A stretch of DNA of 64,000 bases from Deltaproteobacteria bacterium (GTDB taxonomy: Bacteria > Desulfobacterota > Syntrophia > Syntrophales > JAFGHS01): the NCBI GenBank assembly GCA_016928025.1, contig JAFGLN010000014.1, positions 1 to 64,000 of the forward strand, written 5' to 3'. This document shows, in pieces, positions 1 to 64,000 of the stretch. Made by a program: the position numbers and the translations under genes. The notes beneath the pieces are model-generated. The model saw nothing but the letters and a program-made list of their open reading frames with translations, had not been told where the DNA came from and did no database searches. Position 1 is the first letter of the stretch; each line of letters opens with the position of its first letter.

Positions 1-917
1 ATCAGCATCGTGTTGATGATTTCCAGAAGACGGTCGCATTCCTCGATGGCGCTGGCTGCCATGGCCTCATAATCGGCCGGCGATTTCCCTGTCGTCAGGG
101 CGATTTCGGCCATGCCCCGGATCCGGGTCACCGGGCTCTTCAGGTCATGGGCGATGTCGTCCCCCATCTGCCGGATCTCGGCCACCAGCGACTGGATGCG
201 GTCCAGCATCTGATTGAGGGTCATAGCCAGCTGATCGATTTCGTCGCCCCGGTCCTTCACGGGGACCCGCATTTCGAGGGTACCGCCCGAGATGTTCCGG
301 GCGGTTCTGGTTATCGTCTCGACGCCCGACACGGCGCGGCGGGCCATGAACCAGCCGACGCCCGTTGCCAGGCCGATGAGCAGGGCCATCGTCGCCAGAA
401 AGATCTTCCGGAAGGCGTCCGTAATCCGCGTGTAGTTTTCCATGGACTGGCCGACCTGCAGGATGACGCCGGGGCCGATCATGGCGTAGAGAATGCGCAC
501 ATGGTCTTGGCGGGATGTCAGGACGGCCGTTTCGAGGACCCGGCCGGCGCCGCCGAGCAGTTTTTGAATCGCCTGTTTTTGGACGGGGATGTTCTCCCAG
601 TAGGCCATGTTGGACGAGGAGAAGGCCTGGCCTGTCGGGTAGAGAAGACGGAAAAAGACCTTCTTTTCCCCTGCCGCCCGGGCTTCAAAGAAGGCGAGTT
701 CCTCGACCGCCCCGATTCCGCGGTCGCTCAAAACCGTCGAAAACTGCCCGGCCTGGTTCAACAGATCCTGATCCGTTTTTTCCTGAACCACCGTCGTGAT
801 CAGTTTGTAAAATAAGAAAAAAGCAACGAAGGAGGAAAAAGCAAAGATGCCCGCGTACCACAGGGTCAGGCGGAAGGTCAGGCTATTCCGGAAGCGACCG
901 GGTTTCTTTAAGGACAT
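1..917 (-). CDS. Sensor histidine kinase (TM + HAMP + HisKA), truncated by the left window edge
   Basis: My reverse-strand translation from ATG at 917 gives MSLKKPGRFRNSLTFRLTLWYAGIFAFSSFVAFFLFYKLI...ETITRTARNISGGTLEMRVPVKDRGDEIDQLAMTLNQMLDRIQSLVAEIRQMGDDIAHDLKSPVTRIRGMAEIAL, with HAMP and an H-box (DIAHDLKSPVTRIRG). It overlaps the 3' end of the downstream-listed regulator gene by 35 nt. The ORF track lists only an antisense ORF here. Confidence 0.88.
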   Translation of the reverse strand, partial: MSLKKPGRFRNSLTFRLTLWYAGIFAFSSFVAFFLFYKLITTVVQEKTDQDLLNQAGQFSTVLSDRGIGAVEELAFFEARAAGEKKVFFRLLYPTGQAFSSSNMAYWENIPVQKQAIQKLLGGAGRVLETAVLTSRQDHVRILYAMIGPGVILQVGQSMENYTRITDAFRKIFLATMALLIGLATGVGWFMARRAVSGVETITRTARNISGGTLEMRVPVKDRGDEIDQLAMTLNQMLDRIQSLVAEIRQMGDDIAHDLKSPVTRIRGMAEIALTTGKSPADYEAMAASAIEECDRLLEIINTML

Positions 918-1578
918 ATCCCACTCCCCGAACGGTATGGATGAGTTTCTGGTCGGCGTTTTTGTCGATCTTGTCCCGCAAACGGCTGATTCTGGCCTCT
1001 ACGACATTGGTCTGGGGATCGAAATGGTAGTCCCACACATGCTCCATGATCATGGTCTTGGAAACGATTCGGCCGGCATTGCGCATCAGGTATTCAAGCA
1101 ACGAAAACTCACGGGGCTGCAGGTCGATATTCTTTCCGCTTCGTGTGACCTCCCGGGTTAAAAGATTGACGGACAGGTCTCCCACGATCAGCCGGGTCGG
1201 CTCGGTCGTGCCACTTGCCCTGCGGATCAGGGCCTGTATGCGGGCCAAAAGCTCGGAAAATGCAAAGGGCTTCGTCAGGTAGTCGTCCGCTCCGGTTTCC
1301 AGCCCCTTGACCCGGTCGTCCACCGATCCCTTGGCGCTCAGAACCAGGACGGGGATGTTCACCTTTTCGGCCCGCATCTCACTGATAAGCGCCAAGCCGT
1401 TCCTCCGAGGCAGCATGAGATCGATAATGGCCGCATCGTATGGTTCCGTCAGGGCCAGACGAAGACCTTCGTCACCGTCCAAGGCATGGTCCACGGCGTA
1501 GCCCGCGGCCCTCAGACCCTTGACGATAAAGGAAGCAATCTTGGCATCGTCCTCGACAATTAAAACTCGCATCGTCAA
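883..1578 (-). CDS. OmpR/PhoB-family DNA-binding response regulator
   Basis: MRVLIVEDDAKIASFIVKGLRAAGYAVDHA...DLMLPRRNGLALI...LSAKGSVDDRVKGLETGADDYLTKPF receiver, plus C-terminal winged helix (MRNAGRIVSKTMIMEHVWDYHFDPQTNVVEARISRLRDKID...IHTVRGVGYVL). Confidence 0.95.
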   Translation of the reverse strand: MTMRVLIVEDDAKIASFIVKGLRAAGYAVDHALDGDEGLRLALTEPYDAAIIDLMLPRRNGLALISEMRAEKVNIPVLVLSAKGSVDDRVKGLETGADDYLTKPFAFSELLARIQALIRRASGTTEPTRLIVGDLSVNLLTREVTRSGKNIDLQPREFSLLEYLMRNAGRIVSKTMIMEHVWDYHFDPQTNVVEARISRLRDKIDKNADQKLIHTVRGVGYVLKETRSLPE

Positions 1579-1919
1579 CCGGATTAAAAAATATCATGCC
1601 ATCGTGACGGACAAGCGACAATCAGATCTCCTGGACGGAAATCCCGCACCAGGCATATTGGGTTTTACCACCCTGAGCATCTCCGCAACATCACCGACAG
1701 CCACTGGAATAGCAAGCGTTTTTTGTTTTTATTCCGGCACTTTATAGCACAACCGGTCGGCGATAGCAACCAGCCGGACCAATGGCGACAACCACCTGTA
1801 TTATATTGCCGGCTTAAATGAGCTTTAAACGGCGCAGGAAACAGGGTATAAATCCCGGCAAAAATCGGCATGAATGATTTAAGAAAAGGACCCTGATCAT
1901 CATGAAACACAATAAAATT

Positions 1920-2096
1920 CTACTGAAGCATAGCGTGAATGCGTGACCGGTTCGGATCTTCAAGATGCAGATCGGCACCGGACGAGCGACCGATAATGAT
2001 ATCGTGGTGCAGCATGGCTTTTTCAATGATTTCATTCTCACGATTAACAACAACGGCATCCTGATTTTCGGGCGGTAGAGTTGAGTCTGTATTCAT
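1920..2096 (-). pseudogene. Truncated FHA-domain fragment (58 aa then TAG)
   Basis: Reverse-strand translation MNTDSTLPPENQDAVVVNRENEIIEKAMLHHDIIIGRSSGADLHLEDPNRSRIHAMLQ*. It contains an FHA-like GRSxxxDLxLxDPxxSRxHA signature but stops before the rest of the domain. Below the ORF-track length cutoff. Confidence 0.5.
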
Positions 2097-2115
2097 GACC
2101 TGTCTCTCTGTTTAT

Positions 2116-2146
2116 GCAGCTTCCGGAATGGACACCCGGAAGCTGC
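2116..2146. terminator. Stem-loop downstream of hcp
   Basis: GCAGCTTCCGG (2116-2126) pairs perfectly with CCGGAAGCTGC (2136-2146), 9 nt loop. No obvious T-run follows on the minus strand. Confidence 0.5.
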
Positions 2147-2174
2147 ACGTGATTTCCTTCTTTGTTAAAACAAA

Positions 2175-3812
2175 TTATTTACCGGCCATCATGGCGGCAA
2201 CATCTTCGCTGACCGCACCGATGGGCTTGATATCGAATTTTTCCACCAGCACCTTCGCCACGGCAGGCGACAAAAAGGCCGGCAGCGTCGGGCCCAGGCG
2301 GATTCCCTTGACGTTGAGATACAGCAGGGCCAGCAGTACGGCAACGGCCTTCTGCTCGTACCAGGCGATATCGAAAGAAATCGGCAGGTCATTAATATCT
2401 TTCAGGCCGAAGATGTCCTTGAGTTTCAGCGCGATTACCGCCAGCGAATAGGAGTCATTGCACTGTCCCGCATCCAGGACCCGGGGAATACCGCCGATAT
2501 CACCGAGAGGCAACTTGTTGTATCGGTACTTGGCGCATCCGGCGGTCAGAATCACCGTATCCTCGGGCAGGGTTTCGGCTACTTCGGTAAAGTAACTGCG
2601 AGCCTTCTGCCGCCCGTCACAGCCGGCCATGACGACAAAGCGTTTGATCGATCCGGATTTCACGGCGTCCACGACCTTGTCGGCAAGCGCCAGCACCTGA
2701 TGATGGGCAAATCCGCCGACGATCTTTCCGGATTCAATTTCCTTGGGCGGAGGACATGTTTTCGCCAGAGCGATGACATCCGAGAAATCCTTCTCGCCGC
2801 CTGAAGGTCTGTCAACGATATGTTTGGCTCCGGGATAGTTGACAATGCTGGTCGTAAACAGCCTGCTCAAATAGGTGTTGTCTTTTTTTATCGGAATCAG
2901 ACAATTGGTGGTCAGGATAATCGGACCGTTGAAGGTCTCAAAGTCCTCGTTCTGATGCCACCAGGAGGAGCCGTAATTGCCCACGAAATGGCCGTATTTC
3001 TTAAACGCCGGATAATAGTGGGCCGGAAGCATCTCGCCGTGCGTATATACATCCACGCCGGCGCCTTCCGTCTGTTTCAACAGTTCCTCCATATCCCTGA
3101 GATCATGGCCGGAAATCAGGATACCGGGGTTGTTGCGCACGCCGAGATTGACTTCCGTAATTTCCGGATTCCCGTAGGTTTTGGTATTGGCTTCATCCAG
3201 AAGCGCCATGGTGGTCACAGCTGACTCACCGGCTTTCATGACCATGGCGATCATTGCCTCCGCGGAAAGATCTTTTGTGGTGGATGCCAGCGCTTCCATG
3301 ATGAAGGCGTAGACATCATCTTTTTCATAGCCCAAAACGGCGGCATGTTCCGCGTAGGCAGCAATGCCCTTGAGGCCAAAAATGAGCAGGGATCGCAGGG
3401 ACGTTACGTCCTCATTTGAGGCGGCATTGATGCGCACTTCATCCGACATGGCCTTGGCCATAATCTCTTCTCTATTCTTCGGGGCCCATGTGACGCAGTC
3501 CGGCTGTGCGCCCGACAGGGAGGAAGCCGCCTTTGCTTTGACCTCGTCGCGGATTTTCAGTCCTTCTTCAATCTTATCTATAATGCGACCGTCGTCCCAG
3601 GCTACATTGGTAATGGTGGTGAAAAGCGCCTCACAAACGTAACGCCCTGCCTTTTGATCCACCGCATCTAATTTTTCAGCTGCGATCGCAATCCCCTTGC
3701 ACACATAAATGAGAAGATCCTGAAGGGCCGCTGTTTCCTCGGGCTTGCCGCAAACGCCTTTTACCGTACATCCCTGATTATTAACCGTTTCCTGACACTG
3801 ATAACAAAACAT
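2175..3812 (-). CDS. hcp: Hydroxylamine reductase / hybrid cluster protein
   Basis: [41 protein letters not shown]-terminal cysteine motif, and full-length Hcp features ([53 protein letters not shown]). Confidence 0.97.
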
Positions 3813-3882
3813 ATCTGACCTCCTGTGAAAGATTATTCGTTCTTTTTATTGATGATTATAGTCAAAAAACTAACGCGCTTCC

Positions 3883-3896
3883 TTGACTTATGTTAA
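3883..3896. promoter_or_regulatory. Candidate Crp/Fnr-family operator in the hcp / regulator intergenic region
   Basis: TTGACttatGTTAA near-palindrome between the divergent hcp and Crp/Fnr regulator genes. Confidence 0.4.
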
Positions 3897-3931
3897 GAAA
3901 ACGATATATTTTTCTCCGAGGGATATAAGCC

Positions 3932-4621
3932 ATGAAAAAAGCGCGGGATATTCTAATCAGAAGCCAGCTGTTCGGTGGATTGTCTAAAGAGCATATCACG
4001 GAAATCGAAAAAATTGCAGTCGGTAAACATTACAATAAAGGCGATATCATTTTTTATGATGGCGACGAAGGTGTTGGCTTTTATCTGGTTGCCGCCGGTA
4101 GCATCAGTGTTTACAAACTTTCGCCCGACGGCAAAGAACAGATTTTCCATATCGTGAAAGAAGGCGAAACCATTGGTGCGGTGCCCGTATTTTCCGGTAA
4201 ATCATTTCCCGCCAATGCCCGGGCGCTCTCCCAGACACACCTTCTATTTTTCGACCGGAAAAAATTTATCGAGCTCATCACCGGCAAACCGGATCTCACG
4301 ATGAATATTCTGGCGCTGCTTTCTGCGCGGCTTCGGGAATTTACTATCCAAGTGGAAAACCTGTCGCTTAAGGAAATACCCGGCCGCCTGGCTTCTTATC
4401 TTCTCTATCTTTCGCAAGAGCAGGGCAACAAAGATTTAATCAAACTGAATATCTCGAAAGTGCAGCTCGCCAACCTGCTGGGCACGGGACCGGAATCCCT
4501 TTCCCGCGCCTTCGGTAACATGAAGAACAAAAAACTTATCGAGGAAAAAGGCGCCGACATCAGACTGATTAACCGTGATCTGCTGGAAGAACTTGCCGAA
4601 AGGGGTAAAGACTCCCGATAA
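3932..4621 (+). CDS. Crp/Fnr-family transcriptional regulator (HcpR-like by context)
   Basis: Cyclic-nucleotide-binding-like domain (GDIIFYDGDEGVGFYLVAAGSISVYKLSPDGKEQIFHIVKEGETIGAVPVFSG) and C-terminal HTH (VQLANLLGTGPESLSRAFGNMKNKKLIEE). Divergent from hcp. Confidence 0.9.
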   Translation: MKKARDILIRSQLFGGLSKEHITEIEKIAVGKHYNKGDIIFYDGDEGVGFYLVAAGSISVYKLSPDGKEQIFHIVKEGETIGAVPVFSGKSFPANARALSQTHLLFFDRKKFIELITGKPDLTMNILALLSARLREFTIQVENLSLKEIPGRLASYLLYLSQEQGNKDLIKLNISKVQLANLLGTGPESLSRAFGNMKNKKLIEEKGADIRLINRDLLEELAERGKDSR

Positions 4622-4744
4622 AAAAGTAAATTTTAATTCGTAAATTCTCCATGGGCAGCTCATGATTTAAAGCGTATCTGATAAGCCAATTGCAGCTGTA
4701 TGAGCAACGTTTCTTATCCGTCGGCTACCCCCTTTTCTGAAAAA

Positions 4745-5050
4745 CCGAAGTTCCCGGCTCGTTAAATCTCCCAAATTGCATTTCACCGACAGCGGATTGG
4801 CAGACCATTTGGTGGGTATTAATTCCATTAAACCGGGCTATGACGATCTGCTCCGTGGAGCCCTTTTTGAGCCGTTCGTCGGTCAAAATCTTGCGGCGCT
4901 CTTGGAATCCCAATCCAGTCAGATGTATTTTCGAAAATAAAACGCGACCGCACCAATAATGATTTTAATATCGAGTTCCGATTTTCTAATTTCCATAAAA
5001 ATTCACCCAGATTGTCGCAAGTCGTCGTGTAAAAGATCATGCTAAAGAAT
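4745..5050 (+). pseudogene. Remnant of an AAA/DUF4143-family ATPase C-terminus
   Basis: + strand translation KLHFTDSGLADHLVGINSIKPGYDDLLRGALFEPFVGQNLAALLESQSSQMYFRK resembles the DUF4143 signature (K.YFTD.GLA..LLGI...RG.LFE.FV...L). No start codon in frame, and it breaks into stops or frameshifts. Confidence 0.5.
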
Positions 5051-5315
5051 TTTCGATATCCATTTACATAAAAGAAAAAAGGCGGCAGGTGCTCATTATC
5101 AACCGTTGGACGATCGGAAAAGCTGTGTTGATTTAATATATTGTAAAACGTTGTTGGTTTGTCTTCCATCATTTCCAGTGTTTTTGCTTCCAACCGACAA
5201 ATGAGCGGCGCGCAATGTATCGATCATGAGTGCCGACTTGTTCCGAGTCCTACCCCACACCTAATGAATTGAGTGTTCATTGCAGAAGATTTGGGATTGA
5301 CGGGAATAATTTATA

Positions 5316-5337
5316 GTATTACTATTACCGGTATTAC
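5316..5337 (+). promoter_or_regulatory. Candidate autoregulatory operator of the toxin-antitoxin pair
   Basis: Three TATTAC repeats (5317-5322, 5323-5328, 5332-5337) with an embedded palindrome TACCGGTA (5326-5333), immediately upstream of the antitoxin ORF. Confidence 0.4.
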
Positions 5338-5357
5338 AGATAACCGGAGGTTGAACA

Positions 5358-5585
5358 ATGAGAGTTACAACAAAAGGACAAGTCACAATTCCACAGGAAA
5401 TTCGTGAAAAATTCCAAATAACCCCTGCCGTTGAAATCGATTTTATAGAGGAAGAAGACCGGATTTATCTGGTAAAACGGAAAGGGCGGACGAAAAATAC
5501 CAGAAAGTTCAATAAGTTAAGAGGAATAGCCAACGTCAACATGACGACTGATGAAATCATGACTCTCACGAGGGGGGGCAAATGA
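5358..5585 (+). CDS. AbrB/MazE/SpoVT-family antitoxin
   Basis: MRVTTKGQVTIPQEIREKFQITPAVEIDFIEEEDRIYLVKR, typical swapped-hairpin AbrB N-terminus. 4 nt ATGA overlap with the PIN ORF. Confidence 0.92.
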   Translation: MRVTTKGQVTIPQEIREKFQITPAVEIDFIEEEDRIYLVKRKGRTKNTRKFNKLRGIANVNMTTDEIMTLTRGGK

Positions 5586-5986
5586 AAGGAATTCTTGTTG
5601 ATTCAAATGTCATTCTGGATGTTTTTCTCGATGATTTGAAATGGGCTGATTGGTCCGAAACCAAATTGGATGAATATAGCGGTTTTACAACATTGTATAT
5701 CAATTCTATTATTTATTCCGAGATATCCGTTGGATTTGACTTAATAGAGGATTTGGAATCGGCAATCGACCATGCCGGTTTCCAATTTCTGGAAATCCCC
5801 AAAGAAGCACTTTTTCTGGCCGGGAAAGTCTACCTTGAATACAAAAGAAGAAAAGGGACGAAAAGAACCCCATTGCCTGATTTTTTTATTGGCGCGCAAG
5901 CGGCGGTATTAAAGCTGGACTTATTGACGAGAGATGTTTCACGATATCAAACATATTTTCCAACGGTCCAATTAATAGCACCGTAG
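5582..5986 (+). CDS. vapC: PIN-domain ribonuclease toxin (VapC-like)
   Basis: ILVDSNVILDVFLDD N-terminal acidic motif, E in INSIIYSEISVGF, and PDFFIGAQAAVLKLDLLTRDVSRYQTYFPTVQLIAP C-terminus. Confidence 0.9.
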   Translation: MKGILVDSNVILDVFLDDLKWADWSETKLDEYSGFTTLYINSIIYSEISVGFDLIEDLESAIDHAGFQFLEIPKEALFLAGKVYLEYKRRKGTKRTPLPDFFIGAQAAVLKLDLLTRDVSRYQTYFPTVQLIAP

Positions 5987-6337
5987 CTTTAAAGTTTCGC
6001 GGGGTGTGGGAGAAGGTGACGCTGTTGACTGATGAACTTATTCTGGGACAAGCGAAAAACTTTGTCAATTTAACATATTTTAGAAAGAGAACGTAAATCA
6101 TTTTACGATGTCTTCATATTCCTTTCTATTGCTTTGCTTCTTTAGTTCTGAAAAATAAATTGTGTGGTCCTTCCTTGCATTCCAAACATTTGATTGAAGC
6201 CATGGCCCCGCCGCCTGCCATAGGGATCAACAGACAGGGTTGCCGAACCATGGGGCCTCAAGCTGATGACATATTAGCTTGACACACCCTGCAAGGGTAG
6301 CCTATATTTTCTTAAATACCGAACAAAGGAGCAGGAT

Positions 6338-9097
6338 ATGAGCCCAACGGTTGTATTTAACAATCAGGAGCAGCCAAAAACACCGATGCAGGGCGGCAAA
6401 GGCATGATTATATTCATCATTGTCTTTATTTTAATGCTTTTTTCGTGGCAGATCATTAACCTGGTTACGAACTGGTACTGGTTTCAGGAGGTCGGGTATC
6501 AAACGGTTTTCTCCGTCAGTCTCTTGGCCAAAATAAAGACGGGCCTCCTTTTCGGCATTGGCTTTATCATCATCTTCTTCGGCAACCTCTATCTGGCCGG
6601 CCGCCTGTCAACCCGTACACGACCTCTCGATCTGGGCACGGCCATCCCTGTTACGCCGTTGGAGATCGATCAGCGTTCCCTCAATAACCTGATCATTTCG
6701 AGCACCCTGGTATTTGGATTCTTCTCTGCCATGCAGGGCGCCGCGCACTGGGCGGACCTGCTGCGCTTTACAAATTCGACGCCCTTTGGTCTCGCCGATC
6801 CCCTTCTGGATAAGGACGTTGGTTTTTATGTATTTTCGCTTCCCTTTTTGCTCTATGTCTATGCCTGGACCATGACGGTCATTGTCATTTCGACGGTCGC
6901 CGTAGGATTGATTTACTTTCTGCGCCGGTCATTTATCTTTATTCCGCCCAAGACCGTCTACTTTTCGCCGGCTGCCAAAACACACTTATTGATTCTCGGG
7001 GCCATCATCTGTTTTTTACTGATTTTCGGCTACTGGCTTGATTTAAACGAACTTCTCTTCGCGAAGCGAGGCGTTGTTTTCGGCCCCGGATATACGGAGG
7101 TAACGACACAGGTCTGGATTCTCAAGTTTTTAATGGGGTTATCGGCCCTGGCCGGAATAGGCGTTTTATCCTTTATCTTCCTGAAAAACTGGCGGATTCC
7201 CGTTGCCGTCCTTCTCCTTCTGGTCGTGGTCGTTTTCCTCGGCCGGGGTGTCTATCCCGCTTTTGTTCAGCGGTTCAAAGTCATCCCCAATGAGATTGTT
7301 TTGGAAAAACCCTATCTCGAACGAAATATTAAATATACGCGCATCGCCTATAAACTGCATGATATCGAAGACCGGGAATTTCCGGTGGAGGACGATCTGA
7401 CGATCGAGGGTATCCGCCGCAACGATCCGACGGTTAAAAATATCCGTCTTTGGGACCACGCACCGTTGCTCTGGACCTACGGTCAGCTCCAGGAAATCCG
7501 CACGTATTACAAATTTACCGATGTGGATAACGACCGTTATAACATCAAAGGAGAGATTCGCCAGGTAATGCTTTCACCGCGAGAACTTTCCTATCCGTCC
7601 CTGCCTGCCCGAACCTGGGTCAACGAACACCTGATTTATACCCACGGTTACGGCGCCGTCATGGGGCCCGTGAATCGCATCTCGCCCGAAGGTCTGCCCG
7701 AATTTTTCATTCAGGATATTCCGCCGATCTCATCCACAGAAATCAAGGTGACCCGCCCGGAAATCTATTACGGCGAAACCTCCAACGACTATGTTTTCGT
7801 CAAGACCAAACGGCCCGAATTCGATTATCCTGTGGGCGATCAGAACGTCTATTCGCGCTACGAGGGCAAGGGGGGCGTTCCGTTGTCCTTTTTCCGAAAA
7901 GTTCTTTTTGCCGCCCGATTCGGCGCTTTTACCATTCTGCTGTCCAACGATATCACCAGCGAAAGCAAGGTGATGTATTACCGGACGATCAAAGAACGGG
8001 TTTCTCAAATAGCGCCCTTTATCCGTCTGGACGCTGACCCTTATCTTGTTGTTTCAAAGGAAGGCAGGTTGCTGTGGATCCTGGATGGTTATACCGTCAC
8101 CGAGCGGTTCCCCTATTCCGAACCGATCCCGAAAATGGGCAACTATATCCGCAATGCGTTGAAGGCCGTCGTCGATGCTTACGATGGCTCTGTTGATCTT
8201 TACATCAGTGACGCCGACGATCCGATCATGAAGACCTACGCCAAGATTTTTCCCGGCGTCTTTAAAAATCTGGACCAAATGCCTGAAGAAATCCAGAGCC
8301 ATCTTCGTTATCCCGTCGGCATGATGTCGATTCAGGCCCATATGTACCGGGCATATCATATGGAGGACCCGCAGGTTTTTTATAACAAGGAAGACCTGTG
8401 GTCGATCCCGATCAAGTCCATGCAGGGTGGTGAAGGAGAGATGGAGCCCTACTACACCATCATGAGATTGCCGAATGAAAAGAAGGAAGAATTTATTCTC
8501 CTGCTTCCGTTCACCCCCCGCAATAAAGACAACATGTCGGCCTGGATGGGTGCCCGCTGTGATGCACCCAACTACGGCAAGGTCATTGTCTACAAATTTC
8601 CCAAAAAGAAACTGATCTATGGACCGAGGCAGATCGAGGCGCGCATCGATCAGGATACGGAAATCTCGCAGCAGATTTCGCTCTGGAACCAGAGCGGCTC
8701 CCAGGTGATTAGGGGAAGCCTCCTGGCCATTCCCATCGAACGATCGATCCTCTATGTCGAGCCGCTCTATCTGGCGGCGGAAAGAGGGCAGCTCCCGGAA
8801 TTGAAGCGGGTCATTGTCGGCTATGCCAATACCATTGCCATGGAGGAAAACCTGGAGCTTTCACTGCAGAGGATTTTCGGCGGTGCGTTGATCAAATCGA
8901 AGGAAACAGGAAAGCCTGTTTCAGAACGTGCCGTTGTCGAAAAAGAGAAGACTTATCGGAACCTCGCCATTGACGCCCTTTCTCATTATCGAAAAGCCCA
9001 GGAGGCATTGCGAAAAGGAAATTGGAGCGGCTACGGCGAAGAAATGAAGATTGTCGAAAATATCCTTCAGGATTTGGAAAAGAAAAATCAGCCATAG
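6338..9097 (+). CDS. UPF0182 (COG1615) family membrane protein
   Basis: 919 aa. Multiple N-terminal TMs (WYWFQEVGYQTVFSVSLLAKI...) and a long extracytoplasmic region (RTWVNEHLIYTHGYGAVMGPVNRISPEGLPEFFIQDIPP) characteristic of UPF0182. Confidence 0.9.
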   Translation: MSPTVVFNNQEQPKTPMQGGKGMIIFIIVFILMLFSWQIINLVTNWYWFQEVGYQTVFSVSLLAKIKTGLLFGIGFIIIFFGNLYLAGRLSTRTRPLDLGTAIPVTPLEIDQRSLNNLIISSTLVFGFFSAMQGAAHWADLLRFTNSTPFGLADPLLDKDVGFYVFSLPFLLYVYAWTMTVIVISTVAVGLIYFLRRSFIFIPPKTVYFSPAAKTHLLILGAIICFLLIFGYWLDLNELLFAKRGVVFGPGYTEVTTQVWILKFLMGLSALAGIGVLSFIFLKNWRIPVAVLLLLVVVVFLGRGVYPAFVQRFKVIPNEIVLEKPYLERNIKYTRIAYKLHDIEDREFPVEDDLTIEGIRRNDPTVKNIRLWDHAPLLWTYGQLQEIRTYYKFTDVDNDRYNIKGEIRQVMLSPRELSYPSLPARTWVNEHLIYTHGYGAVMGPVNRISPEGLPEFFIQDIPPISSTEIKVTRPEIYYGETSNDYVFVKTKRPEFDYPVGDQNVYSRYEGKGGVPLSFFRKVLFAARFGAFTILLSNDITSESKVMYYRTIKERVSQIAPFIRLDADPYLVVSKEGRLLWILDGYTVTERFPYSEPIPKMGNYIRNALKAVVDAYDGSVDLYISDADDPIMKTYAKIFPGVFKNLDQMPEEIQSHLRYPVGMMSIQAHMYRAYHMEDPQVFYNKEDLWSIPIKSMQGGEGEMEPYYTIMRLPNEKKEEFILLLPFTPRNKDNMSAWMGARCDAPNYGKVIVYKFPKKKLIYGPRQIEARIDQDTEISQQISLWNQSGSQVIRGSLLAIPIERSILYVEPLYLAAERGQLPELKRVIVGYANTIAMEENLELSLQRIFGGALIKSKETGKPVSERAVVEKEKTYRNLAIDALSHYRKAQEALRKGNWSGYGEEMKIVENILQDLEKKNQP

Positions 9098-9115
9098 GAC
9101 CTCATTCAATTTTAG

Positions 9116-9134
9116 GACAGGCGTCGCGCCTGTC
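9116..9134. repeat. Intergenic hairpin
   Basis: GACAGGCG-tcg-CGCCTGTC perfect inverted repeat between the UPF0182 gene and the hydrolase gene. Confidence 0.5.
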
Positions 9135-9156
9135 GGAGCAGAAGGGAGAACAGTTA

Positions 9157-10035
9157 ATGGAACCGAAATGGACGCATGGTTTTGCTGAAACAAATGGAAT
9201 TCGAATGCATTATGTTGAACAGGGTCAAGGATTTCCCATCCTGTTTATGCACGGTTTCCCGGAGTTGTGGTATTCGTGGCGCAATCAAATTCCCGCCCTG
9301 GCCGATGCGGGCTTCCGCGCCATTGCTCCGGATCTTCGCGGCTATGGAGAAACGGATAAACCCGTTGGTATTGAACTTTACGATATCCATCATCTGATCG
9401 GCGATATGACCGGCCTGCTCGATGCTCTGGGCGAAAAAAAGGCTGTCATCGTGGGGCACGATTGGGGTGGCGTTATCGTTTGGCAGATGGCATTAATGGC
9501 ACCGGAACGGGTAGAAAAAGTGATTTCACTCAACACGCCTTTTCAGGGGAGAAGCGAGATAAAGCCGACGGACGCCTATAAGAAAATGGGTGACGGGCGC
9601 TTTAATTACGTTCTCCACTTTCAGGAACCGGGGCTTGCCGAATCGGAAATCGAGCCCAATGTCGACAAGTGGCTGAGATCAACCATGCGCAGGATTGCCA
9701 AAGATCAAAGCTTCATTACCGATGACATGATCAAAATCTATGCTGATGCGTACAAAAAAGGCGGGATGACCGGTCCCATCAACTATTACCGCAATGCTGA
9801 CCGAAACTGGGAGACCACGGCCCACCTGGCGGGCAAAAAAGTGACCATGCCCGCGCTTATGGTCGGTGCCGAAAATGATCCCATCCTCCTACCGCGATTG
9901 ATGGACGGCATGGAGCGCCATATCCCCAATCTAACCAAACGCCTGATCAAGGACTGCGGACACTGGACGCAAATGGAGCGACCCGATGAAGTGAACCGAA
10001 TCCTTATTGAGTATCTATCTGATTTAAAAAAGTAA
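9157..10035 (+). CDS. Alpha/beta hydrolase (epoxide-hydrolase-like)
   Basis: MHGFPELWYSWRNQIPALADAGFRAIAPDLRGYGETDKP; nucleophile motif VGHDWGGVIVW; C-terminal His region CGHWTQMERPDEVN. Start chosen at ATG 9157 rather than the track start 9022. Confidence 0.92.
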   Translation: MEPKWTHGFAETNGIRMHYVEQGQGFPILFMHGFPELWYSWRNQIPALADAGFRAIAPDLRGYGETDKPVGIELYDIHHLIGDMTGLLDALGEKKAVIVGHDWGGVIVWQMALMAPERVEKVISLNTPFQGRSEIKPTDAYKKMGDGRFNYVLHFQEPGLAESEIEPNVDKWLRSTMRRIAKDQSFITDDMIKIYADAYKKGGMTGPINYYRNADRNWETTAHLAGKKVTMPALMVGAENDPILLPRLMDGMERHIPNLTKRLIKDCGHWTQMERPDEVNRILIEYLSDLKK

Positions 10036-10190
10036 GGGGACTATTTAAAAACATCAATGAATCCAAATCCTCGTTGCTGCCGGGGCGTAATGAGGCATGA
10101 CAATCGCGCAAGGAGTGACAGGTAACAGGCAAAGAGAAAGGATTAACATTATAAAATCACGATTTTCACAGTAAATCCGGGAGGAAATGA

Positions 10191-12125
10191 ATGGCCACCA
10201 AAGACTATAAAATGATTTTCGAGCCCATCAATATCGGCAAGATGCAGCTGAAAAACCGCATCGTTATGCCGCCCATGGGTACCGCCTATTCCGAAGCGGG
10301 CATGGTCGGCTCCCGCACTATAGATTATTATGAAGCCCGCGCGAAAGGCGGCACCGGTCTTATCATTGTGGAGGGTACCGCCCCGGGTGAGAGGTGCCGG
10401 GGCGTCCATCAGCTCGGATTGGGCGACGATAAATATATCCCCGGATGGGAAAACCTGGTAAAAGCCGTCCACAAACACGACGCGAAGATCGCCGTACAGT
10501 TGCATCACGCGGGCTTTGAAATACGGGACGGCAATTTTGTACAGGTTGCCCCTTCCGCAATTTCATCGCCGGGCAGGATGATCGGCATCGGAGGCAGGCT
10601 GCCTCATGAACTGACGGTTGCGGAAATCGAAGACATTATTCAATGGTTTGCCGAAGCGACGCGACGGGCCAGAGACGCGGGTGTGGACGGCGTGGAAATT
10701 CACGGCGCCCATCAATATATCGTCGCCTCATTCCTGTCTTCCGCATCCAATAAACGTGAGGATAAATACGGTGGCAATCTCGAAAACAAAACCCGTTTTC
10801 TGATCGAAATCACGGAGACCATGAAAGCGGCCGTGGGGGCCGACTATCCTGTCTGGCCCCGGCTGAATGTCATGGAGTACGGCATCGAAAACGGTATCAC
10901 CATCGAAGAAACGCTGCAGGTTGTGCCTATGGCCGTGGCGGCAGGATCGTGCGCGATTCACGCTTCCGCTTACGCGGCTTTTTCCCACGTCACCAAAGCC
11001 CCCTTGCCCGATACACCGGCATTCCTGATTCCCCTTGCCGAAGAAGTCAAAAAAGTCACGAATGTTCCTGTCATCACCGTCGGCAGGCTGGATCATGAAA
11101 CAGGCGAAAAGGCTCTGCGGGAAAGCAAGGCGGATCTTGTCGCCATCGGCAGACGCCTTATTGCCGACCCCGAACTGCCGAATAAAGTCGCTAAAGGCAA
11201 GTTTGAGGATATCAATTATTGTATTGGATGCATGGAGTGCATCGAGCGCTTGGGTCGCCGGGGTGAAGGCGTCATCTGCACCATCAACGCCGCCACGGGA
11301 CACGAAGGTGATCGGCGTATCCGACCGGCGCGCAAAAAAAAGAAGGTCATGGTCGTGGGCGGCGGCCCGGCCGGTATGGAAACGGCCCGGGTAGCCGCCA
11401 TACGGGGGTTTAACGTAACCTTGCTCGAAAAAGATAAAAAACTTGGAGGCCAGCTGAATATTGCCGCCCTACCCCCGAATAAGGGTGATATTCTGCCCTG
11501 GCTGGATTATATGATCGCTCAACTGAAAAAGGCAGGTGTCGAAACACATCTCGGTGTCGAAGCAACGCCTGAACTCATTGAAGAGGAAAAACCGGATGCC
11601 GTCATCCTTGCCCTCGGCGGCATTCCCCTCAAACCGGCTGTTCCGGGAATTGACGGAAGCAATGTCGTCACGGCACAGGATGTCCTGTTCGGCAAAGCCC
11701 AAGCCGGGCAAAACATCGTCATCATCGGCGGCGGTCTTGTCGGATGTGATACGGCACATTACCTGGCATCAAAAGGGAAAAAAATTATCATTATCGAAAT
11801 TTTGAAACGTGTGGCCATGGACATGGGGCCCATGGCGCGGCGACGGCTCCTGGACGGTCTCAGAGCTCACCAGGTCGCTATGCTGACGGAAGTAACCTGC
11901 GAAGAAATCACGGAAGAAGGCGTTAAGATTGCGACGGCCGACGGAGAGTCCAAAATGCTGCCCGCCGATACGGTGATCCTGGCGGCAGGGTATGGGAAAA
12001 ACGACGAGATGCTCAAAACTCTGAAAGAAAAGGTGGCCGAGGTCTTTTGCGTCGGTGACGCCGCGGAGCCTTGCGGAATCATGGAAGCCGTGCGGGATGG
12101 TTATCTGACGGCATTGGCGTTATAA
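10191..12125 (+). CDS. NADH:flavin oxidoreductase / 2,4-dienoyl-CoA reductase-type (OYE + Fe-S + NAD(P)-binding)
   Basis: OYE barrel (FEPINIGKMQLKNRIVMPPMGTAY...), Fe-S cysteines CIGCMECIERLGRRGEGVICTINAATG, and dinucleotide-binding KVMVVGGGPAGMETARVAAIRGFNVTLLEK. Confidence 0.93.
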   Translation: MATKDYKMIFEPINIGKMQLKNRIVMPPMGTAYSEAGMVGSRTIDYYEARAKGGTGLIIVEGTAPGERCRGVHQLGLGDDKYIPGWENLVKAVHKHDAKIAVQLHHAGFEIRDGNFVQVAPSAISSPGRMIGIGGRLPHELTVAEIEDIIQWFAEATRRARDAGVDGVEIHGAHQYIVASFLSSASNKREDKYGGNLENKTRFLIEITETMKAAVGADYPVWPRLNVMEYGIENGITIEETLQVVPMAVAAGSCAIHASAYAAFSHVTKAPLPDTPAFLIPLAEEVKKVTNVPVITVGRLDHETGEKALRESKADLVAIGRRLIADPELPNKVAKGKFEDINYCIGCMECIERLGRRGEGVICTINAATGHEGDRRIRPARKKKKVMVVGGGPAGMETARVAAIRGFNVTLLEKDKKLGGQLNIAALPPNKGDILPWLDYMIAQLKKAGVETHLGVEATPELIEEEKPDAVILALGGIPLKPAVPGIDGSNVVTAQDVLFGKAQAGQNIVIIGGGLVGCDTAHYLASKGKKIIIIEILKRVAMDMGPMARRRLLDGLRAHQVAMLTEVTCEEITEEGVKIATADGESKMLPADTVILAAGYGKNDEMLKTLKEKVAEVFCVGDAAEPCGIMEAVRDGYLTALAL

Positions 12126-12180
12126 GAAGGATCAAGGTAAAAGGATCAAGGTTTAATATAGTCGACATTTTGGAACCTCA

Positions 12181-12219
12181 ACGTTATGGGGACGGATTTG
12201 AAATCTGTCCCCATAACGT
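12181..12219. repeat. 39 nt near-perfect palindrome (REP-like, ATGGGGACRG core)
   Basis: ACGTTATGGGGACGGATTTGAAATCTGTCCCCATAACGT. The arms pair across the full length except one G.T position (12194/12206). Convergent intergenic location. Confidence 0.75.
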
Positions 12220-12287
12220 GATCAAAGGCAGGTGAATTGTACGGGAATAGCAAGGTAAAGTCCGGTCAGTCTTTTACAAATCCATCC

Positions 12288-13145
12288 TTATTTTGTCGTG
12301 TAGTCGTAAATGCCCTTTCCCGTTTTCCGTCCGAAGCGTCCCGCCCGCACCAGCTTCTGCAGGATCGGCGCGGGCCGGTACTTGTCGCCCAACTCCCGGT
12401 GCATCCCTTCAATGACATGGAGCAGCGTATCGTTTCCCACGAGATCGGCCAACGCCAGGGGGCCCATGGGATGATTGCAGCCCAGGACCATGCCCTTGTC
12501 AATATCTTCCGCGCTGGCGATACCTTCGTCGAGGGTGAAAAACGCCTCGTTCATCATGGTGCAAAGGATCCGGTTCACCGCAAAGGCGGGGGCTTCTTTA
12601 ACGACAATCACTTCCTTGCCGATGCTTTTGCCCCATTCGGAGGCGATGGCCAGGGTCTCGTCGGAGGTCTCATAGCCCCGGATGATCTCCAGCAGGCGCA
12701 TGACCGGCACGGGATTGAAAAAATGGGTCCCGATAAACCGCGCCGGACGTTTTGTAATCGCCGCCATCTCCGTGATGCTGAGACCGGACGTGTTGGTGAA
12801 AAACAGACAATGGGCGGGTACGATGGACTCCAACTCCTGATAGACCTGCTTTTTAATGTCCATCACTTCGACAACCACCTCAACGACGCAGTCAGCGTTG
12901 CCGGCGGCTTCTTTGAGATCAAGGGTCGGTTTGATCAGCCCTAAAACGGCAGCCATATCCGCCGGGCTTTTCTTTCCTTTCTCTACGTCGCGGCCCAAGT
13001 TCTTTTTGATGGTATTTATGCCGCTGTCAATGAAGCGCTGTTCAATATCCCTCAGGGTTACCTGATAACCGGCCTGTGCGCAAACCTGGGCGATGCCGCT
13101 TCCCATCAAGCCGGCGCCCAAAACACAAACATTCCGAATTTCCAT
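12288..13145 (-). CDS. 3-hydroxyacyl-CoA (3-hydroxybutyryl-CoA) dehydrogenase
   Basis: [29 protein letters not shown] Rossmann motif; [53 protein letters not shown]-terminus. Confidence 0.95.
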
Positions 13146-13162
13146 GATCGTCCTCCTTTTTC

Positions 13163-14074
13163 TCAGTTTCCGACCGAAACGTTTAAGCCATTTTTTTCGA
13201 CAATACCTTTTAATGTAAGGATATGCTTATCATCGGGTGCCTTCATTTTTAGGAGGCAGGCATTTTTCCCCAGTTGGCGATTTTTTGTAATTCCCCCCTC
13301 GTGATAAGGAAGGAAAGAGATTTTTTCCACCCCCAATGCCTTGCCCAAACAGGCGATTTTTTTAATATGGGCATTTGAATCGTTGAAATCGGCAATAAGG
13401 GGAATCCGCAGCCAGACGGATGTATATTTTGCAGACTTTTTCAAATTTTCCAGAATGATTTTATTGTCCACGCCGGTAGTTCTTTGGTGCTCATCCGGAT
13501 CGAGGTGCTTTAGGTCAAACAGCAGTAAATCGACGAAGGGCAGAAGGGCTTTCATATTCTGCCATTTTCCGTAACCGGAGGTGTCGAGGGCCGTATGTAA
13601 ATTCTCCTTTTTGCACTGCTCGAGCAGGGCCAGGACAAACCGGCTCTGCATCAGCGCCTCACCACCGGATACCGTGACGCCACCGCCGGAGTTTTTATAG
13701 AACAGCCGGTCCTGTAAAACCTCATCCATGACCTCATCGACCGACATGGGTTCTCCGCAGACCGTTAAGGATTGATAAAGGCAGGCCGAGACACACTGAA
13801 AGCAGTTGTCGCATTTTTGGCGGTCAATTTTCCTTCCCTCTTTCCGGCTCAATGTGATCGCTCCCTGAGGGCAGGCCTTGACACAGGCACCGCAACCTTG
13901 GCAGAGGATATCTCTGGCCATGAGAACGGGGGAAAAATCCTGCGATTCCGGATTGGAACACCAAAGACAACGCAAGGGGCAGCCCTTCATAAAAACAGTG
14001 GTACGAATGCCCGGTCCGTCGTGAACACTGAAGCGCTGGACATTGAAAATAACTCCGCTGTTTGAACTTCTCAT
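13163..14074 (-). CDS. Glycyl-radical enzyme activating protein (radical SAM, with ferredoxin-like clusters)
   Basis: Radical SAM CX3CX2C in [17 protein letters not shown]; two ferredoxin-type motifs [15 protein letters not shown] and [20 protein letters not shown]. Confidence 0.95.
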
Positions 14075-14192
14075 GATTGGTTAATGCCCCCGTTGAACAC
14101 CACGTGGCGCGAAAAAACATGTAACGAGTGACAGGTAACGAGAAAAAAAATTCAAGACAAATTAAATACTCGTCACTATTTTCGCCGGTAAC

Positions 14193-16589
14193 TTACATCA
14201 AACGCTGCTCTGTTCTGGCGATGATGTGGTCCTGCAGGCCCCGCGACAAATCGACAAAGTAGGCGCTGAAACCGGCGACCCGGACGATCATATCGGCGTA
14301 TTTCTCCGGATAGGTCTGGGCGGCGACGAGTTTTTCCCTGTCGACGATATTAAACTGAATATGGGGCACATTCAGCTCTTTCCAGGTTTTAAGATAACCG
14401 ATGAAGGTAGGCTTCAAGTCGTCTTCAAGAAATTTTGGCAGAAATTTTTGATTCAACAGGTGATTGTAAGTTTCGACGGCCTTGATCTTCGCGCAGGAAT
14501 TAAGCACCGCTGTGGGGCCCTTCTTGTCTTTTCCCGGCGACGGCGCCAGGGTCGAATCGGCAAAAGGTTCTCCGTCCAGCCTGCCATCGGGGGTGGCCGG
14601 CGTGTCAACGGCGAGGCCATAAGTCGCGGATACGGCGCTCCCATCGCCCCGATGAGAAAAACCGAACCGGTCTTTGACGGTTTCCATGGCCGCCTCACCC
14701 AGACGATGCACCTCTCGTGCGACCTGATCGGCGTAATCGTCGTCGTTGCCGAACTTCGGTGCGTTAAGGCATGCCTGCCGGATATCGTCATGACCCGCCC
14801 AGTTGTTGTCCATAATCCTGATCAATTGCGGCAGACTGAGTTTTTTATCATCAAAGACCACCTTCCGGATGGCTGTGATGGCATCGGCGACGTTGGTCCC
14901 GCCGATCACCTGCGTAAAGTGATGAAGCATGGACGGGTAGACCCATTTTCGGGCGTCCTTGCCCTTTTCAATGCAGCCCTGGACGACGGCGGAATAGAAG
15001 GGGCGCGGGCAAAACTTTTCATAAAGCTCCAGATTGATTCTTTCCAGCTGCTCCATTTTGGTCGCGAAAAACCGGACCTGCTCCACATAAGCGTCGAGGA
15101 CGTCCCGCCATGATTCAAATGTAGACGGATCGGAGGTCCGGGCACCACGCTGTTCACCCGTCTTGGGATCGACGCCCTGGTGCAATGCCCACCAGAGACA
15201 CTTGGGCAGAACAAAATATCCGACCGACCGGCGCATGACATTTTTGCCCGGAATTTCGATATAGACGCATCCCGTAACGGCATAGTTCTTGACATCCTCA
15301 TCCGGAACCCCCCAGCGGGTAAACAGCGGGATCAGGGCCTCATCGTTAAACAGGGACGGATAACCGATACCCGTCTTGATGACATCCACAGCCTTCTCAT
15401 ACAGCTCGTCCGGCGTTCCGTCATGGAGACGCAGGACAATGCTGGGTTCGATCAACTGCAGCCGTCTGGCCGCCTCTAAAACCAGGTAGGTCAGATCGTT
15501 GGTCACATCCCGGCCTGCTTCATCCGTCCCGCCGATCGTTACGGCCTGCAGCGACGCGACACCGCCGTATACGGAGCTTACCGTCGGCGAATAAACCAGG
15601 CCCAACTCATTCAGTTTAATCCACAGGAGCTGCAGGATATCCAGGGCCTCCGCTTTGGTGATACGACCTTCACGGAGATCTTTTTCATAAAAGGGACCGA
15701 AGAGCCGGTCGATGCGGATACCGACGCCCAGGGTGGAGTATTCCACATAACGGATGAGATGGATAAAAAAGAAAAACTGGACAGCCTCGGCAAAGGTTTC
15801 CGGCGGCCGTTCGGGAACCCGGGCACAGATCCGGGCGACCTCTTCCAATTCAGCCTTTCGATCCGGCTGATCCTCCTGGGCGGCCATGGCCTCGGCCAGG
15901 GAGGCATAGCGCCGGGCGAAGCGGATGACCGCCTCCAGGGCAATGATCACCGCCTCCAGAAATTCCTTTTGGTCCACATAGTCGACGGGAATGGTCCGAT
16001 CGATTTCTTCAAGCCGGGCCCGGACCTGTTCGATGCGGCCTTTCAGACCTGTTTTGAAGAGGTTGTCATAATCGGGGATGCCCAACTCGGACAGCTGGGT
16101 CCAAAGAAAAGTTCCTTCGTAGGTCCAATATCTTTTCAAATCTTCGGGTAAACTTTCCTGATGGCGGTCGCTCATGGATTTACCCTTCCAGTAAGCGCAA
16201 AGTTCATCCAGCTCTTTTCTGCCTTCTTCGTCCAGCAGAGTCTTTCCGGCTTCGCTATTCACCAGCCGCAGGACGGACCTCCAGTTCTGGTCGATGGGAT
16301 GGAAAATGCCGTTGGGATCGGACGTCTGGTAACCGACGATCCGCTCATGCTCACGGATGAAAATATCCATCTTGTCCAGAAGATTGGCCAGGGCTTTCGC
16401 CCGGCGGATGACCATGGCCTGCCCGTCCGTCTGCTTAAACGATTCGGTCATCAAGCGGGAACGCTGCAGATCAAGCCTGATCTCCTCCCGATACATGCCA
16501 CGCTGAGAATCATCATCCGTATAGCCTCTCTTGATGTTGCGGACCGCTTTACTGATAACTTTTTCCCTTAATCCGGAAGCCGTTTGCAT
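14193..16589 (-). CDS. Glycyl-radical enzyme of the PFL-like superfamily, substrate unknown
   Basis: C-terminal glycyl-radical motif RVAGFSAYFVDLSRGLQDHIIARTEQ; cysteine loop NYAVTGCVYIEIPGKN; adjacent activase gene. Confidence 0.95.
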   Translation of the reverse strand: MQTASGLREKVISKAVRNIKRGYTDDDSQRGMYREEIRLDLQRSRLMTESFKQTDGQAMVIRRAKALANLLDKMDIFIREHERIVGYQTSDPNGIFHPIDQNWRSVLRLVNSEAGKTLLDEEGRKELDELCAYWKGKSMSDRHQESLPEDLKRYWTYEGTFLWTQLSELGIPDYDNLFKTGLKGRIEQVRARLEEIDRTIPVDYVDQKEFLEAVIIALEAVIRFARRYASLAEAMAAQEDQPDRKAELEEVARICARVPERPPETFAEAVQFFFFIHLIRYVEYSTLGVGIRIDRLFGPFYEKDLREGRITKAEALDILQLLWIKLNELGLVYSPTVSSVYGGVASLQAVTIGGTDEAGRDVTNDLTYLVLEAARRLQLIEPSIVLRLHDGTPDELYEKAVDVIKTGIGYPSLFNDEALIPLFTRWGVPDEDVKNYAVTGCVYIEIPGKNVMRRSVGYFVLPKCLWWALHQGVDPKTGEQRGARTSDPSTFESWRDVLDAYVEQVRFFATKMEQLERINLELYEKFCPRPFYSAVVQGCIEKGKDARKWVYPSMLHHFTQVIGGTNVADAITAIRKVVFDDKKLSLPQLIRIMDNNWAGHDDIRQACLNAPKFGNDDDYADQVAREVHRLGEAAMETVKDRFGFSHRGDGSAVSATYGLAVDTPATPDGRLDGEPFADSTLAPSPGKDKKGPTAVLNSCAKIKAVETYNHLLNQKFLPKFLEDDLKPTFIGYLKTWKELNVPHIQFNIVDREKLVAAQTYPEKYADMIVRVAGFSAYFVDLSRGLQDHIIARTEQRLM

Positions 16590-16928
16590 TATTTTTAACC
16601 CTCCATCTTTTGATTACTTTTAACACGTTACTGCAGGGGCGAAGAAGCTGACAGGTCGATGAGAGTGTATGTTTTGACAACGCAATATAGGAATGTTGCC
16701 GTATTATGTCAATTTTTTTCTTTTACTGGGTATTGGCCGGTTATGGAAACGCTTGTCATTGGAATTCGGAAAGGCCATATCGAAAGTCCAGCGACGGTCC
16801 TGCCGCAACGCATCAGAGATGACGAAAAACATTGAAAAGATCATATCACGATCACCCCCCCCAAACATCTCTTTTCAATTTGACCGTTCATATCCTGAAA
16901 TTAGTTGACATACATCTACACCCATGAT

Positions 16929-16945
16929 ACGAATTTCAAATTCGT
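16929..16945. repeat. 17 nt perfect palindrome upstream of tonB
   Basis: ACGAATTT-c-AAATTCGT. Confidence 0.55.
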
Positions 16946-16989
16946 GTTATCCAGTACGGTACCAGCCAGCCATTGGATTAAAAATAGAT

Positions 16990-17023
16990 AACATATTAAT
17001 CTCGTTTGTATAGTTAATATGTT
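16990..17023. promoter_or_regulatory. Inverted repeat upstream of tonB, candidate NikR-type operator
   Basis: AACATATTAA (16990-16999), 14 nt spacer, TTAATATGTT (17014-17023): perfect 10 bp arms, about 70 nt upstream of the first gene of the metal locus. Confidence 0.5.
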
Positions 17024-17094
17024 GCAAAATTAATAAAAAGATTTGCGGTACATAATAACGCCCCATCTATCATTAGAAATGCCCGTAGCAGAAA

Positions 17095-17901
17095 ATGACA
17101 AAGATTAACACGGCCGGTTTATATATCCCATCTAAATACTTCTCCATCATCATTTCACTGGCGATTCATTGTATCATCTTGTCTTTATTGTTCACGGCGT
17201 CTGCCGTGCCGACGATTCCTTCCATGGATATCATCAACATCCATTTTGTCCATGATATAACTGAGCCTAAAGCCGAACCAGCTTCGGTGAAAGCGCCGCA
17301 AAAGGCAAAAGTAGCACCAATTCAAAAAATCAGCCGCAAAAAAATTACATCTAAGGCAACCAAACAAAAAAACAATATTCAGAACATAATAGAACAACAG
17401 GCACCATTGGCTGCAAAAACACAAACGATAGCTGGAGAAGAAAAAAAACCCATACCGAATCCGGATACCATTAATGTCCCGGAAATACCGTCAGCAATTC
17501 TAACTGAATATAAACAGTCGATTGCGCCGGTATGTTTTTCCACGGAACCGGCAAGCCCAGCATCTGGGTCAGGAGGTTCAATTACCGGACAGCATAACGG
17601 AAATCCGGTGATTTTTGAGACAAGAATCGGCAGTGCTGGTGCCCCCGCTTTTGTTCACAGAGAAATTCCTGCCTACCCAAGAACAGCGCAAAGGTTAGGA
17701 AAAGAGGGGAAAGTCGTTCTCAGGCTGCTCATTGATGCCGGCGGCAATTTGAAAAACATTGAAATTGTGGAGTCATCATGGCTGGGATTTACGGAGGCGG
17801 CTGTCGATGCGGTTAGGAGATCCACCTTTTCTCCGGGGTATAGAAATGGAGAATGCGTCATATCCAAGGCGATTCTCGCTGTTCATTTTAAGCTGAATTA
17901 A
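17095..17901 (+). CDS. tonB: TonB-family energy transducer
   Basis: N-terminal TM, Lys/Pro-rich linker and C-terminal domain PAYPRTAQRLGKEGKVVLRLLIDAGGNLKNIEIVESSWLGFTEAAVDAVRRSTFSPG. Confidence 0.93.
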   Translation: MTKINTAGLYIPSKYFSIIISLAIHCIILSLLFTASAVPTIPSMDIINIHFVHDITEPKAEPASVKAPQKAKVAPIQKISRKKITSKATKQKNNIQNIIEQQAPLAAKTQTIAGEEKKPIPNPDTINVPEIPSAILTEYKQSIAPVCFSTEPASPASGSGGSITGQHNGNPVIFETRIGSAGAPAFVHREIPAYPRTAQRLGKEGKVVLRLLIDAGGNLKNIEIVESSWLGFTEAAVDAVRRSTFSPGYRNGECVISKAILAVHFKLN

Positions 17902-18138
17902 AAAAAACATACTATTTGATCGGGTTCATAACATTGGATGGACAGGTAAACAAAGGAGGTGATGGAAAAACATTTTTCTAAGCGGTTCTAATACCGTATG
18001 GTCTTATAAAAGGTGAGGCAGGGAAAAACCTTCGGCGAGGATTCCCTGCCCCGAAAGGATAACGTTGCCAACAACATCATCCCTTTCGTTTCTCTTTATC
18101 AGAAAGGGGGTGAAATGTAAACCACAGGAGAAAGTTAT
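17902..18138 (+). promoter_or_regulatory. Structured leader between tonB and the receptor gene
   Basis: Hairpin GGCAGGGAA (18017-18025) / TTCCCTGCC (18042-18050) with nested CCT/AGG; second stem CGAAAGG (18052-18058) / CCTTTCG (18082-18088). A 9-codon ORF MEKHFSKRF* (17962-17991) follows AAGGAGG. Confidence 0.4.
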
Positions 18139-20325
18139 ATGTTGCGAAAGTCTTTATGCTTTATTGCTTTATTCATCTTGGCTTCAAGCGCTTTTGCCGA
18201 GGAAAAAAATGTGACCAGGTTGGAGGATATCGTGGTCACCGCTACGCGAACGGAAAAAATGATCGAAACGGCACCGGGCAGTGTCAACGTCGTCACGAAA
18301 AAGGAAACGGAGTTGAGGAATGTCAAGACCGTCGACAGTGCCTTGAATGCCCTGCCGGGTGTCTTTAACCGGCGGCAGTCGTTGATGGATACGCTCTCCG
18401 CCGTTTCTTTGCGCGGGATTCCCGAACAAAAAAGAACCTTGATCATCCAGGACGGCCTCCAGCTCAACAGCGCCTATGACGGCGGCGTGGCTTATACCGG
18501 TATTCCCCTGGAATCCATCGAAAGGATCGAAGTGGTCCAGGGCCCCTTTTCCAGCCTCTATGGCGGTTATGCCATGGGGGGGGTGGTGAACGTCATCACA
18601 CGCATGCCGGACCAGCGCGAATTCACCCTCAAAAGCGGCTACGGATCAAGCTGGAACCGGGGCGAGAGTTTCGACGATTTGCAGCGGTATTATATATCCT
18701 ACGGGGACAAGCTGACGGAAAAATTCCGTCTCCTCGTCAACTACGCCTACGAGGAGACGAACGGCTTCCCGAAGTATCTCAACGTTCAATCCTCCATGCC
18801 GACGGCGGGAATCACCGGCTGGTCCGCCACGACGACCAACCAGGGCGCCGCCCGCTATATCATCGGCGATAAAGGCAACAACACCTGGCGGGATGACAAC
18901 GTCAACCTGAAAGCCCGGTATGATTTCACCGCTACCACGAAGCTCAGCGCATCTTTTTCGACCAGCCGCTACAAATATAATTATGAGGAACCCCATACCT
19001 ATCTGCGCGACGCGTCAGGCAATCCCGTCTATACCTACGGATCGGTCAGAGAAAGTTCCTTTAACAGCGGGTTGGGCAGCAAGGAAATCGACCGCTATAA
19101 CCTGAAGTTGGAAACCGAGTTCAGCGACGTTAAAACGCAAATAAGTTTCGGACTCAACCATCAGAGAAAGTCATGGTACACGACCTCCGGTACGACAGCG
19201 GCGACAACCCTCACCGGAGGGCCGGGTAAACTTTCCAGCAGCCCCAACCAAAACTACAACCTCGATCTCCAGTTGACCATGCCTTTATTGACCCGGCATA
19301 TCCTGACGTTCGGCGGATCGTACAAGCTGGACCGGGCGAATGCAGAGGAATTCGATCTCACCAACTGGACGGATGAAACAACGACAACATCTCTGACCTA
19401 CAATGCGGGAGGGAAAAACGAAACGTATGCCTTGTTCGCCCAGGATGAGATCATGATCCGGGGAAATCTTACCGCTTATGTCGGTTTCCGCCAGGACTGG
19501 TGGAAAACATTCGACGGCTACGCCAATCAGTTCGGCACCGGCGCCTTTGCCGATACGTATGATTCCCGGAACGATTCGTCATTCAGCCCGAAAGTGTCCC
19601 TCGTGTATAAACCCTTTGCGGCGACAACGCTCAGGACATCCTGGGGTCAGGCCTTCCGGGCGCCGACGGTCTACGAACTTTACCGGAAATGGATATCGTC
19701 AACGGGCCGCGTATACAACGGCAATCCGGACCTGAAACCGGAAACCGTCACGGCCTGGGATGTCGGCGTCACCCAGGGCCTTTGGAAGGGCGCCAAGTTC
19801 AGCGTCACCTATTTTGAAAATCGGCTGAAAGATCTGATCTACAGAAAAACCGTCTCCTCGACGCAGAGCGACTACGTTAATGCGGGCAAGGCCCGCAGCA
19901 AAGGCGTGGTGCTGGATCTGGAGCAGCGGTTCGATCAATGGCTGCGGCTCTTCGCCAACTTCACGTACACGGACGCGCGGATCAGGGAAAACAGCGCCAA
20001 GACGGCAACGGTCGATAAACGGCTGACCTACCTGCCGAAGAAGCTCTTCAACGTGGGGGCGGAATTTGAGAAGGGCCGCTTAGCCGCATCCATAACCGGA
20101 CGCTATGTGGACAAACGTTACAGTAATGATGAAAACACGGACGAAGTCGACGACGTCTTCACCTCTTACGACGCCTTCTTCACGGCGGAAGCCAAGGTCT
20201 CCTGTAAGATCCTCGATAACGCCAAGATTTCCCTGGCCGTTGACAACCTGTTCGACGAATCGCATTTTGAGTACTACCAGGCGCCGGGCCGGCTATGGTT
20301 CGCCCAGGTGGAATTGAAATTTTAA
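18139..20325 (+). CDS. TonB-dependent outer-membrane receptor
   Basis: Signal peptide; TonB box region EDIVVTATRTEKMIETAPGSVNVVTK; plug (LRGIPEQKRTLIIQDGLQLNSAYDGG...IERIEVVQGPFSSLYGGYAMGGVVNVIT); C-terminal barrel ending in F (RLWFAQVELKF). Confidence 0.96.
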   Translation: MLRKSLCFIALFILASSAFAEEKNVTRLEDIVVTATRTEKMIETAPGSVNVVTKKETELRNVKTVDSALNALPGVFNRRQSLMDTLSAVSLRGIPEQKRTLIIQDGLQLNSAYDGGVAYTGIPLESIERIEVVQGPFSSLYGGYAMGGVVNVITRMPDQREFTLKSGYGSSWNRGESFDDLQRYYISYGDKLTEKFRLLVNYAYEETNGFPKYLNVQSSMPTAGITGWSATTTNQGAARYIIGDKGNNTWRDDNVNLKARYDFTATTKLSASFSTSRYKYNYEEPHTYLRDASGNPVYTYGSVRESSFNSGLGSKEIDRYNLKLETEFSDVKTQISFGLNHQRKSWYTTSGTTAATTLTGGPGKLSSSPNQNYNLDLQLTMPLLTRHILTFGGSYKLDRANAEEFDLTNWTDETTTTSLTYNAGGKNETYALFAQDEIMIRGNLTAYVGFRQDWWKTFDGYANQFGTGAFADTYDSRNDSSFSPKVSLVYKPFAATTLRTSWGQAFRAPTVYELYRKWISSTGRVYNGNPDLKPETVTAWDVGVTQGLWKGAKFSVTYFENRLKDLIYRKTVSSTQSDYVNAGKARSKGVVLDLEQRFDQWLRLFANFTYTDARIRENSAKTATVDKRLTYLPKKLFNVGAEFEKGRLAASITGRYVDKRYSNDENTDEVDDVFTSYDAFFTAEAKVSCKILDNAKISLAVDNLFDESHFEYYQAPGRLWFAQVELKF

Positions 20326-20461
20326 ATCCGTCATCGCGGCTTTTCGTCCTAATGGAAACAAACAAAGCTCCGGCGCCGCCCACCGATCAGGCGGCGCCGG
20401 AACATTTTACGATCCAGAAAATAACAAGAGGCAAGACGGCTGATCTTGCCGAGGCAGACAG

Positions 20462-21499
20462 TTGATGATTGAAAGAAAAACCGCCATGCCGGCGGGCGGC
20501 AAAACCAGCCGCCGGATAATGATGATCCGGCAGATCGCTATGATATTAGGGCTTGTTTTGTTGATACTATCCGAGGCCGGTGCCGAAGTCCTGGTCTACA
20601 AAGACAAACTCGGCCGGGACGTTTCCGTCGCTGCGCCCGTGAAGCGGGCCGTCATTTTTCAGACCTATGAGCTTATCCCCGCCCTCGGCATCTGGGACCG
20701 GATTGCCGGTATCGGCCGTTACGCTTACAAAAACGATCTCATGCTGGCGTCGCGGCCGGATATCGGGAAAACCATCCCGTCTGTCGGCGGCGGAATGGAT
20801 GTGAACATGGAGGCCCTCCTGAAGCTGAAACCCGATATCGTCATCACCTGGACCGCCCGGCCGGAAAACATCCGATTCATGGAACAGCAGGGCCTTCGGG
20901 TCGTTTCCATCTATCCGGAAAGCATTGCCGAGCTGTACGGCGTCATGGAATTCTTCGGCGGGATTTTCGACAAGAAAAAAGAAATGCGTCGCACTATAGC
21001 CGGGATGGAACACATTTTCAGCGATGTGAGAAAGCGGGTGGGCAACATCCCGGCAAACCAAAAACAGAAAGTGCTCTGGCTCGGTTCCAGGCAAAACGCT
21101 GTGGCCTGCCGCACCGGTGTGACCAACGACATGATCGCCATGATCGGTGGGATCAATCCGGCGGCCGCCATCGACCAGAGAAACGCCGACGTTTCCGTCG
21201 AGACGCTCGTCAAGTGGAACCCCGATGTCATTTTCATCTGGGGGAACGCCGTTTACGGCGCCCGGGACATCCTGAACAATCCCCAGCTGCAGTGCCTCAA
21301 GGCCGTCAGAACCGGGCGGGTCTACAAAGCGCCGGCCTGGTCCACCTGGTCGCCGCGCCTGGCGCCGGTTGTTCTGTGGATGGCCATGAAGACCTATCCC
21401 GACCGTTTCGCAGACGTTCACCTTGAAACCGTTTGCGACGGTTTTTATAAAAAAACTTTCGGAATCCCCTACAGGATGGTGGCAGGCATTGAACCATAA
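20462..21499 (+). CDS. ABC transporter substrate-binding protein, BtuF/FecB-like
   Basis: Signal/TM N-terminus; DKLGRDVSVAAPVKRAVIFQTYELIPALGIWDRIAGIGRYAYKND...MEALLKLKPDIVITW...ETLVKWNPDVIFIWGNAVYGARDILNNPQLQCLKAVRTGRVYKAP. Confidence 0.92.
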   Translation: MMIERKTAMPAGGKTSRRIMMIRQIAMILGLVLLILSEAGAEVLVYKDKLGRDVSVAAPVKRAVIFQTYELIPALGIWDRIAGIGRYAYKNDLMLASRPDIGKTIPSVGGGMDVNMEALLKLKPDIVITWTARPENIRFMEQQGLRVVSIYPESIAELYGVMEFFGGIFDKKKEMRRTIAGMEHIFSDVRKRVGNIPANQKQKVLWLGSRQNAVACRTGVTNDMIAMIGGINPAAAIDQRNADVSVETLVKWNPDVIFIWGNAVYGARDILNNPQLQCLKAVRTGRVYKAPAWSTWSPRLAPVVLWMAMKTYPDRFADVHLETVCDGFYKKTFGIPYRMVAGIEP

Positions 21500-22496
21500 A
21501 CGCCTAACGTATATTTTGATTATCGCGTCCCCCTTCATTGCCGGTTTCGCATCTCTGTTTCTGGGTGCCTACGACATATCGCCGCTGGATATATTATCCC
21601 TTTGCCTGCACAGGCTGGCGCCGTTTCTGCAAAATCCGGACATGACCAAACAGGCCGTGATTATGGACATTCGCCTGCCGAGAATCATTCTGGCCGGGCT
21701 CGTCGGCATCGCCCTGTCGACGACGGGGGTAACGCTCCAGGGAATCTTTCGCAACCCCCTGGTCGATCCTTTTATCCTGGGCATTTCCGCCGGCGCCGCT
21801 TTCGGTTGCGCCGTTTCCGTGGCCTTCATCCCCGAGGCGCCCATTCAGATCACCGCCTTTGTGTTCGGCTGTGCCGCCGTTTTTCTGGCCTATTTCATCG
21901 GACGGACCCAGGGCGAAGTTTCCCGTCTGCCCCTGATCCTTTCCGGTGTGATCATCTCGGCCTTCTTTTCGGCCCTCGTCTCCATCGTCAAGTTCCTCGT
22001 CGATCCGATGAAACTTCAGAACATCGTTTTCTGGCTCATGGGCAGTTTTTCTCTCGCCAACTGGCAGGTGGTCAAAATCGTCGCCGTCACCCTGACGATC
22101 AGCCTCGTTCCCGTTTTCCTTCTCCGGTGGCGCCTGAACGTCATCAGCATGGGAGAGGATGAGGCAAAATCCATGGGCATCAACGTTCGGCGGGACCGGA
22201 TCATCTTCATTACAGCCTCGACGCTGGCCGTCAGCGTCGCCGTATCGGTCAGCGGCATCATCGGCTGGGTGGGCCTCATGGTTCCCCATCTGATCCGGAT
22301 GATCGCCGGACCGGACCATAAAAGCCTGGTCCCCTTGAGCATGGCCGGGGGTGCCGCCTTCATGATCATCGCCGACACCATTGCCCGGAATCTGACGACC
22401 TTCGATCTGCCCGTCGGGATCATCACCGCCATCACGGGAGCGCCTTTTTTCATTTATCTGTTGAAAAGAGGCGGTCAGGAAAGCTGGGGGCGATAG
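21423..22496 (+). CDS. ABC transporter permease, BtuC/FecCD family
   Basis: VIMDIRLPRIILAGLVGIALSTTGVTLQGIFRNPLVDPFILGISAGAAFG; SGIIGWVGLMVPHLIRMIAGPDHKSLVPLSMAGGAAFMIIADTIAR. The true start may be downstream of 21423 (for example TTG 21489). Confidence 0.96.
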   Translation: MKPFATVFIKKLSESPTGWWQALNHKRLTYILIIASPFIAGFASLFLGAYDISPLDILSLCLHRLAPFLQNPDMTKQAVIMDIRLPRIILAGLVGIALSTTGVTLQGIFRNPLVDPFILGISAGAAFGCAVSVAFIPEAPIQITAFVFGCAAVFLAYFIGRTQGEVSRLPLILSGVIISAFFSALVSIVKFLVDPMKLQNIVFWLMGSFSLANWQVVKIVAVTLTISLVPVFLLRWRLNVISMGEDEAKSMGINVRRDRIIFITASTLAVSVAVSVSGIIGWVGLMVPHLIRMIAGPDHKSLVPLSMAGGAAFMIIADTIARNLTTFDLPVGIITAITGAPFFIYLLKRGGQESWGR

Positions 22497-22499
22497 GGT

Positions 22500-23279
22500 A
22501 TGCTGGAAATTCGTCATCTCCATTTCAAACACCCGGGCGCGGCGCCGGAAATCCTCCGGGGCGTTTCCTTCGGCGTCAAGACGGGACAGATGACCGCCCT
22601 GCTCGGTCCCAACGGCTCCGGCAAGACAACGCTGTTCAAGTGCGTTGCCGGCTTATGGCTCCATCAGGCAGGCGACATTTCATTCGACGGGCAGGACATC
22701 TCGTCCCTGTCGCCGGAAAAACGGGCCTGGGTCCTGGCCGTTGTCCCCCAGGAGCATGAGCCTCCTTTCCCCTACTCCGTATTCGACGCCGTGCTGATGG
22801 GCCGCGCCTCCCACGTGCCTCTTTTTAATTCGCCCGGCCGGCGCGATCGTGAGGTAGTACAACAGGCCCTGGAGGCCGTCGGCATCGGTCATTTGCACCA
22901 AAGGCCCTACACGAAAATCAGCGGCGGCGAGCGGCAGCTGGTCCTGGTCGCCCGCGCCCTGGCCCAGGAGGCGCCCCTGCTGTTGCTTGACGAACCGACG
23001 TCCCATCTGGATTTCAGAAACCAGATCGTGATTTTGCGCAAGGTGCGCGATACGATGCGGAAACAGGGTCTGACGGTGCTGATGACGCTTCACGACCCCA
23101 ACCTGGCCATGCAGTTTGCCGATGAGGTCGTCATGCTTCATGAAGGCAGGGAAATTGCGGCCGGTGCCCCGGCGGAGGTGTTGACGGCGGAAAATCTGCG
23201 GCGCATGTACGGCATCGACGTCAATCTGATTAACTATAACGGCTACAAGGTCATTTATCCGAGGGTTGAGCATGATTAA
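22500..23279 (+). CDS. ABC transporter ATPase, BtuD/FecE family
   Basis: Walker A LLGPNGSGKTTLFKC; signature ISGGERQLVLVARALAQEAPLLLLDEPTSHLD. Confidence 0.96.
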   Translation: MLEIRHLHFKHPGAAPEILRGVSFGVKTGQMTALLGPNGSGKTTLFKCVAGLWLHQAGDISFDGQDISSLSPEKRAWVLAVVPQEHEPPFPYSVFDAVLMGRASHVPLFNSPGRRDREVVQQALEAVGIGHLHQRPYTKISGGERQLVLVARALAQEAPLLLLDEPTSHLDFRNQIVILRKVRDTMRKQGLTVLMTLHDPNLAMQFADEVVMLHEGREIAAGAPAEVLTAENLRRMYGIDVNLINYNGYKVIYPRVEHD

Positions 23280-24105
23280 GATTGATGCCGTCACCAAAAA
23301 ATACGGGACCATCACGGCCCTGGAGCACATCGACCTTTCCATCGGCAAAGGAGAAATCTTCGGCCTCCTGGGGCCGAACGGGGCGGGGAAAACCACCCTC
23401 ATCAAAATCCTCACGGCCCTGAGCCGCCCCGATTCGGGCACATGCGCCATTGACGGCATCGATGTGGCGGCCGAGCCGGACCGCATCAAACCGTATATCG
23501 GCGTGGCGCCCCAGGAGAACAATCTCGACCGGGAACTGACGGCCTATGAAAACCTCCTGATTTATGCCATGCTCCACCGTTGCACGGATCGGGAAACCAG
23601 GATCGCGGAAACCCTCAAACGGGTGGATCTCTGGGATCGAAAAGACTCCATCGTGGCGGGTTTTTCCGGAGGCATGCAACGGCGGCTGCTCCTGGCCAGA
23701 TCCCTGTTGACGGAACCGGCGATCCTTTTTCTCGATGAACCGTCCTTGGGTCTCGATCCCCAGATCAGACGGCAGCTGTGGGACATCATCCGAAAAACCC
23801 GGATCGACGGACGAACCGTCGTGATTACCACCCACTACATCGAGGAGGCCGAAGCCTTATGCAACCGCGTGGGTATTCTGGCCAAAGGCCGGCTCATCGC
23901 CCTCGATGCGCCGGACAACCTCAAGATGAATGTGGGCCGCTTTGTCGTTGAAAGGATCAATGAAGACGGAAAGCTGATTCAGCGTATCTGCCCGACCCGC
24001 GACGCCGCCCACGACATGGCCCGCGGCGAAAACAACGGCGTCACCGTCCGGAAGACCAATCTGGAAGATGTTTTTATTCAATTAACGGGGGAGCGACTCG
24101 AATGA
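23272..24105 (+). CDS. ABC-2 type transporter ATPase (DrrA/CcmA-like)
   Basis: GLLGPNGAGKTTLIKILTALSRPDSG; FSGGMQRRLLLARSLLTEPAILFLDEPSLGLDPQIRRQLWDII. ATG at 23272 preferred over TTG at 23266. Confidence 0.94.
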   Translation: MIKIDAVTKKYGTITALEHIDLSIGKGEIFGLLGPNGAGKTTLIKILTALSRPDSGTCAIDGIDVAAEPDRIKPYIGVAPQENNLDRELTAYENLLIYAMLHRCTDRETRIAETLKRVDLWDRKDSIVAGFSGGMQRRLLLARSLLTEPAILFLDEPSLGLDPQIRRQLWDIIRKTRIDGRTVVITTHYIEEAEALCNRVGILAKGRLIALDAPDNLKMNVGRFVVERINEDGKLIQRICPTRDAAHDMARGENNGVTVRKTNLEDVFIQLTGERLE

Positions 24106-24848
24106 CGACCTTCGGCTGGTATCCCGTCTTTCTGAAGGAAATGCTCCTGTTTCGCCGGAAACTTTTGCGGATCGGTTATCTTTTTTCCGCCATGGTGGCG
24201 CCGTTCATCTATCTGATCGCCTTCGGCTTCGGCCTGGGCCGGAACGTCAGCATCAACGGCACCGATTATCTGAGCTTTCTCATTCCGGGCCTCGTGGCCA
24301 TGAGCTCCATGAACAATTCCTATACCTGGGTCTGCAATTCCCTGAACATGAGCCGGCTTTACTTCAAGACATTCCAGATCTTTGTCCAGGCCCCCATCAA
24401 ACCGGCATCCATCATGATGGGCGAGGTCCTGGCCGGCATGGTCAAGGGCCTGTTCGCCTCGTCGCTGATCATCATGGTAGGCTTTTTGTCCGTGGATGCA
24501 TTTACCCTGAGCCCCCTGTTTGTCGCCGCCCTGCTCCTCAATTGCTTTTTATTCGCCAACCTCGGCGTCATCATCGGGATGCGGACAAAATCCCACGAAG
24601 ACACGGCCACGTACAGTAATTTTTTCATCATGCCCATGGCGTTTTTCGGCGGCACGTTTTTTCCCGTAGACAGGCTGCCCCTGATCATCAAGTCGGCCGT
24701 CTATGTGCTGCCCCTGACCCATACGAGTATCCTGATCCGAAAAACCGTCTTCGACGGGGAGGCGATGCTTTCCCTGGCCCTGTTGATTTTATGCGCTACG
24801 GCGTTTTTTATTTACGGCTCCAAGCTGATCCGTCAATACAGCGAGTGA
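24102..24848 (+). CDS. ABC-2 type transporter permease (DrrB/NodJ-like)
   Basis: ABC-2 topology; LSFLIPGLVAMSSMNNSYTWVCNSLNMSRLYFKTFQIFVQAPIKPASIMMGEVLAGMVKGL; FFIMPMAFFGGTFFPVDRLP. Confidence 0.93.
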   Translation: MTTFGWYPVFLKEMLLFRRKLLRIGYLFSAMVAPFIYLIAFGFGLGRNVSINGTDYLSFLIPGLVAMSSMNNSYTWVCNSLNMSRLYFKTFQIFVQAPIKPASIMMGEVLAGMVKGLFASSLIIMVGFLSVDAFTLSPLFVAALLLNCFLFANLGVIIGMRTKSHEDTATYSNFFIMPMAFFGGTFFPVDRLPLIIKSAVYVLPLTHTSILIRKTVFDGEAMLSLALLILCATAFFIYGSKLIRQYSE

Positions 24849-24864
24849 CCGACAGGAGAGATTT

Positions 24865-27800
24865 ATGAACGTTTTTACCATTATGTGGTCCAGCTATCTG
24901 CCCCTGCTGAAAGAAGCGGCGGACCATCTCGCAATCGAGCTGACAGCCTATTCCAACAAACAGCTCAACGGCTTTCCCGACCTGCTGGGTGATGCCGTCC
25001 GCGCCATGAAGAAGGCGGATTTGATCCTCCTGTACCGGACGAACGACGCCTTCTGGGAGGAGCTTGATCCTGATCTGAACGCCGTCAAAACGGACAAACC
25101 GGTTGTCGTCATCGGCAGCGACCCGTCCTTCTGGCCCCTGTCTTCCGTCCGGCCCGAGATCTGTGCCCGGGCATATCAATACGTCCTGTTCAACGGCCGG
25201 GAAAACATGGATAACCTGCTTCGCTATCTGGTGCACAGCCTGTTTGACGAATCCGTCGGCTTTACCGAACCGCGGGACGTCCCCTGGCAGGGCATCTTTC
25301 ATCCGGCCCTGGACAGGGTTTTCCAGGCAACGGACGATTACCTTGATGCCTACAGGAGGCATCTGTCTTTTGAACCGGAAGCCCATGTCGGGATCCTCTA
25401 TTCGCGCTCCAGTTGGGTTACGGATAACCTGGCGGTGGAAAAAAATCTGATCGCAGCCCTGGAAAAGCGCCGGATCGCCGTTGTCCCTCTGTTTCTCTAT
25501 TCCCTCAAGGACGAAAACATCGGAAACTTAAGCGGCGTGGAGCTCATCGAGCAATTCCTGGTCAGAGACGAAAGGCCCCTCATCGACGGCATCGTAAAGC
25601 TGACCTCCTTTTTTCTGGAATCGGCCCGGGGAGGTCTGAAGGAATCGGACGCCTCTTCCGGGGCACTCCTGCTCAAAAGGCTCAATATCCCCCTGTTCAG
25701 TCCGATTATTTCCTATTACCAGGACACCGAGGCGTGGCTTGGCAACCCTCAGGGACTGGGCATGCAGGCGGCCTGGAGCCTGGCCATGCCGGAGTTCGAA
25801 GGCGTCATCGAACCCATGGTCATCGGGGCAACGGGCGGCCTGACCCAACCGGAAGAGGAGTCCTATGAACCGATCCGGGAGCGGATCGAAAGGCTGGCCG
25901 ACCGGATCGCCGGTTGGACCCGTCTGCGAAAAAAGCCGCCCCAAGAAAAGAAAGTCGCCTTCATCCTGCACAACAATCCCTGCGCCTCCGTCGAGGCCAC
26001 CGTGGGCGCCGGCGCCCACCTGGACACCCTGGAAAGCGTCGCGGACATCCTGAAGCGGATGAAAAAAGAGGGGTATCAGGTCCATCCGCCGGCGGACGGC
26101 AAGGCCCTGATTGAAGAGATCATGGCCAAAAAAGCCATCTCGGAATTCCGCTGGACGACGGCGGCGGAGATTGTCGACAAGGGCGGGACCCTCGATCTGG
26201 TGGAGACACAAAGATACCAAAAGTGGTTTGACGAGCTGCCGGAGCCCACGCGCCGCCGTATGACGGACGTCTGGGGCTCACCGCCGGGGGAAGAAATAGA
26301 CGGTGTGCCTGCAGCCATGGTTCATGAGGGAAAGATCATGGTGACGGGCGTCGATTACGGAAACGCCGTGGTCTGTGTTCAGCCCAAGCGGGGTTGTGCC
26401 GGCGCCCGGTGCGACGGCCAGGTCTGTAAGATCCTCCATGACCCTGATGTGCCTCCGCCCCACCAGTACGTCGCAACGTACAAGTGGCTCAGCCGGGAAT
26501 ACGGCGCCGACGTCATCGTCCATTGCGGCACCCACGGCAACCTCGAATTCCTGCCGGGCAAGGCATCGGGCCTGTCCGCCGGCTGCTTCCCGGACATCGG
26601 TATCGACCGGATGCCCCATCTGTATATCTATAACGCCGACAACCCGCCGGAGGGGACAATCGCCAAAAGAAGGGCCAACGCCGTTCTGATCGATCACATG
26701 CAGACGGTCATGGTCAAAGGGGAGCTGTACGGCGATCTGGATGAACTGGATCGGCTCCTCGAAGAATACGAGCGCTTCGCCGACGTGGAACCGGCAAAGG
26801 CACACACCATTTCCCACCTGATCCTGGAAAAGAGCAAGGGACTTAGGCTTTTGGACGGTAAGGAAGACGCCGCCCACGATCATTTCCACGAAACGGTTCG
26901 GGAGATCCACGAGAAACTGTCGCTCCTGAAAAAAACCTACATTCCGAAAGGGATGCACATCTTCGGACGCCTGCCGGAGGGTGAAAAACTGGGCGATTTC
27001 CTCTACGCCGTCGCCCGCTATGAAAATACGCCGGATTCCCTGCGGGGCGTCATAAATACCCTCATGGACCCGAAGCCGACCCTGACGGAAGAGGAACGGG
27101 AGGAAAGAGTCGAAGACATGGCCCGGGCGGCCTGCCGGGATTATTGCCTGAACGGGACGGCCCTGGAAATAATCCTCGACGAACGGCCGGCCTTGACGGA
27201 CGAGATACGGCCCGCTGTCCGGCTGGTAGAACGGAAGCTCCGGGCAATCCTGGACAACGTCCTGGCCTCCGACGAAACGGCGGCCCTGCTGAACGGATTC
27301 AACGGGGGATTCATTGCGCCCGGTCCGTCGGGCATTATCACCCGGGGCCGGAGCGACATCCTGCCCACGGGGCGGAACTTCTATTCCCTCGATCCCCAGC
27401 GGATCCCGTCGCCGGCGGCCTGGGAAATCGGCAAGATCCTGGCGGAAAAAACCATCGACAAATACATCCGGGACAAGGGACGCCTTCCGGAAAATATCGC
27501 GTTCTACTGGCAGTGTACGGACATCATGTGGGCCGACGGAGAATGTCTGGCCCAGATGATGTATCTGTTGGGCGCCAAACCCGTCCGGCAAAACAACGGC
27601 CGGGTCGGCGGCTTCGAGATCATCCCCCTGGAGGAACTCGGCCGGCCGCGGATCGATGTGACGGTCCGGGTATCCGGCATCACCCGGGACAACTTCCCCG
27701 GCGCCATCGGGCTGCTGGATGATGTCGTTTCGGCCTGCGCCGGTCTCGACGAGCCGGACGATATGAATTACGTGCGAAAACACTGCCTGGAGAAGCTGAA

Positions 27801-28659
27801 CGGCCATCCGCATCCGACAAAAGAAGATTTTCGAAAAGCCACCTACCGGATCTTTTGCAGTATGCCCGGCACCTATCAGGCGGGCACCCAGTTGGCCGTC
27901 TATGCCTCCGCCTGGCAGACGGACCAGGACCTGGCCGATGTATTCCTGTACTGGAACGGCTATGCTTACGGCAAAGACACCTTCGGTGAGGCGGCCCACC
28001 AGGGATTGCAAAGCTCCCTGGCAACGGTGGACGTTACCTTCAACAAAACCGTGACGGACGAATGCGATCTCACCGGCTGCTGCTGCCACTTCGGCGCCCA
28101 CGGCGGCATGATCAACGCCGCCAAGGTCGTCTCCGGAAAGGCGATCCAAAATTATTACGGCGACACCCGGGAATCGGACAAGGTTGCCGTCCGCACCCTC
28201 AGCGAAGAGATTCGGCGTATCGCACGGACAAAAATATTGAATCCCCAATGGATTGACGGGATGAAGGAGCACGGCTATAAGGGGGCGGGGGAGATCAGCA
28301 AGCGCGTGGGCCGTCTGTACGGTTGGCAGGCAACGGCAAAGGCCGTGGATGAGTCGGTGTTTGACGACGTCACGCGGACTTTTATGATGAACGAAGCCAA
28401 CAGGAAATTTTTCGAAGAGAACAATCCCTGGGCGTTGGAAGAAATGGCCCGCCGGCTCGTGGAAGCGGCGGAACGGGGTTTGTGGACCCCCGCACCCGAT
28501 TGCGCCGAAGCCCTGAAAAACGTTTATGTGGAAATCGAAGGCTGGATGGAAGAAAAAATGGGCGACATCAAAGGGGATTTTCAGGGCGGCAGCATCGATA
28601 TCACGACGAAGGAAGACGTCGCCCAATGGAAGAAAAAAATGGAGGAGATACTGGGATGA
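24865..28659 (+). CDS. cobN: CobN/BchH-family metal chelatase large subunit
   Basis: 1264 aa. [97 protein letters not shown]-terminal CobN segments ([43 protein letters not shown]). Confidence 0.93.
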
Positions 28660-29672
28660 TTTTTCCGTTTACGGCCATTGTCGGTCAGGAAGATATGAAG
28701 ACGGGACTGATATTGAACGTCATCGACCCGTCCATCGGCGGTCTTTTGATAATGGGCGAAAAGGGGACGGCCAAGAGCACGGCGGTCCGGGCACTGGCCG
28801 AACTCCTGCCGGAGACGGTCGCCGTCAAAGGCTGTCCGTTCAACTGCGACCCGGACGGGATGCTGTGCAGCGGATGTGCGGAAACCCTGGCCGGCGACGG
28901 TCATCTGCACCATGACTCCAAGAAGATGCGGGTGATCGAACTGCCCCTGGGCATCACGGAAGACCGTCTGGTCGGCACCCTGGACATTGAACACGCCATC
29001 AAGAAAGGGGAGAAGCGGTTCGAGCCGGGCATTCTGGCCGATGCCAACCGGAATTTTCTGTATGTGGATGAGGTCAACCTGCTGGACGACCATATTGTCG
29101 ATCTCCTGCTCGATTCGGCGGCCATGGGCGTCAACACGGTGGAGCGCGAAGGGGTGTCTTTCACCCATCCCGCGAAATTCATTCTCGCGGGCACCATGAA
29201 CCCGGAGGAGGGCGACCTGCGTCCCCAGCTCCTCGACCGTTTCGGCCTGTGCGTCCAGGTCATGTCTCTGGCCGATAAGGCCCTGCGGATGGAGATCCTG
29301 CGGCGAAAGGCCGCCTTTGACGCCGATCCGGCCGCTTTCAGCGCCCGGTGGGATCAGGAGCAAAAAACCCTTGCCGACAGGATCATCGGGGCAAAGGACC
29401 GGCTCAACGCCATTCCGGTGACCGATGATGTCCTGGAAAAGATCGTCGGCATAACGTCGGTGCTGCACCTGGACGGACACCGGGCGGACATTGTGATCAT
29501 GAAGGCCGCCCGGGTTCTGGCCGCTTTCCGGGGCAAAGAGACCATCGATGGAGCCGATATCAAAGACGCGGCCGGACTGGCCTTAAGGCACCGGATGAAG
29601 CGTCTGCCCTTTGAGGAAATCGGCAGGGAAGACGAAAAACTGACGGCAGCTCTTGCAGGATTACAGCCATGA
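28656..29672 (+). CDS. Magnesium chelatase ATPase subunit I-like (BchI/ChlI)
   Basis: [48 protein letters not shown]; cysteine-containing insert [50 protein letters not shown] overlap with cobN, so the true start is ATG 28656, not 28482. Confidence 0.94.
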
Positions 29673-31570
29673 CCTTTCATGATTTCATCGGACACGAAGA
29701 CGCCAAACGGGCCCTGATCTTAAATGCCATCGACCCCCGATGCGGCGGCGTCCTGTTTATCGGCGAAAAAGGCTGCGGAAAGTCGACGCTGGCCAGGCTT
29801 TATCGCCGGCTGTTGCCCGAAGAGACGCCCTTTGTGAACCTCCCCTTGAATATCACACAGGATGCCCTGCTGGGGGCCGTCGATATGGAGGCCACATTAA
29901 GAGCGGGGCGCAAGGTGCTCCAGCGGAGTCTTTTAAAACGGGCGGACGGGGGCATCCTCTATATCGACGACGTCAATCTGCTGGCGCCGGAGATCATGGC
30001 CCTCGTCCGGGAAGGTCAGCATCCCCCAAAGGCGGCGGAGATCGAAGAAGATTTGGCCGCGAACGGTTGCCCGGAATTCATTCTTCTGGGCAGCATGAAT
30101 CCCGAAGAAGGCCCCTTGTCGCCCCATGTCCTCGATCGCTTCGGCATGTGCGTCCTGTGGGAGGGCCTCAAAGATGCGGAACAAAAAATGGCCGTCATGA
30201 AAAGGGCGCTGTCCGGCGCCGATGCAGCATCCGTTGCGCATCGATCGACAAAAGGCCGTCAGGCGGATCTTCCGTCACCCGACGAGAAACTGAAAACGGA
30301 AATCCGGGAATCCCGGCAAGTGCTGAACCATGTCTTTGTTCCCCCGGAGATTTATGATTATCTTGCACAGCTGTGCGTCGAAAACGACGTCGGCAGCCAT
30401 CGGGGCGATCTTTTTCTGTTCGCCGCCGCCCGTGCCTACGCCGCCTTCCGCCGGGATAAGGCCGTGACGAAGGAGCATTGCGATACGGTCTTGCCACTGG
30501 TCCTTTTACACCGGAAAAAAATATTGCAGGAGATGGAGGAACAACACCGGCAGGCTGATGCTCATCGGGAAGACCCGGAGAAGGGAAAAGAAGAACCGGA
30601 AAAGGAGCAGCCCCGGGACGCGGAATCGTCTGCGGAAAAATCCGACGCCCCTGAAGACAAAACCCCTGAAAAACCGGACGATTCGCATGAAACAAAGCGC
30701 GAATCCCGTGATGCGGAAGAAACCTTCGCCGTCGGCGAGGCCTTCAAGGTCCGGCGCCTGTTTTTCCGCAAAGACCGGATGAACCGCGATCTGTCGGGGC
30801 GAAGGACAAAGACCGGCTCCCGAACCCACCGGGGCCGCCATATCAAAAACATCCTCAGGGAAAACGGCGACATCGCCATCGATGCCACCATCCGGGCGGC
30901 CGCCCCGTTTCAGACGGTCCGCGGACGGACGGACCTGATGCTGATCCGCCGGGAGGATTTCCGGTTCAAACAGCGGGAAAGAAAGATGGGGCATTTCGTT
31001 GTCTTTGTCGTGGACGGATCGGGGTCCATGGGGGCCAAGCGGCGGATGGTGGAGACCAAAGGCGCTATTATGTCCCTCCTGATCGACTGCTATCAGAAAA
31101 GGGATTCGGTGTCCATGATCGTCTTCCGGAAGGACAAGGCCGAAGTGGTCTTGCAGCCGACGTCCAGTGTGCAGGCGGCGGCAAAACGGCTGAGCGACAT
31201 CCCCGTCGGCGGCAAGACGCCTTTGACCGCCGGCCTGGTCGAAGCCTTCAAGCTGATCAAACGCATCCGGATGAAGTCTTTCGAGATGCGATGCCTCGTG
31301 GTCCTCATTACGGACGGCCGGGCCAACCACAGTCTCTCCAGAGCACCCGTTCGCGAGGAAATCCCCAAAGCCGCCAGGCTGCTCGGCACATTACCGTTTT
31401 GCGATTTCGTCGTTGTCGACACGGAAGACAAGGGCCGTTTTATTAAAACCGATCTCGCCCGGGATGTCGCAACTTTTCTGGGAGCCGATTACTTCCTGAT
31501 CGAGACATTAAAAACGGATCATCTGACGGGAATCGTTCAAACAAAAAAAGCGGCCTTTCTTCAAAGCTAA
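29669..31570 (+). CDS. Magnesium chelatase subunit D-like (AAA + acidic linker + VWA)
   Basis: [25 protein letters not shown]-rich linker [48 protein letters not shown] overlap with the preceding gene. Confidence 0.94.
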
Positions 31571-31859
31571 TGACATTTCCGGCTGTTTCATCGACCATTG
31601 GCCTCAATAACCCCTTTTATCGGATTAAATCCGGACCACGTCGTTAATGGCGATATCTTGTCCGGAAATTCATCCACCCCCGGCGCAAAAATGGCTTGTT
31701 GTCTCTTCCACCTGTTGCGTTCTCCAATGTCGAGGACGGTTTTTACATTTAAAAAAACAAAGAAAAATCATTAAGCACTTGACCGTCGGCAGGGGAATCA
31801 ATATGATTTAAAATCTAATTAGTCACTTATAAGACCTTTTAAAAACAGGAGGCTTTGCC

Positions 31860-32279
31860 ATGTCGGATTTAATCAGGTTCGGGGTATCGCTGGAAAAGGA
31901 TCTGCTGGAAAAGTTTGATGCCTTAATCGGCGAAAAAAGATATACCAACCGTTCCGAAGCCATCAGAGATTTGATCAGAGATGCCCTGGTCAAAAAAGAA
32001 TGGCAGGAAAACCGGGACGTAACCGGCGCCATTACCCTGGTTTACGATCATCACCGGCGGGGATTGATCAGCCGTTTGACGGACATTCAACATGACTGCC
32101 ACCACAGCATTTTGTCGACTCAGCACATCCATATCGATCATGATCATTGTTTCGAGATTATTGTGTTCAGAGGGCAGGCCATCGACATGGAAGCCCTATA
32201 CAGCCGTTTAAAATCCACCAAAGGCGTCGAGCATGCCGGTTTATCCATGACGGCGGTGATTGACAAAACGTCCACGTAG
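31860..32279 (+). CDS. nikR: Nickel-responsive regulator NikR (ribbon-helix-helix + ACT-like)
   Basis: RFGVSLEKDLLEKFDALIGEKRYTNRSEAIRDLIRDALV RHH; metal-site region QHDCHHSILSTQHIHIDHDHCFEIIVFRG retains the NikR His/His/His/Cys ligand pattern. Confidence 0.95.
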   Translation: MSDLIRFGVSLEKDLLEKFDALIGEKRYTNRSEAIRDLIRDALVKKEWQENRDVTGAITLVYDHHRRGLISRLTDIQHDCHHSILSTQHIHIDHDHCFEIIVFRGQAIDMEALYSRLKSTKGVEHAGLSMTAVIDKTST

Positions 32280-32288
32280 GAAACGGAT

Positions 32289-33494
32289 ATGAAAATTTTA
32301 TACTACGATTGTTTTGCCGGAATCAGCGGCGATATGAACCTTGCGGCCTTGATTGATTTGGGTGTCGACCAAACGTATCTCATCGGTGAACTGAAAAAGC
32401 TGTCTGTCAATCTCTATGAAATCAGAATCAGCAGGGATCAAAGAAAAGGCATTACAGGCACAAAGGTAGACGTCATCGTCGCTTCGGAAGACGGTCATGG
32501 AGACGGGCAGCATAAACATCATCACGACCATTTCCGAACACTCAAAAACATAAAACAAATCATTGGGAAAAGCACCTTATCCGAAAATGTAAAGGGCCTC
32601 AGCCTGGATATCTTCACGAGACTAGCCCAGACAGAAGCCAAAATTCACGGGTCCGCCGTTGATGACGTCCATTTCCACGAGGTCGGCGCCGTCGATTCTA
32701 TTGTCGATATCGTGGGAGCGTCGATTTGTCTCGATTATCTCAATGTCGATAAAATATTTTGTTCTCCCGTCCAGGTAGGTGGTGGATTCGTGACCTGCGC
32801 CCATGGCACGTTTCCTGTCCCCGCACCGGCAACGGCGGAGTTGCTCAAAGGCATTCCCATGAGATCAGGCCTTGTACCTTTTGAAACCACAACACCAACA
32901 GGCGCTGCAATCCTGTCTGCGACAGTTTCCGCCTTTACAGAAAACATCCGGTTTATTGCGAAGAAAATAGGGTACGGCATTGGCCACCGGGATACGGACA
33001 TTCCCAATGTCCTGCGGGTCTATCTCGGAGAAACGGACGAAGAAAAGCCTGCAGTGGATGTTGAAACGGGGGAAGCCCTGCTTCTGGAATGCAATATCGA
33101 CGACATGAACCCGGAGCTTTATGAAGATGTTATCGAGCAGCTCTTCAAAAGCGGTGCCCAGGATGTCTTTCTTACCGCCATTATCATGAAAAAATCACGG
33201 CCGGCCGTGAAAATCAGCGTCCTTTGCAACGAGGAAACCAGGCAGGCCATCGAAAACATTCTTCTGCTTCAGACATCGACTCTGGGGCTCCGAACTTTCC
33301 GGGCTTCCAAAACCATGCTGAAAAGAGCGTTCTCGAAAAAATCAACGAAATACGGCCAGATTACCTTTAAAGACGCCTATTACGGAGGCAAAAAAATTAA
33401 ATCCAAGCCGGAATACGAAGACGTAAAAAAACTGGCAAAAAAAACGGGAGTCAGTATCCAGGAAATTTATGAAAGCCTGAAGTCCGAAAATTGA
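32289..33494 (+). CDS. larC: Nickel pincer cofactor biosynthesis protein LarC
   Basis: ILYYDCFAGISGDMNLAALIDLGVD; His-rich EDGHGDGQHKHHHDHF; VHFHEVGAVDSIVDIVGA; LLLECNIDDMNPELYEDVIEQLFKSGAQDVFLTAIIMKKSRP. Confidence 0.96.
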   Translation: MKILYYDCFAGISGDMNLAALIDLGVDQTYLIGELKKLSVNLYEIRISRDQRKGITGTKVDVIVASEDGHGDGQHKHHHDHFRTLKNIKQIIGKSTLSENVKGLSLDIFTRLAQTEAKIHGSAVDDVHFHEVGAVDSIVDIVGASICLDYLNVDKIFCSPVQVGGGFVTCAHGTFPVPAPATAELLKGIPMRSGLVPFETTTPTGAAILSATVSAFTENIRFIAKKIGYGIGHRDTDIPNVLRVYLGETDEEKPAVDVETGEALLLECNIDDMNPELYEDVIEQLFKSGAQDVFLTAIIMKKSRPAVKISVLCNEETRQAIENILLLQTSTLGLRTFRASKTMLKRAFSKKSTKYGQITFKDAYYGGKKIKSKPEYEDVKKLAKKTGVSIQEIYESLKSEN

Positions 33495-33542
33495 TCATTT
33501 CATGTATTTGGCAAGTGCAGAAAAGACAGAAAGGTTGCCTGA

Positions 33543-34292
33543 ATGAACGCCGATTCATTGAAGAAAATACTGGAGGATATCCGCGACGGACAAATAGACG
33601 TGAACGCGGGAGTTGATCTGCTGAAAAATTTGCCTTACGTGGATATCGGCCATACAAAGATCGATACCCACCGGGAACTGCGGAGCGGCTATCCGGAAGT
33701 GATCTATTGTCCCGGTAAAACCATAGATCAAATAAAGTCCATATTTCAGGCCATGCTGGAACGGGATTCCAACATCCTGGCTACACGCGCGAGTGAAGAA
33801 GTTTATTCGTCAATCAAAGCGATTTGTCCGGATGCGGTTTATCATTCCCTGCCCAAAGCCATCTCCGTCAAGAAAAAAGGAATGGAACCGCAGGAAGGGT
33901 ATATTGCCTGCATCACGGCAGGAACATCAGACATCCCGGTCGCTGAAGAAGCGGCCATTACGGCGGAACTTTTTGGTAATCGTGTCGAGAGAATTTTCGA
34001 TGCCGGTGTCGCGGGCATCCACCGGCTTTTTCACAATCTCGATCTCATTAAAGGCGCCCGGGTCAACATCGTCGTTGCCGGTATGGACGGTGCCCTCCCC
34101 AGCGTCATCGGCGGACTGGTCGATAAACCTGTAATCGCCGTGCCGACCAGTATTGGATACGGCGCCAGTTTCAATGGCCTGGCGGCCCTTTTATCCATGC
34201 TGAACACGTGCGCCAACGGCGTCTGTGTCGTCAATATCGACAACGGTTACGGCGCCGGTTATGCCGCCAGCGTCATCAACCGCCTGCGGTGA
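33543..34292 (+). CDS. larB: Nickel pincer cofactor biosynthesis protein LarB (AIR carboxylase-like)
   Basis: YVDIGHTKIDTHRELRSGYPEVIYCPGKTIDQI; TAGTSDIPVAEEAAITAELFGNRVERIFDAGVAGIHRL; VVAGMDGALPSVIGGLVDKPVIAVPTSIGYGASFNGLAALLSMLNTCANGVCVVNIDNGYGAGYAA. Confidence 0.96.
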   Translation: MNADSLKKILEDIRDGQIDVNAGVDLLKNLPYVDIGHTKIDTHRELRSGYPEVIYCPGKTIDQIKSIFQAMLERDSNILATRASEEVYSSIKAICPDAVYHSLPKAISVKKKGMEPQEGYIACITAGTSDIPVAEEAAITAELFGNRVERIFDAGVAGIHRLFHNLDLIKGARVNIVVAGMDGALPSVIGGLVDKPVIAVPTSIGYGASFNGLAALLSMLNTCANGVCVVNIDNGYGAGYAASVINRLR

Positions 34293-34388
34293 CCCCATGC
34301 TTGAAGCGGCATGGCCGCGATGCTGTTTTGCGGACCAATCAATATTCGCAGTTAAGATATTTATTTTTAAAAGAAAAGATATTTACTT

Positions 34389-34706
34389 ATGCCTGTTTAT
34401 TTACAAATCATTCTCATTGTTGTGGCCATCATCGTCTTTTATCTCCTGACTTTGTATCTGGCCGGTCTGGGCATCCGGCGTCTTTGTTTCAGGATCATTA
34501 CCGACCTGGAAGAGGCAAAGGCCTTCAATGCCGCCAAGGCTATCGAACTGCCCGACAGCAGACGCAACTTTTTCCGGGTCGGTACGGGCAATCTGCAACC
34601 CAGAGCCTTGAATGTCCTGATCGCCGATGGTCTGGTCGTCAAAACCGGAACCGGCAAATATTATTTGAATAAAGAAAAGGTGGCCGAAATGAAAGGCAAA
34701 CCATGA
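34389..34706 (+). CDS. Small single-TM protein with a wHTH-like C-terminus, function unknown
   Basis: MPVYLQIILIVVAIIVFYLLTLYLAGLGIRRL TM segment; ALNVLIADGLVVKTGTGKYYLNKEKVAEM. ATGA-type overlap with the next ORF. Confidence 0.7.
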   Translation: MPVYLQIILIVVAIIVFYLLTLYLAGLGIRRLCFRIITDLEEAKAFNAAKAIELPDSRRNFFRVGTGNLQPRALNVLIADGLVVKTGTGKYYLNKEKVAEMKGKP

Positions 34707-35503
34707 AAATCGATTCAGTCAAACTGGTCTACTTCTCACCGACGCAGACAACAGAGAAAGTCTTGAAGGCCATCGCCAAAGGCATCGGCGCAGGAAAAGT
34801 TCAGGATGTCAACTTGACGGGTCCTGATTCCGGTCCCCCTGCGGACGAACCGGGTGAGCCCACGCTCTATATTTTTGGTTTTCCCGTTTACGGCGGTCGT
34901 CTGCCGGCCCTGGCGGTGAAACGGTTTTCGAAGATAAAAAGCAGCGGCATGCCCGCCGTCATTGTCGTCGTCTACGGAAACCGCGCTTATGACGATTCCC
35001 TCCTGGAGCTTCGGGATCTGGTCAGCGAAAACGGCTTCATTCCTATAGCCGGCGGAGCCTTTATCGGAGAGCATTCTTTTGCGAACGAACATGCGCCCAT
35101 CGCCATTAGCCGTCCCGATCAAAAGGACCTGGAAAAAGCGCAGGGCTTTGGAACCGCTATTGCAAACTGCTTACGGAATATGAACGCACCCGACGAACGA
35201 AAAGCCCTTCGTGTCCCCGGCAATTTTCCGTATCGAGAATACCGGGCACCGTCCGGTATCTCGCCATATACCGATACGGACCTGTGTTCACAATGCGAAA
35301 CCTGTGTCGATGTCTGCCCCACCGGGGCCATTCATCTGGACGGTGAGATCATGACAAATGCGGAACGGTGCATCGTTTGTTGCGCCTGCATAAAAAAATG
35401 CCCCGGCGGCGCGCGGATTAGGGAGGCGCCTCGGATCAAAAAGGTCGTCCAATGGCTGAGCGAAAACTTTCAACAGCGGAAGGAACCGGAAATATTTTGT
35501 TAA
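34703..35503 (+). CDS. Flavodoxin-like / 2x[4Fe-4S] ferredoxin protein (EFR1-type)
   Basis: VKLVYFSPTQTTEKVLKAIAKGIG flavodoxin-like start; CSQCETCVDVCPTGAI and CIVCCACIKKCPGGA. Confidence 0.9.
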   Translation: MKIDSVKLVYFSPTQTTEKVLKAIAKGIGAGKVQDVNLTGPDSGPPADEPGEPTLYIFGFPVYGGRLPALAVKRFSKIKSSGMPAVIVVVYGNRAYDDSLLELRDLVSENGFIPIAGGAFIGEHSFANEHAPIAISRPDQKDLEKAQGFGTAIANCLRNMNAPDERKALRVPGNFPYREYRAPSGISPYTDTDLCSQCETCVDVCPTGAIHLDGEIMTNAERCIVCCACIKKCPGGARIREAPRIKKVVQWLSENFQQRKEPEIFC

Positions 35504-35614
35504 GTCGCCAACGTTTTCATATTCTGTCGTAATGTTTCAAGAGTAAAATATATTGACAGGTATGAATGATCTCCCTATACTCCGCACTAAAGCTGATCAT
35601 GCTCAGCGGGGGAG

Positions 35615-37564
35615 ATGATGCGCTATCCAGAGGTGCTTGTCCAGAGAACCACTAACGAAGCGGATTTACCTGATATTATATCGTTTCTAATTTACGGCTA
35701 TCAATCGGTTTCAAAAACTTTTAAAAAGCTTATCGGCAGGACGGAAACACGCACGGTCGATATTTTCAGCATTTGCAATGTTCGCGGTCGAGCGTCCCTG
35801 CCGGTCATGGTTTTGACGATCCTGGTTCTTCTTATCCTGACTGCCGGTCCCCTATCGGCCCAGCCTAAAGAAACGGCCAGCCTTTCACCGGAAAAAACTA
35901 AAGTCGTCATCGGACCGTTTCTCGAACAGTTGGAAGACCCGGAAGGCGCATTAACCCTGGCGGACGTTCAATCGCCCCGGACACATTCCCGTTTTCGACC
36001 CAACACCTATCACGATATTCATATCGGCCATACCCGGTCGACCTGGTGGTTCCGGTTCAAGCTAAAAAAGGCCCCGGACCATCAGGGAAAAAAAGCCGGC
36101 GGAAATGTCCATCCCGCATATTTCATCGAGTTCGATAAGCCCGGCATCCGATCCATCGACTTTTACATTCCGATTAAAAGCGACGTACAAGGCCCGGCGG
36201 GAATCCAATGGATTGTAAAGAAAACCGGGATGGGGCGTTCCTTCGCATTCCGGGACATTCCTTTCCGCACTTATATCCTTCAATTGCCGGAAAATTTCGC
36301 GGATGCCGAATACATTTATCTCCGTGTCCAGTCGGTCATGAGCATCAATATGCAGGTTACGGTTTGGTCCGTCGAAGGCATGACAAAAAGAGTTTGGTTG
36401 GATACCCTCGGCTTCGGCATCATTTATGGCATTATGGCGGCCATGATCCTCTATAACCTGTGCCTCCTCATTTTTCTCAAAGACCGGGCTTATTTATATT
36501 ATATCATCTATATGGCCAGCATGCTGCTTCACCTCCTCTTCGGTTACGGTCAGTTGACGGTGTTGTTTGAAATCCCGCCATCGATCCACCAGACGCTGTT
36601 CTGGGTCATTTTGGGAAATGTCTGGCTTTGGAGCATCATCTTCGTCAGAATATTCCTGGACACGCCCCGGAACACCCCCCGGCTGGACCGCGTGATTCGG
36701 GTCGTCATCATCGTTGCCCTGGGGATGATCCTTTCCGGGCTCTTTCAATTTGACCGACTGACCAATATTATCAACAACCTTCTCTGTCCCGTCGGATCGG
36801 TCCTCGGTTTTACCGCCGCCGTCCTCTGTATCCGCAAGGGCTTCCGTCCCGCCTGGTATTATCTGATTGCCTGGAGCGTTTTACTGGCGGGTATCACGCT
36901 GTATGCCATCGGCGGCATTCTGATTGAACGGAGTTTTGCGGCCCTTTATACCCTGGCCATCGGTTCGGCCTTTGAGGCCATACTGCTCTCATTAGCACTG
37001 GCGGAACGAATAAGGACCCTGAGGGTGCAGAAGGAAGAGCTCGAAATCCGTGAAAGCCGTCTCAAGGAGATGATGTTGCGTGACGGCCTGACAAACCTTT
37101 ATAATTATCGCTACATGCTGGCGCGACTCGCCGGTGAAATCGAAACGGCCCAGCGGTTGGACGTTGCATTAACCCTTTTGATGATCGATGTGGATCATTT
37201 CAAGCAATTCAACGATACCTATGGACACGTAGAGGGAGATAAAGTTTTGCAGCAAATAGGCGGCATTATGATCCAATGCTCCCGCCAAAGCGATATCGCC
37301 TGCCGATACGGCGGTGAGGAATTTACGGTGATCCTTAGCGGGGCGGATATCAAAGACGGCTTCCATGCGGCGGAGCGAATACGGCAGGCCGTTGCGGGTG
37401 TTTCATTTTTTCCGCGGGTGGGCAAAATCGTCAATATTTCCGTCAGTATCGGCGCAGCTTCTTTAAAAAAAGGTGAAAAAGAGGAAGATCTCATCAAGCG
37501 TGCTGATGAGGCCCTCTATCGGGCCAAGGCGACAGGGCGAAACCGTATTGTCATCTTCGAATAG
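35615..37564 (+). CDS. 7TMR-DISM diguanylate cyclase (GGDEF)
   Basis: DISM-like extracellular domain, 7 TMs, and GGDEF domain with YGGEEFTVIL. An alternative start at 35807 would give a cleaner signal peptide. Confidence 0.9.
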   Translation: MMRYPEVLVQRTTNEADLPDIISFLIYGYQSVSKTFKKLIGRTETRTVDIFSICNVRGRASLPVMVLTILVLLILTAGPLSAQPKETASLSPEKTKVVIGPFLEQLEDPEGALTLADVQSPRTHSRFRPNTYHDIHIGHTRSTWWFRFKLKKAPDHQGKKAGGNVHPAYFIEFDKPGIRSIDFYIPIKSDVQGPAGIQWIVKKTGMGRSFAFRDIPFRTYILQLPENFADAEYIYLRVQSVMSINMQVTVWSVEGMTKRVWLDTLGFGIIYGIMAAMILYNLCLLIFLKDRAYLYYIIYMASMLLHLLFGYGQLTVLFEIPPSIHQTLFWVILGNVWLWSIIFVRIFLDTPRNTPRLDRVIRVVIIVALGMILSGLFQFDRLTNIINNLLCPVGSVLGFTAAVLCIRKGFRPAWYYLIAWSVLLAGITLYAIGGILIERSFAALYTLAIGSAFEAILLSLALAERIRTLRVQKEELEIRESRLKEMMLRDGLTNLYNYRYMLARLAGEIETAQRLDVALTLLMIDVDHFKQFNDTYGHVEGDKVLQQIGGIMIQCSRQSDIACRYGGEEFTVILSGADIKDGFHAAERIRQAVAGVSFFPRVGKIVNISVSIGAASLKKGEKEEDLIKRADEALYRAKATGRNRIVIFE

Positions 37565-37606
37565 GGAAGATATCCGTCGGGTAGCGAATTGGCTGTATAA
37601 TAACCG

Positions 37607-38593
37607 TTAGCGTTTTGTCTTTTTCCCGGATGTTAACATTCGAGATATGGCCTGAAATTCATGATCGGTACCGTCATAATCGTACGTCGCCTCCAGGCCT
37701 TCCATGGGAACGATCTTGAGATGACCCCGAAAGAATACGGATAAGATTTCTTCCACTTCGCTGATGCGCAAGTCTTTCTTGACGAAATATTTGGAATACA
37801 CATTGGGGTATCCCAGCTTTCGGGTAATTCGAAAAAGTTCCAGCTGGGCCTTCGGCATGAGCAGTTTGCGGATATTGTAAGCCGTATTGGCACCGGCCAC
37901 ATTCAGTTTGAAAGGATTAGCCGACAGGAGAGATGAAAGGCGAAAACCCTGCCGCCCGAACTTATCGGTTCGGCCGGGGAATTGAAACGCCGTGTCGTTA
38001 ATGAGAAGAAGGGGAAGCCTGCCGAGCTTGTCTTTCTCTTTGTCCAGCAGAACCGCCGGCACAATAAGATCTGCCTCCGACTCATACAAATCAGTCAATT
38101 CCGCGAAGCGACTGATGAATTCCTTGGTCGTCAGCGGCGAATCGGACGCGATAAACAGGGCGTGCTTTTTCAATTGATAAGCTTTCGTTGCGGCATAGCC
38201 CTTGATGACGTTTCCGGCCAAAGAGCTATGCCTGAACTTGCCGTCGGTGATATGAAAGGTCTTGATGACGTCCTGCATGAGCGGCGCATCTTGATTGAGA
38301 ATGACGCACTTTTTGTCATAACGGTTGATGAAATCCCCCAACCGTTGTTCTAGCAAAGTCTGGTGGCCGACAATGATAATTTCACTGATGGCTTCGCAGT
38401 CGAACAACACCTCCAGCGTATATTGGATCAGCGGCTTGCTGACGGGCTTGCCGTCGATGATGGACGTGAATTCTCTGAGTGGTTTATAACCGGATTCAAT
38501 GTATTTCTCACCGTAATGTTCGGCAACAATCCGGCTGTATTTTTTCACTTCGCGTACATTGTTGTAACCGGCCATTAAAACCGCACTCGTCAT
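37607..38593 (-). CDS. Nucleotidyltransferase-fold (MobA/IspD-like NTP transferase) protein
   Basis: MTSAVLMAGYNNVRE...YKPLREFTSIIDGKPVSKPLIQYTLEVLFDCEAISEIIIVG; ALFIASDSPLTTKEFI. Internal ATG 38593 preferred over the track start. Confidence 0.75.
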   Translation of the reverse strand: MTSAVLMAGYNNVREVKKYSRIVAEHYGEKYIESGYKPLREFTSIIDGKPVSKPLIQYTLEVLFDCEAISEIIIVGHQTLLEQRLGDFINRYDKKCVILNQDAPLMQDVIKTFHITDGKFRHSSLAGNVIKGYAATKAYQLKKHALFIASDSPLTTKEFISRFAELTDLYESEADLIVPAVLLDKEKDKLGRLPLLLINDTAFQFPGRTDKFGRQGFRLSSLLSANPFKLNVAGANTAYNIRKLLMPKAQLELFRITRKLGYPNVYSKYFVKKDLRISEVEEILSVFFRGHLKIVPMEGLEATYDYDGTDHEFQAISRMLTSGKKTKR

Positions 38594-38699
38594 TTCCAGA
38601 ATCACTCCTTTTTTTCGGATCACTGCATTCTACGTGTCGTTTTTCGGATCATATCAATTTTTCACTCGAAATCAAGCATAAAGTCCTTACATTCATTTC

Positions 38700-39731
38700 T
38701 TACAAGTCTTTAATCGCCACGTGTTTTTCAACCAGATTGGCCAGGATGGCGATTTTGTCGGTATCCTCAGGCGTGATGAGCGCTTCCAGACCGTCAATCT
38801 GCTTCGCTACCTGAAAGGTATCGTGGGCGACCAAAAGCAGGGGAATGCCCTTTTCCTGAGCCATCGCAATGATGTTGGAAGGAGGAATGATGTTGTTCGT
38901 CAGGACGACCCCGGCGCTTTCGCTGCCCAGGGCGGCAAGGATCATGTCATCCCGGTCCCCACTGGTAATAATCAGTTTGTTTTCCCGGTTGAACACGGGA
39001 TTTCTCATGCAGGTTTCCGCGGACGTGGCCCCTACAAAAACATGCTTCACGACATTGCCCAGTCCCTTTTCACCGCCCAGGATCTTGGCGAAAAGGGCAT
39101 CGGCAAGATAATGCATGGAATAATGGGTCAGACGCTCTTCATAGGGAATGACGCCCAGGACCGGGATGCCCAAGCCGGCAAGGTCCTTCATATGGGTTTC
39201 CTTAAAATCTTCGGGATCACGAATCTTATTGATGACGACGCCACGAAGACGACAGTCGGACAGATTAAAATATTTATGGATGAAATGGATATCATCCAAA
39301 ATAACATCATCCTCTCCGGAGGCAACGACAATTACCTCGGCGCCTGAACAGCAAGCCAGGGTCAGAGAATCCAGCGATACGGATGCCCCGTAACGGAAGT
39401 CTTTGCCGCCTTCGATGAAAAGGACCTCCGTATCGGCGGATGCGTTTTTTATCATTTCACCGATGATTCGTCTGACGCTGCTTTCATCATGGATATAGCG
39501 GAGTTTGGCGTGATTAAAGCCGAGCGTGATGCTGTCGGGATCCAAGTCCAGTCCCCATAATCTAATGATCAGGCTGGCATCATAATCCCAGTTTTTTTTC
39601 CGCTGATAGATTAAACGGTCGCCAAACGGTTTCAGATAACTGTATTGCTTTTTTTGCGCTGCCGCCAGTCCCATAATGAAGCTGGTTTTCCCGGCATTTT
39701 CACGCGTTGAAGCGATAAGATAGGTATTCAT
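38700..39731 (-). CDS. BioD-like P-loop + DRTGG domain protein (Pta N-terminal-like)
   Basis: TYLIASTRENAGKTSFIMGLAAAQKK P-loop; VLFIEGGKDFRYGASVSLDSLTLACCSGAEVIVV; C-terminal DRTGG-like segment. Confidence 0.8.
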   Translation of the reverse strand: MNTYLIASTRENAGKTSFIMGLAAAQKKQYSYLKPFGDRLIYQRKKNWDYDASLIIRLWGLDLDPDSITLGFNHAKLRYIHDESSVRRIIGEMIKNASADTEVLFIEGGKDFRYGASVSLDSLTLACCSGAEVIVVASGEDDVILDDIHFIHKYFNLSDCRLRGVVINKIRDPEDFKETHMKDLAGLGIPVLGVIPYEERLTHYSMHYLADALFAKILGGEKGLGNVVKHVFVGATSAETCMRNPVFNRENKLIITSGDRDDMILAALGSESAGVVLTNNIIPPSNIIAMAQEKGIPLLLVAHDTFQVAKQIDGLEALITPEDTDKIAILANLVEKHVAIKDL

Positions 39732-41867
39732 TTATGCCTCTTCCTCCTTGTGTCTAATCAGGATTCTGGCGTCCACAGCCTTAAGCCCGCCACCCTGTTC
39801 ATAAACGACGACCGGATTGATTTCGATATCCGTAATCCTCCGGCAATGGTTAATGACTGTGCCGACCTTGATAATCGTTGAGATAACTTCTTCGATATCT
39901 TTTCTTACCTCCCCCCGGACACCCAGAAGGAGCGGGAATGAGCGGATTTCCTTCAACATGGCCGTCGCTTCTTTTCTATTGAGGGGCAATGCCCGAAAGA
40001 CGACATCTTTCATCACTTCCACATAGATGCCGCCCAGACCGCACATGACAATAGGACCAAAGGACGGATCGAGACGGGCGCCGACGATCATTTCCATGCC
40101 CGCGAGCACCATTCTGGTGATTTCCACGCCGTCGATCACCGCCTGGGCATTATGGCCTTTAACATTTTGCATAATCGCTTCATAGGCGTCGATAACCTCC
40201 TCGCGCGACAGCAGGTCGAGGGCGACGCCGCCGGCATCGCTTTTATGCAGGATGTGACGGGAAACGATTTTCATGACCACGGGGAAACCGATTTGTTCGG
40301 CAAAGGCGACGGCCTGGGAAATATTTCGGGCGATCCGGCTTTCGGGAACATCGATTCCCGCCGCATGGAGGACGGCGATGCCTTCATTGGCCAAAAGGAA
40401 GGTCCGGTTATCTTTGAGAGCTCCGTCAATAATGCGGTTGATCCCGTCTTTGTCGATGTCCGCTTCTTCCGTCTCGTCGGTCCGGTCGCGCAGATAATTG
40501 CTGTAACGATAAGCGATGCCCAGGCAGGACACGGCATCATAGACATCGGAGAAAAGGGGGATGTTCAATTTCTTCAACGACTGGACGGCCTCCTCCACAT
40601 GAATGCCGCCGATAGCTGCATACGTGATGGGTTTGTGCCTCTTTTTGTGGTGTTCGTAAGTGTCGGCGATCATGGCCGCCAGGTTTTCCGAATCAAAGGC
40701 GGCCGTCTCACAGTACAGCGCCATCGTGGCGTCCATGAACGTGCTTTCAGCCGGCGCGGCCAGGGCCTTCTTATAATCGTCGGAGTCGGCTCCGCCGGTG
40801 ATGTCAACGGGATTCTTGGTGGAGCCAAAGGATGGTGTCACCGGCGCGAAGACTTCCGTCAAGATCTCCTGATCGTCATAGAGGTCGACGCCGTACTTTT
40901 CGCAGGCGTCCGTCGCCATCACGCCGATACCGCCGCCGTTGGTAATAATGACGCTGCGGTTTCCTTTCGGCAGAGGGCTGGCGGCCAGGAATTTGCACCA
41001 GTTAAAAGCCTCGTCAAGGTTTTCGGCCCGTATAACGCCGCATTGTTTCATAACCGCTTCAAAGACGGCGTCCGATCCGGCCAGAGAGCCGGTATGGGAC
41101 GCGGCCGCTAGGGCGCCCCTGCGGGAACGTCCCGATTTGATGGCCAGAATCGGCTTTCTGACTGTAGCCTGACGCAGCACTTTAAGGAAGCGTTCACCTT
41201 TTTTTACGCCTTCAATATAAAGGAGGATAACCCTGGTCGGCTTATGACCGATGAGGTATGTCAGGAGGTCGGCCTCGTCGATGTCGCATTTGTTGCCCAG
41301 AGAAACAATGGCCGAGAGGCCCATATTGTCCACGGCGGCCCGGCCGATCATGGCAATGCCCAGGGCGCCGCTCTGGGTAATGATCGCCACAGGACCGGCG
41401 TTAATGCCGGTGGCGGAAAAAGTGGCATTGAGAGCAGCCGCTGACGAATAGAGGCCGAATATGTTGGGCCCCAGGATGCGCATACCGTTCGCGCGGGCGA
41501 TGCGGACCATTTCCCGCTCCGCTTCGGCATTGCCCGCTTCGGAAAAACCGGAGGTGATGATCTGGGCATGTTTCACGCCTCTGGCGGCGCAATGCCGGAT
41601 AGCGTCAACGACGCCCCCTGCCGGAATGACCACCGTCACCAGATCAATGGCTCCATTGATGTCTTCAATCCGTCGGTAGGTCTTCAATCCCAGGATGTCC
41701 TCTCCCTTGGGATTCACGGGATAGATGTCGCCTCCGTAGCCCCCGTCCACGATGTTGCGGACGATACTGTAACCGATTTTCTTTGGATCACCGGAGGCAC
41801 CGATAACGGCGATGGATCGGGGCTCAAAGAGGCTCCGAATGGCGGCTCTTTTCGTCATGAAAGTCAA
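39732..41867 (-). CDS. Acetate-CoA ligase family protein (ADP-forming acyl-CoA synthetase)
   Basis: SIAVIGASGDPKKIGYSIVRNIVDGGYGGDIYPVNPKGEDILGLKTYRRIEDI; SHTGSLAGSDAVFEAVMKQCGVIR; ATP-grasp C-terminal domain. Confidence 0.95.
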   Translation of the reverse strand: MTFMTKRAAIRSLFEPRSIAVIGASGDPKKIGYSIVRNIVDGGYGGDIYPVNPKGEDILGLKTYRRIEDINGAIDLVTVVIPAGGVVDAIRHCAARGVKHAQIITSGFSEAGNAEAEREMVRIARANGMRILGPNIFGLYSSAAALNATFSATGINAGPVAIITQSGALGIAMIGRAAVDNMGLSAIVSLGNKCDIDEADLLTYLIGHKPTRVILLYIEGVKKGERFLKVLRQATVRKPILAIKSGRSRRGALAAASHTGSLAGSDAVFEAVMKQCGVIRAENLDEAFNWCKFLAASPLPKGNRSVIITNGGGIGVMATDACEKYGVDLYDDQEILTEVFAPVTPSFGSTKNPVDITGGADSDDYKKALAAPAESTFMDATMALYCETAAFDSENLAAMIADTYEHHKKRHKPITYAAIGGIHVEEAVQSLKKLNIPLFSDVYDAVSCLGIAYRYSNYLRDRTDETEEADIDKDGINRIIDGALKDNRTFLLANEGIAVLHAAGIDVPESRIARNISQAVAFAEQIGFPVVMKIVSRHILHKSDAGGVALDLLSREEVIDAYEAIMQNVKGHNAQAVIDGVEITRMVLAGMEMIVGARLDPSFGPIVMCGLGGIYVEVMKDVVFRALPLNRKEATAMLKEIRSFPLLLGVRGEVRKDIEEVISTIIKVGTVINHCRRITDIEINPVVVYEQGGGLKAVDARILIRHKEEEA

Positions 41868-41883
41868 GACCTTTAAGGCTGTT

Positions 41884-43788
41884 TTAATTGAATCTCATTT
41901 TCAATTCATAGGCTCCGGCTTCCACCCTTTTATCCATATCAAAACCCATCTTTTCGAAAACGTGGAGCATGGGCTTGTTCTCAACGAGGACGTCGGCGGT
42001 GAAACCCTGGAGACCTTCTTTCTGAGCCAGGATGGTTAGATAAGAAAGAAGCTCCGTTCCGATGCCCATGTCCTGGTAATTATCCCGAACGGCAAAGGCC
42101 ACTTCCGCCGTCTGCGTGTTGACGTCCTTGATGGCCTGACCCATCCCCACGGCGATTTCCCGGCCGCTTTCCTCGATAGTTGCCAGAATGACCATCTCCT
42201 TCGTATAGTCGATCACGACGAATTCCTGGCGCATCTCATGGGGAATGTCTTTTCGCAGCGACATGAACCGCCGCTGCAGGCTTTTGTCGGACAGATCGTA
42301 AAACAGGTCTTTGATCAGGGGTTCATCGTCAATCTTTACCGGCCGAAATTGAATAACCAGACCTTTTCGGGTCGTTCGCACCGCTTCGAGATGTTCCGGA
42401 TATTCTCCCTTCTTACCGGGAATAAAGGCCTGATCCCGGTAGATAAGATTAAGCTTCTTGGCCTCTTCGATTAATTCGGGGCGAAACTTGGGATGGGCAA
42501 TAGCGATCAAACTCATGGCACGCTCCCGGATGTTTTTGCCGTGGATGAAAGCGATTCCGTATTCACTGACGACATAGTGGATGTCTCCCCGGTTGAGGGT
42601 AACACCTGCGCCGCTGTCGAGAAAGGGTACGATACGGGACACCTCACCACCCCTCGCTGTCGACTGGATAACCAGGATGGTTTTGCCTCCGGGGGCAAAG
42701 ACAGCGCCACGCATGAAGTCGGCACTGCCGCCAATGCCGCTGAAAAATTGTTTACCGATGGATTCCGCCGTCGCCTGCCCTGTCAGATCGATTTGCAAGG
42801 CGGCATTGATGGCTGTCATGTTTTCAATGGTACAAATAACCCGGGGATCGTTGGTATAATCAATGCCCCGGAATTCGATGGTTGGATTATCGTCAATAAA
42901 ACGATACGTTTTAGCTGTTCCCATACAGAATGAAGCAATGGTTTTCCCTTTATCGATGTTTTTCTTCGAATTGTTGATCACTCCCTGCCGTATCAGCTCG
43001 ACCATGGAATCGGTGAGAAGTTCCGTGTGGATACCGAGGTCGTTTTTTTCACCGATGTTGCTTAAGATGGCGTTGGGCGTGCTGCCGTACCCCAATTGAA
43101 TTGTATCGCCGTCATTGACGATCTCGGAAACGTATTTGCCGATTTGCAGGGCAATATCCCCGGGAATGGCCGGATTGTATTCCAGCAGCGGTTCGTCATG
43201 GTGAATGATGAAGTCGACATCGTCGATATGGATAAAGGTGTCGCCGTGGACCCGAGGCATGTTTACATTGATCTGGGCAATAATGATCTGGGCATTATCA
43301 ATGGCGGCCCGACAGATATCGACGCTGATGCCCAGACTGATAAAACCGTTCCTGTCCGGAAGGGATGTCTGGATCAGCGCCACATCGATGGGAATCCGCT
43401 TGCGGTTGATCAGCGAGGGAATTTGCGAAAGGAAGATGGGGGTGTAATCGGCAATGCCCCGGTTGACGGAATCTCTTGTATTGTCGCCGACAAAAAAAGA
43501 ATTATGACGAAAGTTATACGTGTATTTTTCGTCGGCATAGGGGGCGACACCCAGGGTCCAGATATGCATCACCTCCGCCTCGGCAAAGGCCTTGGGGTGG
43601 GTTTCAACATATTTCATGAGGGCCTGCAAGGCGTACTGCGGCTCGCCGCAGGCCGTGCTGATGAAAATCCGGTCGCCCCGATGGATATGGGAAAATATAT
43701 CGTCTTCCGAAGCAAATTTTTCATGATATTTTTTCCTGAAATCATCCGGATGTGACATATTCTGAGAGTTCATGGCGTTATCCTCCAT
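41884..43788 (-). CDS. Acetyl-CoA hydrolase/CoA-transferase fused to a GNAT acetyltransferase domain
   Basis: CoA-transferase segments (DTIQLGYGSTPNAILSNIGEKNDLGIHTELLTDSMVELI; GIGGSADFMRGAVFAPGGKTILVIQSTARGGEVSRIVPFL), then GNAT (VAFAVRDNYQDMGIGTELLSYLTILAQKEGLQGFTADVLVENKPMLHVFEKMGF). Confidence 0.95.
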   Translation of the reverse strand: MEDNAMNSQNMSHPDDFRKKYHEKFASEDDIFSHIHRGDRIFISTACGEPQYALQALMKYVETHPKAFAEAEVMHIWTLGVAPYADEKYTYNFRHNSFFVGDNTRDSVNRGIADYTPIFLSQIPSLINRKRIPIDVALIQTSLPDRNGFISLGISVDICRAAIDNAQIIIAQINVNMPRVHGDTFIHIDDVDFIIHHDEPLLEYNPAIPGDIALQIGKYVSEIVNDGDTIQLGYGSTPNAILSNIGEKNDLGIHTELLTDSMVELIRQGVINNSKKNIDKGKTIASFCMGTAKTYRFIDDNPTIEFRGIDYTNDPRVICTIENMTAINAALQIDLTGQATAESIGKQFFSGIGGSADFMRGAVFAPGGKTILVIQSTARGGEVSRIVPFLDSGAGVTLNRGDIHYVVSEYGIAFIHGKNIRERAMSLIAIAHPKFRPELIEEAKKLNLIYRDQAFIPGKKGEYPEHLEAVRTTRKGLVIQFRPVKIDDEPLIKDLFYDLSDKSLQRRFMSLRKDIPHEMRQEFVVIDYTKEMVILATIEESGREIAVGMGQAIKDVNTQTAEVAFAVRDNYQDMGIGTELLSYLTILAQKEGLQGFTADVLVENKPMLHVFEKMGFDMDKRVEAGAYELKMRFN

Positions 43789-43896
43789 GGGCAGTGCGAC
43801 CGGGAGCGAAATTTAACAGCGGCCCCGATTATTGTTTGTTTCCTTCAGGATATTATCTTTGGTTCATGAGATCTTTTCAAACAAAACATAGAGCCG

Positions 43897-45042
43897 TTAA
43901 GCCCGAATACCATGAAGGGGGAATATTTCTTTCCTGATGTAGGCGACAACCCGGTCGGCTTCTTGCCGGCATTGCCTTTCCTCCGGCCCCGTCACATGAA
44001 AGGCTTCATCTTCCAGACTACCGGCATGGGCCTCCGGGCCGTACATCATCCCTCCCACAAGACCGGCAAAGGAATCCTTTATTTTTATTCCGCAAAGGGT
44101 TGCCCAAGACAAGGCCCAAATGGCAGCCGTTTTATGGGCATCATATCCGCCGCCGCCGGTTGCCATGATCCGGGGACAAAGATCTTTGAGTTTTGAGAGG
44201 ACCGTTTCATAGCTCGCGGTGGTAAGGTTTAAATGCGCCAGCGGATCGTCCTTATGGGCATCGCATCCGCATTCGATAAACAGGATGTCCGGTTCATAGG
44301 CGGTAATCAGAGGTGGTACGATTTCATTGAAAACGGAAAGATAGATATTGTCATCGGTGCCCTCACAAAAAGGTATGTTAACATTAAACCCCTTGCCGGC
44401 GCCGCTGCCGGTTTCATCCTCAAAACCGCCCCAGGGGTAAAGGGACCGGCCGCTTTCATGCAGAGAAATCGTTAAGACCCGGTCGTCTTCATAAAAGGCT
44501 TCCTGGACGCCATTGCCGTGATGGACATCGATATCGCAATAGGCCACACGCCGCCCCTCATTGATTAGGGCTGTTATGGCAATGGCAATATCGTTGACAT
44601 AGCAGAAACCTTCGGCAAAATCGCTTCTCGCGTGATGAAAGCCGCCGTGAGGATTGAAGACGACTTCCGCCTCCCCCCGGGCAAGCATCATAGTGCCTTC
44701 ATAAGTTGCGCCGGCCGCTTCCAGAGAAAAATCGAGGATGCCGTTTAGGATGGGATTGTCACTGCTGCCGAGACCGAAATCCAGCATATTAATGGTAAAT
44801 TCACCACAGTTGCTCAGCCTCAAAAGTTCTATGTACTTTGTGGTGTGAAATAAGCGAAGCAGTTTTTCATCAAGCCTTTGGGGAATCATGATCTTTTGAT
44901 TCGGCTCGAAGATGAGGGCATAGCGGTTAAGCAGTTCATAGAACAGTTTCGCTCTCTCCGGTTTAAAAGGATGGTTTGCGCCGTAGTCAAATGAAGCCAG
45001 GGCATCCGAATAAAAAAGGATATGCTGGATTTTCGTTTCCAT
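43897..45042 (-). CDS. Histone deacetylase/AcuC-like deacetylase
   Basis: PHGGFHHARSDFAEGFCYVNDIAIAITALINEGRRVAYCDIDVHHGNGVQEAFYEDDRVLTISLHESGRSLYPWGGF; ECGCDAHKDDPLAHLNLT. Confidence 0.93.
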   Translation of the reverse strand: METKIQHILFYSDALASFDYGANHPFKPERAKLFYELLNRYALIFEPNQKIMIPQRLDEKLLRLFHTTKYIELLRLSNCGEFTINMLDFGLGSSDNPILNGILDFSLEAAGATYEGTMMLARGEAEVVFNPHGGFHHARSDFAEGFCYVNDIAIAITALINEGRRVAYCDIDVHHGNGVQEAFYEDDRVLTISLHESGRSLYPWGGFEDETGSGAGKGFNVNIPFCEGTDDNIYLSVFNEIVPPLITAYEPDILFIECGCDAHKDDPLAHLNLTTASYETVLSKLKDLCPRIMATGGGGYDAHKTAAIWALSWATLCGIKIKDSFAGLVGGMMYGPEAHAGSLEDEAFHVTGPEERQCRQEADRVVAYIRKEIFPLHGIRA

Positions 45043-45045
45043 TTT

Positions 45046-45945
45046 TTAAGACTTTCCTATATACCCGAACTCTTCAAGCATCTTATTATCATGAGTCCAA
45101 TCTTTCTGCACCCGAACAAATAATTCAAGAAATATTCCGGCCGCAAAAAAAATCTCCAGATCCTTTCTGGCCGCCATACCGATTTGCTTCAGCATGGCTC
45201 CCTTCTTACCGATTATGATGCCCTTTTGTGAAGCTTTCTCCACATGGATGGTCGCCTGAACATGAATCAAGTTTTTCTGTTCGTCCTCCTTGAAAGCATC
45301 CACCATGACCGCCGTCACATACGGTATCTCCTGGTGAGTTAAAAGAATGATCTTTTCCCGGATGATCTCGGCGGCGATAAAACGCTCCGATCGGTCCGTA
45401 ATCATATCTTCGGGGAAAAAGGCGGGACCTTCAGGCAGAAGCCGATAGACCGCGTCAAGCAGAATAGAAACGCCATCGCCCTTCAGCGCGGACAGGGGAA
45501 TGATGTCGATAAAATGATAAAGCTGCCGAAATTGGTCGATCAGGGGGAGGAGACAGGTTTTTTCAATCAAGTCGATTTTATTGATAATCAGGATGACCGG
45601 CAATCTGCTATTTTCAAGACTTTTAATAATGAACAGGTCTTCTTTATGAACACCGGTGTTTGCTTCAACCAGCAGCAAAAGCAAATCAGCATTCCCGAAA
45701 GTTTCCACGGCGGTCTTCACCATCGAGCGGTTCAGAGGCGAGGATGTTTTATGAATACCCGGCGTATCGAGGAAAATCATTTGTCCGTCCGGGACATTTT
45801 TGATTCCCATGATCCGGTTCCTGGTTGTTTGGGGCTTGTGGGTGGCAATGGCAAGCTTCTCACCCATCAGGGCATTGAGAAGAGTTGATTTACCCACGTT
45901 TGGCCTTCCGACAATGCCGATAAACCCGGATTTAAACAAGGTCAA
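45046..45945 (-). CDS. era: GTPase Era
   Basis: GIVGRPNVGKSTLLNALMGEKLAIATHKPQTTRNRIMGI; DTPGIH; C-terminal KH domain (IIIGKKGAMLKQIGMAARKDLEIFF). Confidence 0.97.
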   Translation of the reverse strand: MTLFKSGFIGIVGRPNVGKSTLLNALMGEKLAIATHKPQTTRNRIMGIKNVPDGQMIFLDTPGIHKTSSPLNRSMVKTAVETFGNADLLLLLVEANTGVHKEDLFIIKSLENSRLPVILIINKIDLIEKTCLLPLIDQFRQLYHFIDIIPLSALKGDGVSILLDAVYRLLPEGPAFFPEDMITDRSERFIAAEIIREKIILLTHQEIPYVTAVMVDAFKEDEQKNLIHVQATIHVEKASQKGIIIGKKGAMLKQIGMAARKDLEIFFAAGIFLELFVRVQKDWTHDNKMLEEFGYIGKS

Positions 45946-46374
45946 CCTCCTGATTGTTGACGATCACTTGAACCTTTTGTCCCGTGCCCCTTACACGATA
46001 TCTTTTTACTTCAGGGAATGTTAATCTTCAAGCTTTTTAATCGGACCATTTCTTATCGAAGGAAATAGATATTCGAATCGCTATAAAGTGAAATACTTCA
46101 CTATATTCCTTTACCCCGGGGTACCTAATTTACCTATGCCTGTGTCGATTCTGATACAAAAAACCTTTGCATAATCGTAAAAAATAGATTAGAGGAGGGC
46201 CTAAACCAACGAGGGGCTATTTAAAATAGCTTCTGTTATCAGCATCTTATGATCTTATAACACGAAGTCATCACAAAAGCATATTAATGGTATAAAAGTT
46301 GCTTTTGTAAACGCCGAAATTCGATTTTCCGCTTGGTGTCATACAGAGTAAAATAATCACGGAATGGGTTGATC

Positions 46375-47307
46375 ATGTCTTTACAGCGTACCATCAAAAA
46401 AGAAATAACATGCCACAGCATCGGTTTGCACTCCGGAAAGAAGGTTGGCATGATTATAAAACCCGCCAATACGGATGAAGGGATTATCTTTGTTCGCAGG
46501 AACGAAAACGGTGGAAGCAGAATAAAAGCTCATATCGGCAATGTCAGCGACACGACTCTCGCAACCACAATAGGTAATAACGGCACATCCGTATCGACAA
46601 TCGAACATCTGATGTCGGCGTTTCGTGGTATGGGCGTCGATAATGCTATTGTGGAACTGGACGCGGCCGAAGTTCCCATTATGGACGGTAGTGCCCTTCC
46701 GTTTGTTAAGCTTTTAAATGAAGCCGGCATAAAAATCCAAAAAAAATTCAGAAAATGGCTGGTGGTCAAAAAGCCGGTCACGGTTACGGACGGAGAGGGA
46801 ACGGTATCGATCATACCATCGCCCGATTTCCAGATAACCTACAAAATAGATTTTGATCACCCCCTGATCGGCGAGCAATCTTATCATATGTTTTTTTCTA
46901 AAGACATTTACGAACAGGATATATGTATCGCCCGTACCTTTGGATTTCTCAAAGATGTTGAGTATCTTCAGGCAAAAGGATTAGCTTTGGGCGGTTCTTT
47001 ACAAAATGCCATCGTTCTGAACGAAGAAAAAATTATCAACAAAGAAGGATTAAGATGTCCCGACGAGTTCGTCAAGCATAAAGTCCTGGATGCCATTGGT
47101 GATTTGTCGTTGATCGGCATGCCGATTCTCGGCCACTTAATCGCCTATAAATCGGGACATAAACTTCATAACTCCCTCCTTCAGGAACTGCTTTCCCATA
47201 AAGATAACTGGGAAATCGTCCGGCGCTATAAAAACAAGCGGCCGGTAGAGGGCCAATCACCCTTTTTCCATGCCCCATCGCCAATATCAGCCCCGTTAAA
47301 TGCATAG
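46375..47307 (+). CDS. lpxC: UDP-3-O-acyl-N-acetylglucosamine deacetylase
   Basis: LQRTIKKEITCHSIGLHSGKKVGMIIKPA; STIEHLMSAFRGMGVDNAIVELDAAEVPIMDGSALPFV; KHKVLDAIGDLSLIG; GHKLHNSL. Confidence 0.97.
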   Translation: MSLQRTIKKEITCHSIGLHSGKKVGMIIKPANTDEGIIFVRRNENGGSRIKAHIGNVSDTTLATTIGNNGTSVSTIEHLMSAFRGMGVDNAIVELDAAEVPIMDGSALPFVKLLNEAGIKIQKKFRKWLVVKKPVTVTDGEGTVSIIPSPDFQITYKIDFDHPLIGEQSYHMFFSKDIYEQDICIARTFGFLKDVEYLQAKGLALGGSLQNAIVLNEEKIINKEGLRCPDEFVKHKVLDAIGDLSLIGMPILGHLIAYKSGHKLHNSLLQELLSHKDNWEIVRRYKNKRPVEGQSPFFHAPSPISAPLNA

Positions 47308-47610
47308 ATGAACGCCTCATGGATATCGACATGTTGATTTCTATTGCTTTGCAAGAAAAGTGTGACGTCCGGCAGTGACCCTGGATGAAACACCAGTTTT
47401 CATCGGCTTAGGTGCCTCGCCGCTCCGTTCAGTCCTCCCCTTTTTTTCTCCTTTAAATAGCGCTTGCTTTTTGTTCTGTAGTTTTTTAGTATAGCCCTCA
47501 AAAAGTTAAAACAATAGAAAATTCTATAACTTGATGTTTGGTTACCATTTTTGTGATGTTCAGGTGGCCGGGGGTTACTTTACTGAAAAATTCAGTAACA
47601 ACGGGCAGAC

Positions 47611-48180
47611 ATGGCTAAATATTTTTCTTTTTTAATTATTCTTATTTTTTTAGGCATGGTACTGATAGTCCCTGCCGGCCTCGCAACGGGGCCCGTTAAA
47701 ATCCATGATGTTCGCGTTTTATACAATAAAACAGACTTGGTGGTTTACGCAGTTCTAAAAAACAGTTTTACTGAAGATATGAAATCTGCCATCTTGGCCG
47801 GAGTTCCTACAACATTTACTTTTACGTTGAAGACTTATGAGGAAGTCCCCGGGTGGTTTGATAAAAAAATCTCTCGCATCACCGTAAAACATACCATAAA
47901 ATACGATAACGTTAAGCAAACATTCTCTGTTTTTTCAGTAGATAATGGGCCGGCAGCCGTTTTTCAGGATTTCGAGAGCGCTCAAAGAGTCATGTCCGAG
48001 TTAAGCGGAATAGCTGTTGCGCCCATCAGCGAGCTGACCAGGGGGAACGTGTATTATGTCAGAATCAAAGCGAAACTGGAAAAATATCGGCCGCAGTCCA
48101 TTATGCGATATATCTTCTTTTTCGCATCCCTGGGCGACTTTAAGACAGACTGGTCGCCTAAACAGAGAATTACGTATTAG
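47611..48180 (+). CDS. DUF4390-family protein
   Basis: Signal peptide, then KIHDVRVLYNKTDLVVYAVLKNSFTEDMKSAILAGVPTTFTFTLKTYEEVPGWFDKKIS. Immediately upstream of the NtrY-like kinase. Confidence 0.75.
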   Translation: MAKYFSFLIILIFLGMVLIVPAGLATGPVKIHDVRVLYNKTDLVVYAVLKNSFTEDMKSAILAGVPTTFTFTLKTYEEVPGWFDKKISRITVKHTIKYDNVKQTFSVFSVDNGPAAVFQDFESAQRVMSELSGIAVAPISELTRGNVYYVRIKAKLEKYRPQSIMRYIFFFASLGDFKTDWSPKQRITY

Positions 48181-48182
48181 TC

Positions 48183-50411
48183 ATGACGAAATCTTCGAAA
48201 AAAAATGTTAATCTTGATATACAAGAAGCAAAAAAACGCCGGCGGGAGCGTATTGCGATCATTATTACCCTCTTGATGATCGTATTTCTTTCTTTTCTTG
48301 AGAATCATCTTTCCCGCCAGAGCGCATTTTTACCCGTCGGCAATAATGTTCTGATCTTTGGATTGATCAATATCAATATTGTCCTGATCCTGCTGCTTAT
48401 TTTTCTGATCATCCGCAATGTCGTTAAACTGATTTTTGACCTCCGGCACGGCATTATCGGATCGAAGCTGCGAACAAAACTGGTGGCCGCCTTTGTGGGC
48501 TTGTCTTTAATTCCGACGGTTATCCTGTTTCTTGTCGCGATTAACTTCCTGTCGTACAGCATTGATCACTGGTTCAACCTGAAAATCGGCAGCGCCCTGA
48601 ACAGCACGGTTGAGGTGGCCCAAATGTATTACCAGCAACGGGCCGATTACGCGAAATATTATGCGCGGCAGATCAGCGCGGATATAACGAACAACCGGCT
48701 ATACGAGCAGGAAAGAGTCGATTACTTAAAATCGCTTCTTGAGCAACGACAAAAAAGCTACAATATCGGATCGATTGAAATATACCTTGATAATCGCCCG
48801 GTAAATCTTCTTGTCGGTGCATTCGACGATTCGAATGTAAAACCGACCATTCTTTCCCCCAAAATTCTCGAAGAGGTCTATTCGGGGAAGGAGGTTTCTT
48901 CCGTCAATCCATCGGATACAGGCGATATTATCAGGGGCTTGGCGCCGATCTATTCCGCGGCAGGAACCCAGGCTGTGATCGGCGTGGTGGTCGTCAGTTA
49001 TCCTCTTCCCAAGAATTTGGATACTAAAATGGCTTTCATTTCGAGGGCATCAGAAGAATACTCCCAGTTGAGCCTCCTTAAAAATCCGATTAAATTGAGT
49101 TATATTGTCACCCTGTTTCTTGTCACCCTCCTGATCATTTTTTCATCTATTTGGTTTGGTATTTTTCTGGCCAGAGGCATTACGGATCCGATCCAGGATC
49201 TGGCGGACGCAACCCGAAAAATTGCCGCCGGAGACCTCGATCACCAAATCGATGTCATTGCCGAGGATGAAATCGGCGTTCTTGTCGAATCTTTCAATCA
49301 GATGACCAAGGATTTAAAAAAGAGCAGCGAACATCTTGAGCAAGCCAACATCGATCTTGACGGTCGGCGAAAATACATGGAAACGGTTTTACGCAATGTT
49401 TCAGCGGGTGTCATATCCGTTGATAAGGACGGCTTTATTACAACGATCAACCGGGCCGCGGAGAAAATGTTCGGGATTAAAACAGACATGGTTTTGTATC
49501 GGCATTATGAAGAGGTGCTGGATTCCGAACATTTGGACATGGTCAGACAACTTTTGACGGATATTAAAGACAATGGAAGCGGCTTTATAGAAAGACAGGT
49601 TGAACTCACTCTGAAAGATAGGTCCATCACTGTCCTGATGACGACAACAATGATCGCGGACGATGAGGGAAACGACATGGGCATGGTGGTGGTGTTTGAA
49701 GATTTAACACAGCTGCAAATGGTTGAGCGGGCTGCGGCCTGGCGGGAGGTTGCTAGGAGAATGGCCCATGAGATTAAAAATCCTCTAACGCCGGTACAAT
49801 TATCGGCCCAAAGATTGCAAAGGAAGTACGCCGATATGCTTGGCGAAGACGGGGCCGTCTTTCATGAATGTACCAAAACGATTATCGATCAGGTGGAGGT
49901 CTTGAAAAATCTGGTGAATGAATTCTCAAAATATGCCAGGATGCCCGTCACCAATCCGGCAATGAACGATTTGAATCAGGTGATAACGGATTCCGTGTCG
50001 CTGTTCCAGGACGCCCATAAAGATATTACTTTCAATTTTTCTCAAGGAACGGAGATACCAAAACTGAATATCGACGCGGAGAAAATCAAGCGCGTTATGA
50101 TTAATCTTCTGGATAATGCCGTGGCCGCCGTCAACAACGATCATAACCTGATTGAAGTCAGGACTTTTTTTGATACGACTTCCCAAAGGGCTTATGTCGA
50201 AGTGGCGGACAACGGTTGTGGCATCGAATCCAAATATAAATTTAAGATTTTCGAACCCTATTTTTCAACGAAAAGGTCCGGTTCGGGTTTGGGCCTGGCG
50301 ATCGTGAGTTCTATTATATCCGACCACCATGGGACGGTTAGTGTACGGGATAATGTTCCCTGCGGCACGATTGTATCATTCGATATACCTGTTCCCGAAA
50401 ATCAAGCGTGA
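48183..50411 (+). CDS. NtrY-like sensor histidine kinase (TMs, HAMP, PAS, HisKA, HATPase)
   Basis: HAMP (GITDPIQDLADATRKIAAGDLDHQIDVIAEDEIG), PAS, AWREVARRMAHEIKNPLTPVQLSAQRLQRKY H-box, and ATPase G boxes. Confidence 0.95.
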   Translation: MTKSSKKNVNLDIQEAKKRRRERIAIIITLLMIVFLSFLENHLSRQSAFLPVGNNVLIFGLININIVLILLLIFLIIRNVVKLIFDLRHGIIGSKLRTKLVAAFVGLSLIPTVILFLVAINFLSYSIDHWFNLKIGSALNSTVEVAQMYYQQRADYAKYYARQISADITNNRLYEQERVDYLKSLLEQRQKSYNIGSIEIYLDNRPVNLLVGAFDDSNVKPTILSPKILEEVYSGKEVSSVNPSDTGDIIRGLAPIYSAAGTQAVIGVVVVSYPLPKNLDTKMAFISRASEEYSQLSLLKNPIKLSYIVTLFLVTLLIIFSSIWFGIFLARGITDPIQDLADATRKIAAGDLDHQIDVIAEDEIGVLVESFNQMTKDLKKSSEHLEQANIDLDGRRKYMETVLRNVSAGVISVDKDGFITTINRAAEKMFGIKTDMVLYRHYEEVLDSEHLDMVRQLLTDIKDNGSGFIERQVELTLKDRSITVLMTTTMIADDEGNDMGMVVVFEDLTQLQMVERAAAWREVARRMAHEIKNPLTPVQLSAQRLQRKYADMLGEDGAVFHECTKTIIDQVEVLKNLVNEFSKYARMPVTNPAMNDLNQVITDSVSLFQDAHKDITFNFSQGTEIPKLNIDAEKIKRVMINLLDNAVAAVNNDHNLIEVRTFFDTTSQRAYVEVADNGCGIESKYKFKIFEPYFSTKRSGSGLGLAIVSSIISDHHGTVSVRDNVPCGTIVSFDIPVPENQA

Positions 50412-50433
50412 AAGTGATGAACATATTGTAATT

Positions 50434-51813
50434 ATGGCACAAAAAACCATCTTGGTCGTCGATGACGAAATCAGTATCTGTCAATCCCTGACCGGCATTC
50501 TGTCGGATGAAGGTTATGAGGTATTGACGGCGGGAAGCGGCGAAGACGCCATCAGAATCATCGATGAGGAAATTCCGGATCTTGTCCTGTTGGATATCTG
50601 GCTGCCCGGCATGGACGGCATTCAGACACTGGAGGCGATCAAAGCGACTCATCCACAGCTGCGTGTGGTCATGATGTCCGGCCATGGAACCATCGAAACC
50701 GCCGTCAAGGCGACAAAACTTGGGGCTTTCGATTTTATTGAAAAACCCCTTTCTTTGGAAAAAGTCATTCTCGTCACCAATCATGCGCTCGATATGCTGC
50801 GATTGGAGGAGGAAAACCGGTTACTGAAACAAAAACTGGTTCAGGAATATGAATTGACGGGAAAAAGCGAAGCGATTCTGGACCTGAAAGAGATGATCGG
50901 TATTGTTGCTCCCACCAATGCGTGGATCCTGATCATGGGAGAAAACGGAACGGGGAAGGAGTTGGTAGCCCGATCGATCCACCGTCAAAGTAAAAGGGCC
51001 TTCAATGCTTTTGTGGAAGTGAATTGCGCGGCCATTCCGGAGGAACTGATCGAAAGTGAACTTTTCGGCCATGAAAAAGGGGCGTTCACCGGCGCCACGG
51101 AAAAAAAGCGGGGAAAATTCGATTTGGCCAATGAGGGCACCCTTTTTCTCGACGAAGTTGCCGACATGAGCCTGAAGGCCCAGGCAAAGGTATTAAGAAT
51201 TCTCCAGGAAAAAAAATTCGAACGGGTCGGCGGCAACAGATTGATTCCGACAGACGTGCGAGTTCTGGCGGCAACCAACAAAGATCTGGAAAAAGAAATG
51301 GAAGCAGGCCGGTTCAGACAGGATTTGTATTACCGTCTCAATGTCATCCCCCTTACCATACCGCCCCTTCGTGACCGGAAGGAAGATATCCCGTTGCTGG
51401 TCCAGCGCTTTTTGTCGGATTTTGCCCTTAAGGAAGGTGAAGAGGAAAAATCGATTACCGATGAAGCCGTTGATATATTGATGGACCATAACTGGCCGGG
51501 CAATGTCAGAGAGTTGAAAAATATAATCGAACGTCTCGTCATCATGACGCCGTCGTTGGTCATTACAGACCGCGATATTCCATTATTGGGAAAAGAGACA
51601 CCGAACGGTCAGCCCTACGAAAAGGAACCCGATTACGAGATTGCCGACTCCTTGCGGGCAGCCAAAATGGACTTTGAAAAGCTCTATATCATGAAAAAAT
51701 TACAGGAAAATGATGGAAACATTTCCAAAACGGCCGAGGCGATTGGTCTGGAAAGAAGCAATCTTCACCGAAAGCTTAAAAGTTTCGGGCTGTCGGCCAA
51801 AAGAGATTTTTAA
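50434..51813 (+). CDS. NtrX-like sigma54-dependent response regulator
   Basis: Receiver (TILVVDDEISICQSLTGILSDEGYEVLTAGSGEDAI); sigma54 interaction MGENGTGKELVARSIH, GAFTGATEKKRGKFDLANEGTLFLDEV; Fis-type HTH. Start at ATG 50434. Confidence 0.96.
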   Translation: MAQKTILVVDDEISICQSLTGILSDEGYEVLTAGSGEDAIRIIDEEIPDLVLLDIWLPGMDGIQTLEAIKATHPQLRVVMMSGHGTIETAVKATKLGAFDFIEKPLSLEKVILVTNHALDMLRLEEENRLLKQKLVQEYELTGKSEAILDLKEMIGIVAPTNAWILIMGENGTGKELVARSIHRQSKRAFNAFVEVNCAAIPEELIESELFGHEKGAFTGATEKKRGKFDLANEGTLFLDEVADMSLKAQAKVLRILQEKKFERVGGNRLIPTDVRVLAATNKDLEKEMEAGRFRQDLYYRLNVIPLTIPPLRDRKEDIPLLVQRFLSDFALKEGEEEKSITDEAVDILMDHNWPGNVRELKNIIERLVIMTPSLVITDRDIPLLGKETPNGQPYEKEPDYEIADSLRAAKMDFEKLYIMKKLQENDGNISKTAEAIGLERSNLHRKLKSFGLSAKRDF

Positions 51814-52781
51814 TTGTCCCTTTCCCTGAGATTGGATAAGGAAAATGAATAGAAAGGCAAAAAGATAAGGCCTAAAATTGTGATAATCCCCACCGATAAA
51901 AAATGATAAACGACGGCAAAAGTCAGAGCCTCCGCCTTTGCTATCCCAAACAGACCCAGGGCCAGAATACAGAAGTAATGCCAGTTGCCGATAAAACCAG
52001 GTGCCGTGGGAATCGTAATGCCGACCAGCAGGACAACCATGAGAATAAAAGCCGCAACAGGTGACAAGTCAAAACCAAAGGCCAAAAACAGTAAATAAAT
52101 CGCGAGAACATTAATCGACCAGATGATAAGCGAAAAAAAAATGATTCGAAGCAGGCAGCGAGGATTTTTTATAACGGCAAGGCCATCAATCAACTGGCTG
52201 ACAAAACGGTTTAATAATAGGGCATATTTGTCCGGCAAAAGGCCGAGAATCCTTTTGATAATCCTCAGGGACCGCTCCGGTTGCATGACCATGAAAACGA
52301 CGGTCGTCGTTGTGGCCATAGTGGTAAGAAACAGTAGAATACCGGGTTTGACCAGCCAGGGCGGCATCGATAAAAATATCAGAGACACGGCCAGCATCAG
52401 CATGATCGTGAAAATATCCGACAGCCGTTCGATCAGGATGGTCCCCAATGCGGATGACAGGGTGATGTGCGTTTTTTGGTTGATGAGATAAGGTCGTGCC
52501 AGTTCCCCGAGCCTGGCCGGAATGGCTATGATGGCTAAAAAACCGACATTCGTCACGGCAAACAGTAAAAGTTGATCGACTTTTTCCAGAGGTTCCAATA
52601 TGGCACCCCAACGCAAAGCCCTGAATGCCTGAATGAGAAACATGATCAGCAGGGCTGCGATAACATACCCATATCCGATGTTCTTTAATCCATCGGCAAC
52701 GCTCTGAAAACGGATACCGCGAAAGGACAGATAAAGCAGAACAGCGCCCAGTATGACGCCGATGACAATTTTTTTCTTCAT
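51810..52781 (-). CDS. Lysylphosphatidylglycerol synthase TM / flippase-like (UPF0104) membrane protein
   Basis: Multiple TMs; AFRALRWGAILEPL; VGFLAIIAIPARLGELARPYLI; IPTAPGFIGNWHYFCILALGLFGI. Confidence 0.9.
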   Translation of the reverse strand: MKKKIVIGVILGAVLLYLSFRGIRFQSVADGLKNIGYGYVIAALLIMFLIQAFRALRWGAILEPLEKVDQLLLFAVTNVGFLAIIAIPARLGELARPYLINQKTHITLSSALGTILIERLSDIFTIMLMLAVSLIFLSMPPWLVKPGILLFLTTMATTTTVVFMVMQPERSLRIIKRILGLLPDKYALLLNRFVSQLIDGLAVIKNPRCLLRIIFFSLIIWSINVLAIYLLFLAFGFDLSPVAAFILMVVLLVGITIPTAPGFIGNWHYFCILALGLFGIAKAEALTFAVVYHFLSVGIITILGLIFLPFYSFSLSNLRERDN

Positions 52782-52837
52782 GGAGCCATCTAACTCCGTA
52801 CCGGATTGACCTGAAAAATGCGGAAGCCGCTTAATAT

Positions 52838-53236
52838 CTATTTGATATTGTCGGCAATCTTGTCATGAATGAGTTGGGAAGATAATTTGTTACCGATTGT
52901 GCCGATACGGATGGCGACAGTGGTCACATTTTTAGCCTTATAGCGAATATCGAATCGGACGCTTTCCTCATTGATCGTTGCCTTGATGACGCCGGCCCCG
53001 ATTTCCCTGGCCGGTTCAACGTTGATGCCGCGCATATCCGCGATGGTTTTTTCGACGGCATTCCAAACCTTGTCGAAAGAGGTATAATAGTCTGTCTTGA
53101 GTTCTCCATTGATGTAAAAATAAGTCCCCGAAGCGGCTCCTATCGCTGCGCCACCCACGATCAACGGCCCCGGACAACCGGCCAGGGAAATAAGTCCCAT
53201 GATAAAAAATGGTAGAATAACATGTTTTTTCAACAT
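52838..53236 (-). CDS. DUF3568-like lipoprotein
   Basis: Lipobox ISLAGC; GGAAIGAASGTYFYINGELKTDYYTSFDKVWNAVEKTIADM. Confidence 0.75.
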   Translation of the reverse strand: MLKKHVILPFFIMGLISLAGCPGPLIVGGAAIGAASGTYFYINGELKTDYYTSFDKVWNAVEKTIADMRGINVEPAREIGAGVIKATINEESVRFDIRYKAKNVTTVAIRIGTIGNKLSSQLIHDKIADNIK

Positions 53237-53556
53237 AAGCTCCCCCTTCTTCGTTCATCTGGTGATGTTAGCATCTGACATCTTCAACAATAGCCCTTTC
53301 ATGGGTATCATTCTATAAACGATGTCTTTTTGATTGTCCAATAATTTTGGCTGGAGAAGAAAGATTTCACATCCGGCATTCGATAAATTATGGATCTGTT
53401 TGATATCGACGATTTTCCACCGGGCCCTGGCTGAGACGCAATACGGCGGAATATAGAAAAGAGGGGGAAAAAAGGTTCAAGGCAAAAGGATCAACAAAAT
53501 GTTTAAAATTTAGATTCTGGGATACATACTCTAAACCATCGAACCGGTGGTGGGGC

Positions 53557-54621
53557 TCAATCGATTGATTCACCGCGCAGTTTGGCAAATTCCTTGAGCA
53601 GCGCTTCCTGTTTTCTGTTAAGATCCGTCGGGACGACCACGGTTGTCTCGATAATCTGATCCCCCCGGCCATAACCGCGCAGATGGGGGATGCCTTTGCC
53701 TTTTAAACGGAACAGCTTTCCCGGTTGGGTGCCCTTGGGAATTTTCAGCTTTTCGGTTCCTTCCAGTGTGGGCACATCGATACGGGCTCCCAGAGCCGCC
53801 TGCGCCAGTGAGATGGACATACGGCAGACGACATCGTCCTGACTTCTTTGAAAGAACTCGTGCGGTTTGACATCCAGGAAAACATAGAGATCGCCCCAGG
53901 GGCCGCCGAAATCACCCTGTTCGCCTTCGCCCCGGAGCCTCAAACGCGATCCCGGTTCAACGCCGGCCGGTATCTTGATCGAAACGGTCTTTTTCATCAA
54001 TGAACGGCCCGTGCCCCGGCATGTCCGGCAGGGATCGGTGATAATCCGCCCTTCCCCACGACACTGGGGACAGGTCGAACTGATGCTGAAAAAACCGCTG
54101 GTCTGCGTCACCTGACCTCTGCCCCGACAACGGGGGCAGGTTTCCGGAGCGGTTCCCGGCAAGGCCCCGGTACCGTTACATTCCTGACATGTTTCATATT
54201 TCTGGATATCGACATCCTTGGTCGTTCCAAAAGCGGCTTCCATAAAAGATATTTCAAGGTCGTAGCGCAGGTCCGCTCCGGGACGTGCCGCCGTTCTTGA
54301 TCTCGACCGGCCGCCGCCGAATCCAAAAATATCCCCGAAGATATCACTGAAACTGGAAAAAATATCGTCGACGCCGGAAAAGCCTCTAAAGCCCATGCCG
54401 TTAAGACCCTCATGACCAAAACGATCATAGATCTGCCTTTTTTCACTGTCGCAAAGGACTTCATAGGCCTCGGCGGCTTCTTTGAACTTTTCTTCGGCTT
54501 CTTTATTCCCCGGGTTCCTGTCGGGATGATACTGCATGGCCAGTTTTCGATAACACTTTTTAATTTCTTCGAGGGAGGCGTCTCTTTCCACGCCCAGAAC
54601 CGTGTAATAATCATTTCTCAT
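53557..54621 (-). CDS. dnaJ: Chaperone DnaJ
   Basis: J-domain ([53 protein letters not shown]) and four CXXCXGXG-type repeats. Confidence 0.97.
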
Positions 54622-54627
54622 GACGGA

Positions 54628-55020
54628 CTATTGTGCCTCTCCCGATTTAAGTATTTCGTTGATTTGATCGAGCATAGCGGTGTTTCCGCTTTTTTCGAAG
54701 GCCGACCGGGCAAAGGTATACTTCTTTTTTTGAATGGCCTGCCGACCGATTTCGTCCCAGTCACTATTGGAGGTTTCCTGTTTCAGGGCTTTCGTGGCCT
54801 GTTGAAAAATCATCATATCACCGTTTTGCTGGGCGAAATCTTTGATTTTTTCCAGTCCCGGATTATGACCGGCTTTTTGATAGAATTCGATGGCGTCGAA
54901 GATGCGGTTTGCTTCCAGGCAAAGATCCCCATAGGCAATAAGTGCTGTTGCAGGTTTCTTGGTGATATATAAGATCCGTTGTTTTTCTCGATAATCAGGC
55001 AGTTTCACTTTTGCATGCAA
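54628..55020 (-). CDS. Hypothetical protein (TPR-like)
   Basis: 130 aa helical repeat-like protein directly upstream of dnaJ (6 nt gap): LCLEANRIFDAIEFYQKAGHNPGLEKIKDFAQQNGDMMIFQQA. Confidence 0.65.
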   Translation of the reverse strand: MHAKVKLPDYREKQRILYITKKPATALIAYGDLCLEANRIFDAIEFYQKAGHNPGLEKIKDFAQQNGDMMIFQQATKALKQETSNSDWDEIGRQAIQKKKYTFARSAFEKSGNTAMLDQINEILKSGEAQ

Positions 55021-55093
55021 CTCCGCAGATCATAAAAAGCATCATACTCATTAATAATAATGTTTTATGATTTGTCAAGGCAGGCCGACGGCT

Positions 55094-55978
55094 CTACTGA
55101 ACCAGACGATTGAGGGCTTCTGCATACTTTTCCCGGGTCTTATGGATAATATCGTCAGGGAGCTGCGGCGCAGGCGGTTTTTTATTCCAATTCAACGAAA
55201 GCAGGTAATCCCGGAGAAACTGCTTGTCGAAACTTTTCTGAGACCTTCCTTCTTCATAATCATCCTTAGGCCAAAACCTTGAAGAATCGGGCGTGAGGAG
55301 CTCGTCGATGAGGATCAATCCGCCTGCCGTCATGCCGAATTCCATTTTTGTGTCCGCAATGATGATGCCGGCCTTATCGGCAATTTCGACGGCCTTCTTA
55401 TAGATAGCCAGACTGACCTCAATGATCTTCGCCGTCAGGTCCTCACCTATCAGCTTTTCCATATCTTCTTTGGTAATCGGCTCATCATGCCGGCCTTCCG
55501 GGGCCTTGCTTGAAGGGGTGAATACCGCCTCCGGAAGTTTGCTCGATTCTTTTAACCCGTCCGGAAACCTGATGCCGCTGACGGTTTTATTGACGCCGTA
55601 ATCTTTCCAGGCGGACCCGCTCAGGTATCCGCGGACGACGCATTCAACAGGCAGAGGCCTGGCCTTTTTAACCAGCATACTTCTTCCTGCCAGCATATCC
55701 CGGTATGGGGCACATGGTTCCGGGTAGTCGGACGGTTCCGTTGAGATAATATGATTGCCGATGATGTTTTCCATCCGTCTGAACCAGAAGACGGACATGC
55801 GGGTCAGGATTTCGCCTTTCCCGGGAATCGGGTTGGGCATAATAACATCGAACGCGGAAATCCTGTCTGTCGTCACAATCAGGAGGTATTGATCCAGGTC
55901 ATAGATATCGCGGACTTTTCCCCGATTCAATAGTTTTAATTGCGGGCAATCCGTTTTCATCAAACCTTGTGGTCCCAT
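55094..55978 (-). CDS. purC: Phosphoribosylaminoimidazole-succinocarboxamide synthase
   Basis: [68 protein letters not shown]. Confidence 0.97.
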
Positions 55979-55998
55979 AACCGTTCATTCCATTGTTT

Positions 55999-56625
55999 TT
56001 ATAAAAATGGATTATATTGCTTTTCGTGGCCGATGGTCGATGTCGGCGTTCTGCCATAGTTGTGTCCCGGCAGCACGACGGTCTCATCCGGCAGTGTCAG
56101 GAGTCTTTCTTGAATGGACTTGAGCATGACAGGCCACGAACCGCCCGGCAGGTCGCTTCTGCCTACCGCTTCAACGAACAGCGTATCGCCGGTAAAGACA
56201 TATCCGTCCGTATAGAGCGCCATGCCGCCCGGCGAATGGCCCGGAACATGGATGACTTGCAGAGAAACATCTCCCACCGTGATGACGTCTCCATCCTTTA
56301 CGGTGATATCCGCGGGCGGTGAGGGCTTGCCCCCGAACATCCGCAGCATCATCGTCGGTGTGGAAGCCAGCATCGGGGCATCGTCCTCATGGATAATGAT
56401 TTTTGCGCCGGTTTTTTTCTGCATCTCCGCATTGCCGGAGATGTGATCCACATGGCCGTGCGTGTTGACGATATATTGGATCTGAATCTTATTTTTGTCC
56501 GCCGCTTGAATGATATCATCCACATCCGCCGCCGGGTCAATGACCAGACCGACCTTGTTTTCCCGATCGCCCACAATATAGGCGAGTACCGCCAGATTCC
56601 CCACTTGCATCTGCTCTATAAACAT
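55999..56625 (-). CDS. MBL-fold metallohydrolase (glyoxalase II-like)
   Basis: YIVNTHGHVDHISGNAEM; VIHVPGHSPGGMALY; FTGDTLFVEAVGRSDLPGGSW; LPGHNYG. Start at the internal ATG 56625. Confidence 0.93.
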   Translation of the reverse strand: MFIEQMQVGNLAVLAYIVGDRENKVGLVIDPAADVDDIIQAADKNKIQIQYIVNTHGHVDHISGNAEMQKKTGAKIIIHEDDAPMLASTPTMMLRMFGGKPSPPADITVKDGDVITVGDVSLQVIHVPGHSPGGMALYTDGYVFTGDTLFVEAVGRSDLPGGSWPVMLKSIQERLLTLPDETVVLPGHNYGRTPTSTIGHEKQYNPFL

Positions 56626-56826
56626 AATGTCCTCAAACCTTTCTCCTGGCACCTTGATTCTCGTACCTCGAATCTCGAAACGAGACGAGGCCGTAAATAT
56701 CATTATTGTTTTGGTAAAGTCAACCTTGATCTATTAATAATAATTCCCACGACATGACATATCCCTGTAACTTTGCATATTATTTTTTCCGCTAAGCGAA
56801 AGGCATCGAAACGAATTCCTGCCTGA

Positions 56827-58164
56827 TCAACAACTTAAAATTGCGCCAAAGAATCCGTCCGCACCGCAAAGATGCGTTTTTGTTCTGAAAAAGCCCCGCT
56901 CGCTGACCAAGTCCGGTGGAGTGGTTTCCGGTGGCCGGAGCTGTTGGCACACCCTGTTATTCTCCATAAAATCGGTGATGATGTCTTCATTTTCTTCCGG
57001 CAGATTGGTACAGGTGCTATAGATTAAAATACCCCCGTCTTTTAAATACCGGGCGGCGTTCTTGATAAGATGTGTTTGAAGGGCCGCGGATTTTTTAATA
57101 GCCTGGGGCATGATGCGCCATTTGATTTCCGGATTTCGCCGCAACGTGCCGAGCCCCGAACAGGGCGCATCTATCAATATTTTATCAAATCTTACGTGAG
57201 GATCGATCACCAACGGACCGGCAGCATCTCCTTGGAGAGTTCTGACAACGTTAGCCCCCAAACGCTTGGCATTATTCTGCAAACGTTCCAATTTTCGGCC
57301 GTTAATGTCCACGGCAATGATCTCTCCCTTGTTCTTCATGATTTCCGCCAGATGGCTCGTTTTGCCGCCCGTCCCCGCGCAAAGATCGAGAATCCTCTCC
57401 CCGGCTTCCGGGGCGACCAGGTGTGAGATCAGCTGCGAAGCCTCATCCTGCATCTGCACATGCCCTTTCCGGAAAATCGCTGCTTCACGGAGGGATTTTG
57501 GTTGTTTGATCAGGATGAGGCCATCGGGTGAGATTGCAGCCGGCACGACCTCGAAGCCTTCATCCCTCAAGTCTTTGATTGCCTCTTCCGGGGTCGTCTT
57601 CAGGCGGTTCACCCGGACGGCGGCGGGGGGTATTTCAAGATTCGCCCGGCACACGGCTTCTGTTTCTTCAAAGCCGAACAGGACGAGCCATTTTTCCACA
57701 AGCCAGAGCGGATGGGAATAATACACGCTCAGATATAAGGCGGGAGATTCCTTGCTGTCCGGGTAAGCAATCCCCCATCCTTTCCGGATGGCATTTCTCA
57801 GGACGGCATTGACCAGGCCCGCCGCCTTCGCATTTAATTCTTTTGTTACTTTTACCGCCTCATCGACGATGGCAAACTGCGGAATTCTATGGGTGAAGAA
57901 AAGTTGGTACAGACTCATCCGGATAATGTTTCGGACATTGCCATCCAAATCAATGACACGGCCCCGGTAGAGCCTGGCGATGATCCAGTCCAAACGGCCC
58001 TGCATGCGGAGTGTTCCATAGACGATCTGTGTCAGGAGCCGCCGGTCTTGCGCATTGGAAAGAATTTGATCGGAAAGCACCTCATCCAGAAGGGGTTCCG
58101 CGTAGGCCCCCTTTTCCTCAATCCGACATAGGATGTCGACGGCAATCGAACGGGGTGTATTCAT
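56827..58164 (-). CDS. rsmB: 16S rRNA (cytosine967-C5)-methyltransferase
   Basis: NusB-like N-terminus; GERILDLCAGTGGKTSHLAEIMKNKGEIIAVDI; FDKILIDAPCSGLGTLRRNPEIKWR; LIYSTCTNLPEENEDII. Confidence 0.96.
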   Translation of the reverse strand: MNTPRSIAVDILCRIEEKGAYAEPLLDEVLSDQILSNAQDRRLLTQIVYGTLRMQGRLDWIIARLYRGRVIDLDGNVRNIIRMSLYQLFFTHRIPQFAIVDEAVKVTKELNAKAAGLVNAVLRNAIRKGWGIAYPDSKESPALYLSVYYSHPLWLVEKWLVLFGFEETEAVCRANLEIPPAAVRVNRLKTTPEEAIKDLRDEGFEVVPAAISPDGLILIKQPKSLREAAIFRKGHVQMQDEASQLISHLVAPEAGERILDLCAGTGGKTSHLAEIMKNKGEIIAVDINGRKLERLQNNAKRLGANVVRTLQGDAAGPLVIDPHVRFDKILIDAPCSGLGTLRRNPEIKWRIMPQAIKKSAALQTHLIKNAARYLKDGGILIYSTCTNLPEENEDIITDFMENNRVCQQLRPPETTPPDLVSERGFFRTKTHLCGADGFFGAILSC

Positions 58165-58195
58165 TTAAAATAAGGTCTAAGGATTTGAGGGTTCA

Positions 58196-58978
58196 TTACT
58201 CATCCACAATCGCGACCGGCCGGACCCAACCCGCCGATGCGCGTTTGATCTTGATGGGAAAGCAGCAGACCTGAAAGCCGTGAGGCCGGCCGATGGCGGA
58301 CAGATTGGCCATTTTTTCCATATGGCAGTAACCGATCTCAATACCGGCGAAATGGGCCTCCCAGATCACCTTCGGATCGCCCTTTTCCTGGAACTCCTTG
58401 GCGATTAAAGGCAACGGCCGGTCCCAGCTCCAGGCGTCGATGCCGACGACGCGGACGCCTTTTTCCGTCAGATACAGGGTGCTCTCCCGGGTCATGCCGG
58501 CGCCGGTGACCAGATACTCCGGGTTTCCCCAGGCCTTTTCCGCACCGGTCTGGACAAGAACGATATCCAGGGGCTTGATCTCGTATTCGATCCGATCGAG
58601 TTCTTTTTTAACGTCTTCGACCATAATTCCCTCACCGTCGCCTTTATGGCGAAAATCCAGAAGAACGCCATCGGAAAAGCACCACTCCAGAGGAATCTCG
58701 TCGATCGTCGCCGCCGGTTTGCCCCGGTCCATCTTGGGGTGGTAATGGTAGGGGGCATCCAGATGGGTTCCGCTGTGTGTCGACAGGGTGATTTGCTCAA
58801 CGGCCCAGCCAAATCCCCCGGGAAGGTCTTCCTTTTTGACACCGGGGAAATAATTCAGCATGGATTCACAGCCTTTTTCATGGTCCGTATAGTCCACCTG
58901 CGGGATCATACCGGGGGGATCGCTTGGCAATCCTCCCTCGATACAAATGCTTAAATCGACAAAACGCCTGCTTTTCAT
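58196..58978 (-). CDS. Cyclase-family (kynurenine formamidase-like) protein
   Basis: FVDLSICIEGGLPSDP; LSTHSGTHLDAPYHYH; GVRVVGIDAWSWD. Confidence 0.9.
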   Translation of the reverse strand: MKSRRFVDLSICIEGGLPSDPPGMIPQVDYTDHEKGCESMLNYFPGVKKEDLPGGFGWAVEQITLSTHSGTHLDAPYHYHPKMDRGKPAATIDEIPLEWCFSDGVLLDFRHKGDGEGIMVEDVKKELDRIEYEIKPLDIVLVQTGAEKAWGNPEYLVTGAGMTRESTLYLTEKGVRVVGIDAWSWDRPLPLIAKEFQEKGDPKVIWEAHFAGIEIGYCHMEKMANLSAIGRPHGFQVCCFPIKIKRASAGWVRPVAIVDE

Positions 58979-59172
58979 AATAACCTCCTTATGCTAGATG
59001 GGGGTGTAGGTTTCGGAAGCCGGGGAATTTTTGTTAAAGATCCTTCATCGCCTTCTTGTCTCTGAATAAAAAATACGGGTTTATTCCCTTTGACTTTATC
59101 AGGGCGAATGCAAGATTTTTCCGGGTATCATGCCATCGCAGCGGAGCGCCCGCCGGGGGCAATGTTTGAGGC

Positions 59173-59215
59173 GTTTTTTATGGGGACAGTTTTTAAAACT
59201 GTCCCCATAAAAAAC
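59173..59215. repeat. 43 nt perfect palindrome (REP-like, ATGGGGACAG core)
   Basis: GTTTTTTATGGGGACAGTTTT (59173-59193), T, AAAACTGTCCCCATAAAAAAC (59195-59215): 21 bp perfect arms. Confidence 0.8.
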
Positions 59216-59302
59216 AGCAGCGTAGCGAGATGAATCGTGGTCGGAAAAAGATTTTGAGCCCCAGTGAGGTCAAAGGGAATAAATCCATCCTCGCCATTTA
59301 TT

Positions 59303-60244
59303 TTATTCCAGCACCGTCCCCGGCGCGATCCGATAGCCCCGCAGAAAATTCCCGACCGGCATTCTTTTTTTGTTTTCCAGCTGGACATCCTGAAGATAAA
59401 CAATGCCGTCTTTCGCCTGGACGGGCAACCCTTTTTCCGTTGCCGCGGCAATTTTCCCCGGAAGGCCTCCCTTCGCCGTTTCTTCCCCCACCGCGTTCAA
59501 GATCTTCAATTTTTTTCCGTCCAGATATGTATAAGCCCCCGGTTGGGGGGACAGTCCGCGGATGAGGTTCACGATGTCCGCCACAGTCTTGCTCCAGTTA
59601 ATCAGACCGTCTTCTTTTTTCAGTCGCGGGGCGAAGGTAGCCTGGGAATGATCCTGCGGAACGCGCCGAGCGTTGCCTTCGACGATCATTTCAATCGTTC
59701 GGACGAGCAGGTCCGCCCCCAGGACCGCCAGGCGATCATGGAGGGTTTCAAAAGTTTCTTCAGATCCGATGGATGTTTCTTCCTGAAGGAGGATGTCACC
59801 GGAGTCGACACCCTCACCCATGAGTATGATGGTTACCCCCGTTTTGGTCTCGCCCCGGATCAGGCTCCAGTTCATCGGTGCCGCCCCCCGGTATTTAGGG
59901 AGCAATGAGGGGTGGACATTCAGGCAGCCCATTTGCGGGAAATCGATAATGGCTTTGGGCAGGATCTGGCCAAAAGCGACCAGGACCACCATATCGGGGG
60001 CAAGGATACGGAATTTTTTAAGGAAGGCCTCCTCCCTCACCCGCTCCGGCTGGAGCACGGTCAGACCCTTCTCCTGTGCAAAAATCTTCACCGGCGGCGC
60101 TGCAAGTGCTTTTCCCCTGCCTTTCGGTCTGTCGGGCTGGGTGACAACCCCGATGACGGGATAGGCTTCCTTCAAGAGGTTCTCAAGGGTGGGAACGGCG
60201 AATTCAGGAGTTCCCATAAAGAGTATTTTGGGCACGTTTTTCAT
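59303..60244 (-). CDS. fmt: Methionyl-tRNA formyltransferase
   Basis: KILFMGTPEFAVPTLENLLKEAYPVIGVVTQPDRPKGRGKALAAPPVKIFA; GCLNVHPSLLPKYRGAAPMNWSLIRGETKTGVTI. Confidence 0.97.
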   Translation of the reverse strand: MKNVPKILFMGTPEFAVPTLENLLKEAYPVIGVVTQPDRPKGRGKALAAPPVKIFAQEKGLTVLQPERVREEAFLKKFRILAPDMVVLVAFGQILPKAIIDFPQMGCLNVHPSLLPKYRGAAPMNWSLIRGETKTGVTIILMGEGVDSGDILLQEETSIGSEETFETLHDRLAVLGADLLVRTIEMIVEGNARRVPQDHSQATFAPRLKKEDGLINWSKTVADIVNLIRGLSPQPGAYTYLDGKKLKILNAVGEETAKGGLPGKIAAATEKGLPVQAKDGIVYLQDVQLENKKRMPVGNFLRGYRIAPGTVLE

Positions 60245-60256
60245 CCTTGTTTTCCT

Positions 60257-62680
60257 CTACATGAAACTGATAGGGTCCACGTCGCATTTGATCGTCAGGC
60301 CGTTTTGCCGTCCATTTTCGAGGATATGACGGGCAAATCCGTTCAACAAAGCACTATTTCGGCTTTTCAGCAGGAACTGCCAGCGGTACCGGCCCTTGAT
60401 CCTGGCAATGGGAGCCTCCGCCGGTCCCAGCAGATCGATCCGTCCCTGAAGTCCTTCGGTCATTAAAAATTCCTGGGCCAGCTTTCGAATATTTTCAATC
60501 CCCTGCATTCCCTGTTCCTGATTTCCACAGGAGATTTGAAGGTTTACGAAACGCGACCAGGGAGGATAGGAAAGCTCCTGGCGGATTTGCAGCTCTTGTT
60601 GATAGAATCCCTCATAGTCATGTTTTTTGGTATATTTAACGGCATAATGGTCGGGATTGAAGGTCTGGATAATGACCTTGCCGGGGGAAACACTCCTGCC
60701 ACCACGTCCCGCCACCTGCATGAGGGTTTGAAAGGTTCGTTCCGCGGCCCGGAAATCGGGCATGTTGAGCATGGCATCCGCCGAAACGACGCCCACGAGG
60801 GTGATATTCGGGAAATCATGTCCTTTGGTGATCATCTGGGTGCCGACCAGGATGTCAATCACCCCACGATCAAGGTCCTGTAGAATTTTCCCGAAGGCAC
60901 CTTTTCTTGCCGTTGTATCCGAGTCCATGCGAACGCAGCGGGCTTCAGGGAAAAATCGTTTGACTTCTTCCTCTAATTTTTCCGTCCCCGTCCCATAGGC
61001 ACAGACATGCTTCCCGCAGCATTCGGGGCACTGAAAAGCAGCCGGCACGGCATAATCGCAGTAATGGCACTTCAGACGGTTTTCCACGGCGTGATGTGTC
61101 AAGGAGACGGCGCAATTTCTACATTTAAAGACATAGCCGCATTCCGGACAGATTAAAAAGGTATTGTAACCGCGCCGGTTGAGAAAAAGCAGGATCTGCT
61201 TTTTCTTTTTCAAGGTGTCTTCCATTGCGTACAAAAGATGGGCAGATAGAACAGGCAAGTCTTTGGCCTTTTCTTTTCCATACAGGCGCATATCGACAAC
61301 TTCAACTTGAGGCATGGGACGGTCTTCCACCCGCTGGGGCAGGGCAAGGTAACGGTATTTACCCGTCCGGCCGTTATGGAAGGTCTGAAGACCGGGTGTG
61401 GCCGAGCCGAGAACAACCGTGGCTCCGGCAAGTTGGGCCTTCACGACCGCCAGGTCCCGCGCGTGATAACGTATTCTGTCTTCCTGCTTATAAGAATTGT
61501 CATGCTCTTCATCGCAAATGATCAGCTTTAAATTCCGGACCGGGGCAAAAAGGGCCGACCGGGCGCCGACAACTACTTTAATCTCATCCCGCTGAATTTG
61601 CCGCCACTGGTCAAAACGGCTTCCCGGCGCGATGCCGCTGTGAATCACCGCTGTCTTGAGATTGCCGAATTTTGTTTGAAACCGGCTCAACAGCTGAGGG
61701 GTCAGCGCAATTTCCGGCACCAGGTAAATGACGCTTCCGCCCTGGGCCAGGGCATCCTGAATGGCCTGGAGATAGACTTCCGTCTTACCGCTTCCCGTTA
61801 CCCCGTGGAGCAGGATCGCTGAAAAACGCTGGCCGGACAGTGCCGCTTTTATTTCGGCCAGCGCTTTTTCCTGAGCGGAATTAAGAGTAATTTTGCCGTT
61901 GGTCCGGCCGATGTCGTAAGATTGATCATGGGGCCGGTTGATTTCCTGTTCGCATACAAGAATGCAGCCTTTGGCCGAGAGATTTTTAATCGTTGGATAG
62001 GGATTGGCGAAAGCTTCCTGCAGGACTTTCATCGAGCAACGGCCCCGGCTTTCCAGAAAATTCATCACCTTTTCTTCCTTGGCCGTTAATTTTTCCTTCC
62101 CGGCCCAACTGGAATGGAGAGAAATCAATCTTTCTTTTTTAGGCTTAACCACCGCCTCGCTGAATCTTTCTTCCATTTTCAATAAACCGTCCCGGCACAG
62201 GGCATCAATGCTCCTTTTAATGTCCGGTTTGCCCAGCAGATATTTTAATCTCGATACATTGAGACCGGTCGGATAATCTGCCAGAATGTCCAAAATCTTT
62301 CGTTGGACGGGTGTTATTTGTCCATCGACCTGGCCGTCTTTGACCGGCAAAACCCATTGCTCCACTTTTTGTTCGATGCCTCCCGGCAAGATATGAACAA
62401 GGGTTTTCCCGATGGGATGGATGTAATAACGAGCCAGCCACCGGTAAAATTCGAAATCTTCTCTGGAAAAAAGCGGTTCGGCGTCGAGAAGATGGATGAT
62501 ATCCTTCACCTCTTCGCAGTCGGCGGAATCGCTTAATTCGACAATATAGCCGGTGACTTTTCGTTTTCCGAAGGGCAGAAGGGCCCTTTTGCCCACGCAA
62601 ATATCCTTCTCCAAGGCCGGGGGTACCGCATAGGTGAAGATTTTGTCAGTTGGAATATTGATGGCCGCCTTCACAAACAT
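60257..62680 (-). CDS. priA: Primosomal protein N' (PriA helicase)
   Basis: LLHGVTGSGKTEVYLQAIQ; ICDEEHDNSYKQEDRIRYHARDLAV; Zn-binding cysteines CPECGYVFKCRNCAVSLTHHAVENRLKCHYCDY. Confidence 0.97.
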   Translation of the reverse strand: MFVKAAINIPTDKIFTYAVPPALEKDICVGKRALLPFGKRKVTGYIVELSDSADCEEVKDIIHLLDAEPLFSREDFEFYRWLARYYIHPIGKTLVHILPGGIEQKVEQWVLPVKDGQVDGQITPVQRKILDILADYPTGLNVSRLKYLLGKPDIKRSIDALCRDGLLKMEERFSEAVVKPKKERLISLHSSWAGKEKLTAKEEKVMNFLESRGRCSMKVLQEAFANPYPTIKNLSAKGCILVCEQEINRPHDQSYDIGRTNGKITLNSAQEKALAEIKAALSGQRFSAILLHGVTGSGKTEVYLQAIQDALAQGGSVIYLVPEIALTPQLLSRFQTKFGNLKTAVIHSGIAPGSRFDQWRQIQRDEIKVVVGARSALFAPVRNLKLIICDEEHDNSYKQEDRIRYHARDLAVVKAQLAGATVVLGSATPGLQTFHNGRTGKYRYLALPQRVEDRPMPQVEVVDMRLYGKEKAKDLPVLSAHLLYAMEDTLKKKKQILLFLNRRGYNTFLICPECGYVFKCRNCAVSLTHHAVENRLKCHYCDYAVPAAFQCPECCGKHVCAYGTGTEKLEEEVKRFFPEARCVRMDSDTTARKGAFGKILQDLDRGVIDILVGTQMITKGHDFPNITLVGVVSADAMLNMPDFRAAERTFQTLMQVAGRGGRSVSPGKVIIQTFNPDHYAVKYTKKHDYEGFYQQELQIRQELSYPPWSRFVNLQISCGNQEQGMQGIENIRKLAQEFLMTEGLQGRIDLLGPAEAPIARIKGRYRWQFLLKSRNSALLNGFARHILENGRQNGLTIKCDVDPISFM

Positions 62681-62835
62681 TTCTTTTCCTTTGTTATGTA
62701 CCGGATATGGAGGATTGGTTGTGAATTAAACACGCGGAAGGGTGTTTACTATACGGCACGGAACCGGTGAGATCGGCTGCTGCTTTTCTGTCCGGCGCGG
62801 GTTGTTCTTAGGGAACTCTCCGGGAATAAAGGGTT

Positions 62836-63198
62836 TTATTCCCCTTTTTGCTTTTCCAGTTTTTCCTGTTTCGTTTTGCAGTCAATGCACAGGGTGGTCA
62901 CGGGTCTGGCGGCCAGCCTTTTTTCGGAAATCGGCCCGCCACAGACTTCACATATGCCGAATTCCCCGTCGTCGATACGTTTGATGGCCTCCTGCAACTT
63001 AAGGAGCAATTTTCTTTCCCGATCCCGGATGCGAAGCTCGAAGTTTCTGTCCGATTCAAGAGAAGCCCTATCGTTGGGATCGGGATAATTTTCCTTTCCG
63101 TTGGTCATATCGGAAACGGTTTTCTCCGCGTCATTGAGTAATTCATTGATCTTCTGATTAAGCATGTATCTGAAGTATTCCAGTTTTTCAGGTTTCAT
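62836..63198 (-). CDS. dksA: DksA/TraR-family zinc-finger transcription factor
   Basis: MKPEKLEYFRYMLNQKINELLNDAEKTV...DRASLESDRNFELRIRDRERKLLLKLQEAIKRIDDGEFGICEVCGGPISEKRLAARPVTTLCIDCK. Start at the internal ATG 63198. Confidence 0.93.
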   Translation of the reverse strand: MKPEKLEYFRYMLNQKINELLNDAEKTVSDMTNGKENYPDPNDRASLESDRNFELRIRDRERKLLLKLQEAIKRIDDGEFGICEVCGGPISEKRLAARPVTTLCIDCKTKQEKLEKQKGE

Positions 63199-63309
63199 AG
63201 CTCTCTTTCCCGTCCAAGACATTTCTCTTGAAGTAAATCGACTTTTGGTCATACCTAATGAAGCCCTTTTTGTCAAAGGAAAAATGACGGCTGCAGGTTC
63301 AAAATGGGA

Positions 63310-63792
63310 TTATGAATGGCCGTAAAATTTGACGATTTTGTCAATCATGTTGGTTGATGAGGCACCCTCTGTTTCCGGCATGATCAGGACTTTTCCGCCC
63401 CACTTTTTGACCACATCACCCCCCACGACGTCCTCTTGTTTCCAGTCGCCACCTTTGACGATGATGTCCGGTTTGAGGTATTCAATCAGTTTTAGAGGCG
63501 TCTCTTCAGAAAAGATGGTGACATAATCCACGGCGGCCAGAGACGCCAGAACATAGGCCCGGTCGGCCTCCGAATTGATCGGCCGATTTTCCCCTTTTAA
63601 TGCTCTCACCGAGGAATCGCTGTTCAGACCCAGCACGAAAACATCCCCCGTTTTTTTCGCTTCATTGAGGTATCGCGTATGGCCGACATGGAGAATATCG
63701 AAACAGCCGTTAGTAAACACGATCGTCTTGCCTTCTTTGCGGAGGCCATTAAGCTTCTCTTTCAATGATTCCCACGATAATATTTTGTCCAT
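63310..63792 (-). CDS. rfaE2: D-glycero-beta-D-manno-heptose 1-phosphate adenylyltransferase (RfaE2)
   Basis: IVFTNGCFDILHVGHTRYLNEAKKTGDVFVLGLNSDSSVRALKGENRPINSEADRAYVLASLAAVDYVTIF; VKGGDWKQEDVVGGDVV. Confidence 0.95.
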   Translation of the reverse strand: MDKILSWESLKEKLNGLRKEGKTIVFTNGCFDILHVGHTRYLNEAKKTGDVFVLGLNSDSSVRALKGENRPINSEADRAYVLASLAAVDYVTIFSEETPLKLIEYLKPDIIVKGGDWKQEDVVGGDVVKKWGGKVLIMPETEGASSTNMIDKIVKFYGHS

Positions 63793-63854
63793 GATTCCCG
63801 CACCCATTCATTATCATAAATTCTCAGATGGTCAAAAGGTCCATGGCGATTCAA

Positions 63855-63975
63855 GGCTTTGTAAAAAGTGCCGCAGGTAAGGCGCGCGAGTCACGCGGAA
63901 TGAGGCGTACTTTTTGCGTACGCCGGAATGACAAGGGACGATGCGCAACGCAACATCCGGCCTTTTTACGAAGCC
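63855..63975. repeat. About 120 bp imperfect inverted-repeat element
   Basis: Terminal GGCTTTGTAAAAAG (63855-63868) is the reverse complement of CTTTTTACGAAGCC (63962-63975) at 13/14 positions. The center carries GGCGTAC-tttttgc-GTACGCC. Confidence 0.6.
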
Positions 63976-64000
63976 GTCCCCTTTTCAAACCGCTCTGGCT

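Follow-up and report, generated by a model that had tools for sequence, protein, structure and literature searches.

A predicted NikR operator on the tonB promoter of an uptake island in a Syntrophales bacterium

The window, as we call the whole 64-kb stretch of DNA that was analysed, holds an island in the order tonB, TonB-dependent receptor, periplasmic binding protein, FecCD permease, ATPase, ABC ATPase/ABC-2 membrane protein, CobN, ChlI, ChlD, nikR, larC, and larB (Table 1), which raises the question of whether NikR controls the island and, if so, from which site upstream of tonB. The preliminary description had proposed as operator a perfect inverted repeat, or dyad, close to the start of tonB. 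Here we examine this repeat and the promoter region upstream of it, in the window and in relatives of the same order.

Table 1. Features of the tonB promoter region and of the island in the window.
Feature	Position	Strand	Remarks
−35 element TTGACA of the predicted tonB-operon promoter	16905–16910	+	6/6 match; 13 nt before NikR half-site
Predicted NikR operator ATGATAC-N13-GTGTTAT	16924–16950	+	Profile rank 1; sole composite match in genome
Probable −10 element TACGAA (inferred)	16928–16933	+	17-nt spacing; weak match; overlapped by left NikR half-site
Perfect 10-bp dyad with 14-nt spacer	16990–17023	+	Predicted tonB leader; not conserved
tonB, first gene of the island	17095–17901	+	PF03544
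Two-hairpin leader RNA before the TonB-receptor gene	18013–18138	+	Conserved in relatives
TonB-dependent receptor	18139–20325	+	PF00593, PF07715
Periplasmic binding protein, FecCD permease, ATPase	20462–23279	+	
Second ABC ATPase and ABC-2 membrane protein	23266–24848	+	
CobN-like chelatase with ChlI- and ChlD-like subunits	24865–31570	+	
nikR	31860–32279	+	NikR_C PF08753; NF003381 above cut-off
larC and larB (nickel-pincer cofactor)	32289–34292	+	

The inverted repeat upstream of tonB

The repeat itself is as it had been described: on the forward strand it reads AACATATTAA-TCTCGTTTGTATAG-TTAATATGTT (as a whole, AACATATTAATCTCGTTTGTATAGTTAATATGTT), with perfect arms of 10 bp, a spacer of 14 nt, and 71 nt between its 3′ end and the start of tonB, where about 70 had been given. 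The nikR gene said to lie intact downstream on the same strand is indeed there, with its nickel-binding domain intact and its DNA-contact residues present, and the argument from geometry also stands, as a dyad with a long spacer agrees with the published NikR signal, an inverted repeat of 27–28 bp (PMC545781). When the 235-nt intergenic stretch (34% GC) that contains the dyad was subjected to Markov shuffling, a perfect 10-bp inverted repeat appeared in 0.6% of the shuffles with spacers of 8–20 nt and in 0.1% with spacers of 13–14 nt. Nevertheless, the window holds six perfect 10-bp inverted repeats against 0.8 expected from local shuffles, so that the choice of one dyad among them is less remarkable.

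The dyad is unique in the 3.68-Mb genome, where a search with up to three mismatches returns just one further match, a poor one with three mismatches, and the half-site pair occurs one other time, with a different spacer. Membership of a repeat family was thus ruled out, as was a terminator, since none was found and the U-run is missing. The 16-base core of the dyad (CATATTAA-N12..16-TTAATATG) had no match in any of the 154 further genomes of the order. The dyad is thus missing upstream of orthologous tonB genes, the outcome set beforehand as refuting its role as operator, and NikR-type sites are present there instead. Conservation was judged at the order level; the sole congener compared (G001) lacks the island and keeps nikR-larC-larB only.

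A predicted NikR operator on the tonB promoter

A palindromic NikR profile was seeded with the published consensus GTGTTAC-N13/14-GTAACAC (PMC545781) and trained on the nikR-flanking DNA of 28 order-level relatives, with the window excluded. It converged on RTRNYAY half-sites, separated by N13 in 23 sites and by N14 in six. Against this profile, the core of the dyad obtains 2.7 bits (rank 122 in the 64-kb window), because both of its half-sites (ATATTAA) end in A while those of the relatives have C or T; an inner A at position 7 of the half-site is disfavored almost completely by the profile. Together with a core that no other genome of the order holds, this leaves the proposal of the dyad as NikR operator unsupported. 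The best match in the whole window is instead ATGATAC-N13-GTGTTAT, with 13.0 bits against 10.8 for the runner-up. It fits two 7-bp RTRNYAY half-sites with an N13 spacer, is symmetric in 11 of 13 pairs, and is located about 40 bases upstream of the dyad, on the promoter. When the consensus was required to have a T at position 4 of the half-site, this sequence escaped detection, whereas the profile picked it up. Its score alone has a local shuffle P of 0.016, and 16 of the 26 distinct consensus matches in the genome outscore it. As 13.0 bits is not rare genome-wide, the case for 16924–16950 is built on its position, the promoter, and the orthologous promoters, and not on score alone. Used by itself, with the −35 element omitted, the N13 consensus gave 36 matches compared to 27 for the control, a slight excess, and was rejected as too loose for genome-wide use.

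The spacing between promoter and site recurs in the relatives. In 14 of the 15 nikR promoters of relatives that carry a site, a TTGACA-like box precedes the left half-site by 12–14 nt, compared to 13 nt in the window, and the nikR promoter of G026 has TATGAA where the tonB promoter has its probable −10 element TACGAA. The promoter at 16905–16933 was not reported by the promoter scanner. The composite pattern TTGACA-N12..14-RTRNYAY-N13-RTRNYAY has 73 matches in 60 of the 155 genomes of the order, compared to seven when the pattern is reversed as a control. A single match falls in the 3.68-Mb genome, at the tonB promoter; it is not an independent test, because the pattern was devised from that site after it had been seen. 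Independent support is provided by the enrichment of the pattern over its control and by the gene context across the order: 24 of 27 examined matches precede genes for TonB, TonB receptors, CbiM, or outer-membrane proteins of the PF13557 type, the last being 14 cases recognized by eye, with one protein tested against Pfam. These PF13557-type outer-membrane proteins, encoded behind the NikR-promoter signature at 14 loci and thus in many of the relatives, are candidate nickel channels.

The island was found in four relatives within the order, G052 (Smithella sp. M82), G010, G026, and G041, with a linked nikR in three cases. In these genomes and in G073, G069, G067, and G004, NikR-type sites precede tonB, the receptor gene, or nikR. 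The tonB or receptor gene of G052, G069, G073, and G067 has two tandem sites, 39 bp apart, the first of which begins 5 nt after TTGACA (TTGACT in G073), while G010, G026, G041, and G004 have one or two sites. The site, its spacing, its profile score, and its conservation in relatives are all observed by computation. In the profile scan, no site above 8 bits was present at nikR, larB, or the receptor gene of the window, and none was found upstream of nikR in G001. The promoter of the nikM/CbiM transporter was unusable as an internal reference because the transporter was not found in the genome of the window or in G001. The contact strand of NikR, RFG-S, in which we take R6, G8, and S10 to be the DNA-contact residues by analogy with E. 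coli NikR, is identical in all eight NikR proteins compared, which makes a changed specificity unlikely.

NikR control of the island via a site on the promoter is therefore well supported, as NikR-type sites precede tonB, the receptor gene, or the adjacent nikR in orthologous islands. We consider it highly probable that the tonB operon has a sigma-70-type promoter at 16905–16933 and is repressed by nickel-bound NikR via 16924–16950, the dyad not being the operator. Thus, the earlier proposal that NikR acts from the region upstream of tonB is very probably right, but through a site that had been missed and not through the dyad. We infer the start of transcription, the binding of NikR, its dependence on nickel, and repression as follows. 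The operon would be transcribed from the sigma-70-type promoter, and NikR, whose gene lies at the end of the island, would bind the 27-bp site in its nickel-bound form. With sufficient nickel, NikR would occupy the −10 box and the start region, excluding RNA polymerase and turning the uptake island off; repression by occlusion is proposed because 16924–16950 covers both elements. The dyad would then lie approximately 50–83 nt into the tonB message, in its predicted leader. A plausible but wrong operator is in this way replaced by a predicted one whose every base is open to testing. Furthermore, TTGACA-N13 followed by a NikR site would constitute a compact promoter signature marking nickel-regulated genes across a bacterial order, and the TonB receptor and the CobN/ChlID chelatase set would be tied to nickel.

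The dyad most likely is either a modest to weak hairpin of the leader RNA or a chance repeat without function. It is very improbable that NikR binds it, be it as primary operator or as an auxiliary second site of relaxed sequence. Its core, ATATTAA-N14-TTAATAT, does combine the 28-bp NikR geometry and an N14 spacer with perfectly symmetric arms, and NikR sites come in pairs at promoters of several relatives (with a distance of about 39 bp in G052, G067, G069, and G073); yet, besides its low score and its absence from the rest of the order, an inner A at position 7 is essentially missing from the sites of the relatives, a second site here would sit at +69 and not at +39 as in those genomes, and the unchanged contact strand suggests that specificity should equal theirs. 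Another regulator could use the dyad as its operator, possibly at a second promoter with a TATAGT box at the end of the spacer. Perfect symmetry and a weak promoter-like match (TAGATA-N18-TATAGT, 16985–17014) are in line with this idea, but we regard it as unlikely, given that the promoter scan of the region stays near the shuffle mean, that the genome has a single further copy of the half-site pair, differently spaced, and that no relative has the core.

A hairpin in the 5′ leader of the tonB message, affecting stability or translation independently of NikR, is a more tenable, if tentative, reading. Positioned 3′ of the predicted promoter, the dyad can fold into an RNA hairpin of 11 bp (−7.9 kcal/mol, z −2.0), and G073 and G067 have strong hairpins at a similar position of the leader. 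However, the stem is AU-rich, its sequence is not conserved, and the predicted tonB leader as a whole is not more stable than shuffled sequences (z −0.6). As the strong hairpins of these two relatives are unrelated in sequence and G069 has none, the leader-hairpin reading is possible but unproven. Chance in AT-rich intergenic DNA is an equally possible source of the repeat and a serious contender: the dyad is not conserved and the six 10-bp repeats of the window show that such repeats are common enough, although the local probability of a perfect one is the 0.6% given above. Strong leader hairpins 3′ of NikR sites were located at 3390–3521 of L136 (upstream of tonB in G073) and at 3330–3470 of L138 (upstream of the receptor gene in G067).

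The receptor leader RNA and the chelatase genes

Besides the predicted operator, the tonB operon has a conserved leader RNA of no assigned class, located between tonB and the receptor gene. The second of its two hairpins pairs with, and so sequesters, the Shine-Dalgarno stretch AGGAGGUG, which in a close set of sequences (alignment A3) precedes a conserved AUGUAA, a start codon directly joined to a stop codon. A covariance model built from six sequences detects the RNA in additional families, in most cases immediately 5′ of a TonB-receptor gene, and the RNA is also present at 12 other loci. In 15 aligned copies, both sides have changed in 11 of 19 pairs, and 93% of the cells pair compared to 45–64% in slid controls, a value that none of 500 shuffles reaches, although the alignment was fitted to the model and these pair counts are therefore flattered. 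None of the Rfam 15 families reached its gathering threshold over 12000–40000, which includes the dyad region and the island, and a search of five loci at E ≤ 1 returned nothing credible, the leader RNA having no match. The element is possibly a new riboswitch-like RNA. Tentatively, the island may be controlled at two levels, by NikR acting on the tonB promoter and by a leader RNA that hides the Shine-Dalgarno of the receptor gene and might belong to a metal- or metallophore-sensing riboswitch-like class in TonB-receptor genes of the phylum.

The CobN/ChlI/ChlD-like set could move nickel into or out of an imported tetrapyrrole-like chelate, a role comparable to that of the heme de-chelatase HmuS (PMC12583661). 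CobN relatives also occur in Thermodesulfovibrionales, in Geobacter-type and methanogen MAGs, and in Clostridium ragsdalei contigs. At least six contigs of the G000 assembly share the same sequence of about 47 bp within 60 bases of their start, probably a multicopy mobile element that breaks the assembly.

Comparison with known NikR systems

The nik operator of E. coli is GTATGA-N16-TCATAC; it has the 27–28 bp dyad geometry in common with the sites described here, but its half-site sequence is matched by neither of them. The deltaproteobacterial NikR signal is GTGTTAC-N13/14-GTAACAC, a 27–28 bp inverted repeat, published also with reversed half-sites (PMC545781; Rodionov, 2004). The predicted operator resembles this signal in its two 7-bp half-sites, its N13 spacer, and its position upstream of nickel-linked transport genes, and differs from it at a few positions of its half-sites ATGATAC and GTGTTAT, whereas the dyad does not match it. 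The controlled genes also differ, being nikMQO in the deltaproteobacterial system and a TonB/TonB-receptor/FecCD/CobN-ChlID island here. In Helicobacter, according to work cited in PMC11247825, NikR controls outer-membrane, TonB-powered nickel uptake through the receptors FecA3 and FrpB4. NikR control of TonB-powered uptake would thus be common to both systems, while the setting of the receptor and the operator sequence differ and the island of the window unites tonB itself with a CobN-type chelatase set in one operon.
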